Part shown: one piece after another, positions 1-64,000 of the stretch
How the letters are laid out: the number at the start of each line of letters is the position of its first letter
Position numbering within the stretch: the first letter of the stretch is position 1
Assembly: GCA_026625165.1 (NCBI GenBank)
Contig: CP112999.1
Location: 868,001-932,000, forward strand
Reading direction: 5' to 3'
Length of the DNA stretch: 64,000 bases
From: Methanoregula sp.
Lineage (GTDB): Archaea; Halobacteriota; Methanomicrobia; Methanomicrobiales; Methanospirillaceae
Translations under genes and position numbers: made by a program
Notes under the pieces: generated by a model
The model's input: only the letters and a program-made list of their open reading frames with translations
The model's database searches: none
What the model was told of the DNA's origin: nothing

Positions 1-1098
1 ACCGGCCTTCGTCGGGTCGTACCGCCCGGCCGGAACCGGGGTCTGGGCGGGTGCAGGGGTGTTGACCGGTAAAACGGAAGGAGTTACCGCAGGGCCCGGC
101 TGAACGTCGGGGATATGGGTGTGCCGGTCCCTGCCCGGCAGATAGATGCGGGTGTCATCGACAGTTTCGCATGTGCCGTTGATCTTCAGGCAGTACGCGT
201 TTGCAAGTGCCTGCGATGCCGAATTCGGCGGCCAGGGAGGCATGCTGTTTTCCGTTCCAAGGTGTGTGGCATAGGTAACTGCATCCGCAAAGCTCATTGG
301 GGGCATCGTCTTCTGGAGATACCCGATGGTGACTCCACCGGTCCGGTCCGTCCCCAGCACGCAGTGGTAATAGATCAGGCGTTTTTTCCCGGAAGGATCG
401 CCTGTGGCCATGAGCGTGCCGATCTCATCGATGAGGTGCGCATAACTGCAGGTGGCGCCGGTGTCGGTGTTGAGGATCTCCTGGCACTGGTCGTCATTGC
501 CGCCATCACAGAACCCTACCGTTGACCATACAAGGCTGCCCTTCTGCCCACCGGGAAGGGTGCCGTCGGTGAGCGGTTCAGAACAACTGCTGTAGCTGCC
601 CCCGAAGTCCCGCTGCTCTATTGCAAAGTAAGCGGGATTGATATCACCGTGGTCGAGAAGACTTATGACAATCACGTGATACTCATCAAGATTGAAATTC
701 TGGAGTCCCGATGCAAGTGCAGCTTTTTTCCCGGGAGTAAAATAGACCGGGGCAAAGGTCTTCTGGTTCTGGATCATCGCGTTGAGCTCGTCATAGGCAA
801 AGCGCCAGTCAGAATGGTTCATGCACGGGCTTGCTTTCGGATCGTTTCCCTTCCCGTTCCGTATGATCAGGGGCGTCGGGCCCCGCACGAGAATATTCCC
901 GTTCGACTCCGAGATATCCACGACCGTGGGGGCGGCAAGCTGCACCCGGTTCTCTTCCTGCAGGTTGAACCGGTTCCAGCAGCAGGTTCCATCAAGGGCG
1001 GCGGGTTTTTCATTGCAGGCTGCCACCTCAGCTGCGGCCACGAACCCTGCAAGGAGGATCAGGCAGATGCAGAGGGGTGCAACGCGTCGCGGGTTCAT
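1..1098 (-). CDS. Secreted protein-tyrosine-phosphatase-like protein (3' end outside window)
   Basis: The minus-strand frame is open from an ATG at 1098 to the window edge, giving 366 codons without a stop, so the C-terminus is missing. Residues 1-25 form a signal peptide (positive MNPRR start, then a hydrophobic stretch). Residues 245-252 read HCVLGTDR, the HCx5R phosphate-binding loop of protein tyrosine and dual-specificity phosphatases, with Cys246 as nucleophile and Arg252 as phosphate ligand, followed by TGG. Several cysteines before this motif suit an exported, disulfide-bonded protein. The last visible residues are Pro/Thr-rich, like the linkers before C-terminal anchors of methanogen surface proteins. 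Predicted role: phosphatase outside the cell membrane, substrate unknown. The HCx5R loop is seen directly; membership in a named phosphatase family is inference. Confidence 0.75.
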   Translation of the reverse strand, partial: MNPRRVAPLCICLILLAGFVAAAEVAACNEKPAALDGTCCWNRFNLQEENRVQLAAPTVVDISESNGNILVRGPTPLIIRNGKGNDPKASPCMNHSDWRFAYDELNAMIQNQKTFAPVYFTPGKKAALASGLQNFNLDEYHVIVISLLDHGDINPAYFAIEQRDFGGSYSSCSEPLTDGTLPGGQKGSLVWSTVGFCDGGNDDQCQEILNTDTGATCSYAHLIDEIGTLMATGDPSGKKRLIYYHCVLGTDRTGGVTIGYLQKTMPPMSFADAVTYATHLGTENSMPPWPPNSASQALANAYCLKINGTCETVDDTRIYLPGRDRHTHIPDVQPGPAVTPSVLPVNTPAPAQTPVPAGRYDPTKAG

Positions 1099-1312
1099 AT
1101 GATGGCTCCGGTTTTGTTCATATGGGTCAGTTATAATTGATGGGTAATATACCATTAATACACCTGATTCTATGCTTTGTTCTCGTCGATCATTCCAGTA
1201 GAATTTTATTTCCAGATTTCGCAATAAAAAGTGCAGAAAAATTTCAACCGGTTTGTGAATTACTCTATTGATTTCTATAATCCAGTGATTGCCCCGCCCA
1301 GCGCGGCGCCTC

Positions 1313-1334
1313 GAAGAACTCATCAGAGTTCTTC
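1313..1334. repeat. Short perfect hairpin, type A copy 1
   Basis: Nine-base arms GAAGAACTC and GAGTTCTTC enclose a 4-base loop ATCA. An identical 22-base copy lies at 1676-1697, and a variant with a changed left arm lies near 1568-1590. A second perfect hairpin (ATCAGC, loop CCTT, GCTGAT) follows at 1339-1354. Confidence 0.85.
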
Positions 1335-1587
1335 TCAAATCAGCCCTTGCTGATGCAACGGTCTATACTCCCTTATCGCGCGGCAGGCCGGTCGGTTTAT
1401 CTCAAAAATGATAATCTGGTATTTTTCACTTGATTTTAAAAAACCTCTCAAAACATGCCTTATAGCGTAAAACCCGGCGAGGCGTTTTGCACTTAGGTGT
1501 ATCGTAAATGGGGAATGCCACTGCGGCAGGGGCGAAGACTGAGTGGTCTGTCAGTACCACGAAGATGAGAAGAATTCGTCAGAGTTC

Positions 1588-1671
1588 TTCGAATTATCAA
1601 ACCACGAAGTGGTGAGAAACGAGAATATTCAGAAAGAATCTTCGAATTGTCGAACCACGAAGTGGTGAGAC
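1588..1671. repeat. Direct repeat with ACCAC-GAA-GTGGT hairpins
   Basis: Two copies of a roughly 31-base sequence, starting at 1588 and 1641 (53 bases apart), differ at two positions. Each ends in a perfect hairpin with arms ACCAC and GTGGT around GAA (1601-1613 and 1654-1666). Confidence 0.8.
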
Positions 1672-1675
1672 TGGA

Positions 1676-1697
1676 GAAGAACTCATCAGAGTTCTTC
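1676..1697. repeat. Short perfect hairpin, type A copy 2
   Basis: Identical over all 22 bases to the hairpin at 1313-1334, including the ATCA loop. It lies directly after the second ACCAC/GTGGT repeat. Confidence 0.85.
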
Positions 1698-1854
1698 GAA
1701 GCAGTGTTAACGCATCCAATCCCAAAATAGACCAATATCCACCTCTTTTGAGATTCCGATTGGTCATAATTGTTGTGTCCAGCACTATACAATAAAAGGC
1801 AACTTACCGATCATTATATTGTTATTCCTGCCAACAATTGATCGATGTGTTCGT

Positions 1855-2400
1855 ATGTACCGCGGGCAGATGTTTATCCTTAAAGGGATCATTGGAATAA
1901 TATTCGGGATCATTGCGGTGGCAATACCGGGTTTTACCCTTGGGACGTTATTTACAATCTTCGGGCTGTTCATCATTGCAGCGGGCATCATCGCGTTTCT
2001 TTTCGCGGTCACGTCCCACCCAAAAGACTCCTCGCTGTGGTTCTGGCTCTCACTGGGCATCCTTGCGCTTGGCCTGTTGTCCGTGTTATTTCCAGAGATG
2101 ATCGCGTTATCATTTGCCATCATCATCGCAGGCTGGGCGCTCATCACCGGTATATTTGATCTCGAACACTGCATCACAGGGCGACGGTACTTTTATTATC
2201 TTTTCGGGGGCATGTCCGGCACATTTATCGCTCTCCTTGTAGCTCTCCTGTATTTTGTCCCGGCATTGCGGGCTGATTACCTGATGACGACGTTTGGCGT
2301 GTTTGTCTTTGTGTTCGGCATCTTTTCACTGGTGATCGGCATGATGATCATCAAAGGAAAGATGCAGGATGCCATCCGGGTTCCCTCCGGTCAGGAGTGA
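1855..2400 (+). CDS. HdeD-like (DUF308) membrane protein
   Basis: A protein of about 181 residues made almost wholly of six hydrophobic helices with short loops, including paired Gly-rich segments such as IIGIIFGIIAVAIPG and LSLGILALGLLSVLFP. This duplicated three-helix layout and the length match the HdeD/DUF308 family, named after an E. coli acid-stress protein; its biochemical role in archaea is unknown. I prefer the ATG at 1855 (MYRGQMF) because the residues before it, from 1819, are not membrane-like and no ribosome-binding site precedes either start; the mRNA may be leaderless or nearly so. It stands alone between a gene-free interval and a lipid reductase gene read in the same direction. 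Confidence 0.75.
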   Translation: MYRGQMFILKGIIGIIFGIIAVAIPGFTLGTLFTIFGLFIIAAGIIAFLFAVTSHPKDSSLWFWLSLGILALGLLSVLFPEMIALSFAIIIAGWALITGIFDLEHCITGRRYFYYLFGGMSGTFIALLVALLYFVPALRADYLMTTFGVFVFVFGIFSLVIGMMIIKGKMQDAIRVPSGQE

Positions 2401-2499
2401 GGTGCGGTACATCCTTCTTTATGCAAGGCGGATGCTGCCCCGCACCACAACCCCGGCAAAGGCATTTTATCAGGATTATTCCTGCGGGTTCCGTGTTTC

Positions 2500-3645
2500 A
2501 TGTATGATGTGATTGTTATTGGTGCAGGCCCTGCGGGCAGTGCCGCAGCGCGGATTTGTGCAAAAAGCGGCCTTGATACTCTCTGCATCGAGGAGCACGG
2601 CACGGTGGGGTACCCGGTGCAGTGCGCCGGGCTGCTCTCGAATGCCGCCTTTGACGAATGCGGGGTATCGCAGCGCCCCGTGCTCAATACTGTCAGCGGG
2701 GCACGTATCGTGTCCGGTTATGGCAGCGAACTGCTCTTTGACGCAAAGACAACAAAAGCCGTTGTTGTCGACCGTTGTATGCTGGACCGGGAAATGGCAG
2801 AGCGGGCAGCAGACTGCGGTGCTGAGTTCCGGCTGAAGACCGGCGTGTATGGCGTGAACGGGACTACCGTCCTCACCCGGGGGATCAACGGCCACGAGGA
2901 ATTTTCAGGAAATCTTCTGGTCGCAGCAGACGGCCCCCGCAGCACCATCGCCCGCCTTCTGGGAATGGAACGCCAGAAGGTCTACCTTGCGGGGATACAG
3001 GCGGATATGCCGTACGAATGCAATCCATCGGTTGTGGAGATCTATCCGGATGCATCGCCTGATTTTTTCGGCTGGCTGATCCCTGCAGGCAAGGGCAGGG
3101 TCCGTATCGGTCTCTGCACAAAAACACAGGCACCGGAACGGTTTGCCGCATTTGTGAAACGGTTCGGGACAACCTTCACGCATATTGTCACCGGAACGCT
3201 GCCGCTCGGCCTGATGCCACGGACATACGGGCACCGGACGTTATTTGTGGGTGATGCTGCCGGGTTTCCGAAGCCAACGTCGGGCGGAGGGATATATACC
3301 GGTATCCGCTCTGCGCGGCACGCGGCTGCAGTGGCAGCGGATGCCTGCGAACAGGGGAGGTTTGATGATGCGGTGCTCGCCGGTTACGAGCAGCGGTGGA
3401 AGGCAGATATCGGGCGTGAACTCGAGCTGGGGTTCCGGCTCTATGCCATGCGTCAGGAGATGTCTCCGGAAGATATTGACCGGATCCTGAGGGCGCTCAA
3501 TGACCCGGAGGTCGTTGCCACCATCGTGCAGTACGGCGATATGGACCGCCCCGGAACTCTGGTTAGAAAACTGCTAAAAAAACCCGCGATTCTTGCCTTG
3601 GCCGGACCGCTGCTGAAATCCGGTATCCGCTCGCTCGTTGGATGA
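2500..3645 (+). CDS. Geranylgeranyl reductase family flavoprotein (archaeal lipid saturation)
   Basis: A 381-residue FAD-dependent reductase. The N-terminus has the dinucleotide-binding motif GAGPAG at residues 8-13, and residues around 245-265 have a second FAD contact (FVGDAAGFPKPTSGGG). An early PVQCAGLL segment matches the conserved Cys-containing region of digeranylgeranylglycerophospholipid reductases. Family role: stepwise reduction of double bonds in the isoprenoid chains of archaeal ether lipids at the cytoplasmic membrane face. Methanogens often carry several paralogues, some acting on other isoprenoids, so the exact substrate is inferred. The ATG at 2500 is the only start that keeps the nucleotide-binding motif at the normal distance from the N-terminus. 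The gene converges on cbiM at 3691. Confidence 0.85.
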   Translation: MYDVIVIGAGPAGSAAARICAKSGLDTLCIEEHGTVGYPVQCAGLLSNAAFDECGVSQRPVLNTVSGARIVSGYGSELLFDAKTTKAVVVDRCMLDREMAERAADCGAEFRLKTGVYGVNGTTVLTRGINGHEEFSGNLLVAADGPRSTIARLLGMERQKVYLAGIQADMPYECNPSVVEIYPDASPDFFGWLIPAGKGRVRIGLCTKTQAPERFAAFVKRFGTTFTHIVTGTLPLGLMPRTYGHRTLFVGDAAGFPKPTSGGGIYTGIRSARHAAAVAADACEQGRFDDAVLAGYEQRWKADIGRELELGFRLYAMRQEMSPEDIDRILRALNDPEVVATIVQYGDMDRPGTLVRKLLKKPAILALAGPLLKSGIRSLVG

Positions 3646-3690
3646 CCGGGAAAAATCCGGTAGCTCCCTGACGGGCCTGGACGCGGGTGC

Positions 3691-4341
3691 CTATGCATCC
3701 CTTCTTTTCAGCAGATCCGGCCGGATATGCACCAGATATGCCACCATGAACCCGGTGATCACCGACTCGATCACGGCAACAGCAAGGTTAATTGCGACGA
3801 GAAGTGAGAGCCCGGCAAGGACCTGATCCGCGCTCTGGGTAACCCCCTGGATCCCGGAGATGAGGATAATGGCAACCATGACCCCATTGCCGCAAACAAG
3901 CCCGGAAAATGTCGCAGTGGCGGCACAGACAAACGGGCTTTTTACTGCTTTTGAAAACAGGTAATAGAGGGCTCCTGCCACCACCACTTCGGTCACGTTG
4001 ACAAGCACGTTTGCCCCGATCATGCTCCAGCCGCCATGCCCGATTGCGGCGGCGAGGATATTGATAATGAATACAATGAGGCAGCCGACGGCCGGGCCGG
4101 TGAGGATGCCAACCAGCGGGGTCATGCTGAGGTGGACCCCGCCGGCAACCGGTATCTCGAATAAAAAGACCACGAACAACGCTGCGGTGCAGAACCCGGC
4201 GAGCGTGACAAGGCGGCCGTCGATCTTTTTTACTGACCGCAGCCAGAGAACCGAACCCCCGATAATCAGGATTGCGGCGATCCACCAGACCGCGACCCAG
4301 AACAGTGCCAGTGTCCCGTCTTCAAGATGTATATGTGCCAT
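3691..4341 (-). CDS. cbiM: ECF-type Ni/Co transporter substrate-binding subunit CbiM (cluster 1)
   Basis: A 216-residue integral membrane protein with about six or seven helices. It starts MAHIHLEDG, a variant of the family's MHIPDG start in which the N-terminal amine and the early His coordinate the metal; here an Ala comes before the first His and a second His follows at position 5. The central LTGPAVGCLIVFIINILAAA and GGWSMIGANVLVN segments match CbiM/NikM. In this cluster no small CbiN or PDGLE partner is present. The start is supported by GGTGA seven bases upstream. The gene is last in the set, 133 bases after cbiO, and a TATA-like element in the gap suggests it may also have its own promoter. 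Cobalt versus nickel preference cannot be read from the sequence. Confidence 0.85.
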   Translation of the reverse strand: MAHIHLEDGTLALFWVAVWWIAAILIIGGSVLWLRSVKKIDGRLVTLAGFCTAALFVVFLFEIPVAGGVHLSMTPLVGILTGPAVGCLIVFIINILAAAIGHGGWSMIGANVLVNVTEVVVAGALYYLFSKAVKSPFVCAATATFSGLVCGNGVMVAIILISGIQGVTQSADQVLAGLSLLVAINLAVAVIESVITGFMVAYLVHIRPDLLKRRDA

Positions 4342-4445
4342 GATCGTTCACCGGATGCTGTAACTTTGGGGGTTGTTGTATTCTCATCACTCACCATTAT
4401 CGCAGGAAAATATCAAGGTTATTGAAAAGTTGGGCTTACTCCAAT

Positions 4446-4456
4446 TTTTTTATATC
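4446..4456 (-). promoter_or_regulatory. Possible TATA element for cbiM (cluster 1)
   Basis: The minus strand reads GATATAAAAAAAT in the 133-base gap between cbiO and cbiM, about 105 bases before the cbiM start. The composition suits an archaeal TATA box, but the leader would be long; position and role are inferred. Confidence 0.35.
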
Positions 4457-4474
4457 GCGCAGGTCTCCCCCCTT

Positions 4475-5353
4475 TCATTCACGAAGCTTGGCAATGACTT
4501 CGTCCAGCCGGACCGGCTGCCCGCGTGGGCTGATTTCATGCCGGGCGCAGTATTCGAGATATACCCGGACCAGCACCGGAATTTTCAAACCTGCCTCTGC
4601 GATAAGGTCCGGGTCATAGAAGATCTCCGCAGGAGCACCTTCGGCAAAAACCGAACCGTTTTTTACCAGGCACACCCGGTCAGCGATCCGTGCGGCAAGG
4701 TCGAGGTCATGGGTTGCGATCACAACACTGATGCCATGCCGGTTCTTGAAATCGAGGATGAGCCTCTCGATCATCTCACAGTGAACAGGGTCAAGATCCG
4801 AGGTCGGTTCGTCGAGTGCGATAATCCGGGGCTTCATGGCAAGGATACCGGCGATCGAGACCAGCCGTTTCTGTCCCCCGCTCAGATAGTTGGGCAATTT
4901 GTGGATGAGATCCGCAGCACCCACCGCTTCAAGCGCGCCCATCGCAGCCGTTTTTGCTTCAGCAACGGACATGCCCATGTTAAGGGGCCCGAACATCACA
5001 TCATCGATGACGGTCGGGGCAAAGAGCTGGTCTTCAGACCGCTGGAACACGATGCCCACCTCCTTCCAGAGATCTTTGCGTTCTCCGCCGACAATCGACC
5101 TGCCATTGACCCAGATATCTCCCTGCGAAGGGGTGAGGAGCCCGTTTAAGTGTTCGATCAACGTGGACTTGCCCGATCCGTTGGGACCGCAGAGCGCGAC
5201 AATCTCGTTTTTTAACACGGAGAAGCACATGTCGTGGATCCCAACACTCCCGTCAGGGTAGGTATGGCTGGCACAGTCCACATGGATCAGTTCCCGTTCC
5301 CGGTCAACGGGCGGGCAGTGGGGGGCAAGGGGATCCCTGCGTATTACCGTCAT
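4475..5353 (-). CDS. cbiO: ECF-type Ni/Co transporter ATPase CbiO (cluster 1)
   Basis: A 292-residue ABC ATPase when started at the ATG at 5353. Walker A is GPNGSGKST, the Q-loop lies in GIVFQRSEDQLFAPTV (the extended form typical of ECF ATPases), the signature is LSGGQKR, Walker B is RIIALDEPT, and the switch His lies in IATHDLD. It hydrolyses ATP to drive metal uptake through CbiM and CbiQ. A longer frame runs upstream to 5494 but overlaps cbiQ and looks like a shadow. The gene follows cbiQ after 4 bases, so the two are surely co-transcribed. About 30 residues come before the ABC domain, a little more than in the paralogue at 10497. Confidence 0.9.
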   Translation of the reverse strand: MTVIRRDPLAPHCPPVDRERELIHVDCASHTYPDGSVGIHDMCFSVLKNEIVALCGPNGSGKSTLIEHLNGLLTPSQGDIWVNGRSIVGGERKDLWKEVGIVFQRSEDQLFAPTVIDDVMFGPLNMGMSVAEAKTAAMGALEAVGAADLIHKLPNYLSGGQKRLVSIAGILAMKPRIIALDEPTSDLDPVHCEMIERLILDFKNRHGISVVIATHDLDLAARIADRVCLVKNGSVFAEGAPAEIFYDPDLIAEAGLKIPVLVRVYLEYCARHEISPRGQPVRLDEVIAKLRE

Positions 5354-5357
5354 GTTA

Positions 5358-6173
5358 CTACCCACCTGTGCCTGGAACCATCCACGTGACAATGGCAATC
5401 GTGATCGCAAACGCGCAAATGACCCCGTAACCGCACCAGCCGGGTCGCGGGATTCCAGTCCCTGCAACGTACGACCCCTGATATCCGCGTGCATTCATTG
5501 CCTTGTTAACCCGTTCCGCCCTTTCGAAGGAACGGATGAACACGAGCGCAAAGATTTCGGCAAACAGCCTTCCCTGCACCCACACGGAACGGATGATCCC
5601 GCCGCCCCGGGACCGTACTGCCTTGATCATAGTGCCGGCCATGGCAAGGGTCAGGAACAGAAACCGGTATGCAAGTAAGAAGATCTGGTCAAGGGGAGAG
5701 GGAAAAAGGCGGGAGATCATACCTGAGAAGTGCCGGTACCGCGTTGTCATTAAGAAGAACAATGAGAAGGTAACCGATATCATGGCTTTGAGAAGGAGGG
5801 TGATCACAAGGATGGCGCCGTTGTCCGATAGTGAAATGGCAACCCCTGCAATCGAAAAAGAGACGAGTGCGGTTCCTGGTTCGCCCCATGCCATGATCCC
5901 CACCAGTGAAAGTACAAACACGAGCGGCAGGAGATACCATGCGAACAGTTTTTTTAACGGGAGCCCGGCACTCCAGTATACCAGAAGGACCATGAGGTAG
6001 AGTCCTGCACAGACAACGAGGTTACGGGTGAGCGTTACAAGCAGGATCACACATACGAGTGCAGCGAACTTCGTCCATGGGCTCACCTTTGAAAAGAACG
6101 AGTCCCCGCGTTCGGCATACGCGGTGATCAGGTCAAGATCCGGAATATGCTGCGAGATCATCGTGGAACTCAT
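5358..6173 (-). CDS. cbiQ: ECF transporter transmembrane subunit CbiQ (cluster 1)
   Basis: A 271-residue membrane protein with about five or six helices. The first cytoplasmic stretch (SFFSKVSPWTKF) and the late coupling region RGGGI...RSFERAERVNKAMNARGY match the EcfT/CbiQ family, whose Ala-Arg-Gly motifs contact the CbiO ATPases. It transmits ATP hydrolysis to the CbiM subunit. It lies between the metalloregulator gene, 9 bases upstream, and cbiO, 4 bases downstream. The paralogue at 11327 is of similar length but clearly diverged, so the two clusters are not a recent duplication. Confidence 0.88.
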   Translation of the reverse strand: MSSTMISQHIPDLDLITAYAERGDSFFSKVSPWTKFAALVCVILLVTLTRNLVVCAGLYLMVLLVYWSAGLPLKKLFAWYLLPLVFVLSLVGIMAWGEPGTALVSFSIAGVAISLSDNGAILVITLLLKAMISVTFSLFFLMTTRYRHFSGMISRLFPSPLDQIFLLAYRFLFLTLAMAGTMIKAVRSRGGGIIRSVWVQGRLFAEIFALVFIRSFERAERVNKAMNARGYQGSYVAGTGIPRPGWCGYGVICAFAITIAIVTWMVPGTGG

Positions 6174-6182
6174 ACAAAAACC

Positions 6183-6659
6183 TCATGGAACATCAGGAAT
6201 GGACGTGTTCCCGGTTCTTTTTTTCGTCCGGTTTTCCTCCCCCATGCACCCGGTATCATGGGTGATTGAACCGCAGGTGCCTTCCTGCGGGTGCCCCATC
6301 GTCCGGCAGATCCGGTCAACTGCGTTCTTTGTGACATAGCTCTCGAATCGCGATGCCTCTTTGCATGCCGCTTCCTGTGAAAACCCGTAATGCGTCAGCA
6401 TGAGGCTGAGGATCCGGTGCCGTTTTACAAAAAATCCGGCATACTGTTTTCCCCGGCTGGAGAGCACGATCCTCTGGTACGGGGCATGAGTAAGAAACCC
6501 ACGTTCAGTCAGGTCACTGATCGTTTTTGAGATCGTGGAAGCATCAACCGAAAAGTGGGTGGCGAGATCTATAGTCTTTGCTGATCCTCCGCGCTCGTAG
6601 ATATACTTGAGATATTCGACCTTCCGTGCCGGGAGGTCATGCCCGTTCTCATCAGCCAT
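6183..6659 (-). CDS. DtxR/MntR-type metal-dependent regulator
   Basis: About 158 residues from the ATG at 6659. The N-terminal half is a winged helix (KVEYLKYIYERGGSAKTIDL, then VDASTISKTISDLTERGFL) as in DtxR/MntR, and the next part (KRHRILSLMLTHYGFSQEAA...EASRFESYVTK) corresponds to the metal-binding dimerization domain. The tail carries a Cys/His-rich stretch (CRTMGHPQEGTC, HDTGC) that could bind metal. The gene is first in an operon with cbiQ, cbiO and cbiM, so it most likely senses nickel or cobalt and controls its own uptake operon; this is inference from context. A TTG start at 6683 is possible, but it would overlap the palindrome at 6680-6698 and leave almost no leader. Confidence 0.8.
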   Translation of the reverse strand: MADENGHDLPARKVEYLKYIYERGGSAKTIDLATHFSVDASTISKTISDLTERGFLTHAPYQRIVLSSRGKQYAGFFVKRHRILSLMLTHYGFSQEAACKEASRFESYVTKNAVDRICRTMGHPQEGTCGSITHDTGCMGEENRTKKRTGNTSIPDVP

Positions 6660-6679
6660 ACAGACTTCAGTTGAACCTG

Positions 6680-6698
6680 CCAAATCATGAAGGTTTGG
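6680..6698 (-). promoter_or_regulatory. Candidate operator of the metalloregulator-cbiQO operon
   Basis: A 19-base inverted repeat with arms CCAAA and TTTGG and a 9-base spacer. It falls at the expected transcription start, about 20-25 bases after the TATA-like element at 6709-6718 and about 20 bases before the ATG. DtxR-type operators are typically about 19 bases long, so autoregulation at this site is likely, though unproven. Confidence 0.5.
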
Positions 6699-6708
6699 AG
6701 TGATGCCA

Positions 6709-6718
6709 ACTTTTAAGG
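6709..6718 (-). promoter_or_regulatory. TATA-like element before the metalloregulator gene
   Basis: The minus strand reads CCTTAAAAG, about 50 bases before the ATG at 6659. It is the best archaeal TATA candidate in this upstream region and is correctly placed for a start site inside the 6680-6698 palindrome. Confidence 0.45.
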
Positions 6719-6859
6719 CAGCATCGAGTGAATGGGAAAGATTGGGACTTCATTAAGGGAAATAGAGAGCAACCAGCCCTGCAATCTTTTATTAATCTGA
6801 CCATACATGTTGTGTTGGGCATCTTTGTAAAGGGTTATGCTTAATAGAGATTTGTGTGT

Positions 6860-7984
6860 ATGATACAATCGTTATTTTCAGGAAAAACCTGCATAACAAT
6901 CGTTATTTTAATATTTTTTTTAACACCCGGATCCGGTGCTATGGCACACAGTGACAATTCCCTTGCCATTGTTGTACAAGATATAAAGACCGGAGAACCT
7001 TTGGGAGGAGCTGTGATCTATCTGGATGGGGCGTTTAAAGGGACAACCTCCCCGCAGGAAGCTGGCGGAACCCTGCAATTACATGATATTAAGAACGGGA
7101 CACACACGATGAGGATTACCCTGATGGGATACAGGGACGAATATATAAAACTTCTCATCCCGGATGAAAAAAAGGTTGAAGTGATGATGAATAAAGGATT
7201 TCTGTATTCCCTGAACCGGGATGACCATTATGCTAAAGGAATAAATATTATCTTTATTCCCTCATCGACTACCTTCAACTGCACGGAAAATAAAAAAGTT
7301 CCTGTCTCAACCTATACAAAAAATGAAAGCAGGTTCAGAGAAGATGTCCTGCAAATCATAAACCGCACCTTCCTGAACCTTGATCGGATCACATCCCCCT
7401 TGGTTCCTCTCCCGGCACAGTACCAGGACAGGTTTAATTTTTATTATTATTACAATCCGAAATTTTTTGCCGATGCGTTTTCAGGTTGTGCCGGAACTGT
7501 CCCGGATGCTTACTGGAATGATGTGACTTTTGGGGATATCACGGTCATTCTCTACCCTGCATACTACGGGACGTATTCCAATACTGCCTGCCTGCCTGCC
7601 GGGTGTTATAAGGCATCAGGCCCGGGAAGAAGACTCATGAAAACACCGGCCGACAAAGAATTATTGTTCACCCATGAAACCGGCCATGCAGTATTCGGGC
7701 TCGTTGATACTTACTGCGGCACCACCTATTATTTCGAGAACTTCCCGCACCCGAATGTCTGGTCGTCATATGACAAATGCAGGGAAGATGCGATGGCTGA
7801 TAAGCGAAATTCTACAAACTGCAGGCAGATCGAACAAAAATCTCCCATTACCTGCTCAAAGCAGTTCTGGCGCTGGGATCCTGACCCCGATATTATGCAA
7901 AATGTATTTTCCGGAACCTTCGGCGCAGCATCTACTCAGCGCATTAGCTATATACTAGACAATGCATGGAGTGGATCGCCATGA
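6860..7984 (+). CDS. Secreted M64-like zinc metallopeptidase with N-terminal carboxypeptidase-regulatory-like domain
   Basis: About 374 residues from the ATG at 6860 (an in-frame GTG lies two codons earlier). A signal peptide covers roughly residues 1-29. Residues about 35-110 form a beta-sandwich like carboxypeptidase regulatory or PEGA domains (VQDIKTGEPLGGAVIYLDG...). The catalytic segment, around residue 272, reads HETGHAVFGLVDTY. This fits the M64 pattern HExGHxxxGLxDEY, with two His ligands, the catalytic Glu and a third ligand Asp at the usual spacing. Cysteines around the site suggest disulfides. The protein probably cleaves peptides outside the cell. Its stop lies 19 bases inside the next gene, a membrane-anchored receiver protein, so the two are translated together. 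The exact peptidase family is inferred from the motif. Confidence 0.75.
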   Translation: MIQSLFSGKTCITIVILIFFLTPGSGAMAHSDNSLAIVVQDIKTGEPLGGAVIYLDGAFKGTTSPQEAGGTLQLHDIKNGTHTMRITLMGYRDEYIKLLIPDEKKVEVMMNKGFLYSLNRDDHYAKGINIIFIPSSTTFNCTENKKVPVSTYTKNESRFREDVLQIINRTFLNLDRITSPLVPLPAQYQDRFNFYYYYNPKFFADAFSGCAGTVPDAYWNDVTFGDITVILYPAYYGTYSNTACLPAGCYKASGPGRRLMKTPADKELLFTHETGHAVFGLVDTYCGTTYYFENFPHPNVWSSYDKCREDAMADKRNSTNCRQIEQKSPITCSKQFWRWDPDPDIMQNVFSGTFGAASTQRISYILDNAWSGSP

Positions 7985-9279
7985 GATGGAACACGATTCT
8001 TTTTGTTGTCGCATGCCTTGCAGTGCTGTCATTTGCAGTGCCTGTTCATACACAGCCTCTCCACGGATATGAAAAAATACTCGTGATTCAGCTCGATTAC
8101 GACAATGGAGTCTATCATGAGGAGTCGCAGTATATCCGGTACGGACAGGGCCCAAATCTCAACATCATGTCGGGTAATCTCAGAGCAGTTATCTCGGATG
8201 TTAATGATAAAGAAATCAAATCATTTTTTGTCATGGAGCCCGGAATTGCGACAGGGGACTCAATCGGTACCACCGAAGGGGGCATTCCCAACCTTAAAGA
8301 ATATTTGGAACTGTCCGGTTCCGATGAAATTGTCTTAACCATCCCCTACAAGCCGGATATGCAGGTGTTAAGGCTCTATGATGCACAGGGTAACACCCCC
8401 ATCATCTCCGTCGACCTCACCGTTTCACCCTCAGTATTCTGCGCAGATTATCCTGCAGATCCCGATTGCATCCAGCTCAATCTGCAATCCCGCAGACCTG
8501 CACCGGACACGAATATCCCCGCGTTTTATTTTTCGATTTTTGTCGTTCTCATCGTAATCGCAGCGACAACAGCATTCATTTTTAAGCGAAGAAAAACCGT
8601 GTCAGAAATTTTAAGGAAAAAGAGAGTCCTTATTGTTGATGATGAGCCGGATCTCGTTGAACTGGTCAGACTGCTTCTCGAAAAGCAGGGATATCAAAGT
8701 ATGTCTGCCCCCGGCGGGAAAGAATGCCTGGATCTAATCAGGCAAAAGAAAAATATTCCTGATGTCATTCTCCTTGACATCATGATGAAGCCCATGGATG
8801 GCTGGGAAACCCTTGAACAGATAAAAACCAATCCTGAAACAAAGGATATTCCTGTCCTGATGCTCACCGGGAAACAGCTCACTGCCGCAGAGGCGAAACA
8901 ATACCACGTCTGTATTGAGGATTATATCATGAAACCATTTGAAAAAGTTCAACTTTATTCAGCGATCGAACATGTCCTGATCCGGAAAAAAAATATCAGT
9001 GAGAATGTTTCTATTGCCAAAAAGGCAGGGGTTGCGCAGGAGACGTTCTGTGAATATGCAAAACTCTCAAGGCATGTTGATGTGAATAAAAAACTGATTG
9101 GTCTCCTTCAGCAGGCCTACGGCATGCAGAGCATAAACGATTTGAAAGACGGTGAAGAGTACAGGATTATCGAACATATGATTATCAATACGAGATACAG
9201 TGAAGACCGTCTTGAACAGATACAACGTGAAATTTTTTCAGCATTCACAGCAAAAGGGTATCCGGTCCCTGTCTGGTGA
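7966..9279 (+). CDS. Membrane-anchored receiver-domain protein with extracytoplasmic sensor-like domain
   Basis: Up to 437 residues; an ATG at 7981 is an alternative start that keeps the signal sequence. Order of parts: signal or anchor helix (about 8-28), an extracytoplasmic domain of about 155 residues, a transmembrane helix (about 186-206) followed by the basic stretch KRRK, then a full receiver domain (about 218-335) with VDDE (Asp225, Asp226), the phospho-acceptor Asp271 in LLDIMM, Thr301 and Lys323. A C-terminal region of about 100 residues is probably helical. There is no histidine kinase domain, DNA-binding domain or other output module. A receiver joined by a membrane helix to an outside domain is unusual: phosphorylation inside may change the outside domain or the peptidase encoded just upstream. 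The receiver resembles the free one at 31399 (shared DIMMxPMDGWETLE). Confidence 0.8.
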   Translation: MEWIAMRWNTILFVVACLAVLSFAVPVHTQPLHGYEKILVIQLDYDNGVYHEESQYIRYGQGPNLNIMSGNLRAVISDVNDKEIKSFFVMEPGIATGDSIGTTEGGIPNLKEYLELSGSDEIVLTIPYKPDMQVLRLYDAQGNTPIISVDLTVSPSVFCADYPADPDCIQLNLQSRRPAPDTNIPAFYFSIFVVLIVIAATTAFIFKRRKTVSEILRKKRVLIVDDEPDLVELVRLLLEKQGYQSMSAPGGKECLDLIRQKKNIPDVILLDIMMKPMDGWETLEQIKTNPETKDIPVLMLTGKQLTAAEAKQYHVCIEDYIMKPFEKVQLYSAIEHVLIRKKNISENVSIAKKAGVAQETFCEYAKLSRHVDVNKKLIGLLQQAYGMQSINDLKDGEEYRIIEHMIINTRYSEDRLEQIQREIFSAFTAKGYPVPVW

Positions 9280-9390
9280 TCGGGACCGTGTACAATTTCA
9301 AGGAACGATAGCCGATCCGATACTTGTTGCCAAAATCCGGTTAATGTCAAACAATAATAAAAGACCAGACCTGATAACAAATCCAAACAT

Positions 9391-9402
9391 TTTTTAAATA
9401 CC
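9391..9402 (+). promoter_or_regulatory. TATA-like element for the second Ni/Co transporter operon
   Basis: TTTTTAAATACC lies about 50-60 bases before the ATG at 9450 and suits an archaeal TATA box with a leader of about 25-30 bases. The 19-base palindrome found before cluster 1 is not present here. Confidence 0.45.
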
Positions 9403-9449
9403 AAATCTTACAAAAGTATACAATCGTATTACTAATCAATGGTGACTAC

Positions 9450-10106
9450 ATGCACATACCTGACGCATTTATACCGATCCCGCAGGGCATTGTATACTGG
9501 ATCGTTGCCCTGGTCTTTGTTGCACTTGCATTACGGTGGGCAAAGAATGAAATGAGCGAAGAAAAGATCCCGCTGATTGCAGTTCTTGCAGCCGGTATCT
9601 TTGCCCTCCAGTCTTTCAACCTTCCCGTCTCCATGGGGACGAGCGGGCATCTTGTCGGAGGCGCACTTGCAGCAATCGTGCTTGGATCACCCTTTGCCGC
9701 GGTCTTTATCCTGACACTCGTCCTTATCGTGCAGGGGGTCTTGTTTGGAGACGGCGGGATCACGACCATGGGTGCGAATATCCTGAATATGGGAGTGATC
9801 GGGGGCTTTGTCGGTTTCTACACTTTTAAGGGACTGATGGCAGCGACAAAAAATGTGAGCATCGCTGCATTCGTGGCAGCATGGCTTGCCTGCCTTATCC
9901 CGGCGCTTGCCTGTGCTGTTGAGATGTATTTAGCCGGCACCTTCCCGCTCAGGGAGGGATTGGTTGCAATGGGGTTATACCATGCGCTGATCGGGGTAAT
10001 CGAAGGGTTCGTCACTGTCGTTGCTATCCACCTTATTGTTGCAGCCCGCCCGGATATTGTTGATTTTAAGATCGCAGCAAAAGATGCACAAGGAGTGAAC
10101 GTGTAA
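9450..10106 (+). CDS. cbiM: ECF-type Ni/Co transporter substrate-binding subunit CbiM/NikM (cluster 2)
   Basis: A 218-residue membrane protein beginning MHIPDAF, the classical CbiM/NikM start in which the free N-terminus and His2 bind the metal. Later segments (SFNLPVSMGTSGHLVGGALA and GGITTMGANILNMGV) contain the further His and the Gly-rich loop of the family. It has about seven helices. Its stop overlaps the start of the PDGLE gene by one base, and cbiO and cbiQ follow, giving a complete transporter. Unlike the CbiM at 3691 it has the canonical N-terminus and a PDGLE partner, so the two transporters may differ in metal or affinity. Nickel versus cobalt is not decidable here. Confidence 0.9.
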   Translation: MHIPDAFIPIPQGIVYWIVALVFVALALRWAKNEMSEEKIPLIAVLAAGIFALQSFNLPVSMGTSGHLVGGALAAIVLGSPFAAVFILTLVLIVQGVLFGDGGITTMGANILNMGVIGGFVGFYTFKGLMAATKNVSIAAFVAAWLACLIPALACAVEMYLAGTFPLREGLVAMGLYHALIGVIEGFVTVVAIHLIVAARPDIVDFKIAAKDAQGVNV

Positions 10107-10462
10107 TGGATAACAAGACCTTCCTCGTAATTGGTATTATTGTTGCACTGCTTATCGGCGTGGTTGCCGTGTTCCTTGCGTCGGGAGATCCCGATGGCCT
10201 TGAGAGCACTGCGCTCATCGTGCAGGGGCAAAAAAGCCTTACCGGCGATACACCTCCTGATGCTGAAATCCACGAAGATACGACCGGGAAATTCTCATAC
10301 GAGTCGCCCATGCCGGATTATTCACTCGGTGAAGGACTTGGGCCATTGGGCGGCATCGTTGCGATAGTTGCCGGAACACTGCTTGCCTTTGCACTTGTGC
10401 TGGGCATCTCAAAACTGCTTGTTCTTAAGAAAAAACAGAAAGAAGCGCAGGTAAACCAATAG
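10106..10462 (+). CDS. PDGLE-domain small subunit (CbiN-like) of Ni/Co transporter
   Basis: A 118-residue protein with an N-terminal membrane helix (about 5-24), the signature DPDGLE directly after it (about residues 28-33), an extracytoplasmic middle part and a second helix (about 80-105) with a Lys-rich cytoplasmic tail. This is the layout of PDGLE proteins, which replace or fuse to CbiN in many nickel/cobalt ECF transporters and help load the metal into CbiM. It overlaps the preceding cbiM by one base and sits 34 bases before cbiO. Confidence 0.85.
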   Translation: MDNKTFLVIGIIVALLIGVVAVFLASGDPDGLESTALIVQGQKSLTGDTPPDAEIHEDTTGKFSYESPMPDYSLGEGLGPLGGIVAIVAGTLLAFALVLGISKLLVLKKKQKEAQVNQ

Positions 10463-10496
10463 GACTATAATTTTTTTCACCCAATGTACCTGACAC

Positions 10497-11330
10497 ATGC
10501 ACCTCATTGAAACACGGGATCTCTGTTATTCTTACCCCCATAGCGTCCGGGCACTGGAAGGGATCAATTTTATCGCCCCGCGGAATGCGAGGATTGCGGT
10601 TATCGGTTCAAACGGTGCCGGCAAGAGCACGCTTTTCAAGCACTTCAATGGTATCTTTAAACCTACTTCAGGCTCGGTCCTTATCAGGGGAGAACCTATC
10701 ACAAAACATAATATCCGTGAGGTGCGGAAGTTCGTCGGGATCGTGTTCCAGAATGCTGACGACCAGATCTTTTCCCCCACGGTCGAGCAGGATGTCGCCT
10801 TTGGCCCGACCAACCTTGGCCTGGATGAAGAGACGATCCACCACAGGGTGCATGAAGCCTTAAAAATTGTCGGGATAGAGGACCTTGCCGGGCGTGTCCC
10901 CCACCACCTGAGCGGCGGGGAGAAAAAGCGTGTCGCCATTGCCGGAGTCATCGCCATGGAACCGGAAGTGCTGGTGCTCGATGAACCGACCGCCGGCCTT
11001 GACCCTCAGGGCGTCCACGACCTCATCGGTTTTGTCAACTCTCTCTCAAGGAAATACGGGATGACGGTCATCTTCTCAACCCATGATGTCGCTCTTGTCG
11101 CCGAGGTTGCAGACTATATCTACGTCATGAACAAGGGACGGTTTGTCGCGGAAGGTTCAGTGGAGGAAATTTTCATCCAGCCGGACATGCTCAAATCCAT
11201 GCGTCTTGATGTCCCTGTCCTGCCAAAGCTGATCCAGTCGCTGAAGAAAAATGGCGTTCCCGTTACCATGGCATATACCTACGATGATGCCGAAAAGGTC
11301 CTGATACAGGCATTCAAAGGAAAGATATGA
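10497..11330 (+). CDS. cbiO: ECF-type Ni/Co transporter ATPase CbiO (cluster 2)
   Basis: A 277-residue ABC ATPase. Walker A is GSNGAGKST, the Q-loop region reads GIVFQNADDQIFSPTV, the signature is LSGGEKK, Walker B is VLVLDEPTAG, and the switch His lies in FSTHDV. It forms the motor of the second metal importer. The ATG at 10497 directly follows the PDGLE gene, and the stop overlaps the cbiQ start by 4 bases (ATGA). Compared with the CbiO at 4475 it lacks the roughly 30-residue N-terminal extension. Confidence 0.9.
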   Translation: MHLIETRDLCYSYPHSVRALEGINFIAPRNARIAVIGSNGAGKSTLFKHFNGIFKPTSGSVLIRGEPITKHNIREVRKFVGIVFQNADDQIFSPTVEQDVAFGPTNLGLDEETIHHRVHEALKIVGIEDLAGRVPHHLSGGEKKRVAIAGVIAMEPEVLVLDEPTAGLDPQGVHDLIGFVNSLSRKYGMTVIFSTHDVALVAEVADYIYVMNKGRFVAEGSVEEIFIQPDMLKSMRLDVPVLPKLIQSLKKNGVPVTMAYTYDDAEKVLIQAFKGKI

Positions 11331-12154
11331 TCGAAGAGCTTTTCCTAATTGAAAAACAGGCATACCGCGACAGCTTCATACACCGGCTTGATGCACGTGT
11401 TAAGATCATACTTGCGTTTGCCGTTATCATCGCTATTGTGGCTGTCCCTTATTCCCCGATGGTCTATACGGTTGGTGCCATCTTTTTTTTATTTTTTATA
11501 CTTTTATGGGCAGCGTCAAAATTATCCCCGTTCGTTTATGCAAAACGGCTGCTTGCGATTGTCCCGATTTGGGGGATTATTATCTTTTTCCAGATTTTTT
11601 TCAAAAACAAGTATTATACAGATTACCATGTCCTTTTCTCCTTGCCGCTGGGTATCAACATCTATACCGAATCCATTGAGTTCGCGTCCATTCTCGCAGT
11701 AAAATTTCTTGTCTGTATATCTTTTATCATCCTTCTCTCATCCACAACAAAACTGCAGGACCTCCTGCAGGGAGCAAGCCGTCTCGGACTTCCTGCAGAG
11801 ATCGCTCTCGCGCTTGGCATGATGATCCGCTACCTCTTTGTTTTCGGGTACATTTTCCGTAAGATCAACCACACGCTGGAAACCCGGTGTTTCGATCCAT
11901 TCGACCCGGCGCTTCCTTACCGGTACCGGCTACGGCAGCTGGGATACACGATCGGGACAATGTTTATCCGGTCCTATGAACAGGGCGAACGGGTATACAC
12001 CAGTATGCTCTGCCGGGGGTACGGGAGGGACAGCCATCTTTTTATCACAAAAAAGCCATTAAAACGGAGCGAATGGGTTTTTCTATCCATCAGCCTGTTC
12101 CTTGTCGTGTCAATCCCTGTCTCGATCTGGATCACCGCAACCCGTCTTATCTGA
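11327..12154 (+). CDS. cbiQ: ECF transporter transmembrane subunit CbiQ (cluster 2)
   Basis: A 275-residue membrane protein. The N-terminal part reads YRDSFIHRLDARVKIILAF, where CbiQ proteins have a conserved Asp-x-Arg-x-Lys. The late cytoplasmic part ETRCFDP...RSYEQGERVYTSMLCRGYG is the EcfT coupling region with its Arg-Gly motif. It couples CbiO to CbiM. The start overlaps the cbiO stop in ATGA. A T-rich tract just after the stop, near 12163-12170, probably ends the operon transcript. Confidence 0.88.
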   Translation: MIEELFLIEKQAYRDSFIHRLDARVKIILAFAVIIAIVAVPYSPMVYTVGAIFFLFFILLWAASKLSPFVYAKRLLAIVPIWGIIIFFQIFFKNKYYTDYHVLFSLPLGINIYTESIEFASILAVKFLVCISFIILLSSTTKLQDLLQGASRLGLPAEIALALGMMIRYLFVFGYIFRKINHTLETRCFDPFDPALPYRYRLRQLGYTIGTMFIRSYEQGERVYTSMLCRGYGRDSHLFITKKPLKRSEWVFLSISLFLVVSIPVSIWITATRLI

Positions 12155-12192
12155 CCCAAGCTTTTTTTTAAATCCAGCTAATATCATCACTC

Positions 12193-12501
12193 ATGGAGAA
12201 CAAATTCGGGCGGGGTTTTATCACGACCATCGTGCTGATCGCAAAACATTTCGCAATGCCGCCGGAGCAGGCATGGTTCGGGGTGGCGGATCACCTTGAT
12301 GGGCTTGTCATGCCCGACCGGTTCAGGGGGACCGAGATTGAGGAGATAGTGACACTGCTGCGGAAAAAAGTGGTCTGGCACCAGCCTGGTACGATGGACA
12401 AGGAAGACGCACGCGACGTGATTGCAGTCCTCAACCGCCTTGTCCTCGCGATAGATCGGGAACTGGGCATCAGGGACCCGGATATCGGGACATATCATTA
12501 A
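12193..12501 (+). CDS. Small conserved-looking protein of unknown function
   Basis: A 102-residue soluble, mixed-charge protein (starting MENKFGRGFITTIVLIAKHF) with no signal peptide or membrane helix. I recognise no family. Codon use is like its neighbours, and the start lies about 40 bases after the second transporter operon's cbiQ, with a T-rich tract in between, so it may have its own promoter. Nothing in the sequence ties it to metal transport. Confidence 0.6.
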   Translation: MENKFGRGFITTIVLIAKHFAMPPEQAWFGVADHLDGLVMPDRFRGTEIEEIVTLLRKKVVWHQPGTMDKEDARDVIAVLNRLVLAIDRELGIRDPDIGTYH

Positions 12502-12630
12502 AACGAAAAAATCAGAATTTTTACCGCACCCGGCAGGTCAGATAATAAATCCGGCGCCGTAAAGAACGCAGCTTTTGAAAAAATGCCGGATTATCCCTGA
12601 TTTCACACTGTATTTTACGTCGGTGCAACA

Positions 12631-12662
12631 AGGTTTTATTCTATTAAAACCTATATTTATTG
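12631..12662 (+). promoter_or_regulatory. gyrBA promoter region with perfect inverted repeat at the TATA box
   Basis: Arms AGGTTTTA and TAAAACCT (8 bases, perfect) enclose TTCTAT at 12631-12652. They abut a TATA-like element, CTATATTTATTG, at about 12651-12662, in the position of the archaeal BRE/TATA region. Transcription would start near 12685, leaving a leader of about 45 bases that contains the ribosome-binding site AAAGGAGGT at 12716-12724. The repeat could bind a regulator or form a cruciform that responds to DNA supercoiling, which would suit a gyrase promoter. Confidence 0.5.
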
Positions 12663-12717
12663 TGAAACGCACAGGTATTTGCGCGGCTTTTTTGAAACAA
12701 AGCCAGAATTTTCTTAA

Positions 12718-17305
<4,588 letters not shown>

Positions 17306-17310
17306 CTGGG

Positions 17311-17338
17311 TTTTTAAAACACAATTTTTTTTAATTTT
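17311..17338 (+). terminator. T-rich terminator-like tract after gyrA
   Basis: Runs of five and eight T residues (TTTTTAAAACACAATTTTTT and on) begin just after the gyrA stop. Archaeal RNA polymerase terminates at such oligo-T tracts without a required hairpin. Confidence 0.45.
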
Positions 17339-17491
17339 ACAGCATCTGTTCACTATATTAAATAAAAAAACATGTGCAACATGGATCTCTGTTCCTGATG
17401 TAATACCAGGGATCTTTTAAAAAGCCGGTTTTTAAACAGTAATGGTTTTGTTATTGTGGAGACGAGATACCGGTAAGGTGAATATTTTCTC

Positions 17492-17905
17492 ATGTTCCGT
17501 AAAACATTCCATGTGACATCACAGCGCGAAGGGGAGATCATCAACCTCACGCCGGATATTAAACGGGTTGTAAAGGAGAGCAATGTAAAGGAAGGACTCG
17601 TCCACCTCTTTGTCAGGCACTCGACAGCCGCACTCACCACGATCGAGTTTGAGCCAGGTGTACTTGCCGATCTCTCCCGTGCCCTGTCGGTGCTCGCTCC
17701 AGATGATGCAGAGTATGCCCATAACACCCGCTGGGGCGACGGCAACGGCCGGTCCCATGTGAAAGCGGCACTGGTCGGCCCATCTCTGACAGTGCCGGTA
17801 GAGAACGGAGAACCACTCTGCGGGACATGGCAGCAGGTTGTGCTCCTTGAACTGGACGTGAACGCGGGGCGGGAGAGGGAGGTCGTGTGTACGGTGACCG
17901 GGTAA
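17492..17905 (+). CDS. YjbQ/UPF0047 family protein
   Basis: A 137-residue single-domain protein of normal family length. Family hallmarks are HSTAALTTIEFEPG, RWGDGNGRSHVKAALVGPS and CGTWQQVVLLELD. E. coli YjbQ has a weak thiamine-phosphate-synthase-like activity, but the family's physiological role is not settled. AAGGTGA about nine bases before the ATG acts as ribosome-binding site. The gene stands alone between gyrA and the convergent polB-like operon. Confidence 0.88.
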   Translation: MFRKTFHVTSQREGEIINLTPDIKRVVKESNVKEGLVHLFVRHSTAALTTIEFEPGVLADLSRALSVLAPDDAEYAHNTRWGDGNGRSHVKAALVGPSLTVPVENGEPLCGTWQQVVLLELDVNAGREREVVCTVTG

Positions 17906-17950
17906 TGATTACAGGTTTCTAATAACAAAGTAGTATTTCAGACAGGCTGA

Positions 17951-19954
17951 TCATCCCGCTTTTACAGGCAGTTCCATGACCACTTCACCCTGTTTTCCTT
18001 CAGGCTTTTTTCGGGCAAACGCATACACGATCTCATCCCAGGCTTTCTCCAGCAGATCCCAGTAGTACGGTACATCGAACGATCCGGCGATCCACGCCGG
18101 ATCGACCTGGTACTTCCGCGCATCCCGCACGACATAGCTGACTTTTGAGCCCGGTGCGACTGCAACGCCCTCCTTCCGGTATGCATTCACCGCAGCACCT
18201 TCGATGCAGCGGTGCGCGTACGTAAGCCTGCTGATCCGCCGGTGGATTGCCAGATCCGGTGCCTGTGCACCGGGGAGTTCCTGCACAGCATGCCGGTAGA
18301 TCTCCCTGACCTGATCATGGATCCCCCTGAGATCTTCGATCGTTACAGCTCCCGACATCACGGAAAGCATCCTGCGCTGCATGTTCCGTATATATTCCGG
18401 GGTGTCGTGCCTGCGGGCTGCGATCCCCCGGACTTTCATGCTCCCGTCCGAAAGCCGGCCGTAATACCGGTTGTACGAGCCGGACCCGTCATTCTGCGGC
18501 AGGAATACGATCCAGTTGAAATGTTCGACCTCCGTGAGCAGCCCGGTCTCCTGCCCGACACGGGCTTTCAGCGCACCGACCGGCGACCCCTGCACCCAGA
18601 GGCAGTCAACAATCCCGTGCAGCACACAAAACCCCATGGACTCCGCGATATCCTTGGTGCGCATCAGGATGTCGCGGGACCGGCCGGTGATCCCCTCGTG
18701 CACCTCGATCCTGCCGAACTTTGCGTTCTTGTAGCCGGTGTACCCGAAGCATGTGACAAGCATCCATTTGAGGATCGAATCGATGCCGGCATACCGGGGG
18801 TCCTGCTTTTTTAACTGTTTTGTTGAAACCCGCAGCGCGAGGAGCGGGGCAAGTACTGCCGGCAGGAACCCCTGCCGTTCCGGGTGTCCGATGGTCTCGG
18901 GGGAGAGGTTCGACTGGACAATGATGGAAGGGTACAGCGAAGTGAAGTCGATCTCGTCTGCGTTCCCGTAGGCCCCCGGCACCGGCTGGAACATCATCCC
19001 CCCTCGATCTGCTTCCTTAAGTTTGGAGAACCTCCGCACTTTCTCCACATCGCTTTTGCGGAACGGGACGGCAATACCCTGCCTGACCGCTTCGTACACC
19101 TCGTACCCGGAGATGAGCGTGCCCGGTGTGAACCGCGATGCAAGGTTTGGGGAGAGCCCGGAGAGCCTCGCTGCCATGAGCACCCCCTCAATCCCTCCCT
19201 CCCGGTACACGAAGCTCTGTTCCGTGTCGATCAGGATCCTGCCATCCGGTATGAGCGCCGATTCCTTGTGCTCCATCCGGCCGTAACTCCAGTACGACCG
19301 TGCGCTCATCGCCCGGTACTTACCGCTCCGGGAAAAAGGCATATCGAACCCGTGCACCCGGGCCTGCCGCTGCAGTTTCGGCATCCATATGTCGGCATCC
19401 GGCATGAGGATCACGTCAGGGTCGCACGCGGTGACAAGCAGGAAGAGGTCGGCGAGCAGATCGCGCTGTGTCCCGTGCAGGTGCCCGGTGCGCCCGTCGC
19501 AGACAACATCCGCATCGGAACATGCGGATGAACGCACCGGGTCATCGCGGATCCGGATTTCCATTTTGCACAGGTCGCAGGAAATGTCCGGGGAGAAGCG
19601 CGACCCGTTCTCCTTGCAGCAGGGGACTATCCCGCGTTCTGCCATGAAGCGCTGGTCGATACGCACGTCCACGTTGAATAGCTGCGCATCATATTGCGTC
19701 TGTTGCTCGATCGCTTCTGCTACAGGACGCCCGGCAAAGACTTTGTATCCCTCAAGATCGCCAAAAATCGTCCTGAACGTGCACTCCTCTGCACGGTATT
19801 CGCTCTCCAGCGCCGCGATCATCCCGTGGTGCGGGTGCGGGTCGGGCAGGTACAGGTAGAACGGCGGGTCGTATTCATGCCGTATCTTTTTTATTGTACC
19901 GTCCTTGTACCACAGGTCAACGCTGCCCCGGTATACCGAATCAAGGATCCACAT
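17951..19954 (-). CDS. Divergent family-B DNA polymerase (PolB2-like, altered active site)
   Basis: A 667-residue PolB relative. Motif A is kept as DFTSLYPSI (Asp336). Motif B is altered ([20 protein letters not shown]; the usual Asn-Ser and Tyr-Gly are replaced by Thr-Cys and Phe-Gly). Motif C, usually YGDTDS, reads HGIVDC (446-451): the first Asp is lost, but the second, Asp450, is kept. The 3'-5' exonuclease motifs look degenerate ([17 protein letters not shown]). A four-Cys group (Cys112/113, Cys126, Cys129) may bind zinc. This matches the archaeal PolB2 group, first described as inactivated and later, in Sulfolobus, reported to act in damage tolerance. Because the metal-binding Asp residues of motifs A and C remain, residual activity is possible. 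The start overlaps the upstream small gene by 14 bases. Confidence 0.85.
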
Positions 19955-20216
19955 CGCGCCCTGCCTGCTCCTGCTCTGTCTGTTCCTGCTTTGCCTGCTC
20001 CATCTCCTTGATCAGCTCGACAAGCACGGAGAAGACCGCGGCTTCGAGCGGATCGTCGCAGCCGTAGAATGCCTCGCTTGCATGTTTCTGTGCGAGCCGG
20101 GCGAGTTTCTCGCCGTACGTCCGGTCTTTTTCTTTGAGCGCCCGTGACGACCGTGCCCATCGGTCAGCGGTGCTCTTCACCCCCTGCCGGATGCTTGCAA
20201 AACTCCTGCCCGTCAC
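19941..20216 (-). CDS. Small helical protein in the PolB2-like operon
   Basis: A 91-residue, highly charged, probably all-helical protein (starting MTGRSFASIRQGVKSTADRW) with a Glu/Gln-rich tail (KEMEQAKQEQTEQEQAG) that may be a coiled coil. I know no named family. It overlaps the upstream gene by 4 bases and the polymerase gene by 14 bases, so it is coupled to both and probably acts in the same complex, for example as an adaptor. The function is inferred only from this arrangement. Confidence 0.7.
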   Translation of the reverse strand: MTGRSFASIRQGVKSTADRWARSSRALKEKDRTYGEKLARLAQKHASEAFYGCDDPLEAAVFSVLVELIKEMEQAKQEQTEQEQAGRDVDP

Positions 20217-20737
20217 GACACCTCCAGTGTCCTCTGCGCAGGGGGGAGCGGGCAGCCGGAGCGCAACGACCGGGCGCTGCGGTGCCGGTGGCAGGCGGGA
20301 TCAACGGATGGCGCACTATGGAAGATGCGGTCTGCCGAGCGCACCAGTGCGGAGAACGGGCGGTCGATGGCGGGCGTGTACAGGATCAGGAGTGCTTCGC
20401 GCCCCACGTCCCTGAGTGCGCCGGCAACCGGGAGGATCATCGCCTCCGCCCCGTCAAACATTGTCGGGTCATGTTCGACAAATACGATGGTGTGCCCCGC
20501 TTCTTTTAAAATGGTGAAGAGCTGGTGGGCGGTAAACGCCCTTCTCACCTCAAAGTTTGTCGAGGTGCGGTTGATGGAGGAGAGGATGCGCGAGTAGTTG
20601 CCACACACAAAGAGGAATAGGAACCGCTGGAGATCCGCGTTGCTGTTGAGGGCTTTGATGATGACATGTTCCGGGGCGATCACCGCATTGAATGTGCCGG
20701 ACTGTAGTGCAATCCCGTTTGAGATCTCGATCCTCAT
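20213..20737 (-). CDS. RecA-fold-like protein lacking a P-loop, first gene of the PolB2-like operon
   Basis: A 174-residue protein. The middle part (RRAFTAHQLFTILKEAGHTI, then VFVEHDPTMF) looks like the Walker-B half of a RecA/RadA-type ATPase, a hydrophobic strand ending in acidic residues, but no GxxxxGK[ST] motif occurs anywhere. The C-terminal 30 residues are Arg/Ser/Pro-rich and probably disordered. PolB2 genes of other archaea, and bacterial imuA-imuB-dnaE2 cassettes, also pair a divergent polymerase with a RecA-like protein, so this could be a DNA-bound scaffold rather than an ATPase. The RecA link rests on weak pattern resemblance. The start at 20737 follows GGTG closely. Confidence 0.6.
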   Translation of the reverse strand: MRIEISNGIALQSGTFNAVIAPEHVIIKALNSNADLQRFLFLFVCGNYSRILSSINRTSTNFEVRRAFTAHQLFTILKEAGHTIVFVEHDPTMFDGAEAMILPVAGALRDVGREALLILYTPAIDRPFSALVRSADRIFHSAPSVDPACHRHRSARSLRSGCPLPPAQRTLEVS

Positions 20738-20952
20738 CGCACCGGATCCCTGCTGTTCTGAGAGGGATAAGCATCAGGCTTGCGCGGGGCGAAAGTGTTG
20801 CATTGACAGGCACACCACGCGAGTGAGATGGGGATGCGGGGGATGATCTGATGAAAAAATATGAGCAGATTTGGGGGAAAAAGTCTGGGGAAAAAGAACG
20901 GATGATCTCTTTTGCTCCTGTTCAGTTCTCCTGCGCGTCCGGCAGGCTGCCC

Positions 20953-22158
20953 TTACGGCGATCCTGCCGCTTGCGGGGTGATCCTGTAATTTTCCAATGG
21001 TACAGAGATCTCGAACCGCACGCCCGTCCCCGGTTCTCCGGTCTCCCGGATCACGATACCGGTAATCCCGAGGATTTCGCGGGATAAAAACATCCCAAGC
21101 CCGGTGTTTTTCCCAAATCCCCGAAGAAAGATGCGTTCCTTGTCTTCCATGGCAATGCCGACGCCATTGTCCGTATACACGATCACCAGTCCTTCCGGTG
21201 TTTCGCGGCATGAGAATGCCATGGTCGTGACATGCTTGCCATGCCGGATAGAGTTTTCCATAAGATTGTAGAACACTTTCTCGATAAGAGGATCGGCATA
21301 GATCACAAGGCCGGAGAATGCAACTTCAGGGGAGATCCCGCCTGCCTTCAGCGAGTCTGCCGCCCTCCTAATTACGGCACGAACATCCTCCCACTCCGGT
21401 GCTTTCACGCCAATGTCCTGGTAAAACCTCGTGAACTCGATCTGTCGCTGGATAGCTTCGGAAATCTCCAGTTCCTTTTCAATATACTCTAGGATCACCG
21501 GGTTCTTTCCTGCCTCCTCTTTTGAGATTTCAAGGAACGCGAGCAGCGCCATGAGCTTATTCAGGATGTCGTGCCGTGTCACAGACGAGAGAATGTTGAG
21601 TTTCTGGTTTGCCTGCTGCAGCGCCTTGCCGATCTTCCCGCGTTCGATGACATCGTTTTTGAGTATCTCGTTGACCTCGGAGAGTTCGCGGGTCCTGTCG
21701 GCAACCCGGCTCTCGAGCGTACGGGCCAGATCCTCCAGTTGTTTCTGCGTGATGCGGCGCTCTGCTACCTCCTGCTCGAGGTTTGCCTGGTTGCTCCGGA
21801 TCTCCCATATAAGGAGTGCGACGACTGCCATCATCAGGATGAAGACCGCACGGTTCAGGAGATCGGACTGGTTGGTGCGGGCTGTTATTATGCTCCCGAC
21901 AAGGAGTGCACCGGATATCAGCCAGGCCGTAAAAAAAGGGGAGTACCGGTTGGTGAGCCAGATTGACATGAGGAGCGGGATAAGGTACAGTCCCCAGATG
22001 ACAAAACCGGCAGGTACAAGGACATCGGCCGCGAGGATGCCGGCGCACAGGCAGAGCATCGCGAGGACCATGAGCCGGTCTTTTTCCTGCTCCGTTCTTC
22101 CGAGGTCGATAAATACCATTGCGGTCCCGTCCCCTTTTAACTCAACATAGTAATTCAA
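20953..22158 (-). CDS. Membrane-bound sensor histidine kinase
   Basis: Up to 401 residues (an ATG 13 codons in is an alternative start). Four or so membrane helices (about 30-120) form the N-terminal sensor, with no large outside loop. A long coiled coil follows (about 122-185), then the H-box around His196 in SSVTRHDILNKLMALL, the N-box FYNLMENSIRHGKHV, and a G-box DNGVGIAMEDKERIF with GLGMFLSREI. The HDxxNK form of the H-box is typical of methanogen kinases of the HisKA_7TM-type neighbourhood. It lies alone; its partner receiver is unknown, but two receiver proteins occur in this window (7966 and 31399). Confidence 0.88.
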   Translation of the reverse strand: MNYYVELKGDGTAMVFIDLGRTEQEKDRLMVLAMLCLCAGILAADVLVPAGFVIWGLYLIPLLMSIWLTNRYSPFFTAWLISGALLVGSIITARTNQSDLLNRAVFILMMAVVALLIWEIRSNQANLEQEVAERRITQKQLEDLARTLESRVADRTRELSEVNEILKNDVIERGKIGKALQQANQKLNILSSVTRHDILNKLMALLAFLEISKEEAGKNPVILEYIEKELEISEAIQRQIEFTRFYQDIGVKAPEWEDVRAVIRRAADSLKAGGISPEVAFSGLVIYADPLIEKVFYNLMENSIRHGKHVTTMAFSCRETPEGLVIVYTDNGVGIAMEDKERIFLRGFGKNTGLGMFLSREILGITGIVIRETGEPGTGVRFEISVPLENYRITPQAAGSP

Positions 22159-22593
22159 AAAATAAGTATCTTGCCAGTTGTTCTTTCCTCTTTGTTTTGT
22201 TTTTGATCGAAGGTTCGGCTTACGCCTCCCTTCCCATTATTGAGGTTTAGACAAACCTCTCCGATTTTCCTCGTCAAGGTTTTGATAAACCTCTCCGATT
22301 TTCCTCGTCAAGGTTTTGATAAACCTCTCCGATTTTCCTCGTCAAGGTTTTGATAAACCTCTCCGATTCCGAAGCGGTTCCTTTTGAACCACGAGTATGA
22401 GAAGGTCAACACCGCTATCCTTCGAGTTTTCTTCTGGTTGCGCCTAGCCTGTCCCGCAGCACTTTTTTAATCTCGTTTTGTTCAGGAATATCATGGTGGG
22501 TTTCCATCTCCTGCCGGAACCCCTCGGTACTTATGTACCTCAATGCCTTATCGGTACACCGGTGCTTACGCACCTCAGTGCTTTTAAGACACC
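22159..22593. other. Gene-free interval with tandem and palindromic repeats
   Basis: No coding frame is supported between the kinase start and the end of the DUF2148 gene. The interval contains a 34-base tandem repeat and a second cluster of small hairpins (separate entries). Confidence 0.7.
22240..22368. repeat. 34-base tandem repeat, three full copies plus partial ends
   Basis: Full units lie at 22253-22286, 22287-22320 and 22321-22354, with partial units on both sides. The copies are identical. Each junction forms a small hairpin, AGGTTT-TGAT-AAACCT, and each unit carries the pyrimidine-rich stretch CTCCGATTTTCCTCGTC. There is no spacer variation, so this is not a CRISPR array. Confidence 0.9.
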
Positions 22594-22609
22594 TCAGTGC
22601 CTTAAAAGC
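22526..22609. repeat. Cluster of three small hairpins with ACCTCAGTGC direct repeats
   Basis: Perfect hairpins: GGTAC-TTAT-GTACC (22526-22539), GGTGC-TTAC-GCACC (22561-22574), and GCTTTTAAG...CTTAAAAGC (22580-22609, loop 12). The decamer ACCTCAGTGC (or ACCTCAATGC) occurs three times between them. The last hairpin spans the stop codon of the DUF2148 gene and might serve in termination or mRNA 3'-end protection. Confidence 0.75.
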
Positions 22610-23148
22610 AGATCAAAGAATATGTTTTTTCCTGAAGCCTTGAGGGGTATCCCGTATGCGACGCTGCACCCTGCAAGCCGCCCCTGCGCAAGCGCTGCAA
22701 CACCGGCGGTGAACATGACCCGGTTGTCCACGTTGTGGATGGATGCAGTTTTGACCGCAGAACCGACCGCGATGCCAAGGTCCGAGATCTTCATGACGCA
22801 GTTGAGCCCTTGGTAGAGCGTCTTTGCCTTTTTTGCTTTTGCAACCTTTGCCATTTCAACGCAGGTGGGATACCCGCACCCGCCGCAGTTGATGCCGAGC
22901 CCTTTTTTTCCTTCGACCCCGATCAGGATAGTGGCATCGCTTTCTTTTATTTTCTCCCCGTTGATCCGGAAGAAGTCAAGGCCAATTGCCTTTCCTATCC
23001 TGATAATCTCATCCCCAAGTTTTGCCTGCTCCTTTCCGGTCAGGACTTCGATCTTAATTGAGTCGCGGCCGACAGCTTTTGGTGCTGTCCGTGCCGCAAG
23101 GGCCATCAGGCCCGCGACCGATCTGACTGCATCTGATTCAATGGTCAT
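22594..23148 (-). CDS. DUF2148 ferredoxin-like domain protein
   Basis: A 184-residue protein with the family's conserved iron-sulfur-like motif GINCGGCGYPTCVEM around residue 90, a further Cys in GLNCVMK, and SDLGIAVGSAV near the C-terminal half. DUF2148 proteins are common in methanogens and other anaerobes; they probably bind a [4Fe-4S] cluster, but their reaction is unknown. The gene is divergent from the Fe-S aldo/keto reductase at 23274, separated by 125 bases, which may hold both promoters. Confidence 0.85.
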   Translation of the reverse strand: MTIESDAVRSVAGLMALAARTAPKAVGRDSIKIEVLTGKEQAKLGDEIIRIGKAIGLDFFRINGEKIKESDATILIGVEGKKGLGINCGGCGYPTCVEMAKVAKAKKAKTLYQGLNCVMKISDLGIAVGSAVKTASIHNVDNRVMFTAGVAALAQGRLAGCSVAYGIPLKASGKNIFFDLLLRH

Positions 23149-23273
23149 ACCCGTCAGTTTGTATCAGGAAATGAAAAATCTGCGGGTGTGGGGAACTGCA
23201 GCTCTCCAAGAATTGAATACCTTGTCCTCCAACATTATGACGGGATATATCGTCTTTCCCTTGTGTGGTGATC

Positions 23274-24512
23274 ATGTTATACCGTACCGTCCCCAAAACC
23301 GGCGACAGCCTTTCGGTTCTTGGCTTTGGCTGCATGCGCCTGCCCTCAACAAAGACCGGCGGCGTGGATGAGCAGCGTGCGATACGGCAGATCCGCTCTG
23401 CGATAGACAACGGGGTCAACTATATGGACACTGCACCAGTGTATCACCTCGGAAAAAGCGAGCAGGTGCTGGGCAAAGCCCTTGCCGACGGGTACCGGGA
23501 AAAAGTCCGGATTGCGACAAAACTCCCCCCATGGTCGGTTCAGACGAGAGCGGATATGGACCGGATCCTTAACTCGCAACTCCGGACTCTCAATACAGAT
23601 CATATCGATTATTACCTGCTCCACAGCCTCTCAAAAGAGGCTTGGGAGAGACTTAAAAGTCTCGGGGTAATGGAATTCCTCGATACTGCAAAAAAAGACG
23701 GGAGGATAAAGAACACGGGCTTTTCCTTCCATGGTGATACAGCAACATTAAAAGAGATCGTGGACGCGTATGACTGGGAATTCTGCCAGATCCAGTATAA
23801 CTACCTTGACGAGCACAACCAGGCTGGAACCGAGGGGCTGAAGTACGCGGCACAAAAACGCCTTGCGGTCATAATCATGGAGCCGCTGCGGGGAGGGAAC
23901 CTGGCCGGGCCAGTGCCGGACGAGATACAAAAGATCTGGGGCCGGGCACCTGTGAAGCGTTCACCTGCGGAATGGGGGCTGCGATGGGTGTGGAATCATC
24001 CCGAAGTCACAGTCGTCCTTTCAGGTATGAACAACGAAGCTCATATCGAAGAAAACCTTAAAGCTGCAGCATCAGCATTTCCGGACTCTCTCTCCCCTGA
24101 AGAATCAGCGCTGATCGCCCGGGTGAGGGACACCTACCGGCAGCTGATGAAGGTCGGCTGCACCGGCTGTGGTTATTGCATGCCCTGCCCGTCCGGAGTC
24201 GATATCCCTGGCTGTTTTGCACTTTACAATACCCATTACCTGTTTCCCCATGACCGTACCGCAAAATTCCTGTACATAGGGAGGCATGGAGGGGTTCTCG
24301 GGGACAGGTCCTATGCAGGGCTATGCCGGCAGTGCGGGAAATGCGAGAAGATCTGCCCCCAGCACCTGCCTGTCCCTTTGCTCATGAGGCAGGTGTCCCG
24401 CGAGATGGAGGGACGGGCCTTATGTCTTAAAATAATGCTAGTCAAGGGCGTGCTCTGGCTCTATGATAGAGCAGAGCGTGTCAGGCGGAAGCTTAAGAAA
24501 AAAACGATCTGA
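23274..24512 (+). CDS. Aldo/keto reductase with C-terminal 4Fe-4S domain
   Basis: About 412 residues from the ATG at 23274 (GTG codons lie just upstream, where GGTGATC acts as ribosome-binding site). The N-terminal 280 residues form an AKR barrel with the catalytic set: Asp and Tyr in YMDTAPVYHLGKSE, Lys in ATKLPP, His in HIDYYLLHSL. The C-terminal 100 residues carry CTGCGYCMPCPSGVD and CRQCGKCEKICPQHLPVP, two cysteine groups for [4Fe-4S] binding. This architecture is widespread in anaerobes as a 'predicted oxidoreductase'; its natural substrate is unknown. Electrons may flow between ferredoxin and NAD(P)H-dependent chemistry. Confidence 0.88.
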   Translation: MLYRTVPKTGDSLSVLGFGCMRLPSTKTGGVDEQRAIRQIRSAIDNGVNYMDTAPVYHLGKSEQVLGKALADGYREKVRIATKLPPWSVQTRADMDRILNSQLRTLNTDHIDYYLLHSLSKEAWERLKSLGVMEFLDTAKKDGRIKNTGFSFHGDTATLKEIVDAYDWEFCQIQYNYLDEHNQAGTEGLKYAAQKRLAVIIMEPLRGGNLAGPVPDEIQKIWGRAPVKRSPAEWGLRWVWNHPEVTVVLSGMNNEAHIEENLKAAASAFPDSLSPEESALIARVRDTYRQLMKVGCTGCGYCMPCPSGVDIPGCFALYNTHYLFPHDRTAKFLYIGRHGGVLGDRSYAGLCRQCGKCEKICPQHLPVPLLMRQVSREMEGRALCLKIMLVKGVLWLYDRAERVRRKLKKKTI

Positions 24513-24731
24513 AACAATTTTCAGTTGCTTGCCTATTGACCCGGCTCCGGGGACGGGGTACTATCGCATACTCGGTAAACGTTGACCAATTGACCCTGAT
24601 GGACAAATCAAACAATGTCCTCGTATACAAAATACCGTCTGCGGTGCCAACAACGACGGTGTAACCGGCCCGGCTGCCCCCCCCCTCTTTTTAATGATCC
24701 GATTTGATGATTCGATTCTGACCTGAACAGA

Positions 24732-24965
24732 TTACACCAGTGGTATCTGCAGAGAATACCATGCAAGCCCGGCAATACAGATCGCCGAGCATACAAATAC
24801 AAGGGAGATATTTATTGCTTTTTGTGATCCGGTCATTGCCGACCACTCGCTTTTCTGGGTTTTGAATACAAACCCTAAAAAAAGACCGATCGCAGTTCCC
24901 GCCATTGCGCCAAGTGAGATAACCATCAGGATCGCAAATGTATCGTTGATCATGGCGTCCCCCAT
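24732..24965 (-). CDS. Small two-helix membrane protein
   Basis: A 77-residue protein with two clear membrane helices (about 8-31 and 49-72) separated by a polar loop (KTQKSEWSAMTGSQK). The first helix is Gly-rich (GAMAGTAIGLFLGFVF). An inner ATG at 24953 (MINDTF) is an alternative start. I recognise no family. The balanced helix pattern argues for a real gene rather than a chance frame; function unknown. Confidence 0.55.
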   Translation of the reverse strand: MGDAMINDTFAILMVISLGAMAGTAIGLFLGFVFKTQKSEWSAMTGSQKAINISLVFVCSAICIAGLAWYSLQIPLV

Positions 24966-25301
24966 CCACGTTGCCCATGATCTGATATAAATCAGCCGTC
25001 AAATCCGTGTTTTTGATAAAATCATCGCCCCCGCAGGGTTTTAAAGGTTATCTGCAGAGAAATTTCCATCGAAAGACTTGGATTCGGAAAGAGCCGGCTC
25101 AGGCACAGTAAGTGGACAGGGGAATCAAAACCCGTAGGGAAATTAACTAGGAATTAAAATCAGGAATAATTTTTCCCGGGTTTCTTTTCATCATGATACC
25201 CTTATTCAAATCCTGCTTTCATGAACGAAAAGATAAAAAAGGTCAGGATGCCGGGACAAGGGTTGCGGGACTAATGGTTCTGATTTTTCAGACCAGTAAC
25301 A
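24966..25301. other. Gene-free interval
   Basis: I see no supported reading frame, RNA gene or clear repeat here. It contains the upstream region of the small membrane protein and AT-rich stretches near 25140-25190. Confidence 0.6.
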
Positions 25302-25505
25302 TCATTTTTTCACGATGAGCTTGTGCTTTTCAACATCAATGCTGTACGACTTCGGCTTGTCCAGCAGGTCGAGCGCGTTGATTTTCATGTCGATGAGTTC
25401 TGAGAAATTAAACGAATCGAATTTTTTCTCATCCTTCTCATGCCAGAACACGACAATGCCGTTCTCCATCTTCTTGCTGCTTGCGATCGGATGCATACAG
25501 TCCAT
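25302..25505 (-). CDS. Small protein of unknown function
   Basis: A 67-residue soluble protein, or 64 residues from the ATG three codons in (MHPIASSKKMENGIVV). It has alternating short beta-like and charged segments (GIVVFWHEKDEKKFDSF, then SYSIDVEKHKLIVKK), which suggests a small beta-rich fold. No family recognised. Codon use and an uninterrupted amphipathic pattern support it as real, but the evidence is limited. Confidence 0.5.
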   Translation of the reverse strand: MDCMHPIASSKKMENGIVVFWHEKDEKKFDSFNFSELIDMKINALDLLDKPKSYSIDVEKHKLIVKK

Positions 25506-25818
25506 TCTTGCGAAACCGGATTATCAAACTATCTGATCCGGTTAATCAGGCACCGGGCCGGTTTGAGCAGGTCGGGGAGTGTTCTTTAAACTGCCGTTCT
25601 CCGGTTGCAGGCTTGATCTATCATGATTAATTATTAATAATTGGAACACAGACAATAATCTGATGTACTGCCTCAGGGAAATGACCAGAGGTGTCGGGCA
25701 GGCACATGCCGTTCTTGGTAAGCGGAAGCCATTTTTCGTCGTATAATTTTTAAACAATTTGCCGGCATAACTGGCAAAACCGGTATAAAATTCTGACGAA
25801 TATTTCGGTGAAAAGATC
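25506..25818. other. Gene-free interval with one inverted repeat
   Basis: Arms CCGGAT and ATCCGG near 25515-25540 could form a hairpin upstream of the small minus-strand gene. A TATA-like stretch, ATAATTTTTAAAC, near 25742-25755 probably serves the HEAT-repeat gene at 25819. Nothing else is seen. Confidence 0.45.
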
Positions 25819-26265
25819 ATGGATATGTGTATGGAACAATCGGTTGGTGAATGGCCCGGATGCCTGCCTGAAGAAGGCAGGATCTACCATCTCATCAAAA
25901 AATCAAGGGGTGAGACGCTCCAAAATGACAGGATCGGGGCGGTCATAGCACTTGGGGAGAGCGGAGACCCCCGGGGGGTGCTCGCCCTTATGGACTGTTG
26001 CAGGGATGAAGACCCGGAGATCCGGAGGCATGCGACTGATGCGCTCTTAAAGATCAGGAGTGGTCGTTCGGTGCATGTTCTGATCGAGCGCATGAAGGAT
26101 AAGAATGAACAGCCGGTAACCCGCCAGTGTGCTGCAGTAGCACTTGCTGTAATCCGGACCTATAGTGCAATTGAAGGGCTTAAGGACCGGTTCTCTGATG
26201 CGGATGAGGATCCCTTCATCCGTTCCTATGTTGCCAAAGTGATGGACCAGACCAGAATATGGTGA
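25819..26265 (+). CDS. HEAT-repeat protein
   Basis: A 148-residue all-helical protein. Three HEAT-like units are visible: NDRIGAVIALGESGDPRGVL, then PEIRRHATDALLKIRSGRSV, then TRQCAAVALAVIRTYSAIEG, each with the Asp/Arg and Ala-Leu pattern of PBS-lyase-type HEAT repeats. Such proteins usually serve as interaction scaffolds. GGTGA about ten bases before the ATG supports the start. It stands alone. Confidence 0.75.
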   Translation: MDMCMEQSVGEWPGCLPEEGRIYHLIKKSRGETLQNDRIGAVIALGESGDPRGVLALMDCCRDEDPEIRRHATDALLKIRSGRSVHVLIERMKDKNEQPVTRQCAAVALAVIRTYSAIEGLKDRFSDADEDPFIRSYVAKVMDQTRIW

Positions 26266-26524
26266 AAAACCACGGGATATAAACAGGGATACCTACCGTC
26301 ATAAATTAAAAGAAATTCCCTTTTTCCCGTGATAATAATTTTTATCAGTCAGTGTACTTCAGACAATCCCGGGCATGTAAGTCATCTTTTGATCCATGAT
26401 ATGCCCGCCTGTATTTCACATCAGCACGTTTCCTGACGGAATTATCGGGGATCCTGTAATGGGGATACCCTCTGCAGAGATATGGAATGTGCAATAAATG
26501 GCATTTTTAAAAATTTTATTTTAA

Positions 26525-26557
26525 TTTTACCAAAAAAAGTAAAAATTGGTAAACGGG
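26525..26557 (-). terminator. Terminator-like element after the MarR-ABC operon
   Basis: Inverted arms TTTACC and GGTAAA flank A/T-rich DNA just past the stop of the ABC permease gene. On the minus strand the segment contains a run of seven T residues followed by more T-rich sequence, as in archaeal oligo-T terminators. Confidence 0.5.
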
Positions 26558-26563
26558 GCTCAA

Positions 26564-27655
26564 TCATTCAAGTGTCCGCCGGTAGGTTGTGATTCCCAGC
26601 GTTATTGCAGCTATGGAAAACACAAGGAGTGCGACAAGATCGAATGCCACGACATCCAGACCCTGCCCCCTCAGAATAATGCTCCTCAGTGCGTCCACAG
26701 AATAGTACTCGGGATTAATAACCGTTATCCAGCGCAGCCAGTCCGGCATCCCCCGTACCGGGTAAAATGCCCCGGAGGTCATGAAAAGGATCAGGTTAAA
26801 AAATGCCGTGATGGATGCGTACTCCTGCTGGTTGGAGAACCGCGAAGCAATGGATACCATGAGGCTGGTCACCCCGAGACTTGCGATAAAGATTACGACA
26901 AGGACTAGAAATATGTCCCAGAGGCTCCTGATAATGACTCCGGTTATGAGGACGCCCACAACAAAAATTATCAACCCCGCAAGAAACGCCCTGACAGTAC
27001 CGCTTGATATCATGCCGAAGATAATGCTGGAACGCTTGACTGGAGTGACCAGATAGCCCTCGTGAATGCCCATCTCGCGGTCCTTGATCAGCGCAATACC
27101 GCCGCCCATCATCGTGGTCATGAAGATTGCCATGACGATGACGCCCACACCAAAAAACTGGATGTACTTAATGTCCCCGTAAATTTTATTGACCGCCACC
27201 GGGTTTCTCGCGCCGGACTTTGAGAGCACCGCCTGTACACCGGCTTCGACAAGGGAAGGGGTCATATAGTCCGAGCTGTCCACATACAGCCGGACTGCAT
27301 GGTCGCTGGATATTTCTGAAGGGAACACCACGACACCGGTGACCTGTCCCCCGGCGAGCGCCTTTTTGGCTGCCCCTTCATCTGTATACACCGTGACATC
27401 GAAGAGCCGACCCTGGTCTTTTGCCTGCTGGAAATGGCCCAGATCCACAACCGATGATCTATAAAGGGGGGTCTCGGTAAACGGGGGCCCCTCCTGAACA
27501 ACCGCTATGGGCACGTGGGTGATCGTCCCTCCCATCGCATTGCCAAAGATCACGAGATACATGATGGGCATCAGGAGGGTGAAGATAAGGACAAACGGGT
27601 TGCCGAGGAATTTCTTGAAGTCCCGTTTGAAGATTGCAATCGCACCGCGGATCAT
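26564..27655 (-). CDS. ABC-2 type exporter permease
   Basis: A 363-residue membrane protein with one helix near the N-terminus (about 20-40), a large extracytoplasmic domain (about 45-165) and five further helices in the C-terminal half, including the ABC-2 signature region with the NPEYYSVDALR segment near the end. This is the DrrB/YhiH-like layout. With the ATPase at 27652 it forms an exporter, probably of lipids, drugs or other hydrophobic compounds. The start overlaps the ATPase stop in ATGA. Regulation is likely through the MarR protein encoded first in the operon. Confidence 0.85.
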   Translation of the reverse strand: MIRGAIAIFKRDFKKFLGNPFVLIFTLLMPIMYLVIFGNAMGGTITHVPIAVVQEGPPFTETPLYRSSVVDLGHFQQAKDQGRLFDVTVYTDEGAAKKALAGGQVTGVVVFPSEISSDHAVRLYVDSSDYMTPSLVEAGVQAVLSKSGARNPVAVNKIYGDIKYIQFFGVGVIVMAIFMTTMMGGGIALIKDREMGIHEGYLVTPVKRSSIIFGMISSGTVRAFLAGLIIFVVGVLITGVIIRSLWDIFLVLVVIFIASLGVTSLMVSIASRFSNQQEYASITAFFNLILFMTSGAFYPVRGMPDWLRWITVINPEYYSVDALRSIILRGQGLDVVAFDLVALLVFSIAAITLGITTYRRTLE

Positions 27656-28749
27656 GGGGTACGCCCCCTGACTGGCAGCCGGGCAGCCCCGTTCCCGCCT
27701 TCATCCAGTTTTCTGCCGGTGATATAAATGAAGACATCTTCGAGCGAAGGAGAACGTATCGAGATGGAGGTCATAGGAATAGAGAATTTTTCAAATATTG
27801 CGACAATCGCAGGCAATACCCTGCTCCCGTTCTTTGCCGAGATATGAAGGTGTTTTTCCTTTACTTCAACCGAGTTGATCAGGTTTGTCTGCCGTATTGC
27901 TGACAGGACCCCCTCGTCAATTGTATCAAACCCAATCTCGATCAGGTCGCCTTCAGGTATCAGGCGTTTGAGGTTCTCAAGATTATCCAGTGCCACGAGG
28001 CGCCCCTTGTCCACAAAGGCGATGCGCCGGCAGAGTTTTTCTGCCTCGTCCATGTAATGCGTGGTCAGGATGATCGTCGTGTTCTCCTCGTTGAGCATGG
28101 AGATCTGCTGCCAGACCTCCCTCCGTGATTCGGGGTCAAGGCCGATTGTCGGTTCATCAAGGAACAGGATGAGGGGATGGTGGATAAAAGCCCTGACGAT
28201 CTCAAGCTTCCGCCGCATTCCGCCGGAGAATGTACTGACCTTTGAATGGGCGCGATCTGCAAGGTCTGCCATTTTGAGCAGCTCCCAGATCCTGTCATCG
28301 AGGAAACGGTCTTCGACGTTAACGAGTTTTCCGTAAAATTCAAGGTTGTCATACGCGGTGAGTTCGACATCCAGCGTGCTGTTCTGGGGGCAGACCCCGA
28401 TGATCGCCCTGATCTTTTCAGGGTCCCGGACGATGTCAAACTCGTCTACGCAGGCAGTCCCTGCAGTCGGCTGGAGCAGTGTGGTCAGGATCCGTATCAG
28501 GGTGCTCTTTCCTGCCCCGTTGGGGCCGAGCAGACCGAATATTTCTCCCCGCTGTACATCAAAGGTCACGTCGTCGACCGCCCGCACCGTGCGATTACCG
28601 TTGAAGACCTTCGTTATATGATCGATCCGGATGATGCTCCTGTTGCCCGGGGTCAGACAGACATTTTCTCCACCTCTATTCCCAATGACAGGGAATGGAT
28701 TTCCGGTATTCCGGTCTTTTTGCATCGGTGGCATATGGGCAGGGCTCAC
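27652..28749 (-). CDS. ABC exporter ATPase (DrrA-like)
   Basis: Up to 365 residues from a GTG at 28749 that overlaps the MarR stop; ATGs at 28734 and 28725 are alternatives. After about 38 variable residues comes the ABC domain: Walker A GPNGAGKST, Q-loop GVCPQNSTLD, signature FSGGMRR, Walker B LILFLDEPT, switch His in LTTHYMDEAE. The C-terminal 80 residues match the DrrA-type extension (SLEDVFIYITGR). It powers the permease encoded next. Confidence 0.88.
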   Translation of the reverse strand: MSPAHMPPMQKDRNTGNPFPVIGNRGGENVCLTPGNRSIIRIDHITKVFNGNRTVRAVDDVTFDVQRGEIFGLLGPNGAGKSTLIRILTTLLQPTAGTACVDEFDIVRDPEKIRAIIGVCPQNSTLDVELTAYDNLEFYGKLVNVEDRFLDDRIWELLKMADLADRAHSKVSTFSGGMRRKLEIVRAFIHHPLILFLDEPTIGLDPESRREVWQQISMLNEENTTIILTTHYMDEAEKLCRRIAFVDKGRLVALDNLENLKRLIPEGDLIEIGFDTIDEGVLSAIRQTNLINSVEVKEKHLHISAKNGSRVLPAIVAIFEKFSIPMTSISIRSPSLEDVFIYITGRKLDEGGNGAARLPVRGRTP

Positions 28750-29183
28750 GGGATCTTCCCAAGGATTGTTCTTAAGGATTCAAGCGAGGAGCAGAGTTCT
28801 GCAAGGTCTGGCTCATCGAGATTCGAGAGGAGATTTTTCAGGTCGTTTTTATACAGGGTAACTGATTGCCGCAGGTGCTTTTTTCCCTCATCTGTGATGG
28901 AAATGTTGATCACGCGCCGGTCTGTCAGGTCAGGTTGGCGCTCCACCAGTCCGTCCTGGATTAACGTATCGATGAGCGCCGTCATATATGGTTTAGAGAT
29001 ATACAGGCGCCGCCCGATCTCGGACACGGGGAGCGTCCCCGCCTTCATCAGCACGCCCAGAACCCGGTACTGCGCCGCCTGCATGCCGGTGATACCATAT
29101 CCTGTTTTCATGATGTGCTTATGATAAAACGGCATCAGGGCAAGGAGGTATTCGGCAGCCCGGTCATGGATATCCTGTGTCAT
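28746..29183 (-). CDS. MarR-family transcriptional regulator
   Basis: About 145 residues from the ATG at 29183 (a TTG six codons upstream is possible). The winged-helix core reads QYRVLGVLMKAGTLPVSEIG, RRLYISKPYMTALIDTLIQD and GLVERQPDLTDRRVINISIT, with the DxR wing motif typical of MarR. It is first in an operon with an ABC exporter, the usual arrangement for a repressor that releases on binding an exported compound. A palindrome at 29255-29268 may be its operator. Confidence 0.87.
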   Translation of the reverse strand: MTQDIHDRAAEYLLALMPFYHKHIMKTGYGITGMQAAQYRVLGVLMKAGTLPVSEIGRRLYISKPYMTALIDTLIQDGLVERQPDLTDRRVINISITDEGKKHLRQSVTLYKNDLKNLLSNLDEPDLAELCSSLESLRTILGKIP

Positions 29184-29254
29184 GGTATCTTTCCCGTTCA
29201 AGATTGGGTTTTATTATTAGTTTTTTTACTTAATTATTTTCATTATGAACTGTT

Positions 29255-29268
29255 TGGTTATAAAACCA
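29255..29268. promoter_or_regulatory. Candidate MarR operator
   Basis: TGGTT-ATAA-AACCA, a perfect 14-base palindrome apart from its spacer, about 75 bases before the MarR start in the divergent region shared with the hydrolase gene at 29463. Role inferred from position only. Confidence 0.35.
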
Positions 29269-29462
29269 TTTACCGGGTGCCCTGCGATGGTTGCCCGCGG
29301 GCGAATTTTTCCTGGTAATTTTTTTGATTTTGTACTCTTTACCAAAAAGCGTTGCAGGATAGAATATCGGGTCACCATGTTGCATCCATATACAGACCAG
29401 TGCCACAAGCACAGGTGAACCCTTTATTATCCCCCTGTACAATAACCTCACATACGAATACG

Positions 29463-30365
29463 ATGGATCAGCACCCATACGACGGACTCCTTGACGTCAT
29501 CAGGTCCAATGCACCCGATCTGGCAAAACCGGTATCCGTGATGCGCCGGGAGTACTCTGCATTTTACGAAGAGATGCAGGCAGAGGCAGGCGAACCGCCG
29601 TTTTTGGAAAGGGTGATGATCGGTGAAGGTGGCGTGCAGGGTTTCTGGATCTCGGTTGAGGAATCGGTTCCGGACCGCACCGTCCTGTTTTTCCATGGAG
29701 GCGGTTTTACCGTCGGTTCCACCCACGACCACCTCGGGCTCTGCATCCGGATCGCACGGGCGGCGAAAGCCCGGGTATTCTCGGTCGATTACAGGCTTGC
29801 GCCGGAATATCTCTTTCCCGCTGCAGTCGAGGATGCAGTCGCTGCATATCGCTGGCTCATCTCCCACGGGTACCCCCCGCACCGGATTGTTCCGGTTGGC
29901 ATCTCGGCAGGCGGGACTCTGGTGCTCGACCTCCTCCTTTCCGCCCGCAACAATGCAATCACCCTCCCGCGGGCAGCTGTGTGCATGTCGCCTGTGATCG
30001 ATATGCTGTTTGGAGGTAAATCTGTCGGGAAGAACGCGGATATCGATTCGATCACCCCTCCACGCCTTCACAGCATCCGCACAACGTACCTCGCGGGGCA
30101 TGACCCTGCCGATCCACTTGCATCGCCGGTCCATGCCGATCTTGCCGGGCTCCCGCTGCTGTATATCCAGGCAGGGACACACGAGCTGTTGTTTGACGGG
30201 ATCGTCACGCTTGTCAAAAAGGCGCGGTGGGCAGGGGTGCCGGTACGGTTTGAGATCTGGCAGCAGATGTTCCACTGCTGGCAGGTGTATGCTGATCATG
30301 TGCCCGAAGGTATGGAAGCGATCGACCACATCGGGGCTTTTGTGCAGGATGTACTGAGCAGGTAG
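29463..30365 (+). CDS. Alpha/beta hydrolase of the hormone-sensitive lipase type
   Basis: A 300-residue esterase from the ATG at 29463; the open frame before it shows no family sequence. The oxyanion motif HGGGF lies near residue 77, the nucleophile Ser in GISAGG near residue 145, the catalytic Asp in the ADPLASPVHADL region, and the His in MFHCWQVY near the C-terminus. Family members cleave short-chain esters or lactones in the cytoplasm. It is divergent from the MarR-ABC operon, so it may be co-regulated with it, but this is not shown. Confidence 0.88.
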   Translation: MDQHPYDGLLDVIRSNAPDLAKPVSVMRREYSAFYEEMQAEAGEPPFLERVMIGEGGVQGFWISVEESVPDRTVLFFHGGGFTVGSTHDHLGLCIRIARAAKARVFSVDYRLAPEYLFPAAVEDAVAAYRWLISHGYPPHRIVPVGISAGGTLVLDLLLSARNNAITLPRAAVCMSPVIDMLFGGKSVGKNADIDSITPPRLHSIRTTYLAGHDPADPLASPVHADLAGLPLLYIQAGTHELLFDGIVTLVKKARWAGVPVRFEIWQQMFHCWQVYADHVPEGMEAIDHIGAFVQDVLSR

Positions 30366-30481
30366 CAGCATGACATGTGACCCCCATATCTTTTTATCAT
30401 GCTCTTTTTTTTAGGAACATGATATCCATAACGCCCCCTCCAGCCTTAGGTTTTTGATGATGCACGCCCAATTTATAATAC

Positions 30482-31348
30482 ATGGCTGATCCTCAGTTCC
30501 TGATCGGTACGGTGACGATCGGATCCATCCTTGTATTTCTGCTCGCACTGGCGGCTGTCATCTTTGTATCCTACCTGTGCTACAAAGGGACAAAAACCGT
30601 CCTTCTGCTCTACACCTCCCGGTCCGTCGCCCGCTGGTCGGCACGCATTGCCGGGTATATTGTTTTCGTGCTCGGGCTCTATATCATCGATCTCACGATA
30701 CTAGGTTTTGACATCAACGCAACTATCGCTTCACTGGGAATCATCTCCATTGCGCTTGCGTTTGCTTCCCAGCAGATCATCTCCAACCTCCTTGCCGGTA
30801 TCCTGATGGCGATCAACCGGACTGTCCGGCTTGACGACTGGGTTGAACTGGGCGGCGATCCCACAACCGGCATCGCGCAGGTCAAGGACCTTACCTTCAC
30901 CAGAACCATCCTCAAAGACCGCGATGGCAGGGTATTTCTTGTCCCGAATGCCAACCTGCTATCTTCAAAGATCGTGAATTACTCCAAGTCAGGATTTATT
31001 GAAGTCCCGCTGAATATCACGATCCCGTTTGATATACCTTTTAATGATGCACAGGAAACGATCCTCGCGGTGCTTAAAGACCATGAGGGGGTCCTTGGAA
31101 ACGGCACAATAACTGAGGCGCCGGGCACTGCCGGTATGAGGTCATCGTTCTTCTTCCAGGGATACACAGGGCAGAAGAAAGCAGATCCTGAAAAGCACAA
31201 CCCAAGGGTGCTTTTCACCGGCATCGTGCCGCAGGGAAACACCATCAGCATCCGGTTCTGGGTACGGGACATTGTCCGGCGCGAAGAGATCACTTCCGCG
31301 ATCCTTGCCGGGATTTCCTGCCGGCTGAGTATCAGCGGGAAGCGGTAA
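30482..31348 (+). CDS. MscS-type mechanosensitive channel
   Basis: A 288-residue protein with three N-terminal membrane helices; the pore helix is IASLGIISIALAFASQQIIS, Gly/Ala-rich as in MscS TM3. The beta domain follows (DDWVELG, then DGRVFLVPNANLLSSKIVNYS, a variant of the family's VPNxxL motif), then an alpha-beta C-terminal domain. It opens on membrane stretch to release solutes in hypo-osmotic shock. Start ATG at 30482. It is a single gene. Confidence 0.9.
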   Translation: MADPQFLIGTVTIGSILVFLLALAAVIFVSYLCYKGTKTVLLLYTSRSVARWSARIAGYIVFVLGLYIIDLTILGFDINATIASLGIISIALAFASQQIISNLLAGILMAINRTVRLDDWVELGGDPTTGIAQVKDLTFTRTILKDRDGRVFLVPNANLLSSKIVNYSKSGFIEVPLNITIPFDIPFNDAQETILAVLKDHEGVLGNGTITEAPGTAGMRSSFFFQGYTGQKKADPEKHNPRVLFTGIVPQGNTISIRFWVRDIVRREEITSAILAGISCRLSISGKR

Positions 31349-31398
31349 GAAAAATTGTGGAGGAAAAAGGGAAAATGTTTGGGCGGGAAAGGATGACT

Positions 31399-31767
31399 TT
31401 AATTGTTTTTCAAAGCACCCTTAACGATGTCGCATAATTCCGTCCTGCGCACCGGCTTCATAAGATACTGGTAAAAGAGGTCCCCGTATTTTGCACGCTC
31501 ATGCTCTTCAAGGGGCTTTCCGGTGACCATAATAACGGGAATTCCATGGGTTTTTGGATCTGCCTTGATGTTCTCAAGCGTCTCCCACCCGTCCATTGGG
31601 GCCATCATGATATCAAGAAGGATAAGGTCAAATTTGCATTGCTGGACTTTTTCAAGGCAGACCTTTCCGTCCGATGCAGTGACTGCCATATGACCGTCGC
31701 GTGATAAGAAGATCTTGAAAATGTTGGCAATATCCAGATCATCATCAACAATCAGGATTGAGGACAT
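31399..31767 (-). CDS. Single-domain response regulator (CheY-like)
   Basis: A 122-residue receiver domain only. Acidic pocket VDDD near residues 7-10, phospho-acceptor Asp in LILLDIMM near residue 54, Thr in MVTGKP and Lys in YLMKPV complete the active site. With no output domain it must act through protein contacts. Its sequence around the phospho-acceptor (DIMMAPMDGWETLENIK) is strikingly close to that of the membrane-anchored receiver at 7966, so both may answer to the same kinase group. Confidence 0.9.
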   Translation of the reverse strand: MSSILIVDDDLDIANIFKIFLSRDGHMAVTASDGKVCLEKVQQCKFDLILLDIMMAPMDGWETLENIKADPKTHGIPVIMVTGKPLEEHERAKYGDLFYQYLMKPVRRTELCDIVKGALKNN

Positions 31768-31996
31768 TAAAAAACCCCTGTTGTATACGGTACGATTTTA
31801 TTCTCATGATATTATCATCATTCAGCCTTTTAATGGTACTCTTATTTAATCTTTATACCGTAGCCGCAGGAAAATTTCCCCAAGTGTCACTACCATAAAA
31901 AAGTTATGCAACAGTCAGGCTGAATGAGGTTTTTTTAAGAACAGAAAACCAGAAGAATTACCGGAAAAAAAGAGTGGACTGGATAAGAGGGGTTTT

Positions 31997-32260
31997 TTAG
32001 TCCAGCGGGATCGTTTCCAGCTGGGAAACCAGTTCCCAGATCCGTGTCCTCGCATGGACCGGCATGTTGGGATCGTTTGAGATCTCGTCTATTTTTGAGA
32101 TTGCTTCAGCCGCACGCAAGCCCAGTTCCTTGGAATCATTAGTCAGCAACTGCCGGGTCTCATCTGCCACGCGCCGGATATTTCTCGGGATAGTGCTGTC
32201 ATCCATGATGTGCTGCAGCATCAGGGTACAGTTTTCAATCGTTTTCTGTGGGTTCGGCAT
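31997..32260 (-). CDS. UPF0147 family protein
   Basis: An 87-residue all-helical protein with the family's conserved core [20 protein letters not shown] and the late segment [20 protein letters not shown]0147 proteins are universal in many archaea; function unknown. Length is normal. It is divergent from the autoantigen-p27-like gene at 32339. Confidence 0.88.
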
Positions 32261-32338
32261 CGTGCCACACCTCGTACCTGTAGTTAATATGCAGAACCTC
32301 CATATATAGGTTAAATATTGATGCGACGGTGATCGCTT

Positions 32339-32734
32339 TTGGCAGCAAGAAAAGAAGACGAGATCATGGCAGAATATCTTCTCAAGGGAGGCAAGATGCT
32401 CGAAAAGTCCTGCAGGAAGTGCGGCTGCCCGATGTTTGAAGTCAAGGGCAGGACCTTCTGTGTTGTCTGTGCGGAGAGCGAGCGTGCCGTGCAGGAAGGA
32501 AAAAAACCGGCGGATGAACCGGCACCTGCCCCCGGACAGAGCCCTTCATGCGTTTGCGGCGAAGATCATGGCGATGAGTCGTGTGAAGGCGGCATGCTTG
32601 CCGATGAACTCGCGATGACCATCCTCTCGCTCTGTGAGCGGATACAGAAAGAAGAGGACCCCGATCATATCCTCACCCTGATGAACTCGGTGAAGGCGGG
32701 GACTGAAGCGCTCCGGATACTCTGTCAGTTGTAG
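32339..32734 (+). CDS. Sjogren's syndrome/scleroderma autoantigen 1-like zinc-binding protein
   Basis: A 131-residue protein. The N-terminal [15 protein letters not shown], then a zinc ribbon [10 protein letters not shown]...FCVVCAE, matches the archaeal relatives of human SSSCA1 (autoantigen p27). A Pro/Ala-rich linker with a second Cys-rich stretch ([12 protein letters not shown]) and a C-terminal helix follow. The role is unknown. I choose the TTG at 32339 because GGTGATC lies six bases upstream and the residues before the later ATG fit the family. The last 10 bases overlap the end of hef on the other strand. Confidence 0.8.
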
Positions 32735-34962
32735 GAGCGGCGGCAGAGGTCAAAGATCTTCTGCGAGGTCTTTTCTCCTATCCCTTTTATTGCGACCATA
32801 TCCGCGAGTTCCGCGTTTGCAATTGCCTGCACCGATCCGAAATGCGCGAGGAGAAGGCGTGCGTTTTTTAACCCGATCTCCGGGAACGCTGAGATGACAT
32901 ATTCCTGCTCATCACGCAGCGAGCGGTGGGACTTGTGCGGGTGCATTTTACGCCCGCCCCGCTCGCCCTCCTCGCGTTTTGCGAGAACAAAGATCATCTG
33001 TGCGGTATCCTGCTCGTCTTTTGTAAACAGGAGCGATACTCCCATATCAATCGTGAGCGCAGCAAGCACACCCTTGATTGCATTAGGGTGGATATCGCGC
33101 TGGGTATAGAGGTCACCGCCCTCGATGATGAGTACCGGGCGGGTGACCGATTCCGCCATCACCTTCACCTGCCCCAGCAGGTCGCGGTTGATCAACGTAT
33201 CCACAAAGTCCCACGCGGTCTTGCGCTCGACTAAGATCCGGTCGCCGATCACATAATCGCCATGTGCGAGGCGTTCGAGCCGGATTGCAGCGCCCATGCT
33301 GCTTAAGACTTCGACAACCCTGGATGAGGTCTCGCGGTCATCAATGATGATCTTCGGGCCCTGCGGCGTGAATGCCTCGATGTTCGACTGCTCCGGTTCC
33401 ACCGGTTTCTGCGGCAGTGACGCCATCCTGCTCATCGTTCTCATGCTCTTATGCATCTGCCTTTCCTTCTGCTGGCTCACGTAACGGTACACTTCGTCCG
33501 CAGTCCCTTTTGTCACGAGCACGACGACCCTGCCTGCACCCGACCTGCCGGTCCTGCCCTTGCGCTGGATGGATCTGATCTCGGAAGGGACTGCCTCGTA
33601 GAAGATCACCATATCCGTCGAGGGGACATCAAGGCCTTCCTCTCCCACAGATGTGGCAATCAGGACTTTGAAATCACCCTCCCGGAACCGTCCCAGCGCT
33701 GCGATCTGCTTCTTCTGGCTCAGTCCTTTCTCCGCATCCTTAGTGGCCTGACCGACGAACCGTTCGCATGCGATCCCGTTTTTGGTGAGGAAGTCAACAA
33801 GAAGCTGCACGGTATCCCGGTACGATGCAAAGAGGATGATCCGGCTGTCAGGGTGCTCTGCAAGCTGCCCGCGTATAAGGTCGAGCGCAATTTCGGGTTT
33901 GGGGTGGAGTTCCTGTGTCCATGCGAGAGAGCGCTCGAAAAGGTCACGGAACGAGGGGTCTTTGACAAGGCGCTGGCTCGCCTTGCTGCCTCCCGCACCA
34001 GTACCATCAGCGACAAGTTTTGCAATATAGCCTTTGAGCACCTCGCTCCCCTGCGATTCTGCAAGCGTTACCGCGTGCTTTAATTTCATGCACTCGGCGT
34101 ACACCGAAGCTGCCGAGTATGCCGCCGGATCCCGGTCTGCGATCCGCTGCTGGATCTGGGCGTTGATCGCACCAAGAGCTTTCATGGTGAGCTTCTCCCT
34201 TTTAGGGACGGAGAAGTTAAGCGAGGAGAGAATCGCGAGCCGGCCCTCAGTGAGGGCGTTGATCGTTGTGATTGCCGCTTTGAGGTTCGCAGGAAGGTCA
34301 ATGGTGATGACCTCCACGTCCCGCGCAAAGACATAAGGTCGGACATCTGGGTCGTCCTCGGTGCGGGTCTCGATGTGGGCGATCCCGAGGTTGGCGCAGA
34401 CCTCCTGCACCTTCTCCTGCGCCCCCCCGGGCGACGCGGTCATTGCAAGGAGGAGCGGTTTGCCGGCAGTTGAGAGGTAGCGCTGTGCAAGGAACACGTA
34501 CGCGTAATTGCCCACTGCACGGTGGCATTCGTCTACTATGAGAAGTGTCACATCCCGGAGCGTGTACCGTCCGGCAATGAGGTCGTTTTTTACGACCTGC
34601 GGGGTTGCAAGGATGACGGTTGCCCTTTCCCAGTCAGCAGTGCGTTCATCAGGGGGTGCTTCTCCGGTAAACATGACAAACGGAGAGGTGGAGGGTACTG
34701 CAGGGCTCTTTACCAAAAGGTAACGTTCGAAAAAGCGGAGGTGCTGCTCCACGAGCGGTTTTGTCGGGGCGAGCATCAGCACCTTCCCCTTCTCATTGTA
34801 GAGCCGGGATGCAGCGGCTAGCAGCGCGACTGCGGTCTTGCCAAGACCGGTCGGGAGGATCACCATCGTGTTTGCGTCAAGGGCCCGCATCGCGATCGTG
34901 AGCTGGTACTCACGCGATTCGATGCTGTCCGGCTTAATAAGGGGATGGGTGATAAAGGGCAT
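32725..34962 (-). CDS. hef: Hef: SF2 helicase fused to XPF-type nuclease
   Basis: A 745-residue protein combining both activities. Helicase part: PTGLGKT (37-43), DECH (144-147), and motif VI in QRKGRTGRSGAGR. Nuclease part: GDYVIGDRILVERKTAWDF with ERK at 579-581 and the following Asp, the XPF GDxnERKx3D signature. Two helix-hairpin-helix motifs end the protein (ISAFPEIGLKNARLL and MVAIKGIGEKTSQKIF). Hef acts on stalled forks and branched DNA. It is related to eukaryotic FANCM and XPF. It starts three bases after glyS, so the two form an operon. Confidence 0.95.
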   Translation of the reverse strand: MPFITHPLIKPDSIESREYQLTIAMRALDANTMVILPTGLGKTAVALLAAASRLYNEKGKVLMLAPTKPLVEQHLRFFERYLLVKSPAVPSTSPFVMFTGEAPPDERTADWERATVILATPQVVKNDLIAGRYTLRDVTLLIVDECHRAVGNYAYVFLAQRYLSTAGKPLLLAMTASPGGAQEKVQEVCANLGIAHIETRTEDDPDVRPYVFARDVEVITIDLPANLKAAITTINALTEGRLAILSSLNFSVPKREKLTMKALGAINAQIQQRIADRDPAAYSAASVYAECMKLKHAVTLAESQGSEVLKGYIAKLVADGTGAGGSKASQRLVKDPSFRDLFERSLAWTQELHPKPEIALDLIRGQLAEHPDSRIILFASYRDTVQLLVDFLTKNGIACERFVGQATKDAEKGLSQKKQIAALGRFREGDFKVLIATSVGEEGLDVPSTDMVIFYEAVPSEIRSIQRKGRTGRSGAGRVVVLVTKGTADEVYRYVSQQKERQMHKSMRTMSRMASLPQKPVEPEQSNIEAFTPQGPKIIIDDRETSSRVVEVLSSMGAAIRLERLAHGDYVIGDRILVERKTAWDFVDTLINRDLLGQVKVMAESVTRPVLIIEGGDLYTQRDIHPNAIKGVLAALTIDMGVSLLFTKDEQDTAQMIFVLAKREEGERGGRKMHPHKSHRSLRDEQEYVISAFPEIGLKNARLLLAHFGSVQAIANAELADMVAIKGIGEKTSQKIFDLCRRSYN

Positions 34963-34965
34963 GTC

Positions 34966-36681
34966 TTAAATCGTTGAAAACTGCATGCTCCCGTCAATGA
35001 GGGCGCAGATAGTCTCCGGAATTTTCTCAATTTTGATCCGTACCTGTCTCATGGTGTCGCGGTCGCGCACGGTGACGGATTGGTCATCCTTAGTCTGGTA
35101 ATCGACGGTGATCGCAAAGGGGGTGCCAATCTCGTCCTGCCTGCGGTACCGGCGCCCGATTGCGCCCGAATCATCGTACTCGGCGAGCACGCCCCGGCCT
35201 TTAAGCGTCCGGGTGATCTCCGTTGCGATGTTGTCAAGACCATCGCGGTTCATCAGCGGGAAGACCGCCACCTGTACCGGGGCGACACAGGGAGCAAGCC
35301 GGAGCACTGTCCGGGCTTCACCGTCCGCAGTGTCCTCATCATATGCCTGTTCGAGCACTGCATAGCACATACGGTCGATGCCGTAACTGGGTTCGATGAC
35401 GTGGGGAATGACCTCGTCACCCCTGATCTCGATGACCTCGTCCCGGACCTCGAAAAGATCTGGTGGGATATGGATATTCTCGCCATCCACTTCAATATCC
35501 GCACCTTTCTCATCCGGTGTGACCTGTGCCAGCGCTTCAAAGACCGCTTTTGCCTTGTTCCTGTACTGCTTGCCAAGGACGCTCATGTTCGGGACGATGC
35601 GCCTGCGCTGCACCTTCTTTGGCTGGTCGTACTGGACGAAGACCGTAATCGGAGTGCCGCTGTGCTCACCGTGAGATTTCAGGTCATAGTCGGTCCGGTC
35701 AGCGATACCGACGGTCTCGACCCAGCCGAAACGGTCAGAACGCACTTCCGCATCCCAGCAGTCAGCCGCATAATGTGCAAGTTCATCTGGAAGGTGCTGG
35801 CGGAACCGGAGACGGTCCGCATTTACCCCGATCTTGATGAGCATCTCATGGGTGAGTGCAAGGTAGTAGGCGACATATTCGTTGGCGATGAGATTTTTAT
35901 CGACTGCCTGGCGCATGGTCATCGTGACGGCGGGCTCCTTTGCAAGCTGCTGTGCAGAGGTCAAAAGCGGCATGGTATACCCTGCATACCGTGCGAACTG
36001 CGGGTGGTCCTTCTCGTCGGGGTCCACGAAGATCTCCGCTTCTGCCTGAGTGAACTCTCTGAGCCGGATCATCCCCTGACGGGGCGAAATCTCGTTGCGG
36101 TACGATTTGCCGATCTGGACAGCACCGAACGGGAGGTGGTCCCGGTAAAACCGGAGCAGCCTGCCAAAGTCCACAAACATCCCCTGTGCCGTCTCGGGGC
36201 GCAGGTAGCCGGTGCGCTGCGAACCCGGGCCGATGGTGGTCCTGAACATCAGGTTGAAGTTGAACACCTCGACCTTGCTGAGTTTTTCTTCGCATGCCGG
36301 GCACGTGCAGGAAGCGATTGCTGCCGCGAGTTCTTCGTTTCCCATGGCTGAGGCCCCCTCAACCCCGCAACCTTCTGCTACATGGTCTGCACGGAGGTAT
36401 TCCTTACAGTGCGGGCACTGGCACATCTTATCGGAAAAACCCTTGACGTGCCCCGATGCGACAAAGACCGCTTCCTGCCCGATGGTGGGGCACTCGATCT
36501 CGTAATACCCCTCGCCGATGACGTAAAAATCCCGCCAGATATCCTCCACCCGCCGCTTCATCATCGCGCCGAGAGGACCGTAATCGATGAACCCTGCAAC
36601 CGAACCGTAGCATTCGGACGTGGGCCAGATAAACCCGCGGCGTTTTGCAAGATCCATCACTTTTTCAAATACATCGCTCAT
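34966..36681 (-). CDS. glyS: Glycyl-tRNA synthetase (class II, alpha2 type)
   Basis: About 571 residues from the ATG at 36681, which follows GTGATC; an earlier start at 36714 is less likely. Class II motifs are visible: GLLRFYRDHLPFG/AVQIGKSYRNEISPRQGMIR region (motif 2) and the anticodon-binding domain at the C-terminus (VAVFPLMNRDGLDNIATEIT). Four cysteines in CQCPHC and CTCPAC-type pairs form a zinc site in the insert after motif 1. It charges tRNA-Gly in the cytoplasm and is essential. It heads an operon with hef. Confidence 0.93.
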   Translation of the reverse strand: MSDVFEKVMDLAKRRGFIWPTSECYGSVAGFIDYGPLGAMMKRRVEDIWRDFYVIGEGYYEIECPTIGQEAVFVASGHVKGFSDKMCQCPHCKEYLRADHVAEGCGVEGASAMGNEELAAAIASCTCPACEEKLSKVEVFNFNLMFRTTIGPGSQRTGYLRPETAQGMFVDFGRLLRFYRDHLPFGAVQIGKSYRNEISPRQGMIRLREFTQAEAEIFVDPDEKDHPQFARYAGYTMPLLTSAQQLAKEPAVTMTMRQAVDKNLIANEYVAYYLALTHEMLIKIGVNADRLRFRQHLPDELAHYAADCWDAEVRSDRFGWVETVGIADRTDYDLKSHGEHSGTPITVFVQYDQPKKVQRRRIVPNMSVLGKQYRNKAKAVFEALAQVTPDEKGADIEVDGENIHIPPDLFEVRDEVIEIRGDEVIPHVIEPSYGIDRMCYAVLEQAYDEDTADGEARTVLRLAPCVAPVQVAVFPLMNRDGLDNIATEITRTLKGRGVLAEYDDSGAIGRRYRRQDEIGTPFAITVDYQTKDDQSVTVRDRDTMRQVRIKIEKIPETICALIDGSMQFSTI

Positions 36682-36969
36682 GGTGATCACAGGACACTCA
36701 AAGTTTTCGTCCAATATAGTACGACGACTGGCACAAAAAGGATACTGGAGAAAAACAAAAAACCATGAGGGTCCAGTCTCCAGGTGTGCGAGAGAGCGCT
36801 ACTCGGGATACACGACGGTTGGTGCGGGCGTAAGCCTGTGAGGGATTTGGCAGTCCATGGAAAAAATCGCAATCCAATTTAAAGAGTTTTTGGTCAAATA
36901 GCCAATTACAATAGAATTAAATAGTCAGCCTAATATTGTATATCCTAATCCCAAGAGCGGGGTTCGCAA

Positions 36970-37578
36970 ATGACTGAAGACAAAAAGAAAGCACAGCTCC
37001 TGAAATTATTCAGCACGATGTCCGGCAAGACAAAGATCGTCGAGCCGATGAAGAACATCCACGGTACCCTCAGGGACAGCGACGCCATTGAACGTGAGGT
37101 CGCACTGGTCATGCGCGAGATCACCGAGCAGGGGATCTTCAAGACATCCTTAAAGCCTATCCAGCTTGCAAAACTCGTCAACATGTTCTACGCGGGGAAA
37201 AATGATACCGAGATCGCCCGCGAGCTTGGCGATGAGAAACTGAGCAAGACGGTTGCACGGGCCCGGGTAAGGCTCAAGCTCTTCCGCGAACTCGACTTCA
37301 AGATGCCGTTTGACCGCGAGAAGATGGGCGAACTTCTTGATTCCGGAAAGACCATGAAGGAAGTCAGCGACGAGCTTGGCATCAGCCCCTCAACGCTGCG
37401 GGAATACCGGCATGTAATAGAGGAACAGGAAGACCCGACCATTGATCCGTACATTGGGCGGATAAAGGATGTCATGGAAGACCGCGACCTGACCGAACAG
37501 ATGACCAGGGGCGTGACCGCAGACGGGTTTGGCGATTCGATCGACATCACCGAAGCTGAAATGATCGATGTGACCTGA
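36970..37578 (+). CDS. Archaeal protein with two helix-turn-helix segments
   Basis: A 202-residue protein. Two HTH-like segments are visible: MFYAGKNDTEIARELGDEKL with the following RARVRLKLFRE (about 78-108), and LLDSGKTMKEVSDELGISPS with TLREYRHVIEE (about 120-150). The N-terminal 60 residues are charged and helical, the C-terminal 40 acidic. It resembles proteins annotated in haloarchaea as conditioned medium-induced protein 4, but I hold that name loosely. Probably a DNA-binding regulator or RNA polymerase-associated factor. An AT-rich stretch before the ATG (about 36895-36945) holds the promoter. Confidence 0.7.
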   Translation: MTEDKKKAQLLKLFSTMSGKTKIVEPMKNIHGTLRDSDAIEREVALVMREITEQGIFKTSLKPIQLAKLVNMFYAGKNDTEIARELGDEKLSKTVARARVRLKLFRELDFKMPFDREKMGELLDSGKTMKEVSDELGISPSTLREYRHVIEEQEDPTIDPYIGRIKDVMEDRDLTEQMTRGVTADGFGDSIDITEAEMIDVT

Positions 37579-37653
37579 AGGGTCGCACAGGTTTACCCTG
37601 TACCAGCATCCACCATCTTTATTAGTGACCCCCCGCACTCGCGGTGCATGAAT

Positions 37654-37842
37654 TTATTCCCGTTGTTGCTGCGTGAACCTCTCAAACATTTCGGGGCCAA
37701 CACACTCTTTTAGATGCCTGCACCACCGGATACAGGATGTAATATCGTTGTAAACCACAAATCCGCATATTGCACATTTCACTGCAATGTCATTTGAAAA
37801 GATCTCGACTCCGTTGCCGCACTGTGGGCATTTTTTGATCGT
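37654..37842 (-). pseudogene. Zinc-ribbon protein ORF without a standard start codon
   Basis: In the minus frame ending at the TAA of 37654-37656 a clear conserved-looking protein reads CPQCGNGVEIFSNDIAVKC and AICGFVVYNDITSC, then CRHLKECVG. The two Cys pairs form a zinc ribbon like that of a small protein widespread in methanogens and other anaerobes. Upstream the frame is open only to a TGA at 37897-37899, and no ATG, GTG or TTG occurs in it. The natural start position reads ACGATCAAAAAATGC, so an ATG may have mutated to ACG (37842), or a rare start is used. I list it as a possible pseudogene; the zinc ribbon itself is intact, with about 60 residues. Confidence 0.6.
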
Positions 37843-38015
37843 GAGCGTTGGGGATCTATACGTTTGCGGTATCCGGGCATTGGTTAAGCATGGTGTTCAT
37901 TTTCCTGTAAAAAGGGTACTGGCGGCAGTAATAACCAGCATGCCGGTGGCGGCATCCCTTTTGTTCCTGCAGAGTGCCACAAAACGTTCATGCTCATGGA
38001 ATCCTATCTCCTTGT

Positions 38016-38681
38016 ATGCAGATTACGTGGCTGGGGCATTCCTGCATTCTCCTTTCTGGAAGCAAAAAAGTGCTGATCGACCCGTTCATTGATGGCGGGA
38101 GCGTTGCGTGGACAAAACCTGATTTTGTGGCCGTTACCCACGGGCACGCCGACCATATGGGCGAGGCGGCCTCGATCAAGCGGCCGACTATAGCAATCAC
38201 GGAGATCGCCAAATACCTAAAGGCAAAAGGCGTCCCGTCCGAGGGCATGAACATCGGCGGGACGATCGAACTCCGCGGGGTTACATTCACCATGACGCCC
38301 GCGATGCACTCCGGCAGGATCGAGCAGACCGGGCAGGGATATGGCGGGGGTACTGCGGCAGGTTTTGTCATAACGATGGACGGGGTATCGGTGTATCATG
38401 CCGGGGACACCGGGCTCTTCTCTGACATGAAGCTGATCGGCGAGCTCTACCATCCCGATGTGGCGATCCTTCCCATCGGCGGGAGGTTTACGATGGGCCC
38501 CAACGAGGCGATGATGGCGGCAAACTTCATTGGCGCAAAACTGGTCATCCCGATCCACTACGACACATGGGACAAGATCGTGCAGGACCCGGTGGCGTTC
38601 AAGAAGGCGGTTGAGCGGACGACCGATATCAAGGTGATGGTGCTGGAACCGGGGGGGACAGTGGAGATTACTCCGAAGTAG
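38016..38681 (+). CDS. MBL-fold metal-dependent hydrolase (UPF0173 type)
   Basis: A 221-residue metallo-beta-lactamase-fold protein from the ATG at 38016 (MQITWLGHSC), the usual start of the family. The metal motif is THGHADHMG near residue 45, with further ligands in AMHSGR, YHAGDTGLFSD and the C-terminal IPIHYDTW. The length equals the UPF0173 family, related to UlaG-type lactonases; the substrate is unknown. It stands alone and overlaps nothing. Confidence 0.88.
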   Translation: MQITWLGHSCILLSGSKKVLIDPFIDGGSVAWTKPDFVAVTHGHADHMGEAASIKRPTIAITEIAKYLKAKGVPSEGMNIGGTIELRGVTFTMTPAMHSGRIEQTGQGYGGGTAAGFVITMDGVSVYHAGDTGLFSDMKLIGELYHPDVAILPIGGRFTMGPNEAMMAANFIGAKLVIPIHYDTWDKIVQDPVAFKKAVERTTDIKVMVLEPGGTVEITPK

Positions 38682-39653
38682 CAGGAGTGATATTCGCGCC
38701 CAAAAAAAATCCGGTTAAAAGTTGTGGGCGCAAAAAAAAATCCTGAAATTTAATTTTTTTCTTAAAAAATTTCCTGCATAAAAAAATTTGTGAGCAAGAA
38801 AATCCTACCGGGAAAAATCCCTGTTAAAGATTTCAACGGCAGGAATATCTCATACCATAGTTTCCTTTGGAACTATGATAGGGAGCCTAAGAACTGAGAT
38901 CCACTTTCCCCCCTCCGCAGTTGTGTTCTCTCTGACGGTAGCGTGATCCACGGACTGCTCTCGCAGCATGATCCTGGCCCGGAATCCGGGCATAATTCGC
39001 GAAAAACCGGGGATAAATCACAATTTTCACCTGTTTCTCCGACGTAAAATCGCGGAAACAAATATTAATAATTGCGGGCACGATCTCCTGGAGGATAGTG
39101 GAACAGATTGCCGGAATGAAGAGAACCCCTTTTTTTGCCCTCCGGGTGGGGCTTGTCTCTGACGGGTACCGACGTGGATTTTGGATAGAGGCCCGCCCGG
39201 TGTCTGACAACCCGGACCAATTCAACAGTTAGGATCAGCATGAGAACCAGCTCAGCTTTCCCTACAGGATCATATATCTCCTTCTCCGACGGTAGCCTCC
39301 GCTCACCAGCCGGGCAAAAGGGAAGATCTTTTCCGATTTGGTTGCACAAAACTGCGAATTCCGGTACATGGTTTTTGAAATACGCGATTATTGTCGTCCG
39401 TTTGTCAGATTTCGACTCAAAATACTCTCTAAAATGTGCGCTAATAGCGCCTTTTGCGGGCACGATCTCAGGGGGATTGGGCGGTAGGTCGTGAACACGG
39501 AAAAACTGCCGTTTTTCCTGGAAGTTCGGGTCCGTCATTGGTGACGGATCTTCACTTAACGGAAAGAAGTCCTGTTTTGGGAGGTCTGACAGTTGCCCCC
39601 AGCGGCAGGTATTTCCCCCCATACTTCAGAGCATCTTTTTGAGAGTAATACCT
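38682..39653. other. Long interval with no confident gene
   Basis: After an A/T-rich stretch with several runs of A or T (38700-38800) and a short hairpin at 38856-38877, the interval shows open frames on the minus strand (39622 down to 39065, and 39225 down to 38887) whose products I do not recognise. The longer one (from about 39538, reading MTDPNFQEKRQFFRVHD) has plausible protein-like composition in its first 90 residues, then turns Arg/Pro-rich. It could be a remnant of a gene broken by a frameshift near 39230, but I cannot support a call. Confidence 0.4.
38856..38877. repeat. Short hairpin with one bulge
   Basis: CATAGTTTCC and GGAACTATG pair around TTT with a single bulged T. The form (8-10 base arms, 3-4 base loop) is like the hairpins at 1313, 22526 and 47050, though the stem sequence differs. 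Confidence 0.6.
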
Positions 39654-40445
39654 ATGAGCATGGAAACGCTGCCTACAGTCTTTGTCTCTCATGGTGCACC
39701 CACCCTAAGTCTGGAAAATGTTCCGGCACGGAAATTTCTGGTAGAACTCGGCACCCGCTACCGGAACGTGAAGGCCGTGCTCTGCATCTCGGCGCACTGG
39801 AACACCGCAGCACCGGCTGTTAATAGTGTAGCAATGCCGGAAACGATTCATGATTTTTACGGTTTCCCCTCAGAATTATACCAGATTACGTACCCGGCGC
39901 ATGGATCGCCCGGACTTGCGGGGCGTGCGGCAGCACTCCTCAACGATGCCGGTCTGAGCGGTGATATTGATACGAGCCGCGGTCTCGACCACGGCGCATG
40001 GGTCCCCCTCAGACTTATGTTTCCCACGGCAGATGTCCCGATTGTCCAGCTCTCGATCCAGCGCCACCTTGACCCGGCCCGGCACGTTGCGCTGGGTGAG
40101 GCGATCGAACCACTCCGGCACGAAGGGGTGCTCGTGCTAGGCAGCGGAGGCGCTGTCCACCCACTTGGCGATCCCACCGCCTCGCTGGGACCGGGCGCAC
40201 CGACCGATGCATGGGCGATTGAATTCAACGAATGGCTCATCAAAGCCGTGACGAAGGGAGACCGCGAGGCCCTCATCCACTACCGGACTCTTGCTCCCTA
40301 TGCAACGCACGCCCACCTGTATCCCGATCACTATATGCCGCTTCTCGCAGCGTTCGGTGCTGCAGGGCCCGGTGTACGGGGCACCGTCCTCCACCAGAGC
40401 TGGGACCTGGGCGACCTTGGAATGGGAGCGTATGAGTTTGCCTGA
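39654..40445 (+). CDS. LigB/DODA-type extradiol ring-cleavage dioxygenase family protein
   Basis: About 263 residues from the ATG at 39654. The start TVFVSHGAPTLSLEN, then SAHWNT near residue 55, HGAWVPLRLMFP near residue 120 and a late YPDHYMPLLAAFGAAGPG match the LigB-superfamily 4,5-DOPA dioxygenase-like proteins (YgiD type), with His ligands for a divalent metal (Zn2+ in YgiD-like members). In an anaerobe an oxygenase role is doubtful, so the true reaction is open. It overlaps the following pseudogene by 14 bases. Confidence 0.85.
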   Translation: MSMETLPTVFVSHGAPTLSLENVPARKFLVELGTRYRNVKAVLCISAHWNTAAPAVNSVAMPETIHDFYGFPSELYQITYPAHGSPGLAGRAAALLNDAGLSGDIDTSRGLDHGAWVPLRLMFPTADVPIVQLSIQRHLDPARHVALGEAIEPLRHEGVLVLGSGGAVHPLGDPTASLGPGAPTDAWAIEFNEWLIKAVTKGDREALIHYRTLAPYATHAHLYPDHYMPLLAAFGAAGPGVRGTVLHQSWDLGDLGMGAYEFA

Positions 40446-41159
40446 CCACCGGTATGCTGGCATTCTGCCAGTTGCGTTCCTCCTCACCGCCTGCCTCTGC
40501 CTAGTACTGCTAATCACACCGGTATCAGCGGCTGATTCAGAAATTGAGGCGTACCTGGGGGACACGATCACGATCAGCGGGGTATCATACATCAGTGACC
40601 AGGTCTACCTGTTCCTCACGGGTCCGGGCATTCCCGAAAATGGCGTTATGTTGACACAGATCAGCCAGCGGGCGGATCAGGGCCATTTTACTGTCGTTGA
40701 TGTCTAGGCTGACCAGACATGGTCGATGCGGTGGATCACCTCCCGGCTGCCAACAAGCTTCGATCCGGGAACCTATACCGTGTACATCACAACGGAGCCT
40801 GTGGATAAGGCACATCTGGGTGGATCAAGCACGTACAAAACTCTCGAAGTCTGGCTCAAGGACCCGGGCACCTCAGGGGATCATCGAACGCCAGAACATC
40901 GTATACGCTCAACCCGGAGAAACTCTCGTCATCATCAAATCAAGTGCCGACACTCGTCTTCACATCTGCTATCCCGACACCAACGCCCCTGCCAACGACC
41001 GTGATGATGACGGTTACACCGGCTCCGCAGACGACCGCATCACCTACCCCCACAAAAACTCCCCAGTTGCCCGTAACCGCCCTGCTGGCAGTACTGGTGT
41101 GCACAGCGGTTAGCCTGATTATTAGAAGTAACCGGGCAAACCAAATGGAGCTGATTTAG
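40432..41159 (+). pseudogene. Decayed DUF3821-type surface protein gene
   Basis: Three frames join into one protein. The first (40432-40707) has a signal peptide (LTACLCLVLLITPVSA) and a beta domain beginning DSEIEAYLGDTITISGVSY, and stops at TAG 40705. The same frame continues past the stop (ADQTWSMRWITSRLPTSFDP to VWLKDPGTSG). A shift to the next frame gives GIIERQNIVYAQPGETLVII, and a second shift near 40944-40960 gives a Thr/Pro-rich linker (IPTPTPLPTTVMMTVTPAP) and a C-terminal membrane helix ending at 41159. This is the plan of DUF3821 surface proteins of Methanomicrobiales. One nonsense codon and two frameshifts make it a pseudogene; the in-frame TAG alone might suggest pyrrolysine, but the frameshifts argue for decay. 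Confidence 0.8.
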
Positions 41160-41225
41160 AAAAAATGCATGAATAAAATGTGGGAGTAATTTTAATTTGA
41201 TATGAAAAATTTAATTTTTTAATCA

Positions 41226-41933
41226 TTAGTTAAATGAAATTGTAGCGGTATCGAAGAGGTCTATTTCGTCATTTCTCATGGGAATGTAAGATTGAATAAA
41301 CACTGGTTGGTTTTTATCCAATATTTCATTCATTGTGATTTGACTAATTTCTTTTCCGTGGGCTTTTAAATGAAATATAATTGTGTAATTAGAAGGTATT
41401 GCATTTCTCGGTTCTAATCCTGTAGATATTCTGACAAAATTCCAATCAGGGTTTGAGGGAGATTCTCCTTCTGGATTTAAACACCTATCAATAGTAATTG
41501 TTTTAGAATTTTCATTTTTTCCCTCTGTATGTTCTCTAATAAATGTATTCCATTCTCCGGATGAAATTCCATCAAGTTTTGGTGGATTGGCTTTTAATCC
41601 ATAACCTTTATCGTTTGCATATTTTGGAAAATATTCTTTCATTATACAATTATTTAATCTGTAAACAAGAACACCCTTTTCCGTTTTCAATGAATTAACC
41701 CAAGGATCCGGATGGGAATTTGTGATGTCGGTTTGATTTGATGTAATATTTTGAGTTGGTGTTAGAGTCTGTTCGATAGTTAATGGTACTGTTGTTTGAG
41801 TTGACGTGAATATTGCTGTTGTTGGAATAGTTTGTTCTGGGTTTTGAGTCGTTGTTGTGTTGCTTGTGCATCCGCTCATACATGCAAGAGCAATAACTAA
41901 TATAATCACAATAAAGGGAATTTTTATTCTCAT
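41226..41933 (-). CDS. AT-rich predicted lipoprotein
   Basis: 235 residues from the ATG at 41933 (MRIKIPFIVIIL). The signal peptide ends in a lipobox-like MSGC at residue 18 or so, so the mature protein is probably lipid-anchored outside the membrane. A Thr/Gln/Asn-rich linker of about 60 residues follows, then a globular domain with a few cysteines and a late beta-rich part. I recognise no family. The gene is much richer in A+T than the genes on either side of the patch, which points to horizontal transfer. Confidence 0.7.
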   Translation of the reverse strand: MRIKIPFIVIILVIALACMSGCTSNTTTTQNPEQTIPTTAIFTSTQTTVPLTIEQTLTPTQNITSNQTDITNSHPDPWVNSLKTEKGVLVYRLNNCIMKEYFPKYANDKGYGLKANPPKLDGISSGEWNTFIREHTEGKNENSKTITIDRCLNPEGESPSNPDWNFVRISTGLEPRNAIPSNYTIIFHLKAHGKEISQITMNEILDKNQPVFIQSYIPMRNDEIDLFDTATISFN

Positions 41934-42220
41934 GTTAATTCCACAAAGTGGTGTAATTAGTGAAAGATCTAATATAATTTTCGATATTAATTTTTGATTT
42001 ATTGAATGAGAAATTTCCATGTAATTTGGCTATCCGTAATCAAAGATTATGGGAAAAAAAGATAATCGTTCCTTTTCTGGCTCTGCACGTCATTAACTCG
42101 GAATGATATTTGTGTGGATTGCAGGATCATCCATAAAAATCCGACATGGAAAACCGGGAAATCGGAATCATAATAAAAATATGCAAAATTTTATCGTTTC
42201 AAAATATATTATGAATCATC

Positions 42221-42541
42221 ATGGGATTGTTTGATTTCAGTTTAAAATCTCCAACAAAAAAACAGAGGAGACGGCAGACTATCCGAAATAATCAAAGAAA
42301 AGGGAAGGCTGCTGAAGATCAGGCAATGATGCGAGATAACATGATGGGTTATGAAACAGAGAGGACTGGCAGAGGCCATGATTATAGAAGAAGGAAGCGG
42401 AATCCTTTTACTGGACGAGTGACCAAATCCGAAGTCGTTGAAGTTAAATCAGGAAATGCAAAATTATCCCCTCTGCAAAAGAAGACTAAGAAGAAAAAAA
42501 GTAATTATCGAGTGGTTAGGGAAAATCCACCTTTTTATTAA
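42221..42541 (+). CDS. Small PD-(D/E)XK nuclease-like protein
   Basis: A 106-residue basic protein. The order of motifs fits a minimal PD-(D/E)XK nuclease: an early Glu in RKGKAAEDQAM (about 30), an acidic position in GRGHDYRRR (about 52), and VVEVKSGNAKLSPLQKKTKK (about 72-90), in which Glu-x-Lys and a late Gln fit YraN- and Holliday-junction-resolvase-like folds. The acidic residue replacing the usual Pro-Asp is unusual, and the N-terminus is strongly Lys/Arg-rich. AT-rich like its neighbours. A DNA-cutting role is inference. Confidence 0.55.
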   Translation: MGLFDFSLKSPTKKQRRRQTIRNNQRKGKAAEDQAMMRDNMMGYETERTGRGHDYRRRKRNPFTGRVTKSEVVEVKSGNAKLSPLQKKTKKKKSNYRVVRENPPFY

Positions 42542-42558
42542 TTTTTTTTGAATATTGA

Positions 42559-43056
42559 TTAAAACCAAGGATCCTTGGGTTTTCGACCCTTTTTTTGTCT
42601 AGGCTTCCTATTAAAACCATCGACATTTCCTATCCATCGATTAAATTCGTTTCTGTTGAATCCCATATCATTTCGACCCTTTTTTTGTTTAAACGGTCTA
42701 TTGGAATCATCGAAATTTCCAATCCAATGATCAAATTCGCGTCTGTTGAATCCCATATCATTTCGAAGAGGTCTGTCTGTATTGTTGTACCCTTCTTCGT
42801 TACAAGGACCATCAAATACTTGATGCTCAAAATGATGTGTTTCTCGATTTAATTTTGCCATTCTTATTTCGTGTTCGCGATCTTCCCTTCTGTGTCGTTC
42901 AATTCTATCAGCCTCAGTTTCGTATTTACGGGGATTAATAGCGCGATCGATTTGAATTAAACTCCAACGAGCAATTTTTATACTAATTTCTATGATCTTT
43001 AAAATTAAACGATAACTCCAACGAGCAACTGTTTTACAATTTTCTTTGAATGTCAT
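42559..43056 (-). CDS. Charged protein with a duplicated C-terminal repeat
   Basis: A 165-residue AT-rich protein of unknown family. Residues 15-40 form an amphipathic or membrane-bound helix, then a charged helix (ADRIERHRREDREHEIRMAK). The C-terminal part has two copies of a 30-residue unit, each beginning RNDMGFNR and holding WIGN and a basic QKKGR end (about 99-128 and 129-158). No homologue comes to mind. It converges on the nuclease-like gene at 42221, with 17 bases between their stops. Confidence 0.55.
   Translation of the reverse strand: MTFKENCKTVARWSYRLILKIIEISIKIARWSLIQIDRAINPRKYETEADRIERHRREDREHEIRMAKLNRETHHFEHQVFDGPCNEEGYNNTDRPLRNDMGFNRREFDHWIGNFDDSNRPFKQKKGRNDMGFNRNEFNRWIGNVDGFNRKPRQKKGRKPKDPWF
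42578..42765. repeat. Two tandem copies of a roughly 90-base unit inside a gene
   Basis: The unit begins TCGACCCTTTTTTTGT and ends near TGTTGAATCCCATATCATTT; the two copies differ at about 15 positions. It codes for the duplicated unit of the protein at 42559. Confidence 0.75.
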
Positions 43057-43196
43057 AGACCTTTAACCGTTCATGTGTATTGTCAAATAATAAAACAATC
43101 TGAAATAGTAATTCTCTTTATCAATTATTTGGCTCCAAACATCCATGCACCGGGAAGACCGGGGACATGAAGAGGATAAAATCATCCGGAAAAATC

Positions 43197-44205
43197 GGCT
43201 CTGTAGAAAACCTGATCTAAAACAGAGTTGTACCGACGACCGAAAGAGCTAAGGTACGGTGTCTCCTTACCTTGTTATGCAATCAACCTGTAAGGAGACG
43301 ATATAGTGTCAGCAAACCGGTATATCAGGTTTGTTGAAATATCATCCGGATTGATCAAAGATTCAAGAATTCCTCTTTTCTCTTCCAAGTTCTCAAGAAA
43401 AACCTATACCCAACACCAGTTACTCATTCTCCTTCTCCTGAAAGAATATCTGTCTGAAGATTACCGGGACACGATCGAACTAACTGAGATCATGGATTCT
43501 CTCAGAGAGAAGATTCACCTCGATGAAGTACCTCATTTCACGACTATCCAGAAGTTCTGTCAACGGATCCGATCATTCACTTTCACCCGGTTACTTAACC
43601 GGCTCATGAAAATGTTCTACGACTGGGGCGAGAGGATCCCTTGTACTGCTATCGATTCATCCGGGTTCACCAGCTCCTATGCCAGCCATTATTATTCGTG
43701 GAGAACCGGTAAGACCAGAAAACGGTTCCTGAAAACCTCGATCTCCGTTGATACTGATCGTCAGATTATCACCGGTCTGAAGATCTCCCAGCACCCGGTC
43801 CATGATATCCCTCACGCTGAAAAACTCCTGAAACAAACTCACAGAACCAGACAATCCGACCTCTATGTCATGGACAAAGGATACGACTCTGAAGAGATCC
43901 ATGAATTGATCCGGGACTCCCTCAACTCCTGTTCCCTTATCCCGGTCAGAAACAGAAAACGGAAACGAATCTCCGGGTATTACCGAAGACGAATCGCTCA
44001 GTCATTCGATGAAGATAAGTATCATCAGAGAAATAAGGTCGAAACGGTATTCTCCGTCCTGAAAAGAAAGTTCGGAGAAGCCCTCAAGGCTCGAAAATAC
44101 AGACTCCAGATCAAGGAGATCAAAATTAAAGTGATCCTCTATAACCTCTCAAGAATGATGTTAACAATTTCAGTTCTTATTCGTATTGAGGAATTCTACA
44201 GAGCC
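43197..44205 (+). mobile_element. Insertion sequence of about 1 kb, IS5-like
   Basis: The left end GGCTCTGTAGAA (43197) is matched by an inverted TTCTACAGAGCC at the right end (44194-44205), and the pair extends one more base (C/G) outward. Between them is one DDE transposase gene. No clear target duplication is seen next to the ends. The element sits at the right border of the AT-rich patch. Confidence 0.85.
43261..43299 (+). promoter_or_regulatory. Hairpin sequestering the transposase ribosome-binding site
   Basis: GTCTCCTTAC (43261-43270) and GTAAGGAGAC (43290-43299) form a perfect 10-base stem with a 19-base loop. The right arm contains AAGGAG, the ribosome-binding site of the GTG start at 43306. 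A transcript that enters from outside would fold and hide this site, limiting transposase synthesis. Confidence 0.7.
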
Positions 44206-44259
44206 GTTTTTTTAATTTTTTTAATAATTCCGGAATATGAAATAAAAGGCTTATCTTGA
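43306..44259 (+). CDS. IS5-like DDE transposase
   Basis: A 317-residue transposase starting at GTG 43306 after AAGGAGACG. The catalytic acidic residues appear as AIDSSGF (first Asp), VMDKGYDS (second Asp) and [16 protein letters not shown] (Glu, with the Y/N-x-x-VE context of IS4/IS5-type enzymes). The reading frame has no stop inside the element: it crosses the right inverted repeat (coding EFYRA) and ends at a TGA in the flanking DNA at 44257-44259, adding about 18 foreign residues. The gene looks intact otherwise. Confidence 0.88.
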
Positions 44260-44293
44260 AAGCGGTTTTAAAGTATGTATTTATCAGGTGATC

Positions 44294-44800
44294 GTGTTGC
44301 AGGTCTCCATGAAGCTCGAGATGAAGGATGCGCCAGGGCAGCTCGTTGCAGCCCTCAAGCCCATATCTGAAGTTGGCGGGAATATCATCGCGGTCATCCA
44401 CCAGCGTGACCCGGACCCGGCCGATGACACCTTAAACGTCCAGATCGTGCTCGAACTCCCGGAAGGCAGGCTCAGGGACCTTGTATCACTCCTTAAAAAG
44501 CAGGGTGTCCATATCCAGCGGATTGGTGAAGAACGGCTCTTATACCGGCGCACTGTTATCTTAATCGGGCACCTGATGCACACGGACCTTTCCGATACAA
44601 TCGACCGGATCGACTCGACAGGTTTTGCGGAGGTAAGCGCGCTCTCGATGAGCATGCCGGCGGTCAGTGAACGCTCCTCCTCGCGGCTCACGATCAAGTC
44701 GATCACCCGGGACGATATGGAAAAAGCGGTCTCGATCCTGCGTACTGTAGCAGCAGAAAAAGATCTCCTCCTGATCGAACCGCTGGAGGAGATCGCATGA
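44294..44800 (+). CDS. ACT-domain regulatory protein next to homoserine dehydrogenase
   Basis: About 168 residues. Two ACT-like halves: the first, VSMKLEMKDAPGQLVAALKP, has the amino-acid-binding loop; the second (RRTVILIGHLMHTDLSDTID) repeats the fold less clearly. GGTGATC at 44287-44293 makes the exact start uncertain: GTG at 44294, TTG at 44297 or ATG at 44309. The stop overlaps the homoserine dehydrogenase start in ATGA, so it probably gives feedback control of that enzyme by an amino acid such as threonine; this is inference from context, though the pairing is common in methanogens. Confidence 0.8.
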   Translation: MLQVSMKLEMKDAPGQLVAALKPISEVGGNIIAVIHQRDPDPADDTLNVQIVLELPEGRLRDLVSLLKKQGVHIQRIGEERLLYRRTVILIGHLMHTDLSDTIDRIDSTGFAEVSALSMSMPAVSERSSSRLTIKSITRDDMEKAVSILRTVAAEKDLLLIEPLEEIA

Positions 44801-45783
44801 AGATCGCAATAATCGGCATGGGTTCGGTCGGCAGGGGTGTCCTTGAAATGATCGCCGCAAAAGACCTCGGCATCACCGTAACCGGGATCGCAGACTCGCA
44901 CAGCGGGGTCATCGATTCAAAGGGAATTAACCCTGCGGGAGTTTTAAAAACCAAAAAAAAGACCGGGCTGTGCGGCGATACAAAAATTTCTGCTGCCGAT
45001 GTAATAAAAAAGGCGGACTATGACGCGCTTGTCGAAGTCACTCCGACCAATGCAGAGACGGGTGAACCCGGGTTAGGGTATATCAGGCAGGCGATTAAGC
45101 GTAAAAAACATGTGGTCACCTCCAACAAGGGGCCGATCGCGCTTGCATATAAGGAACTCCGGAATCTTGCAAATGCAAACGGTGTCGCGCTCCGTCACGA
45201 GGCGACCGTTGGCGGCGCGATCCCTGTCTTCCACACGCTTGAGCACGGCCTTGCGGGTAACGAGATCCTAGCAATCTTCGGCGTGCTTAACGGCACCTGT
45301 AACTACATACTCACCCGGATGGCAGATGAGGGGCTCACGTACGAGCAGGCACTCCTTGAGGCGCGGGAGATGGGGTATGCCGAGGCTGACCCGACGTACG
45401 ATGTACAGGGAATCGATGCGGCAATCAAGCTGGTAATCCTCGCAAATACAATCTGGGGCAACGGCGTTAAACTCAAGGACGTCAACCGGACCGGTATTGA
45501 CCTGCTCACCCCGGACGCATTGCGCCTTGCCGAAGAGGAGAACTGCACCATCCGATTGATCGCCGAAGCGATCCCGAAGAAAGGGCTGCTCCGGGTCTCC
45601 CCGAGGATCATCGGGAAGAACCACCCGCTTGTTGTTGACGGGACCCTCAATGCAATCACCCTTGAGACCGATATGGCAAAGGAGATCACGCTGATCGGCA
45701 AGGGCGCCGGCTCTCATGAGACTACCAGCGCGATCATCGGCGACCTGCTCTTCATCCGCGACTGTTATGTCCAGCGTGCTTGA
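44797..45783 (+). CDS. hom: Homoserine dehydrogenase
   Basis: A 328-residue NAD(P)-dependent oxidoreductase: dinucleotide fold GMGSVGRGVLEMI near residue 7, VTSNKGPIALAY near 110, and the homoserine dehydrogenase signature NGTCNYILTRMADEGLTYEQ with GYAEADPTYDVQGIDAAIK following. It reduces aspartate semialdehyde to homoserine on the way to threonine and methionine. The C-terminal ACT domain of many bacterial forms is absent; the ACT protein is encoded separately just upstream. Confidence 0.93.
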   Translation: MKIAIIGMGSVGRGVLEMIAAKDLGITVTGIADSHSGVIDSKGINPAGVLKTKKKTGLCGDTKISAADVIKKADYDALVEVTPTNAETGEPGLGYIRQAIKRKKHVVTSNKGPIALAYKELRNLANANGVALRHEATVGGAIPVFHTLEHGLAGNEILAIFGVLNGTCNYILTRMADEGLTYEQALLEAREMGYAEADPTYDVQGIDAAIKLVILANTIWGNGVKLKDVNRTGIDLLTPDALRLAEEENCTIRLIAEAIPKKGLLRVSPRIIGKNHPLVVDGTLNAITLETDMAKEITLIGKGAGSHETTSAIIGDLLFIRDCYVQRA

Positions 45784-46879
45784 ACACCGGCGGGAATATC
45801 TCCGCCTGATGCGGCAATTCACGCTCGACAGCGGGACATTTACTGTTACCGATATCCAGCAGGCAGCAAAAATCCCGCGGAGCACTGCACAGGACTGGAT
45901 CATAAGGCTCGTGCAGGAAGGGTGTGTCATTATCAGGGCGGAAAAACGGGGACGGAGTGCGGCCCGGTATGCCGCGATCAGCGCCATGCCCGCATCCACC
46001 TGCCGGCGCATTTTTACTACGATTGATGGCAACAAGGTGGAGATCTACCATGACTGCATGAGCGGGGCATGCGCAGCGTTCTGCGGGTTCCACCATGCAC
46101 TTGCCGGGGGAGTCATCACCTCTGTCGAACGGGATGGTACGCTCCTGCGGGAATGTGCCCGGATCGGCAGCCGGGATGTCGACGTCGGGCTCTCGCCTCT
46201 TGCCGCGGTGGGGGTGAACGGGGTCTCAAGGGAAGGGGACTATATCATCCAGCACATTCATTCAATTGGCGGCCCAGCCTACTCGCTCTCGGACATGATG
46301 GCACGCGCCGACGGAGTCTGCCGGGTCGAGTCGCAGCATGAGGGGATCATGGTGCAGGGACGTGTGTGGACACGGGCGCTCACCCATGTCGCGATCGGGG
46401 TCGATGATACAGACTCAAAAACGGGCGGTGCGACCTTTGCACTGGCGCTCGCGCTACTTGCCCATGTGAGCAGGATGCGGGGGGTGCTGCCTATCGCCCA
46501 TCATGTTGCAATGCTCAACCAGAATGTCTTTTCCAAGACTGCAGGCAACTCGGCGAGCTTCATCGAGATCGCTGTCGAACCAAAAAAGTATACAGAACTC
46601 ATCGAACGCTCCAAAAAATTTGTTGCCGGCGAATCGCTCTCCCCGGAATGGGGCATTGCGGTCAAGCCCGGTTTCACCGTCCCCACGGGCTTGCGGGAGT
46701 ACGGCAGGCTTGTCCGGGAACAGGTCATCTCCCGGCCCATGGCGGAAGCAACCGCGGAGCAGTATGGAGTCGTCCTGCATGGTGGAAACGGGGTGATCGG
46801 GGCTCTTGGTGCCGTCGCACTCTGCCGGCTGCCCCACGAGATCCTGCTCGATCCGGCAAAACCCATACCTCTCACCTGA
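45767..46879 (+). CDS. TiaS-like protein with N-terminal HTH (candidate methanogenesis marker protein 11)
   Basis: About 370 residues from the ATG at 45767, overlapping hom by 17 bases. Residues about 8-60 form a winged helix (FTVTDIQQAAKIPRSTAQDW). A Cys/His-rich stretch follows (HDCMSGACAAFCGFHHAL). The C-terminal half has IGVDDTDSKTGGATFALALA, the ATP-binding motif of the tRNA-Ile2 agmatidine synthetase (TiaS) superfamily. It lacks TiaS's zinc ribbon and OB domain, so it is a relative, not TiaS. I think it is the methanogen-specific marker protein 11, with moderate certainty; its substrate is unknown. Confidence 0.65.
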   Translation: MSSVLEHRREYLRLMRQFTLDSGTFTVTDIQQAAKIPRSTAQDWIIRLVQEGCVIIRAEKRGRSAARYAAISAMPASTCRRIFTTIDGNKVEIYHDCMSGACAAFCGFHHALAGGVITSVERDGTLLRECARIGSRDVDVGLSPLAAVGVNGVSREGDYIIQHIHSIGGPAYSLSDMMARADGVCRVESQHEGIMVQGRVWTRALTHVAIGVDDTDSKTGGATFALALALLAHVSRMRGVLPIAHHVAMLNQNVFSKTAGNSASFIEIAVEPKKYTELIERSKKFVAGESLSPEWGIAVKPGFTVPTGLREYGRLVREQVISRPMAEATAEQYGVVLHGGNGVIGALGAVALCRLPHEILLDPAKPIPLT

Positions 46880-47016
46880 CTTCCATGCAGCCGGATACCG
46901 GCAACAGCCGGTGTATCCAGATTCCTGCCTGAAAATAATCCGTTTTTCCCGGATGCCTTTTATTAAAAAACACAGGCTCTATAGAAATCATCGATTTTTA
47001 TAATGTTCTCGGGGGC

Positions 47017-47125
47017 GTTTGCCGTTCCTGGTGAGAAGGGCAAACTGAAGAAGATGTCCTTTGGACATCTTCGAGTAACATTGCCCCCGCCACTGCGGCA
47101 CAGCGAAAATATTTTCGATATTTTC
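47017..47125. repeat. Cluster of three perfect hairpins
   Basis: GTTTGCC/GGCAAAC with a 15-base loop (47017-47045); GAAGATGTCC/GGACATCTTC with loop TTT (47050-47072); GAAAATAT/ATATTTTC with loop TTTCG (47105-47125). A GCCACTGCGGCA motif nearby (about 47089-47100) also occurs at 1516-1527. Confidence 0.8.
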
Positions 47126-47157
47126 TCGAATCTGTCCTGCCTTGGAGCACGACAGAT

Positions 47158-47240
47158 GTCCCCCGCTTGCGATATCCGCGGAAAACCGGTTTAACTTGGA
47201 TTTTTATTACAGATGTGAAATCAGGGATTTCTCTAAAGCC
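47158..47240. repeat. Dispersed element, copy 1 (see 54190)
   Basis: About 80 bases similar to 54190-54270. The best blocks are GATATCCGCGGAAAACCGGT against GATATCTGTGGAAATCCGGT, and GATGTGAAATCAGGGATTT against GATGTAAGATCAGGGATTT. The element lies about 40 bases before the gene at 47282. Confidence 0.6.
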
Positions 47241-47281
47241 AAAAAAACACAACAATCAAAACAGTCCGGCCCCTATAACTG

Positions 47282-47869
47282 ATGGCAGCAGCGCGACACC
47301 CGAACATGATCCCCGGAGACTTTCTTTTCCCACTCATCATCTTTTGCGCCAAGGTTGTTGAGACAAGCCTTGACACGATCCGCATGGTCTATGTCACCAA
47401 AGGGCACCCGAACCTTGCGGCAGGGATCGGGGTGGTCAAGATCGGGATCTGGCTGGTCTCAACCGGGCTTGTGCTCACAAATTTTACCAACATCCCCGGC
47501 ATCCTTGCTTATATCGCAGGTTACGGAGTCGGGACGCTGATTGGCATGAATATCGAGGAACGGATCAGCATCGGTAATGTGCTTGTACGTATCATCACAT
47601 CAAAAGACCCGGAATCCCTGATCGCCCACCTGTCCGGCATCGGTTTCGGTATTACCCGTGTCAATGCCGCGGGTTCGTTCACCCCATCCGTTGCCGTGCT
47701 CCTCATGGTGGTCCCGAGGACCGAGCTCGACCGGCTCCTTGCGGCTCTTAAAAAGGATTATCCTGACCTCCTGTTCACGGTCGAGGATATCCGGAAGATG
47801 AGCGAGCAGGGCACGATCTTTTTTGGCAAACGTCGGGGCGGCCTGCGACGGTTTTTGGGAATGGACTAA
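47282..47869 (+). CDS. DUF2179/DUF5698 membrane protein (UPF0316-like)
   Basis: A 195-residue protein with three N-terminal membrane helices (about 10-95) including DTIRMVYVTKGHPNLAAGIG, then a cytoplasmic DUF2179-like domain with repeated Gly-x-Gly and beta-strand pattern (IAHLSGIGFGITRVNAAGSF). This matches the UPF0316/YebE family, whose role is unknown. An inner ATG at 47306 (MIPGDFLF) is an alternative start. It stands alone downstream of the hairpin cluster. Confidence 0.82.
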   Translation: MAAARHPNMIPGDFLFPLIIFCAKVVETSLDTIRMVYVTKGHPNLAAGIGVVKIGIWLVSTGLVLTNFTNIPGILAYIAGYGVGTLIGMNIEERISIGNVLVRIITSKDPESLIAHLSGIGFGITRVNAAGSFTPSVAVLLMVVPRTELDRLLAALKKDYPDLLFTVEDIRKMSEQGTIFFGKRRGGLRRFLGMD

Positions 47870-48057
47870 AAGGGGGCAAGAAATCCTGGTACTATGGAAA
47901 TGATGGTCTGGCAAGGATTTCCTAAAAACCCCAAAAAAACGGGTTTGCTCCGCATCTACCGGTCATGAACCGGTTTGTGTCATCTGGCACAGGTGTCTTA
48001 TTTGACGAGGCGTACGGAGGAGACATTTCCTTATGTGCCTGTTCCAGGTACAAAATA

Positions 48058-48729
48058 TCAAACGGCCTTTTTTCCGAATAAAAATTCCTCTGCAACATAC
48101 CTGCAAAACCGGTTGCTTTCAGCAAGATGCCGCTTTGAATCCCGCAGGATCTTTTGACGACGGGATGCACGGAGATCCTTTGTCCAGTCTGCAATCAGGG
48201 CATCGGTCATCTCAAGATGGAACTGGAGGCCGGTCGCAGACTTCAACCGGAATGCCTGGTTTTTCACACGGTCACCGGTGCACAGCAGTCTCCCACCATA
48301 CGGGATATCAAAGGTCTCATTATGCATCTGGAAAACATACAAGGAGTCCGGAAATGTGGAAAATATCCCGTCCGCTTCCGGCACCCGGTTGACCGGATAC
48401 CAGCCGGTCTCGTTCATGAACCGGTACACTTTTGCACCATGAGCCGCTGCTATCAGCTGGGCGCCAAGGCATAGGCCCAGCACCGGGACCCGTTTTTTCA
48501 CTGCCTGCCGGATCAGCGCCTTCTCCTGTGCCAGATAACGGAACTCTGCTTCATCGTTTACGCTCATCGGGCCGCCAAGGAAGACAAGGTGGGTGGCATC
48601 GGGAGGAATCACTTCGTTAGTCTCCCAGAGGTCCTGGTATTCAAACGGAACGTTGAACTCACCGAAAACCTGCTCGAGATAGCCGAGCGGTTCGGAAGGG
48701 GTGTGCCGGAATACGATGACTTGGATCAT
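48058..48729 (-). CDS. Class I glutamine amidotransferase-like protein
   Basis: A 223-residue GATase-1 protein: nucleophile Cys in VLGLCLGAQLIAAAHGAKVY near residue 87 and catalytic His in ATGLQFHLEMTD near residue 171, which ends in the Glu of the triad. It lacks the synthetase domain of GMP synthetase, so it belongs to the free-standing YhbO/GuaA-N-like group that may hydrolyse gamma-glutamyl compounds or serve an unknown synthase. Start ATG at 48729. Single gene. Confidence 0.87.
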   Translation of the reverse strand: MIQVIVFRHTPSEPLGYLEQVFGEFNVPFEYQDLWETNEVIPPDATHLVFLGGPMSVNDEAEFRYLAQEKALIRQAVKKRVPVLGLCLGAQLIAAAHGAKVYRFMNETGWYPVNRVPEADGIFSTFPDSLYVFQMHNETFDIPYGGRLLCTGDRVKNQAFRLKSATGLQFHLEMTDALIADWTKDLRASRRQKILRDSKRHLAESNRFCRYVAEEFLFGKKAV

Positions 48730-48860
48730 AATTACTCGGGCTCATTATGTGGATTGAGGAGTATTTATGCCTGAAAAAAGATAAAGTGAACAGTTTGTAG
48801 AGGAACACGCGCCATGCGGGAATTTTTTTCAAATACTTGTAAGTTCAGGAGGAATGGAAT

Positions 48861-49661
48861 CTGGTCGTTTCCGGAAGCCCCCAAATCATTGGGTTGATCT
48901 ATGTCCTTATAGCATTCCCGGTCATTGCCGGTCTATGGTATAAAGGGAAGATGACGCGAAAAATCGTGTTTCTCTTCCTTTTTATTTCTGCAGGTTTAGG
49001 TTTTCTCATATTCTCACCGATGGTGCCGTACCAGATCCAGCAGGCAGTCACTGGCGGGGGACCGGGGCCCGGTACCCCGCTTCCTCTCGTAACCGTTCTT
49101 GTCGTGATCTTCATGGTGCTGACGTTAGTCTCGGGGAGGATCTTCTGCGGGCAGCTCTGCCCGATTGGAGCAGTACAGGAACTCATCTATACCGATCCGA
49201 AGCAGAAGACCAATACCGCACAGAAACAGGTCATCATTGTGTTCCGGTTAATATACTTCACCATATTGCTTATCGCCGGTCTTCTCTTCTCGGTCTCCCT
49301 GATACACTTCTTTGGGATCAAAGAGTTCTTTTACCTTGATCTCAATGCACCGTTCTTTTCGGTCTTTGTCATCCTGATCGCCATCTCACTCTTCTTCTAC
49401 CGCCCGTTCTGCCGGCTCTTCTGCCCGTTTGGCGTCCTGTTGTCGCTTGCTGCGGCAAAGAGCCTGTTCAAGATCCGCCGCACACCGGCATGCATCGAGT
49501 GCGGCAGATGCGAACAGGTGTGCCCTGCTGCCGAAGCGGGTGCGGATGATGGAAAGATGGAGTGCTACCTCTGCGGCAGGTGTACCCGGGCCTGTCCCAC
49601 CAAAGGGGCTCTGGAATACTCACGGGAGACCATGTCCCGGGTCAAAAAGGATGAACAATGA
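48861..49661 (+). CDS. NapH-like membrane-bound ferredoxin (start uncertain)
   Basis: About 255-266 residues. Four or five membrane helices alternate with two cytoplasmic CxxxCP motifs (FCGQLCPIGAVQ and FCRLFCPFGV), then two [4Fe-4S] motifs, CIECGRCEQVCP and CYLCGRCTRACP. This is the NapH/MauN/polyferredoxin family, which passes electrons across or along the membrane. The start is unclear: AGGAGG at 48847-48852 precedes CTG 48861 at good spacing; the ORF-level alternative is TTG 48894. An ATG at 48854 is out of frame. The start given here (48861) is a CTG. The stop overlaps the cupin start in ATGA. Confidence 0.75.
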   Translation: MVVSGSPQIIGLIYVLIAFPVIAGLWYKGKMTRKIVFLFLFISAGLGFLIFSPMVPYQIQQAVTGGGPGPGTPLPLVTVLVVIFMVLTLVSGRIFCGQLCPIGAVQELIYTDPKQKTNTAQKQVIIVFRLIYFTILLIAGLLFSVSLIHFFGIKEFFYLDLNAPFFSVFVILIAISLFFYRPFCRLFCPFGVLLSLAAAKSLFKIRRTPACIECGRCEQVCPAAEAGADDGKMECYLCGRCTRACPTKGALEYSRETMSRVKKDEQ

Positions 49662-49993
49662 CTGAAAAGAAGCAGGAAGAGTTAAAAGAGAAGGTGCTTG
49701 ATCCAAACACCCTGATCTCATACCAGGACGGTTCGGTGGTCAGCCGGATGCTTGTGTACAAACCTCAGGGCACCATCACGCTCTTTGCGTTTGATGCCGG
49801 GGAAGGACTATCAGAGCACAAGGCGCCGTATGACGCGATCGCCACAATCACCGAAGGTGAAGCCCTCATAACAATCGCCGGCAGGGAATTCCATTGTACG
49901 GCAGGGCAGATGATCATCATGCCGGCTGACATCCCGCACGCGGTCACTGCGGTGCGGCGCTTCAAGATGATGCTTACGATGATCCATGCGTGA
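49658..49993 (+). CDS. Cupin-domain protein
   Basis: A 111-residue single cupin barrel: SEHKAPYDAIATITEGEALI (first cupin motif with His and Glu) and GQMIIMPADIPHAV (second motif with its His). It probably binds a metal. Its start overlaps the NapH-like gene by 4 bases, so it is co-translated with that membrane ferredoxin; the shared role is unknown. Confidence 0.87.
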   Translation: MTEKKQEELKEKVLDPNTLISYQDGSVVSRMLVYKPQGTITLFAFDAGEGLSEHKAPYDAIATITEGEALITIAGREFHCTAGQMIIMPADIPHAVTAVRRFKMMLTMIHA

Positions 49994-50117
49994 TCTGTAA
50001 TGCAAAGATACTGCATTCTTCAATAATTATTAAAAAATTACATTCTATTCAGAGCATCCTGATTTCATGAAAGATTCAGGAGCTTATTGACAATATCCTT
50101 CCTTCTAAGTTTTCCCG

Positions 50118-50840
50118 TCACTTTTTCCTCATCTGTTTCATTATCCCTTTGAGATCCTGCATGCCGTTGTACGCTTTCAGATGACCGGGATTGATTTTTA
50201 TGGCTTTTTCAAAACACGCATACGCATCGGGGACTTTCTTAAGCCCGACAAACGAGATCCCCTTATAATACCATGCATCGGCATTGTCGGGTTTGATTGC
50301 CAGTGCATGGTCAAAGGATTCAATCGCGCCAGAGAATGCTCCCAGTTTTCCCAAAGCCCTCCCCTTGTTATACCATGCATCGGAGTGACCGGGATCGATA
50401 TCCAGCACCTTGTCAAAACACTCCACGGCTTTTTGGAACTCGCCTATCGATCCATGGGTGACCGCCTTGTCATACCATGCGTCAGCCCCGAGAATATCCT
50501 TTGCTAATGCGGTATCAAAGGCATGTAATGCATCACCGTGTTTCCCTAGCGCTTTTAATATAACGCCTTTCTTATGCCATGTGTCTGCCCGTCCGGGATC
50601 GAGTTCAAGTGCCCTTGTAAAATTTTCAAGGGCTTCCCTGTCCCTGCCCATATTTTGTAACGCGAGCCCTTTTCCTGCATATGCGTGTGCGGCATGTGCA
50701 TCTTTAAGAAGGGCTTTGTCAAACCACATGATCGCCGAGGTAAAGTCCCCCCGGCTGATGCAGGCGTCACCCTTTGCCAGAAGAGCCGGCACATCTTCCG
50801 GTGCATCCCTCTTTTTCTCCCTCCTGTCAAACAAAACCAT
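50118..50840 (-). CDS. Tetratricopeptide-repeat protein
   Basis: A 240-residue protein with at least six TPR units of 34 residues, for example SAIMWFDKALLKDAHAAHAY, ALENFTRALELDPGRADTWH and AVECFDKVLDIDPGHSDAWY, each with the Trp/Ala/Tyr/Pro pattern. No signal peptide or other domain. Such proteins act as protein-binding scaffolds. The start ATG at 50840 follows no strong ribosome-binding site. The gene lies just downstream of the tRNA-Leu gene on the same strand. Confidence 0.87.
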   Translation of the reverse strand: MVLFDRREKKRDAPEDVPALLAKGDACISRGDFTSAIMWFDKALLKDAHAAHAYAGKGLALQNMGRDREALENFTRALELDPGRADTWHKKGVILKALGKHGDALHAFDTALAKDILGADAWYDKAVTHGSIGEFQKAVECFDKVLDIDPGHSDAWYNKGRALGKLGAFSGAIESFDHALAIKPDNADAWYYKGISFVGLKKVPDAYACFEKAIKINPGHLKAYNGMQDLKGIMKQMRKK

Positions 50841-50950
50841 GGCGGGTCAGGTTGTAGTCTCTGGCACAGGTTCTTAATCCTTTTTACCAGTCCATGTCCT
50901 GAAGAAGATAAGGGGGTATGCTGCCGTCATTATCCAGCACAGATACGGAA

Positions 50951-51035
50951 TGCGAGGGACCGGATTCGAACCGGCGAACACCTTCGTGACTGGACCCTAA
51001 ATCCAGCGCCTTTGACCGGGCTCGGCAACCCTCGC
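50951..51035 (-). tRNA. tRNA-Leu (anticodon TAG)
   Basis: The minus strand has acceptor stem GCGAGGG/CCCTCGC, D-arm with GCCGAGCCCGGTCAAAGGC, anticodon arm CTGGA-TTTAGGG-TCCAG giving anticodon TAG, a long variable arm as in class II tRNAs, and a TpsiC arm with GGTTCGAATCC. The discriminator base is A. CCA is not encoded. No intron is seen. Confidence 0.93.
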
Positions 51036-51365
51036 GTCCTCATAGTGTTTGAAGGGTGGCGATAATAGATTATCGTTTCCGGTGTTAGAGAATAAGTCGG
51101 GTTGCATCCCGGCCCGTGCCAGGGCCTGAGGATCCTGTCAGTCAGGAGCGGCAGAACCGGACGATAAGGAGAGTGAGACGATTGTCTGCAGCAAATACCC
51201 GCGCGGTCGCGCGGTTGGTGCCCCCCTCGCATTTCCTGCCGAGATGCATCGCAGGGAATGTATATTTTTATAATGACAAGGATGATGAACGTCAGTACAA
51301 TAAGCCAAAGGGTGCCTAGGATATTTTGGGGGTCTGCAGAATCAATAAAAAATTAACGAATGCGA
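51036..51365. other. Gene-free interval upstream of tRNA-Leu
   Basis: A perfect palindrome, CGATAATAGATTATCG, at 51060-51075 sits about 25-40 bases before the tRNA 5' end and may include its promoter. The rest (51100-51330) has GC-rich short inverted repeats but no recognised RNA family or reading frame. Confidence 0.5.
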
Positions 51366-51527
51366 TTAGATCGGGCTTTTACCGGTGTCGCCAAATACAA
51401 GGCCGCCCGGTTTTACAATGTCCCTGACTGATCGTGCCAGGCTATCCATTTTTTCCGGTACCCTCCAACAGGAAAAAGAGATAATCATTTCCTTTTTTAA
51501 AAATGATTTATCATCATACAGGGCCAT
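51366..51527 (-). CDS. Small protein overlapping the AI-2E-type permease gene end
   Basis: 53 residues from an ATG at 51527 with AGGAG seven bases upstream: MALYDDKSFLKKEMIISFSC and then RVPEKMDSLARSVRDIVKPG. It has a mixed helical pattern and overlaps the permease stop by 14 bases, as in coupled genes. I recognise no family; a real but tiny gene is plausible. Confidence 0.5.
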   Translation of the reverse strand: MALYDDKSFLKKEMIISFSCWRVPEKMDSLARSVRDIVKPGGLVFGDTGKSPI

Positions 51528-52548
51528 GCTCTTCTCCTGCTCTTCCTGCATCCTTTCGCTCCTCAATAAGTATCTTGTATCCATTGAACAGGAGCACGAT
51601 AAAGACCGGACCAAGGACAAACCCTGCCATCCCCATCGTGATCAAACCGCCAAAGAACCCGATCAGCATCAGGAGGGGGTGTAACCTTACCCGACGCCCC
51701 ATAAGAACCGGGCGCACATAAATCTCGGGGAGTGCAGATACACCGATGTAACCAAAAAAGAAGAGGATGAGCACGCCATTGATATCACCAATCGAGAGGG
51801 CATACGTGCCAAGGAAGATAAAGACGATTGACGACCCCAGTACCGGGATCAGTTCGCAGAAGGCGCATAAAAATGAGTAGAAGAGCACGTTCCCGTACCC
51901 GAGGAACCAGAAAAAGGGGATTGCAATAACAAAAGTAAGGGCTGCAATCCCGATATGGACTACATAGATCGCATAGAGTGTATCGACAATCCCGTCACTC
52001 ATCTTCTGCACACGTATCCGTATATTCTCCGGAACCCCTGCCATGATGCGCTTTTTGAGGGTCTCCCCGTGGAGGAGAAGCACATAAAGCGATGCAAAGA
52101 AAACAATGACCTTCAGGGCAATTGTCGTGATGTCGGAAAAGATCATGGTCCAGTACCGGAAAAAGATCGATTTTGCCTGCTCAAGCCATGTTGACACCTG
52201 AATCCGTTCCACAGGAATCCCGAAAACCCGGGGATCGGTTGACGGATTTTTTACCCAGTTTTCAATAGTACCAACAATTTCCTGCAGCGTACTGCTGTTG
52301 TCTGAGAGAATTGTGATAGAAAGAAGGGCTGTCGCCACGAGCGCGACGAATATAAAAATCGTTATAAGTGCGGCGGAGAAGTAGCGGTTGATATACTTCC
52401 TGAAATAGGTATGGAGGGGAAAAATAACCACTGCAATGGATATGGCAAACACCAGCACATCGAGCAGTTTCCAGAAAATGATCAGGGTGGCAGCCAGTAT
52501 CGCCAACATGATCACAAAGGGGACCAGATCGGCCCGGAACTGACCCAT
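51514..52548 (-). CDS. AI-2E family (PerM-type) membrane transporter
   Basis: A 344-residue protein with about eight membrane helices; two near the N-terminus, an extracytoplasmic domain of about 70 residues (90-160), and a C-terminal bundle with ELIPVLGSSIVFIFLGTYAL and PVLMGRRVRLHPLLMLIGFF, both typical of the family. Substrates differ among members (autoinducer-2, sodium/proton exchange), so none is assigned. The frame ends GEEHGPV, inside the small downstream gene. Confidence 0.88.
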   Translation of the reverse strand: MGQFRADLVPFVIMLAILAATLIIFWKLLDVLVFAISIAVVIFPLHTYFRKYINRYFSAALITIFIFVALVATALLSITILSDNSSTLQEIVGTIENWVKNPSTDPRVFGIPVERIQVSTWLEQAKSIFFRYWTMIFSDITTIALKVIVFFASLYVLLLHGETLKKRIMAGVPENIRIRVQKMSDGIVDTLYAIYVVHIGIAALTFVIAIPFFWFLGYGNVLFYSFLCAFCELIPVLGSSIVFIFLGTYALSIGDINGVLILFFFGYIGVSALPEIYVRPVLMGRRVRLHPLLMLIGFFGGLITMGMAGFVLGPVFIVLLFNGYKILIEERKDAGRAGEEHGPV

Positions 52549-52669
52549 GGATGATCATAGGTGGTCAATGCACCAATTAAAATGTATGTCGGGGGCTCTT
52601 CAACCGGAATAATATAACAAGCCAAACGATACTCATAACAGGTGGGGCGAACAAACCCATTTTTTGTAC

Positions 52670-54142
52670 ATGAAGCGGATCGAACACCTTGCCGCGATCG
52701 CCCATGACATGGGCATGGTCTTTGAATTTTTGGGGTTCGCGTCCCTTCTCCCGTTCGTCGTGCTCATCATCTTCTCTGAATGGGATATGCTCATCCCGAT
52801 GGCATCGGCGCCTGTGGCATTCATTGTGTTCGGCTACCTGCTATCCCGCATTCACCGGACAGAATATACTCCCCCGCTCTCGGTCACCCTTGTTGCAGTC
52901 GCACTCTCGTGGTTTGCCATTGCGCTTGTCGGTGCACTCCCGTTTGTCTTCGGGCTCCATATATCATATACCGACAGCGTGTTTGAGGCGATGTCCGGAT
53001 GGACCGGTTCCGGTTTTACAATGCTCACAGCCCTTGACACAACGCCCAATACCCTGCTTTTCTGGAGATCGTTTACCCAGTGGATTGGCGGGATCGGGAT
53101 TATTGCATTCGGCATCTCGCTGCGCAGGAAAACACGGGTCACCCTCTTCCGCCTCTACCGCTCCGAAGGCAGGTCTGAGGAACTGATGCCCAATGTGGTT
53201 TCGACAGGGCGGCGAATGTGGGTGATCTACCTCTTTTTAACATCCGTTTTCACGGGGCTCATTATGCTCTCCGGCATTCCCCTCTGGGACTCGCTCAACC
53301 TTGTGATGGTCGCCATTGCCACCGGGGGATTTTCGATCCATGATGCAGGCATTTCATACTATAATAACCCGTTGCTGGAACTGCTCCTGATCCCTGTCAT
53401 GCTGGCCGGTGCAATGCCATTTAAGATTTATTTCCTGATGTACCATGGAAAAATCTCCGCAATGTTCAAGAACCAAATCGTCAGGGTCCTCCTGCTTATT
53501 GCAGTCATAGGCTCGGCAATCACCTCCCTTGACCTCTATATCTTCAACAATCTTCCTTTAGGGCAGGCATTCCGCGAAGGTACATTCTGTGCGATATCAG
53601 GGTTTACGACTACGGGTTTACAGAATTCAAACCCCCATCTCTGGGCGACCATCCCTATCTCGGTCGTAACGATGATGATGCTGATCGGTGGCGCTTCCGG
53701 CAGTACTGCAGGGGGCATCAAGGTGAACCGTGTAGTGCTTGCATACGAAGGAGTGAAATGGTGGTTCAAACGCTTCTTTGTCTCAAACAAGGTCATCATC
53801 CCCTTCAAGTATGAAGGGCGGACCCTTTCAAAAGAGATCTCCGAACTTGAAATCTCAAAAAATATGCTGGTGATCGTGCTCTATGTCCTCACCATCTTCC
53901 TCTCCACGATCCTCCTCATGCACCTCTATATCACCTCGTTCCGGCTGGACGAGGTGGTCTTTGAGCAGGTTTCTGCCCTTTCCAATGTCGGGCTGGGTGT
54001 CGGCTACATAACCGCATTGAGCCCATTTGCCGTCAAATGGGTGTTTATTTTTCTGATGTGGTTGGGACGGCTTGAGATTGTGCCGGTCATTATCCTTGCC
54101 ATGGGACTAATCCGGGGGTTTGAAGCAACGATTATAAAATAA
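52670..54142 (+). CDS. trkH: TrkH-type potassium transporter membrane subunit
   Basis: About 490 residues from the ATG at 52670. Four selectivity-filter loops are visible: GWTGSGFTML, ATGGFSIHD, SGFTTTGLQ and SNVGLGVGY, with the key Gly in each. GASGSTAGGIKVNR, before the last third, is a signature of TrkH/KtrB. It forms the K+ pore; the NAD-binding TrkA/KtrA partner is not next to it. The frame is intact. Confidence 0.92.
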   Translation: MKRIEHLAAIAHDMGMVFEFLGFASLLPFVVLIIFSEWDMLIPMASAPVAFIVFGYLLSRIHRTEYTPPLSVTLVAVALSWFAIALVGALPFVFGLHISYTDSVFEAMSGWTGSGFTMLTALDTTPNTLLFWRSFTQWIGGIGIIAFGISLRRKTRVTLFRLYRSEGRSEELMPNVVSTGRRMWVIYLFLTSVFTGLIMLSGIPLWDSLNLVMVAIATGGFSIHDAGISYYNNPLLELLLIPVMLAGAMPFKIYFLMYHGKISAMFKNQIVRVLLLIAVIGSAITSLDLYIFNNLPLGQAFREGTFCAISGFTTTGLQNSNPHLWATIPISVVTMMMLIGGASGSTAGGIKVNRVVLAYEGVKWWFKRFFVSNKVIIPFKYEGRTLSKEISELEISKNMLVIVLYVLTIFLSTILLMHLYITSFRLDEVVFEQVSALSNVGLGVGYITALSPFAVKWVFIFLMWLGRLEIVPVIILAMGLIRGFEATIIK

Positions 54143-54189
54143 TCTGATGATTATTTTCACGAGTCTGCCATATTTTAATCGATGGGAGA

Positions 54190-54270
54190 CCCACCCCTTG
54201 GGATATCTGTGGAAATCCGGTTAAGATGTATTCCTGTTATTGATGTAAGATCAGGGATTTTTACAGAACC
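54190..54270. repeat. Dispersed element, copy 2, before the eha operon
   Basis: About 80 bases similar to 47158-47240 (roughly three positions in four alike). It lies about 100 bases before the first eha gene. Confidence 0.6.
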
Positions 54271-54279
54271 TGTAATTCG

Positions 54280-54288
54280 TTAAATAAG
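54280..54288 (+). promoter_or_regulatory. TATA-like element before the eha-fwd operon
   Basis: TTAAATAAGG sits about 80 bases before the first ATG, giving a leader of about 50 bases. It is the best TATA candidate in this upstream region. Confidence 0.35.
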
Positions 54289-54366
54289 GATTTTTGCACA
54301 TAACACAACCTTTATCCTGTATCCATCCTGAGCTTCACTGGTAATCAGTTGGTTACGGGACGTCCC

Positions 54367-54873
54367 ATGCTCGATGAGCCCACCCGCATTCTTATCGCCG
54401 CTGCCATTTGCTGGATGAACTTCATGGTGGTGGATCTTATTTTCAAATTACCGGAGAGCGGAGGTGTCAGCGGTGCAACAGCGATTGCACAGGAAATAGA
54501 GAAAGGGGGCGGGGCGCTCAATGGCGGGTATATGATGGGTAACATCGTCAGCTCGCCGGACGCTTCAGCCGGGACACTACTTGCAAGCTGTGGGGTGTAC
54601 TGTGCGGGGTTGTTTGGCGGGCTCTTTGCTGCAGTTCTCGTCTATTTCGGCAACCGGATTTGTTACGATCCCGGCTATGCCGGAACAACGGGGTGCATCA
54701 CCGCGACCATCATTGTATATGCTGCAACACAGGCCGGGTTTGCCGCATCGGATTTTATTGCCGGCATGGTGATTGCAATCCTGACGATACAGGGCATCTC
54801 ATACGTGCACGCAAGCAGGCTCATCGCCCGGCTCTGGAAGGTGCGCTGCAGGTGGCTGAGGGGATGCAAATGA
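54367..54873 (+). CDS. ehaB: Energy-converting hydrogenase Eha membrane subunit B-like
   Basis: 168 residues from the ATG at 54367 (MLDEPTRI); the six codons before it, from a TTG, add no family sequence. Three or four membrane helices, with a polar loop GALNGGYMMGNIVSSPDASA between the first two. By position and size it fits EhaB of the Eha complex, which lacks a known catalytic role and probably builds the membrane arm. No EhaA-like small gene comes before it. It overlaps ehaC in ATGA. Confidence 0.7.
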   Translation: MLDEPTRILIAAAICWMNFMVVDLIFKLPESGGVSGATAIAQEIEKGGGALNGGYMMGNIVSSPDASAGTLLASCGVYCAGLFGGLFAAVLVYFGNRICYDPGYAGTTGCITATIIVYAATQAGFAASDFIAGMVIAILTIQGISYVHASRLIARLWKVRCRWLRGCK

Positions 54874-55115
54874 TCGCTATCTACGTCTGCGCTGTCATTG
54901 CAGTATATGCAGCCCTGCGGATCATACTCCAGAGAAACACGATGCGTAAGCTCCCGTTCCTCAATGCTGTGTCATTTGCGGTAACCGGGATCATCGCCCT
55001 GCTGCTCCCGCACCCGATCACCATTGCCGCAGCTGCGGCGTATTTTGTCGGGTCTACCTTAGAGTCCAATGCAATCGCCAGTACATGGGCAGGAGGGATC
55101 AAAAAAGATGAATGA
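54870..55115 (+). CDS. ehaC: Eha membrane subunit C (DUF2109-like)
   Basis: 81 residues, three hydrophobic helices (start MIAIYVCAVIAVYAALRIIL), with ATFV-like YFVGSTLESNAIASTWAGG near the end. Length and order fit EhaC. It overlaps ehaB by 4 bases and ehaD by 8. Confidence 0.72.
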   Translation: MIAIYVCAVIAVYAALRIILQRNTMRKLPFLNAVSFAVTGIIALLLPHPITIAAAAAYFVGSTLESNAIASTWAGGIKKDE

Positions 55116-55338
55116 GCTTGTCATGGTCGCCTGCACTGCCCTTGTGTTCATCGGGACGGCAGCGGCGATACTTGAGCGGGATCCCTTCAGCAAACTCATC
55201 TCACTCTCCATCATGATCTCAGGAATATTCCCGTTCATTATCGACCGGGGTTTGCTTGACGTGGCTATTGCCACAGCCCTGATCGCACCCCTCTCCACCA
55301 TTTTTATCCTCATGGTCTGCCGGAGGATACCGGCATGA
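55108..55338 (+). CDS. ehaD: Eha membrane subunit D (DUF2108-like)
   Basis: 76 residues from the ATG at 55108; three short membrane helices with ERDPFSKLISLSIMISG near residue 25, which resembles the K-subunit-like fold of complex I (NuoK/MrpC). Such subunits belong to the ion-translocating arm. Overlaps neighbours by 8 and 4 bases. Confidence 0.72.
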   Translation: MNELVMVACTALVFIGTAAAILERDPFSKLISLSIMISGIFPFIIDRGLLDVAIATALIAPLSTIFILMVCRRIPA

Positions 55339-55595
55339 TGGTCGCAGGGTATGCACCGGAGTTTTTGATCGGCCTTTCGATCCTTGTCATCGGGACAATT
55401 GCCGCGGCATTCCCCCGTCCCAGAGATTATCTTACCCGGCTCATCAATCTCGAGATACCCGGCTGGGGGCTTTTACTTGTCATGCTCTCGTACAACGAGG
55501 CACTCGCGCTATTTACATTCGGGGCAATTTCAGTGCTTTCGACATTCATCTACGTCAGAGTGATGCAGAAAAAAGAAGGGGGCATCCGTGGATGA
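55335..55595 (+). CDS. ehaE: Eha membrane subunit E (DUF2107-like)
   Basis: 86 residues, three membrane helices with PRPRDYLTRLINLEIPGWGL between helices 1 and 2 and a basic C-terminus. Size and order fit EhaE, probably part of the antiporter-like ion path. Overlaps ehaD and ehaF in ATGA. Confidence 0.72.
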   Translation: MMVAGYAPEFLIGLSILVIGTIAAAFPRPRDYLTRLINLEIPGWGLLLVMLSYNEALALFTFGAISVLSTFIYVRVMQKKEGGIRG

Positions 55596-56038
55596 TCATC
55601 CGCCGTATCTCCCACTACCTCTGCAACTATGAAAACATCGTGCCCCTTTTTGCATATGCCTGCGCCCTGATTCTTTTTACAGGTATACTACTCCTCCCGA
55701 TCCAGTACAACTCCGCCCAGCTCTATCCAAAGACTATCGACCCGAACAGTCCGCTTGACCCATATGACCGGGGCGGTCCTCCCTTCACTCAGGTTGAGAT
55801 TGGTGCCCAGTATCCCGATTATTCCCCGACTGCGGGTCTGGTAACATCATACCTTACCCCGTTCTCTCTCTTCCTTTCCCAGGTTACTTTACACCTTGGC
55901 ACCACAATCGTTGCCCACCCGGGCGGCATCATCGACGAAATCCTGTATAACACCCGGGGTCTTGACACGGTAGTTGAGGCAACTATCCTCCTCATCGCGT
56001 TCGCTGTCGCATCATACCTGTACAGGAAGGGGTCGTGA
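55592..56038 (+). CDS. ehaF: Eha membrane subunit F (DUF2106-like)
   Basis: 148 residues. An N-terminal helix, a polar outside loop of about 60 residues (YPKTIDPNSPLDPYDRGGPP region), and two helices with a later loop. Fits EhaF. ATGA overlap with ehaG. Confidence 0.72.
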   Translation: MIIRRISHYLCNYENIVPLFAYACALILFTGILLLPIQYNSAQLYPKTIDPNSPLDPYDRGGPPFTQVEIGAQYPDYSPTAGLVTSYLTPFSLFLSQVTLHLGTTIVAHPGGIIDEILYNTRGLDTVVEATILLIAFAVASYLYRKGS

Positions 56039-56643
56039 TGTGGGGGCAGTACAGCTACGGGCTCCTTGTTGTGCTTGCGGGTGGAGTGATCGCCTTCCTT
56101 GCACTTGCAACTGAAGGGGATGACCTGCACAAACTGCTCCTGATCGACCTTGTTGAAATCACCTCGCTCGCTGTAATCGCGCTCCTTGGGACTGACCTTG
56201 CAGAAGCACTCATCCTGCCGGGTCTTACTGTCGGGATCGCAGAACTGCTGGCGCTTTCACAGATCTACTGTACCAAGGAGCGGATCGGAGCAAATCCGGT
56301 ACAGGGGCTCAATATTGAAGTGATTGCAAAGGCGGACGCACCTCTCATCATCTCGATCATCCTTGTAGTATACGGGCTCATCCTGTCCGGTTTCACCGGT
56401 GGTGGTGTTGCGGGGCTCGGGCTTGTCTTCTTCTTCATGTCCAGAGGCTACAAAGAAGATCTCAATATGCTTGAGATGGCAAGCGGGATCTCGTGGGCAG
56501 TCTGGATCTTTGCATTTTTTGTCTTTATGTTTTTGCCGCAGTACTGGTATGTCGCGCTCATGTGTGCGGCCGTGGGGATCGTGCTCAAGGTGACCGTGAA
56601 GATGTCCCTTGTCGGGACGATGTGGGGGAAGGGCGATGAGTAA
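56035..56643 (+). CDS. ehaG: Eha membrane subunit G (DUF2105-like)
   Basis: 202 residues, about six helices, with acidic residues within helices (DLVEITSLAVIALLGTDLAE) that may take part in ion movement. Fits EhaG. Overlaps ehaF in ATGA and ehaH by 8 bases. Confidence 0.72.
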   Translation: MMWGQYSYGLLVVLAGGVIAFLALATEGDDLHKLLLIDLVEITSLAVIALLGTDLAEALILPGLTVGIAELLALSQIYCTKERIGANPVQGLNIEVIAKADAPLIISIILVVYGLILSGFTGGGVAGLGLVFFFMSRGYKEDLNMLEMASGISWAVWIFAFFVFMFLPQYWYVALMCAAVGIVLKVTVKMSLVGTMWGKGDE

Positions 56644-57292
56644 CCTTGCCGGTATCCCGTACTACATCCTTGAATTCGGCGATGAGCTTGTCTATTTCAC
56701 TCCGTATACGATCACGCTCTTTTTACTCGCGCTCACGTTCACCATTTTTGTTATTGTCAGCAGGCCCGAACAGCAGGTGGATATCGCCTTTGGCGGGGAC
56801 GCATATACGACAAAGGAGATAATGGTAAGCGAGATGCGGTTCCGCAGGTTCATGGCGATTGCCTGCGGGCTGGCTTCCATGGGCGCGATGGTGACCGGGG
56901 ACATCTTCAATTTCACGCTCTTTACCGCGATGGTCGGCATCACCAATGTCGGCATTGTTGCAGCGGTGAAAAGCCCGCATGTCCAGAACGCGGCGTTCCA
57001 GTACGGGCTTGTCGCGCTCACCGCAACGGTCCCGCTTTTCGGTGGCGCAGCGGTCTATGCGGCGGCAACCGGGAGCCTCTCGATGATCGAGCTCGCAAAG
57101 GGAACACTACCGGCGGTGCCGTTTGTCGCAAAGGCATTCCTCGTCCTCGGCGTTATCGGGGAAGGGATGGCACCGTTCTATGCCGCAAAGGCTGAGATGT
57201 TCCGGGCACCGGGGGCCCCTTATGTGATCATGTGCTCGCTGTCATCGCTGCTCATCTTTTTGCGGGTGATTGAGGTCGTGATGCTTGGATGA
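56636..57292 (+). CDS. ehaH: Eha membrane subunit H, antiporter-like
   Basis: 218 residues from the ATG at 56636. About six helices; the central GDIFNFTLFTAMVGITNVGI and VAKAFLVLGVIGEGMAPFYA segments, with a Lys in the membrane, resemble part of NuoL/N-type antiporter subunits, short form. Such subunits carry ions in complex-I-like enzymes. Coupled to ehaG (8 bases) and ehaI (ATGA). Confidence 0.72.
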   Translation: MSNLAGIPYYILEFGDELVYFTPYTITLFLLALTFTIFVIVSRPEQQVDIAFGGDAYTTKEIMVSEMRFRRFMAIACGLASMGAMVTGDIFNFTLFTAMVGITNVGIVAAVKSPHVQNAAFQYGLVALTATVPLFGGAAVYAAATGSLSMIELAKGTLPAVPFVAKAFLVLGVIGEGMAPFYAAKAEMFRAPGAPYVIMCSLSSLLIFLRVIEVVMLG

Positions 57293-57501
57293 GGAACACA
57301 AAAAAGAATACTGTATTCAGGTTCATGGCCACGGGGCTTATTGCGGTAATTCTTGCATTTGCTCTCTATTCTCTCGACCGGATACCGCTCTGGGCATTTG
57401 CCGCAGTACTGGTGCTCGCGTTCCCGCCGCTGGTAATCTCTCTTTTTTTATGGTGGATGGCAGGCAAAGGAAAGGAGGACATCCCTTTTATCGGGTACTG
57501 A
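57289..57501 (+). CDS. ehaI: Eha small membrane subunit I
   Basis: 70 residues, two membrane helices (RFMATGLIAVILAFALYS and ALWAFAA.. region) and a short polar tail ending GKEDIPFIGY. Fits EhaI by size and order. ATGA overlap with ehaH; ehaJ starts one base after the stop. Confidence 0.68.
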   Translation: MRNTKKNTVFRFMATGLIAVILAFALYSLDRIPLWAFAAVLVLAFPPLVISLFLWWMAGKGKEDIPFIGY

Positions 57502-57502
57502 T

Positions 57503-58351
57503 ATGATCGCCGAACTTGTGCTTGCAACGGTCTTTGGCCTGCTCCTCCTTGGCATACACCGCAAGCTCATCGCCCGGATCCAGCGGCGCCCGGGCCCGCC
57601 GGTCTGGCAGGAGATCCTTCACATGCTGAAGTTCTCGTTCAAGAGCACATGGATTCCGGTGACGGCGAGTGCGACACTATTTGCAGGGGTTGTCCTTATC
57701 GCGATTGGGATCTGGACTGCAGCGTTCTTTGTCGTGTTCACGGGCGGGAGCATTCTTGTCGTCTTTGCCATCTATATGCTCCATAAGATCGTGGAGCACG
57801 GGTTCGGGCTCTCGTCCGGCTCCCCGTACGGGAAGTTCGGTGGCGTGAGATCGGTGATATCAGCAGCGTCCGAGATCCCGCTCTTTGTTTCGGTGGCAGC
57901 GATCGCGATCTTTACCAGATCCTTTAACTTAAGTGATATTGTCCTCTACCAGCAGGTTCATGGCCCGCTCCTGTTCCTTGCATTTCCTGCCGCCGTTGCC
58001 ATGTATCTCGTCATACTCTCCAAGATGCCGTCCGGTCCGTTCTCCATTGTGGAATCAAAAGAGCTGGTCAGCGGTTACAAGACAGAGCATTTCGGGGCAT
58101 GGCGGGCTGGTTTAGAGGTCTGCAACGGGCTGAAGACAACGGTCCTGTTTGCCACCTTCCTTTTCGTCTTTATCGGGCAGCTTCCGGTGCTGTGGATGGT
58201 AGCAGGTATGCTGCTCCTTGTGGTCTCACTCTCGTTTGCCTGTGCGCTCACACCCATGCTGTCGCCATTTGATTCAGTCACGGTGCAGTCCATAGTCACA
58301 TGCCTGATGCTCGGGTATGTGGCGGTTCTATATACCGGGGTGATTGCATGA
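57503..58351 (+). CDS. ehaJ: Eha membrane subunit J (NuoH/HycD-like)
   Basis: 282 residues, about eight helices. RIQRRPGPPVWQEILHMLKF near residue 25 matches the conserved RxGP-region of complex I subunit NuoH/ND1 and of group 4 hydrogenase membrane anchors, and LSKMPSGPFSIVESKELVSG with an acidic YKTEHFG stretch matches the EAExE-type loop. It anchors the hydrogenase module and is the link between ferredoxin chemistry and ion flow. Overlaps ehaL by 4 bases. Confidence 0.85.
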   Translation: MIAELVLATVFGLLLLGIHRKLIARIQRRPGPPVWQEILHMLKFSFKSTWIPVTASATLFAGVVLIAIGIWTAAFFVVFTGGSILVVFAIYMLHKIVEHGFGLSSGSPYGKFGGVRSVISAASEIPLFVSVAAIAIFTRSFNLSDIVLYQQVHGPLLFLAFPAAVAMYLVILSKMPSGPFSIVESKELVSGYKTEHFGAWRAGLEVCNGLKTTVLFATFLFVFIGQLPVLWMVAGMLLLVVSLSFACALTPMLSPFDSVTVQSIVTCLMLGYVAVLYTGVIA

Positions 58352-58590
58352 TCCGCGAGGTCATCCTTGCCGGTGGCATTATCTATGTCCTTATCAACGC
58401 TATTCAGGTGATCCAGAGGCCATCGGTTGTAATGGAAGGTGTCCTTGTCGGGTTTACCCTCTCGTTTGCCACTGCATTCTACCTGACGCGGCGGGAACAC
58501 GAACTCCACATAGCGGAAGCAGCCGCACTCTGGGCTGCCGTCCTTCTTTTTGCGGTCTATGGTTTCCTGAAAATGGGGGGTGTGATATGA
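58348..58590 (+). CDS. ehaL: Eha membrane subunit L (DUF2104-like)
   Basis: 80 residues from the ATG at 58348, three short helices with TRREHELHIAEAAALWAAVL in the second half. Fits EhaL. No gene for EhaK is present between J and L. ATGA overlaps on both sides. Confidence 0.7.
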   Translation: MIREVILAGGIIYVLINAIQVIQRPSVVMEGVLVGFTLSFATAFYLTRREHELHIAEAAALWAAVLLFAVYGFLKMGGVI

Positions 58591-58973
58591 CCCGGTGGCT
58601 CCATGAACAGGATCTTGTTGCACAGAAATACCGCATTCTTATCGCACAGCAGCATGACCACCTTGTCCATACAGTTGCATCCGATCTCGGTATCAGCGTG
58701 CAGGAACTCAGGAAATACCTGATTGAACATATCGACATGATCCTTTTAGAGAACCTTCCTGCCCGCTATGAAGCTGCAAGAGCCGCCGATGAAGGTGATC
58801 CCGTTGCACAGGGGCTGAACCGGCGCATCCTTTCAACCGGCATCCCGCTCGTTCCCAAACACCGGATGGATGAAATTTTCCAATTAACAAAAGAACGCAT
58901 TGAAACGGGCAGTCCCGTTTCCGACGCAGTTGCCGCAGGAAAGGCAATGATCCGCGAGGTGATCCGGGAATGA
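58587..58973 (+). CDS. ehaM: Eha soluble subunit M (DUF1959)
   Basis: 128 residues, no membrane helix, mostly helical: QHDHLVHTVASDLGISVQEL and then IDMILLENLPARYEAARAAD. DUF1959 proteins match EhaM by place and size; their role in the complex is not known. ATGA overlap with ehaN. Confidence 0.78.
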   Translation: MTRWLHEQDLVAQKYRILIAQQHDHLVHTVASDLGISVQELRKYLIEHIDMILLENLPARYEAARAADEGDPVAQGLNRRILSTGIPLVPKHRMDEIFQLTKERIETGSPVSDAVAAGKAMIREVIRE

Positions 58974-59425
58974 ACCTCCTCCAGCGCATTAAGGATCTTG
59001 TCCGTTCACGTTCCATCCATGTCAGTTATGTCGATGTGGGATCCTGCAACGGCTGCGATATCGAGGTGCTGGCATGCCTTGCACCGCGCTATGATATCGA
59101 GCAGTACGGTATCTATGTCCATAACAACCCACGGGAAGCCGACGTGCTACTCGTAGTAGGGGCATTTACCCCGGGCTGGGAGGAGAAACTCGGGAGCGTG
59201 TGGGACAAGATCCCGGAGCCGAAGGCTGCAATTGCGATCGGCAACTGCCCGATCTCCGGGTGCGTCTTTGGCCGGAGGGGGTCGTATGTCGATCCTCCGG
59301 TGAGCAAACATATTCCCATTGCTGCGGAAGTGCCTGGCTGTCCGCCTCGGCCAACCGAGATCCTTGCTGCAATCCTTTCCCTCCGCGACACGGTCTTTAA
59401 AGGCTGGGAGGCGAGGCAGAGATGA
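58970..59425 (+). CDS. ehaN: Eha [NiFe]-hydrogenase small subunit N
   Basis: 151 residues. The proximal [4Fe-4S] cluster ligands are visible in SCNGCDIEVL (two Cys), GNCPISGCVF (one or both) and the C-terminal VPGCPPRP. This is the short NuoB/EchC form of the small subunit without further clusters. It passes electrons from EhaO's Ni-Fe site to ferredoxin subunits. ATGA overlap with ehaO. Confidence 0.9.
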   Translation: MNLLQRIKDLVRSRSIHVSYVDVGSCNGCDIEVLACLAPRYDIEQYGIYVHNNPREADVLLVVGAFTPGWEEKLGSVWDKIPEPKAAIAIGNCPISGCVFGRRGSYVDPPVSKHIPIAAEVPGCPPRPTEILAAILSLRDTVFKGWEARQR

Positions 59426-60507
59426 AGCGGACAGTCGATGTCAACATTCCCCTTGGGCCCATCCATCCCTGTTTCAAGGAACCGGCGCGGTTGAAGTGTG
59501 AGACAAGGGGCGAGCGGGTGATTGGAGCAGAGGTCGAGCTCGGGTATATGAAAAAAGGGATCGAGCGGATCATGAAGGGGAGACCATGGCAGGAAGTGAT
59601 GTTCCTTGCCGAGCGGGTCTGCGGAATCTGCTCGGTGATCCATAACATGGTCTTTATTGAAGCAGTCGAGAGGATCAGCGGCATCGATGTCCCTCCCCGT
59701 GCAGCTTACCTCCGGGTCATTGCAAACGAACTCGACCGGATGCAGAGCCATATGCTGGCGAACTTTTCTTACTGCTACACGATCGAGCATGAAACGCTGG
59801 CCATGTACCTTCTGGACATACGGGAGCAGGTAATGGACGAACTCGAGCGCCTGACAGGTGCCCGGGTCACCTGCGCATATATTGTGCCCGGGGGGGTCCG
59901 GTGCGACATCAGCAAGGAAGATATCGTCACGCTGTCTGCCTCGCTTGACAAAATTGAAGACGACCTCCACCGGTATGCAAAGATGTTTGAGACCGGCCCG
60001 ATGATTGCCCTGCGGAGCAGAGGGATCGGGATCCTTACAAAGGAGGCAGCCCAGGAGGCACATGCGGTCGGGCCGACGGCCCGGGCAAGCGGGATCGCCG
60101 CGGACAGGCGGACTGAGCACCCGACGTACCAGAAACTTGGTTTCGTGCCGGTCGTACGGTATGACTGTGACAATTATGCACGGATTATGGTCAGGTTCGA
60201 TGAACTGTCTGCAAGCATCGGACTTATCCGCCAATGTCTCGCAGGACTAAAGCCCGGAATAATCCGGGGCGGTGGGAAATGTACAGCAGGGGAAATACGG
60301 TACAGCGGTGAAGCGCCAAGAGGAGAACTCACGTACATCATCACCACTGATGATTTCGGCAGGATACAGGAAATTCAGATCCAGACCCCCTCCATCATGA
60401 ACGTTGAGGCATGCTGCCATTATATGATCATCGGCGTTGATTCAATAGCAGATGTGACTTCGACGTTTGTCTCTGCAGATCCCTGTATCGCCTGCACGGA
60501 GCGCTAG
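59422..60507 (+). CDS. ehaO: Eha [NiFe]-hydrogenase large subunit O
   Basis: 361 residues. Both Ni-binding pairs are intact: RVCGICSVIHN near residue 60, and DPCIACTER at the very C-terminus (Cys-x-x-Cys, followed by only four further residues). No long C-terminal tail beyond this motif is present, so a maturation protease of the usual kind may not be needed. Arg and His residues around the first motif match group 4 enzymes. It oxidises H2 to reduce ferredoxin, driven by ion gradient. ehaP follows after one base. Confidence 0.92.
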   Translation: MKRTVDVNIPLGPIHPCFKEPARLKCETRGERVIGAEVELGYMKKGIERIMKGRPWQEVMFLAERVCGICSVIHNMVFIEAVERISGIDVPPRAAYLRVIANELDRMQSHMLANFSYCYTIEHETLAMYLLDIREQVMDELERLTGARVTCAYIVPGGVRCDISKEDIVTLSASLDKIEDDLHRYAKMFETGPMIALRSRGIGILTKEAAQEAHAVGPTARASGIAADRRTEHPTYQKLGFVPVVRYDCDNYARIMVRFDELSASIGLIRQCLAGLKPGIIRGGGKCTAGEIRYSGEAPRGELTYIITTDDFGRIQEIQIQTPSIMNVEACCHYMIIGVDSIADVTSTFVSADPCIACTER

Positions 60508-60508
60508 C

Positions 60509-61144
60509 ATGGCAGCATCAGTATTCTGGTATCTCCGGGAGTTCGCGCGGCTGGAGTGGATAAAAAAATTCCTTTTTGCAAAGACCGTCTCCCTGGCAAC
60601 CCCGGCGCACTTCCGGGGGTTCCCGGAACCAACGGGAAAGGCATGCCAGCACGCGCTCTATTGTATGATGGTATGTCCTGCACCCGGCGCGATCGAAGTC
60701 GTCCATAAGGATGACGGCTGGGTCCCGAGGATCAATCACGGCCACTGTATAAGGTGCGGGCTGTGTGTTGAAGCATGCCCTAATGGCGTGCTGCGGAGCG
60801 GGAGGGTGCTGGAGACGATGTTGGATCAGGGGACTTCACTTGTGTTCTCGTTCCGGATTGCCATTGATAATGACCGGTGCATGGGTTGCGGGAACTGTTG
60901 CACTGCATGTCCGGTCAACAAGCTCATCGATGCGCAGATGGGTTCCGGGGGTCACTCCTCAAACGATGAGGTCATTATGCGGGTACAGGGCGGTGAAGTG
61001 CTGGTCCTCCATGAGGAAAAGTGCACGGGCTGCAAGACCTGCGAACAGAGCTGCCCCAACGATGCAATCCGGATCGCCCGCATCCTTGAGGCAACACAAC
61101 AGCTTATTCCGGTCTCCCCGGTCAAAACGGAGGACGGGCAATGA
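60509..61144 (+). CDS. ehaP: Eha polyferredoxin-like subunit P
   Basis: 211 residues from the ATG at 60509. At least three [4Fe-4S] motifs: CIRCGLCVEACPNG, CMGCGNCCTACPVN and CTGCKTCEQSCPND, plus an atypical early CQHALYCMMVCPAPG. It relays electrons between EhaN and soluble ferredoxins or enzymes. The stop overlaps fwdD in ATGA, the junction that joins the hydrogenase to formylmethanofuran dehydrogenase. Confidence 0.85.
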   Translation: MAASVFWYLREFARLEWIKKFLFAKTVSLATPAHFRGFPEPTGKACQHALYCMMVCPAPGAIEVVHKDDGWVPRINHGHCIRCGLCVEACPNGVLRSGRVLETMLDQGTSLVFSFRIAIDNDRCMGCGNCCTACPVNKLIDAQMGSGGHSSNDEVIMRVQGGEVLVLHEEKCTGCKTCEQSCPNDAIRIARILEATQQLIPVSPVKTEDGQ

Positions 61145-61530
61145 AGTTTCTCATGAACACCGGACGAACCGTACCTCAGGGTGAATCGGTGGAACGAAAA
61201 GACAGCCCCGAATATGAAAAGGCGACATCGGTCTGCATGATCCACCCGGTGGATATGATGGTCCTTGGCATCGAAGATGGCGCCCGGGTATGTGTGAAAA
61301 ACAAATCCGGTGAAGTGGTGCTTGTGGCTGTCTCGTCTGAAGCCATTGAACAGGGCACGATCTTTGTCCCGCTTGGGCCATACGCCAACCATATCATAGA
61401 TAGTGAGACGCACTGCACCGGCATGCCGGATTTCAAATCGATGACTGTCGACATTGAACCCGGCGACACACCGGTAATGACGGTGTCTGAGCTCATCGAA
61501 AAACTCGGCGGGGTGCGGTATGCTCATTAA
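61141..61530 (+). CDS. fwdD: Formylmethanofuran dehydrogenase subunit D (molybdopterin-dinucleotide binding)
   Basis: 129 residues of a double-psi beta-barrel: MIHPVDMMVLGIEDGARVCV and IFVPLGPYANHIIDS are the conserved parts of FwdD/FmdD, which closes over the molybdopterin cofactor of subunit B. Whether the metal is tungsten (fwd) or molybdenum (fmd) cannot be told. Overlaps ehaP in ATGA and fwdB by 11 bases. Confidence 0.9.
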   Translation: MKFLMNTGRTVPQGESVERKDSPEYEKATSVCMIHPVDMMVLGIEDGARVCVKNKSGEVVLVAVSSEAIEQGTIFVPLGPYANHIIDSETHCTGMPDFKSMTVDIEPGDTPVMTVSELIEKLGGVRYAH

Positions 61531-62809
61531 AGATGTGGTCTGCCCATTCTGCGGTTGCCTCTGTGATGACCTCGATGTCGAAGTGGAGGGTGACAGGATA
61601 ATACGGGTCGACAATGCCTGTACGCTCGGCTCAAGTACCATGGTCGGAGACCACCGGCTGAAAAATCCGATCCGGCGGAATGGAACCCGCTGGGAAGACA
61701 CGACGTATGATGCAGCGATTGAAGAAGCAGCGCAGATCCTGCTCGATGCCGACCGGCCGGTCCTCTATGGGTGGAGCAGCACGCATGGAGAGGCGCAGAG
61801 TCTTGGTGTGCACCTTGCAGAATTGATCGGCGGTGTTATCGACAGCACAACCTCGGTCTGCCACGGCCCGTCAATCCTTGCGATACAGGAAGTGGGGCAT
61901 CCTGGCTGCACTCTCGGGCAGGTGAAAAACCGGGCTGATCTTATCATCTACTGGGCATCCAACCCTATCGACGCCCACCCGCGCCACATGAGCCGGTACA
62001 CGACCTATGCGACCGGTTTCTTTGTACAGGATGCACAGCATGACCGCAAAGTGATTGTCGTTGACACGCGCCGCACCCAGTCAGCAGATGTTGCAGATGA
62101 GTTTCTCAAAATAAAGCCGGGCGGGGATTATGCAGTCCTTTTGGCCCTCAGGGCAATTGTCCGGGGGCGGGCGGATGTCGTACCGGCAGAGGTTGCAGGT
62201 GTTTCCCGCGTACAACTGATCCGGGTTGCAGAAATGTGCAAAGCCGCAAAGTTCGGCGCAATCTTCTTTGGCCTCGGTCTTACCATGACAGCGGGCAAGA
62301 ACAAGAATGTGCGCAATGCGATCGAACTTACCGACGAACTGAACCGCCATACCAAGTTCATCATCAGCCCTATGCGGGGGCACTGGAACGTGTACGGCAG
62401 TAACGAAGTCTTTACCTGGATGACCGGATACCCGTACGCAATCGATTTTTCCCGCGGGATTGCATTTTACAACCCCGGCGAGACTACCGTCATCGATATC
62501 CTGAGCCGGGGCGAATGCGACGCCTGCCTTGTAGTAGCAAGCGATCCTGCCGCACATTTTCCCCGCTCCTGTGTTGAACATCTCGCAAAGATCCCGGTTA
62601 TCCAGATCGACCCCCATCCCAATGCAACGACCCATATCTGCAGGCTCCAGATCCCGGGATCGGTTGCAGGCATTGATGCAGCTGGAACCGCGTACCGGAT
62701 GGACGGGGTTCCGATACGGATGAAGTCCATCATCAACACAGGCATCCCGAACGATACCGAGATTCTCCAGAAACTGTACAACCGCGTCCGGGAGGCAAGG
62801 GGGGAATGA
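61520..62809 (+). CDS. fwdB: Formylmethanofuran dehydrogenase subunit B (catalytic)
   Basis: 429 residues. The N-terminal CPFCGCLCDD with a later Cys in DNACTLG binds a [4Fe-4S] cluster. The Mo/W ligand is Cys in STTSVCHGPSI (about residue 115); in some methanogens this position is selenocysteine, but here it is a Cys (TGC). It reduces CO2 to formate with ferredoxin electrons; subunit A then joins formate to methanofuran. Overlaps fwdA in ATGA. Confidence 0.93.
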   Translation: MLIKDVVCPFCGCLCDDLDVEVEGDRIIRVDNACTLGSSTMVGDHRLKNPIRRNGTRWEDTTYDAAIEEAAQILLDADRPVLYGWSSTHGEAQSLGVHLAELIGGVIDSTTSVCHGPSILAIQEVGHPGCTLGQVKNRADLIIYWASNPIDAHPRHMSRYTTYATGFFVQDAQHDRKVIVVDTRRTQSADVADEFLKIKPGGDYAVLLALRAIVRGRADVVPAEVAGVSRVQLIRVAEMCKAAKFGAIFFGLGLTMTAGKNKNVRNAIELTDELNRHTKFIISPMRGHWNVYGSNEVFTWMTGYPYAIDFSRGIAFYNPGETTVIDILSRGECDACLVVASDPAAHFPRSCVEHLAKIPVIQIDPHPNATTHICRLQIPGSVAGIDAAGTAYRMDGVPIRMKSIINTGIPNDTEILQKLYNRVREARGE

Positions 62810-64000
62810 CCGAACTGATCATTAAAAATGCATGTGTCTTTGACCCGATGCAAAACATCCACGGCGATATCATGGACATTGCCATCCGTGACGGGCGGGT
62901 TGTAGAATCGGTCCGGAACAGTGCTGATGTGATCGATGCAGAAGGTTTTCTCACCCTGCCCGGGGGGATCGATTCGCACTCCCATGTCTGCGGCACCAAG
63001 GTGAACTTTGGCAGGTACATGAGCCCGGAGGATATGCGGGCGGGGAGGACGGCCCGGCGTGGGAAGATGCATGTCACCTCCGGCTATTATGTCCCCACCA
63101 CGTACGGGAACAGCTACCGGTACAGCGCAATGGGGTATACCACCGTCCTTGAAGGGGCGATGGCGCCGCTTGAGGCACGGCACACCCATGAGGAATTTAC
63201 CGCGACACCTCACCAGGACATGCTCGCAAACACGCTCTTTGACGGGAACTGGTCGATCATGGAGGCGGTGGCAAAAAAGGATGAACAACGGGCGGCTGCG
63301 ATCGTTGCATGGACGCTTGCTGCAGTGAAGGGATTTGCCATCAAGCTGACAAACCCGGGTGGAACAGAAGCATGGGGGTGGGGTGAAGACATCACGGGTA
63401 TCCGTGATACCGTACCTAACTTCAACGTGACTCCGGCAGATATTATCACAACGATGATGAAGGCAAATGAACTCCTCCGACTTCCTCACTCGGTCCACAT
63501 TCACTGCAACAATCTTGGAAGGCCCGGGAATTTCCGGACCACGCTGGAAACGTTTGATCTTGTCCCGGATCTTAACCCGAACCGACAGACCCTGTATGCA
63601 ACTCATGTACAGTTCCATGCATATGGCGGGACGACGTGGAGGGATATCAACTCAAAAGCCTCAGAGATTGCACAGGCGGTGAACGCAAAACCGCAGATTG
63701 TCATGGACATGGGACAGATCATGTTTGGCAGGACGATGACCATGACCGCTGACGGGCCGATGGAGTTCAACCTCCACTGCCTGCACCATAACAAATGGAG
63801 CAACCATGACGTGGAGCTGGAGACCGGCTCCGGCATTATTCCGGTACTCTACTCAAAAAAGAGCCTTGTGAACTGCGTGATGTGGGCGATCGGGCTTGAA
63901 CTCGCGCTTTTTACCAAAAACCCGTACCAGTGCCTGCTCGCCACCGACAATCCGAACGGAGCCCCGTTTGTCAAATACCCCGAGATTATCGGCCTGCTGA
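62806..64000 (+). CDS. fwdA: Formylmethanofuran dehydrogenase subunit A (3' end outside window)
   Basis: 398 codons visible of a family length of about 570. Amidohydrolase fold: GGIDSHSHVCG holds the first two His metal ligands, a Lys in FAIKLTNPGG is the probable carboxylated bridge, and HIHCNNLGRPGN and YATHVQFHAYGG supply further His residues. It condenses formate from subunit B with methanofuran at a dinuclear metal site. ATGA overlap with fwdB shows it is in the same transcript. Confidence 0.93.
   Translation, partial: MTELIIKNACVFDPMQNIHGDIMDIAIRDGRVVESVRNSADVIDAEGFLTLPGGIDSHSHVCGTKVNFGRYMSPEDMRAGRTARRGKMHVTSGYYVPTTYGNSYRYSAMGYTTVLEGAMAPLEARHTHEEFTATPHQDMLANTLFDGNWSIMEAVAKKDEQRAAAIVAWTLAAVKGFAIKLTNPGGTEAWGWGEDITGIRDTVPNFNVTPADIITTMMKANELLRLPHSVHIHCNNLGRPGNFRTTLETFDLVPDLNPNRQTLYATHVQFHAYGGTTWRDINSKASEIAQAVNAKPQIVMDMGQIMFGRTMTMTADGPMEFNLHCLHHNKWSNHDVELETGSGIIPVLYSKKSLVNCVMWAIGLELALFTKNPYQCLLATDNPNGAPFVKYPEIIGLL

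Follow-up and report, generated by a model that had tools for sequence, protein, structure and literature searches.

The window (the whole 64,000-nucleotide stretch of Methanoregula sp. DNA that was analysed) carries a pair of genes on the + strand, flanked on each side by a transporter gene group. Both open reading frames were found where the sequence-only reading had placed them. The upstream gene encodes a predicted secreted peptidase and the downstream gene a predicted membrane-anchored partner, with the following features:

6860..7984, + strand: predicted secreted M64-like zinc peptidase, 374 aa (open reading frame from ATG 6860, N-terminal hydrophobic segment, relatives)
6974..7186, + strand: CarboxypepD_reg-like beta domain of the peptidase (PF13715, 3.7e-8, above its cut-off)
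7208..7975, + strand: catalytic domain (profile A1, match at G000:875208-875975)
7673..7714, + strand: zinc motif HETGHAVFGLVDTY, of the form HEXXHXXXGXXD (invariance among family members)
7968..7984, + strand: junction of the two genes, with GGAG 7968-7971, ATG 7981, TGA 7982-7984 and a 4-base overlap (sequence)
7981..9279, + strand: predicted membrane-anchored partner of MetOD3-REC-MetOD2 architecture (open reading frame; conserved start in alignment A4)
8065..8517, + strand: outer domain (profile A2), predicted all-beta (profile and model; equivalent to the domain that single-chain relatives have behind the catalytic domain)
8527..8583, + strand: predicted membrane helix, then KRRK on the cytoplasmic side (hydropathy; helix in model)
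8626..8970, + strand: receiver domain, phospho-acceptor Asp codon at 8776-8778 (PF00072, 1.1e-24; receiver fold; conserved residues)
8983..9240, + strand: MetOD2 (methanogen output domain 2), helical (PF18548, 7.1e-17; helices in model)

For the peptidase, an in-frame GTG at 6854 is a possible alternative start. The partner has 432 aa when read from ATG 7981 and 437 aa when read from ATG 7966, the former being most likely the true conserved start in view of the starts of its homologues and of the GGAG standing 9 nt upstream. The gene overlap of 19 bases given by the sequence-only reading thus applies only if ATG 7966 is used, and is reduced to 4 bases with the favoured start. Since this ATGA overlap start is also possible in 16 of 26 related pairs, translational coupling of peptidase and partner is suggested. 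The flanking genes at 3691-6173 and 9450-12154 have the appearance of two ECF-type transporter sets (membrane component, ATPase, transmembrane protein). Of these, the downstream one at 9450-12154 appears to resemble the cobalt type, and a small helix-turn-helix-like regulator lies near the pair at 6183-6683.

The N-terminus of the peptidase contains one hydrophobic segment, which reads as a signal peptide by hydropathy, and its relatives share 41-65% identity. The motif HEXXHXXXGXXD, which is that of peptidase family M64 (PMC12402451), is present as HETGHAVFGLVD at 7673-7708; by motif, H272, H276 and D283 would be the zinc ligands and E273 the catalytic residue. The pattern HE..H......D.Y is unvarying in the 20 family members of the A1 alignment, which displays 19 invariant columns. 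Both elements of the earlier claim of an exported zinc peptidase, the N-terminal hydrophobic segment and the motif, were therefore recovered.

Strict membership of M64 was rejected on the basis of the Pfam model PF09471 (cut-off of 26 bits): the window peptidase gave no match in a Pfam search, its relatives reach 11-21 bits, and one fused relative reaches 20 bits. A broad family profile (A7) searched against the PDB aligned over positions 10-160 with 9ekk (E=0.0035), 4df9 (E=0.039) and 3p1v (E=0.17), the match to 3p1v spanning both halves of the aligned region. The same profile also matches FtsH, at the HExxH region only, and apart from FtsH its best alignments are those with M64 structures. 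The window peptidase has the HEXXHXXXGXXD motif in common with the M64 peptidases (IgA protease ThomasA, BF3526 and BACOVA_00663; PDB 9ekk, 4df9 and 3p1v), and its family differs from them by its scores below the Pfam cut-off, by a cysteine-rich C-terminal part of the catalytic domain, by the split of the gene and by the fusion to a receiver. On these sequence comparisons it is M64-like and is not assigned to M64, so that the label given by the sequence-only reading holds as a kinship visible with family profiles and not as a Pfam match. A structure model of the peptidase, computed from a 5-row alignment, reached a mean pLDDT of 47.5.

The partner is organized, in order, as a signal peptide, the outer domain, one transmembrane helix, the receiver and MetOD2 (Pfam, hydropathy), and the KRRK following the helix fits a predicted positive-inside topology. 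The outer domain, the single helix and the full receiver announced for this protein were all confirmed (hydropathy, PF00072), but the chain does not end with the receiver: MetOD2, overlooked in the sequence-only reading, follows REC at residues 340-425 (PF18548, 7e-17, 61.6 bits for a cut-off of 30.6). A receiver fold is predicted, with Z of about 19-20 to CheY/PhoB-type structures. Fold-library searches with the partner model returned receiver domains, and a search of the PDB with the outer-domain profile found nothing.

An architecture of this kind, MetOD3-REC-MetOD2, was listed by Galperin et al. 2018 for four "membrane-anchored" proteins of Methanoregula with a MetOD3 of 180 aa, MetOD3 being described there as a lineage-specific output domain without assigned function (PMC5847659). 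The window partner fits this entry, of which A7I6X2 is the reference protein, by its domain order, its membrane anchor, its N-terminal part of about 180 aa, its MetOD2 and its Methanoregula-type host.

Conservation of the pair and origin of the outer domain

Separate searches with profiles A1 (catalytic domain) and A2 (outer domain) covered 232 genomes of the class, and the matches of both fell in the same 36 genomes. The outer domain is encoded directly downstream, on the same strand, at 46 of the 47 peptidase matches, the 47th being a fragment of 79 positions; of the 49 outer-domain matches, 46 belong to a pair and three stand no more than about 3 kb from one. Because order and strand are repeated at 46 of 47 peptidase loci, the association of peptidase and partner is conserved and is not a matter of chance. 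The pair, whose occurrence in other methanogens the sequence-only reading had proposed as a check, is thus not unique to the strain, and close relatives are Methanoregula records. Neighbouring genes vary among loci, only the peptidase and outer-domain genes recurring in neighbourhoods of up to 16 kb. Clear A1 and A2 matches coincide again in a phylum-wide sample of 393 genomes, and a phylum-wide search with A2 alone gave no clear match unaccompanied by a peptidase (one marginal match, E=0.008, with an internal stop).

Two particular neighbourhoods were recorded. At L135:860-3728 (G221:C2), a peptidase gene stands between two outer-domain copies, one per side, on the same strand. A 1702-aa protein with five ice-binding-like domains (L072:8757-13865) is encoded close to a pair that has a receiver, and L083 has related genes nearby; as a guess, the 1702-aa protein might be a surface substrate of the peptidase.

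In five other archaea, the catalytic domain and then the outer domain are encoded in one open frame. One of them (G087) belongs to the same order as the window genome and four (G439, G292, G372 and G484) are more distant members of the same phylum, the outer-domain scores being 142, 89, 76, 42 and 37 bits, respectively. In these single-chain relatives the outer domain precedes an anchor or a stalk. Beta-sandwich domains likewise come after the peptidase domain in the M64 enzyme ThomasA, constructs of which failed to express without them (PMC12402451). The one-chain relatives, together with the result that no clear outer domain was found away from a peptidase, indicate that the outer domain most likely began as the C-terminal part of the peptidase itself and became a separate, membrane-anchored gene product in Methanoregulaceae. 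The occurrence of both domains in one chain in these five archaea supports a physical association of outer domain and peptidase, as part of the earlier interpretation; the one-chain order shows shared ancestry and proximity, and we infer from it that the split chains may still bind each other. In G087 (L075:1126-3711) the single-chain peptidase terminates in a PGF-CTERM-like tail scoring 12.5 bits, short of the 18.8 of the cut-off, so that anchoring may originally have relied on an archaeosortase signal.

The outer domain could instead be no working part of the enzyme but its substrate, its inhibitor or a propeptide. Neighbouring genes that are probably coupled in translation would suit an inhibitor or a dedicated substrate as well. 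This explanation is considered very unlikely: the single-chain relatives have the domain C-terminal to the catalytic domain and before the anchor or stalk, the domain is retained over large distances, and peptidases more often keep such domains for docking or structure.

Gain and conservation of the receiver

Many partners end a few residues past the membrane helix (L068, L073, L076, L077, L078, L079 and others). In the catalytic-domain tree, the receiver-bearing pairs form one clade (SH-aLRT 96), with the window pair inside. The many relatives with outer domain and membrane helix only point to anchoring as the ancestral job of the partner, and the receiver-MetOD2 unit is read from the tree as a later addition gained by one Methanoregulaceae clade. 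As receiver-free pairs are common, control through the receiver would not be essential to the enzyme, and the receiver on which the sequence-only reading built its proposal is not essential to the pair. The tree of receiver-MetOD2 sequences does not unite the membrane forms, yet their monophyly is not rejected (AU p=0.48). Repeated, independent acquisition of the receiver was considered and is unneeded on the peptidase tree.

Within the receiver clade, two copies scored without receiver (L103 and L066), the partner at L091 is cut by a contig end, and G011 carries two REC copies (L071 and L072). A loss of the receiver in G197 (L103) was discarded, as the sequence has Ns and receiver remnants lie downstream in other frames. 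The partner at L066:7508-8059, in the second copy of G045, ends after the outer domain, without helix or receiver; it is possibly a soluble form or a decaying duplicate.

All the residues expected of a receiver are present in the window partner (DD225/226, D271, T301, Y320 and K323, numbered from 7966), and the acid pair, acceptor Asp, Thr, Tyr and Lys are kept in all 20 of the 20 complete REC copies. REC is also the most conserved segment of the partner, with a mean pairwise identity of 0.55, for 0.43 in the outer domain and 0.39 in MetOD2. These two observations together suggest that the phospho-switch works. A non-functional receiver pocket, named in the sequence-only reading as incompatible with its proposal, does not agree with phosphorylation residues that are intact in all complete copies. 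The same conservation bears on an explanation in which the partner is an anchor and a structural domain, as in the many relatives made of outer domain and membrane helix alone, and in which the receiver-MetOD2 tail has no effect on peptidase activity, either placing the complex (for example via kinase clusters) or acting as a phosphate sink. We regard it as unlikely, since all residues for phosphorylation and switching (T, Y) are retained throughout the 20 copies, which suggests that the switch matters.

The window partner is about 48% identical to a soluble REC-MetOD2 copy of the same genome (G000:1686681). Soluble response regulators of this type share the receiver and MetOD2 with the window partner but are without signal peptide, outer domain and membrane helix, all three of which the window partner has. 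Two tandem soluble REC-MetOD2 genes (L161:5898-7305; G000:1685897-1687304) adjoin a Roadblock/LC7 gene, and genes for RNA polymerase subunits (with Rpb2 and Rpb1 domains) follow immediately downstream of them; such tandem pairs are repeated in several relatives. MetOD2 may be concerned with transcription.

The main rival of inside-out control is a signal in the opposite direction, in which the outer domain would sense what has happened to the bound peptidase (engagement of a substrate, self-cleavage or loss of zinc) and signal inward, with receiver-MetOD2 as an output, perhaps nucleic-acid- or protein-binding, and phosphorylation as a second input. Such an outside-in signal would account for the retention of MetOD2 behind the receiver, and agrees with the proposal of MetOD2 as an HTH-like DNA/RNA-binding module (PMC5847659) and with the position of the soluble REC-MetOD2 pair of the genome beside RNA polymerase subunit genes. 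However, MetOD2 is less conserved than REC, by the identities given above, and some copies (L071, L072 and L083) have a shorter MetOD2 C-terminus. Receivers are, moreover, normally driven by a kinase rather than by a fused ectodomain, and the outside-in direction is considered rather unlikely.

No kinase was found as a constant neighbour of the pair across neighbourhoods of up to 16 kb, and kinases stand near two pairs (L063 and L065). An operon partner or a kinase partner was likewise rejected, the shared neighbourhood content consisting of the two pair genes only. The kinase at 20953, which the sequence-only reading had proposed to test for phosphorylation of the receiver, has HATPase_c and lies over 11 kb from the pair, to which no link was found.

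Candidate mechanism and comparison with known systems

The preferred reading is that of a tethered two-chain ectopeptidase whose anchor has turned into a response regulator, with kinase-driven inside-out control. One ectopeptidase would be made of two chains, the secreted chain holding the zinc active site and the second supplying the former C-terminal beta domain, fixed to the membrane by one helix, and the catalytic chain would dock on the outer domain at the cell surface. In one Methanoregulaceae clade, the inner end of the helix would have been extended by a receiver-MetOD2 unit like that of the soluble response regulators. One of the cell's histidine kinases would phosphorylate the receiver, a change in the conformation or oligomeric state of which would pass via the helix to the outer domain, and the holding, placement or activity of the peptidase outside would be altered as a result, under an inside-out direction of control.

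Taken as a whole, this reading is given an even chance. Its first half, the tethered two-chain enzyme, is probable; if that half is granted, the phosphorylation-driven inside-out half has an even or slightly better chance of being correct. The more particular proposal of a response regulator with an ectopeptidase output, in which phosphorylation of the receiver would act through one helix on a split-off metallopeptidase domain, is made tentatively and falls somewhat short of even chances, as does its component that a receiver-MetOD2 unit was captured by a membrane-anchored enzyme fragment.

LapD/LapG is a known case of inside-out control over an exported protease (PMC3032545, PMC3032553). As proposed for the window pair, a membrane protein receives a signal with its cytoplasmic part and handles an exported protease with its outer part (PMC3032545, PMC3032553, PMC4359373). 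In contrast, LapG is a cysteine protease and the window enzyme a zinc peptidase, LapD binds c-di-GMP whereas the window partner carries a phospho-receiver, and LapD and LapG are not remnants of one enzyme whereas the window outer domain would be a split-off enzyme domain. Pfam found neither a LapG-type cysteine protease nor GGDEF/EAL domains of a c-di-GMP receptor in the window pair. LapD/LapG is thus at most a functional analogue of the window pair, differing in every part.

In the literature searched, MetOD3 was found named only by Galperin et al. 2018 (PMC5847659). Compared with that listing, the domain of the window family is predicted to be extracytoplasmic, occurs also without a receiver, is always accompanied by a peptidase, and is in one chain with the peptidase in other archaea. 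The statement of the sequence-only reading that no system of this form had been described needs to be narrowed, since the MetOD3-REC-MetOD2 architecture was listed in 2018 and inside-out control is known from LapD/LapG. What appears new is that a peptidase obligately accompanies MetOD3, that MetOD3 is predicted to be extracytoplasmic and most likely derives from the peptidase, and that receiver-free and single-chain forms exist.

Such a layout could let the cell control an enzyme that acts outside. To our knowledge, most archaeal response regulators are without known output, and the present case names a concrete candidate, an extracellular enzyme. MetOD3, listed as an orphan domain, gains a partner and an origin, and forms with and without receiver can be compared in one lineage, even within one genome. 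If true, the mechanism would mean that the problem solved by LapD/LapG in bacteria has been solved a second time, in an unrelated way.
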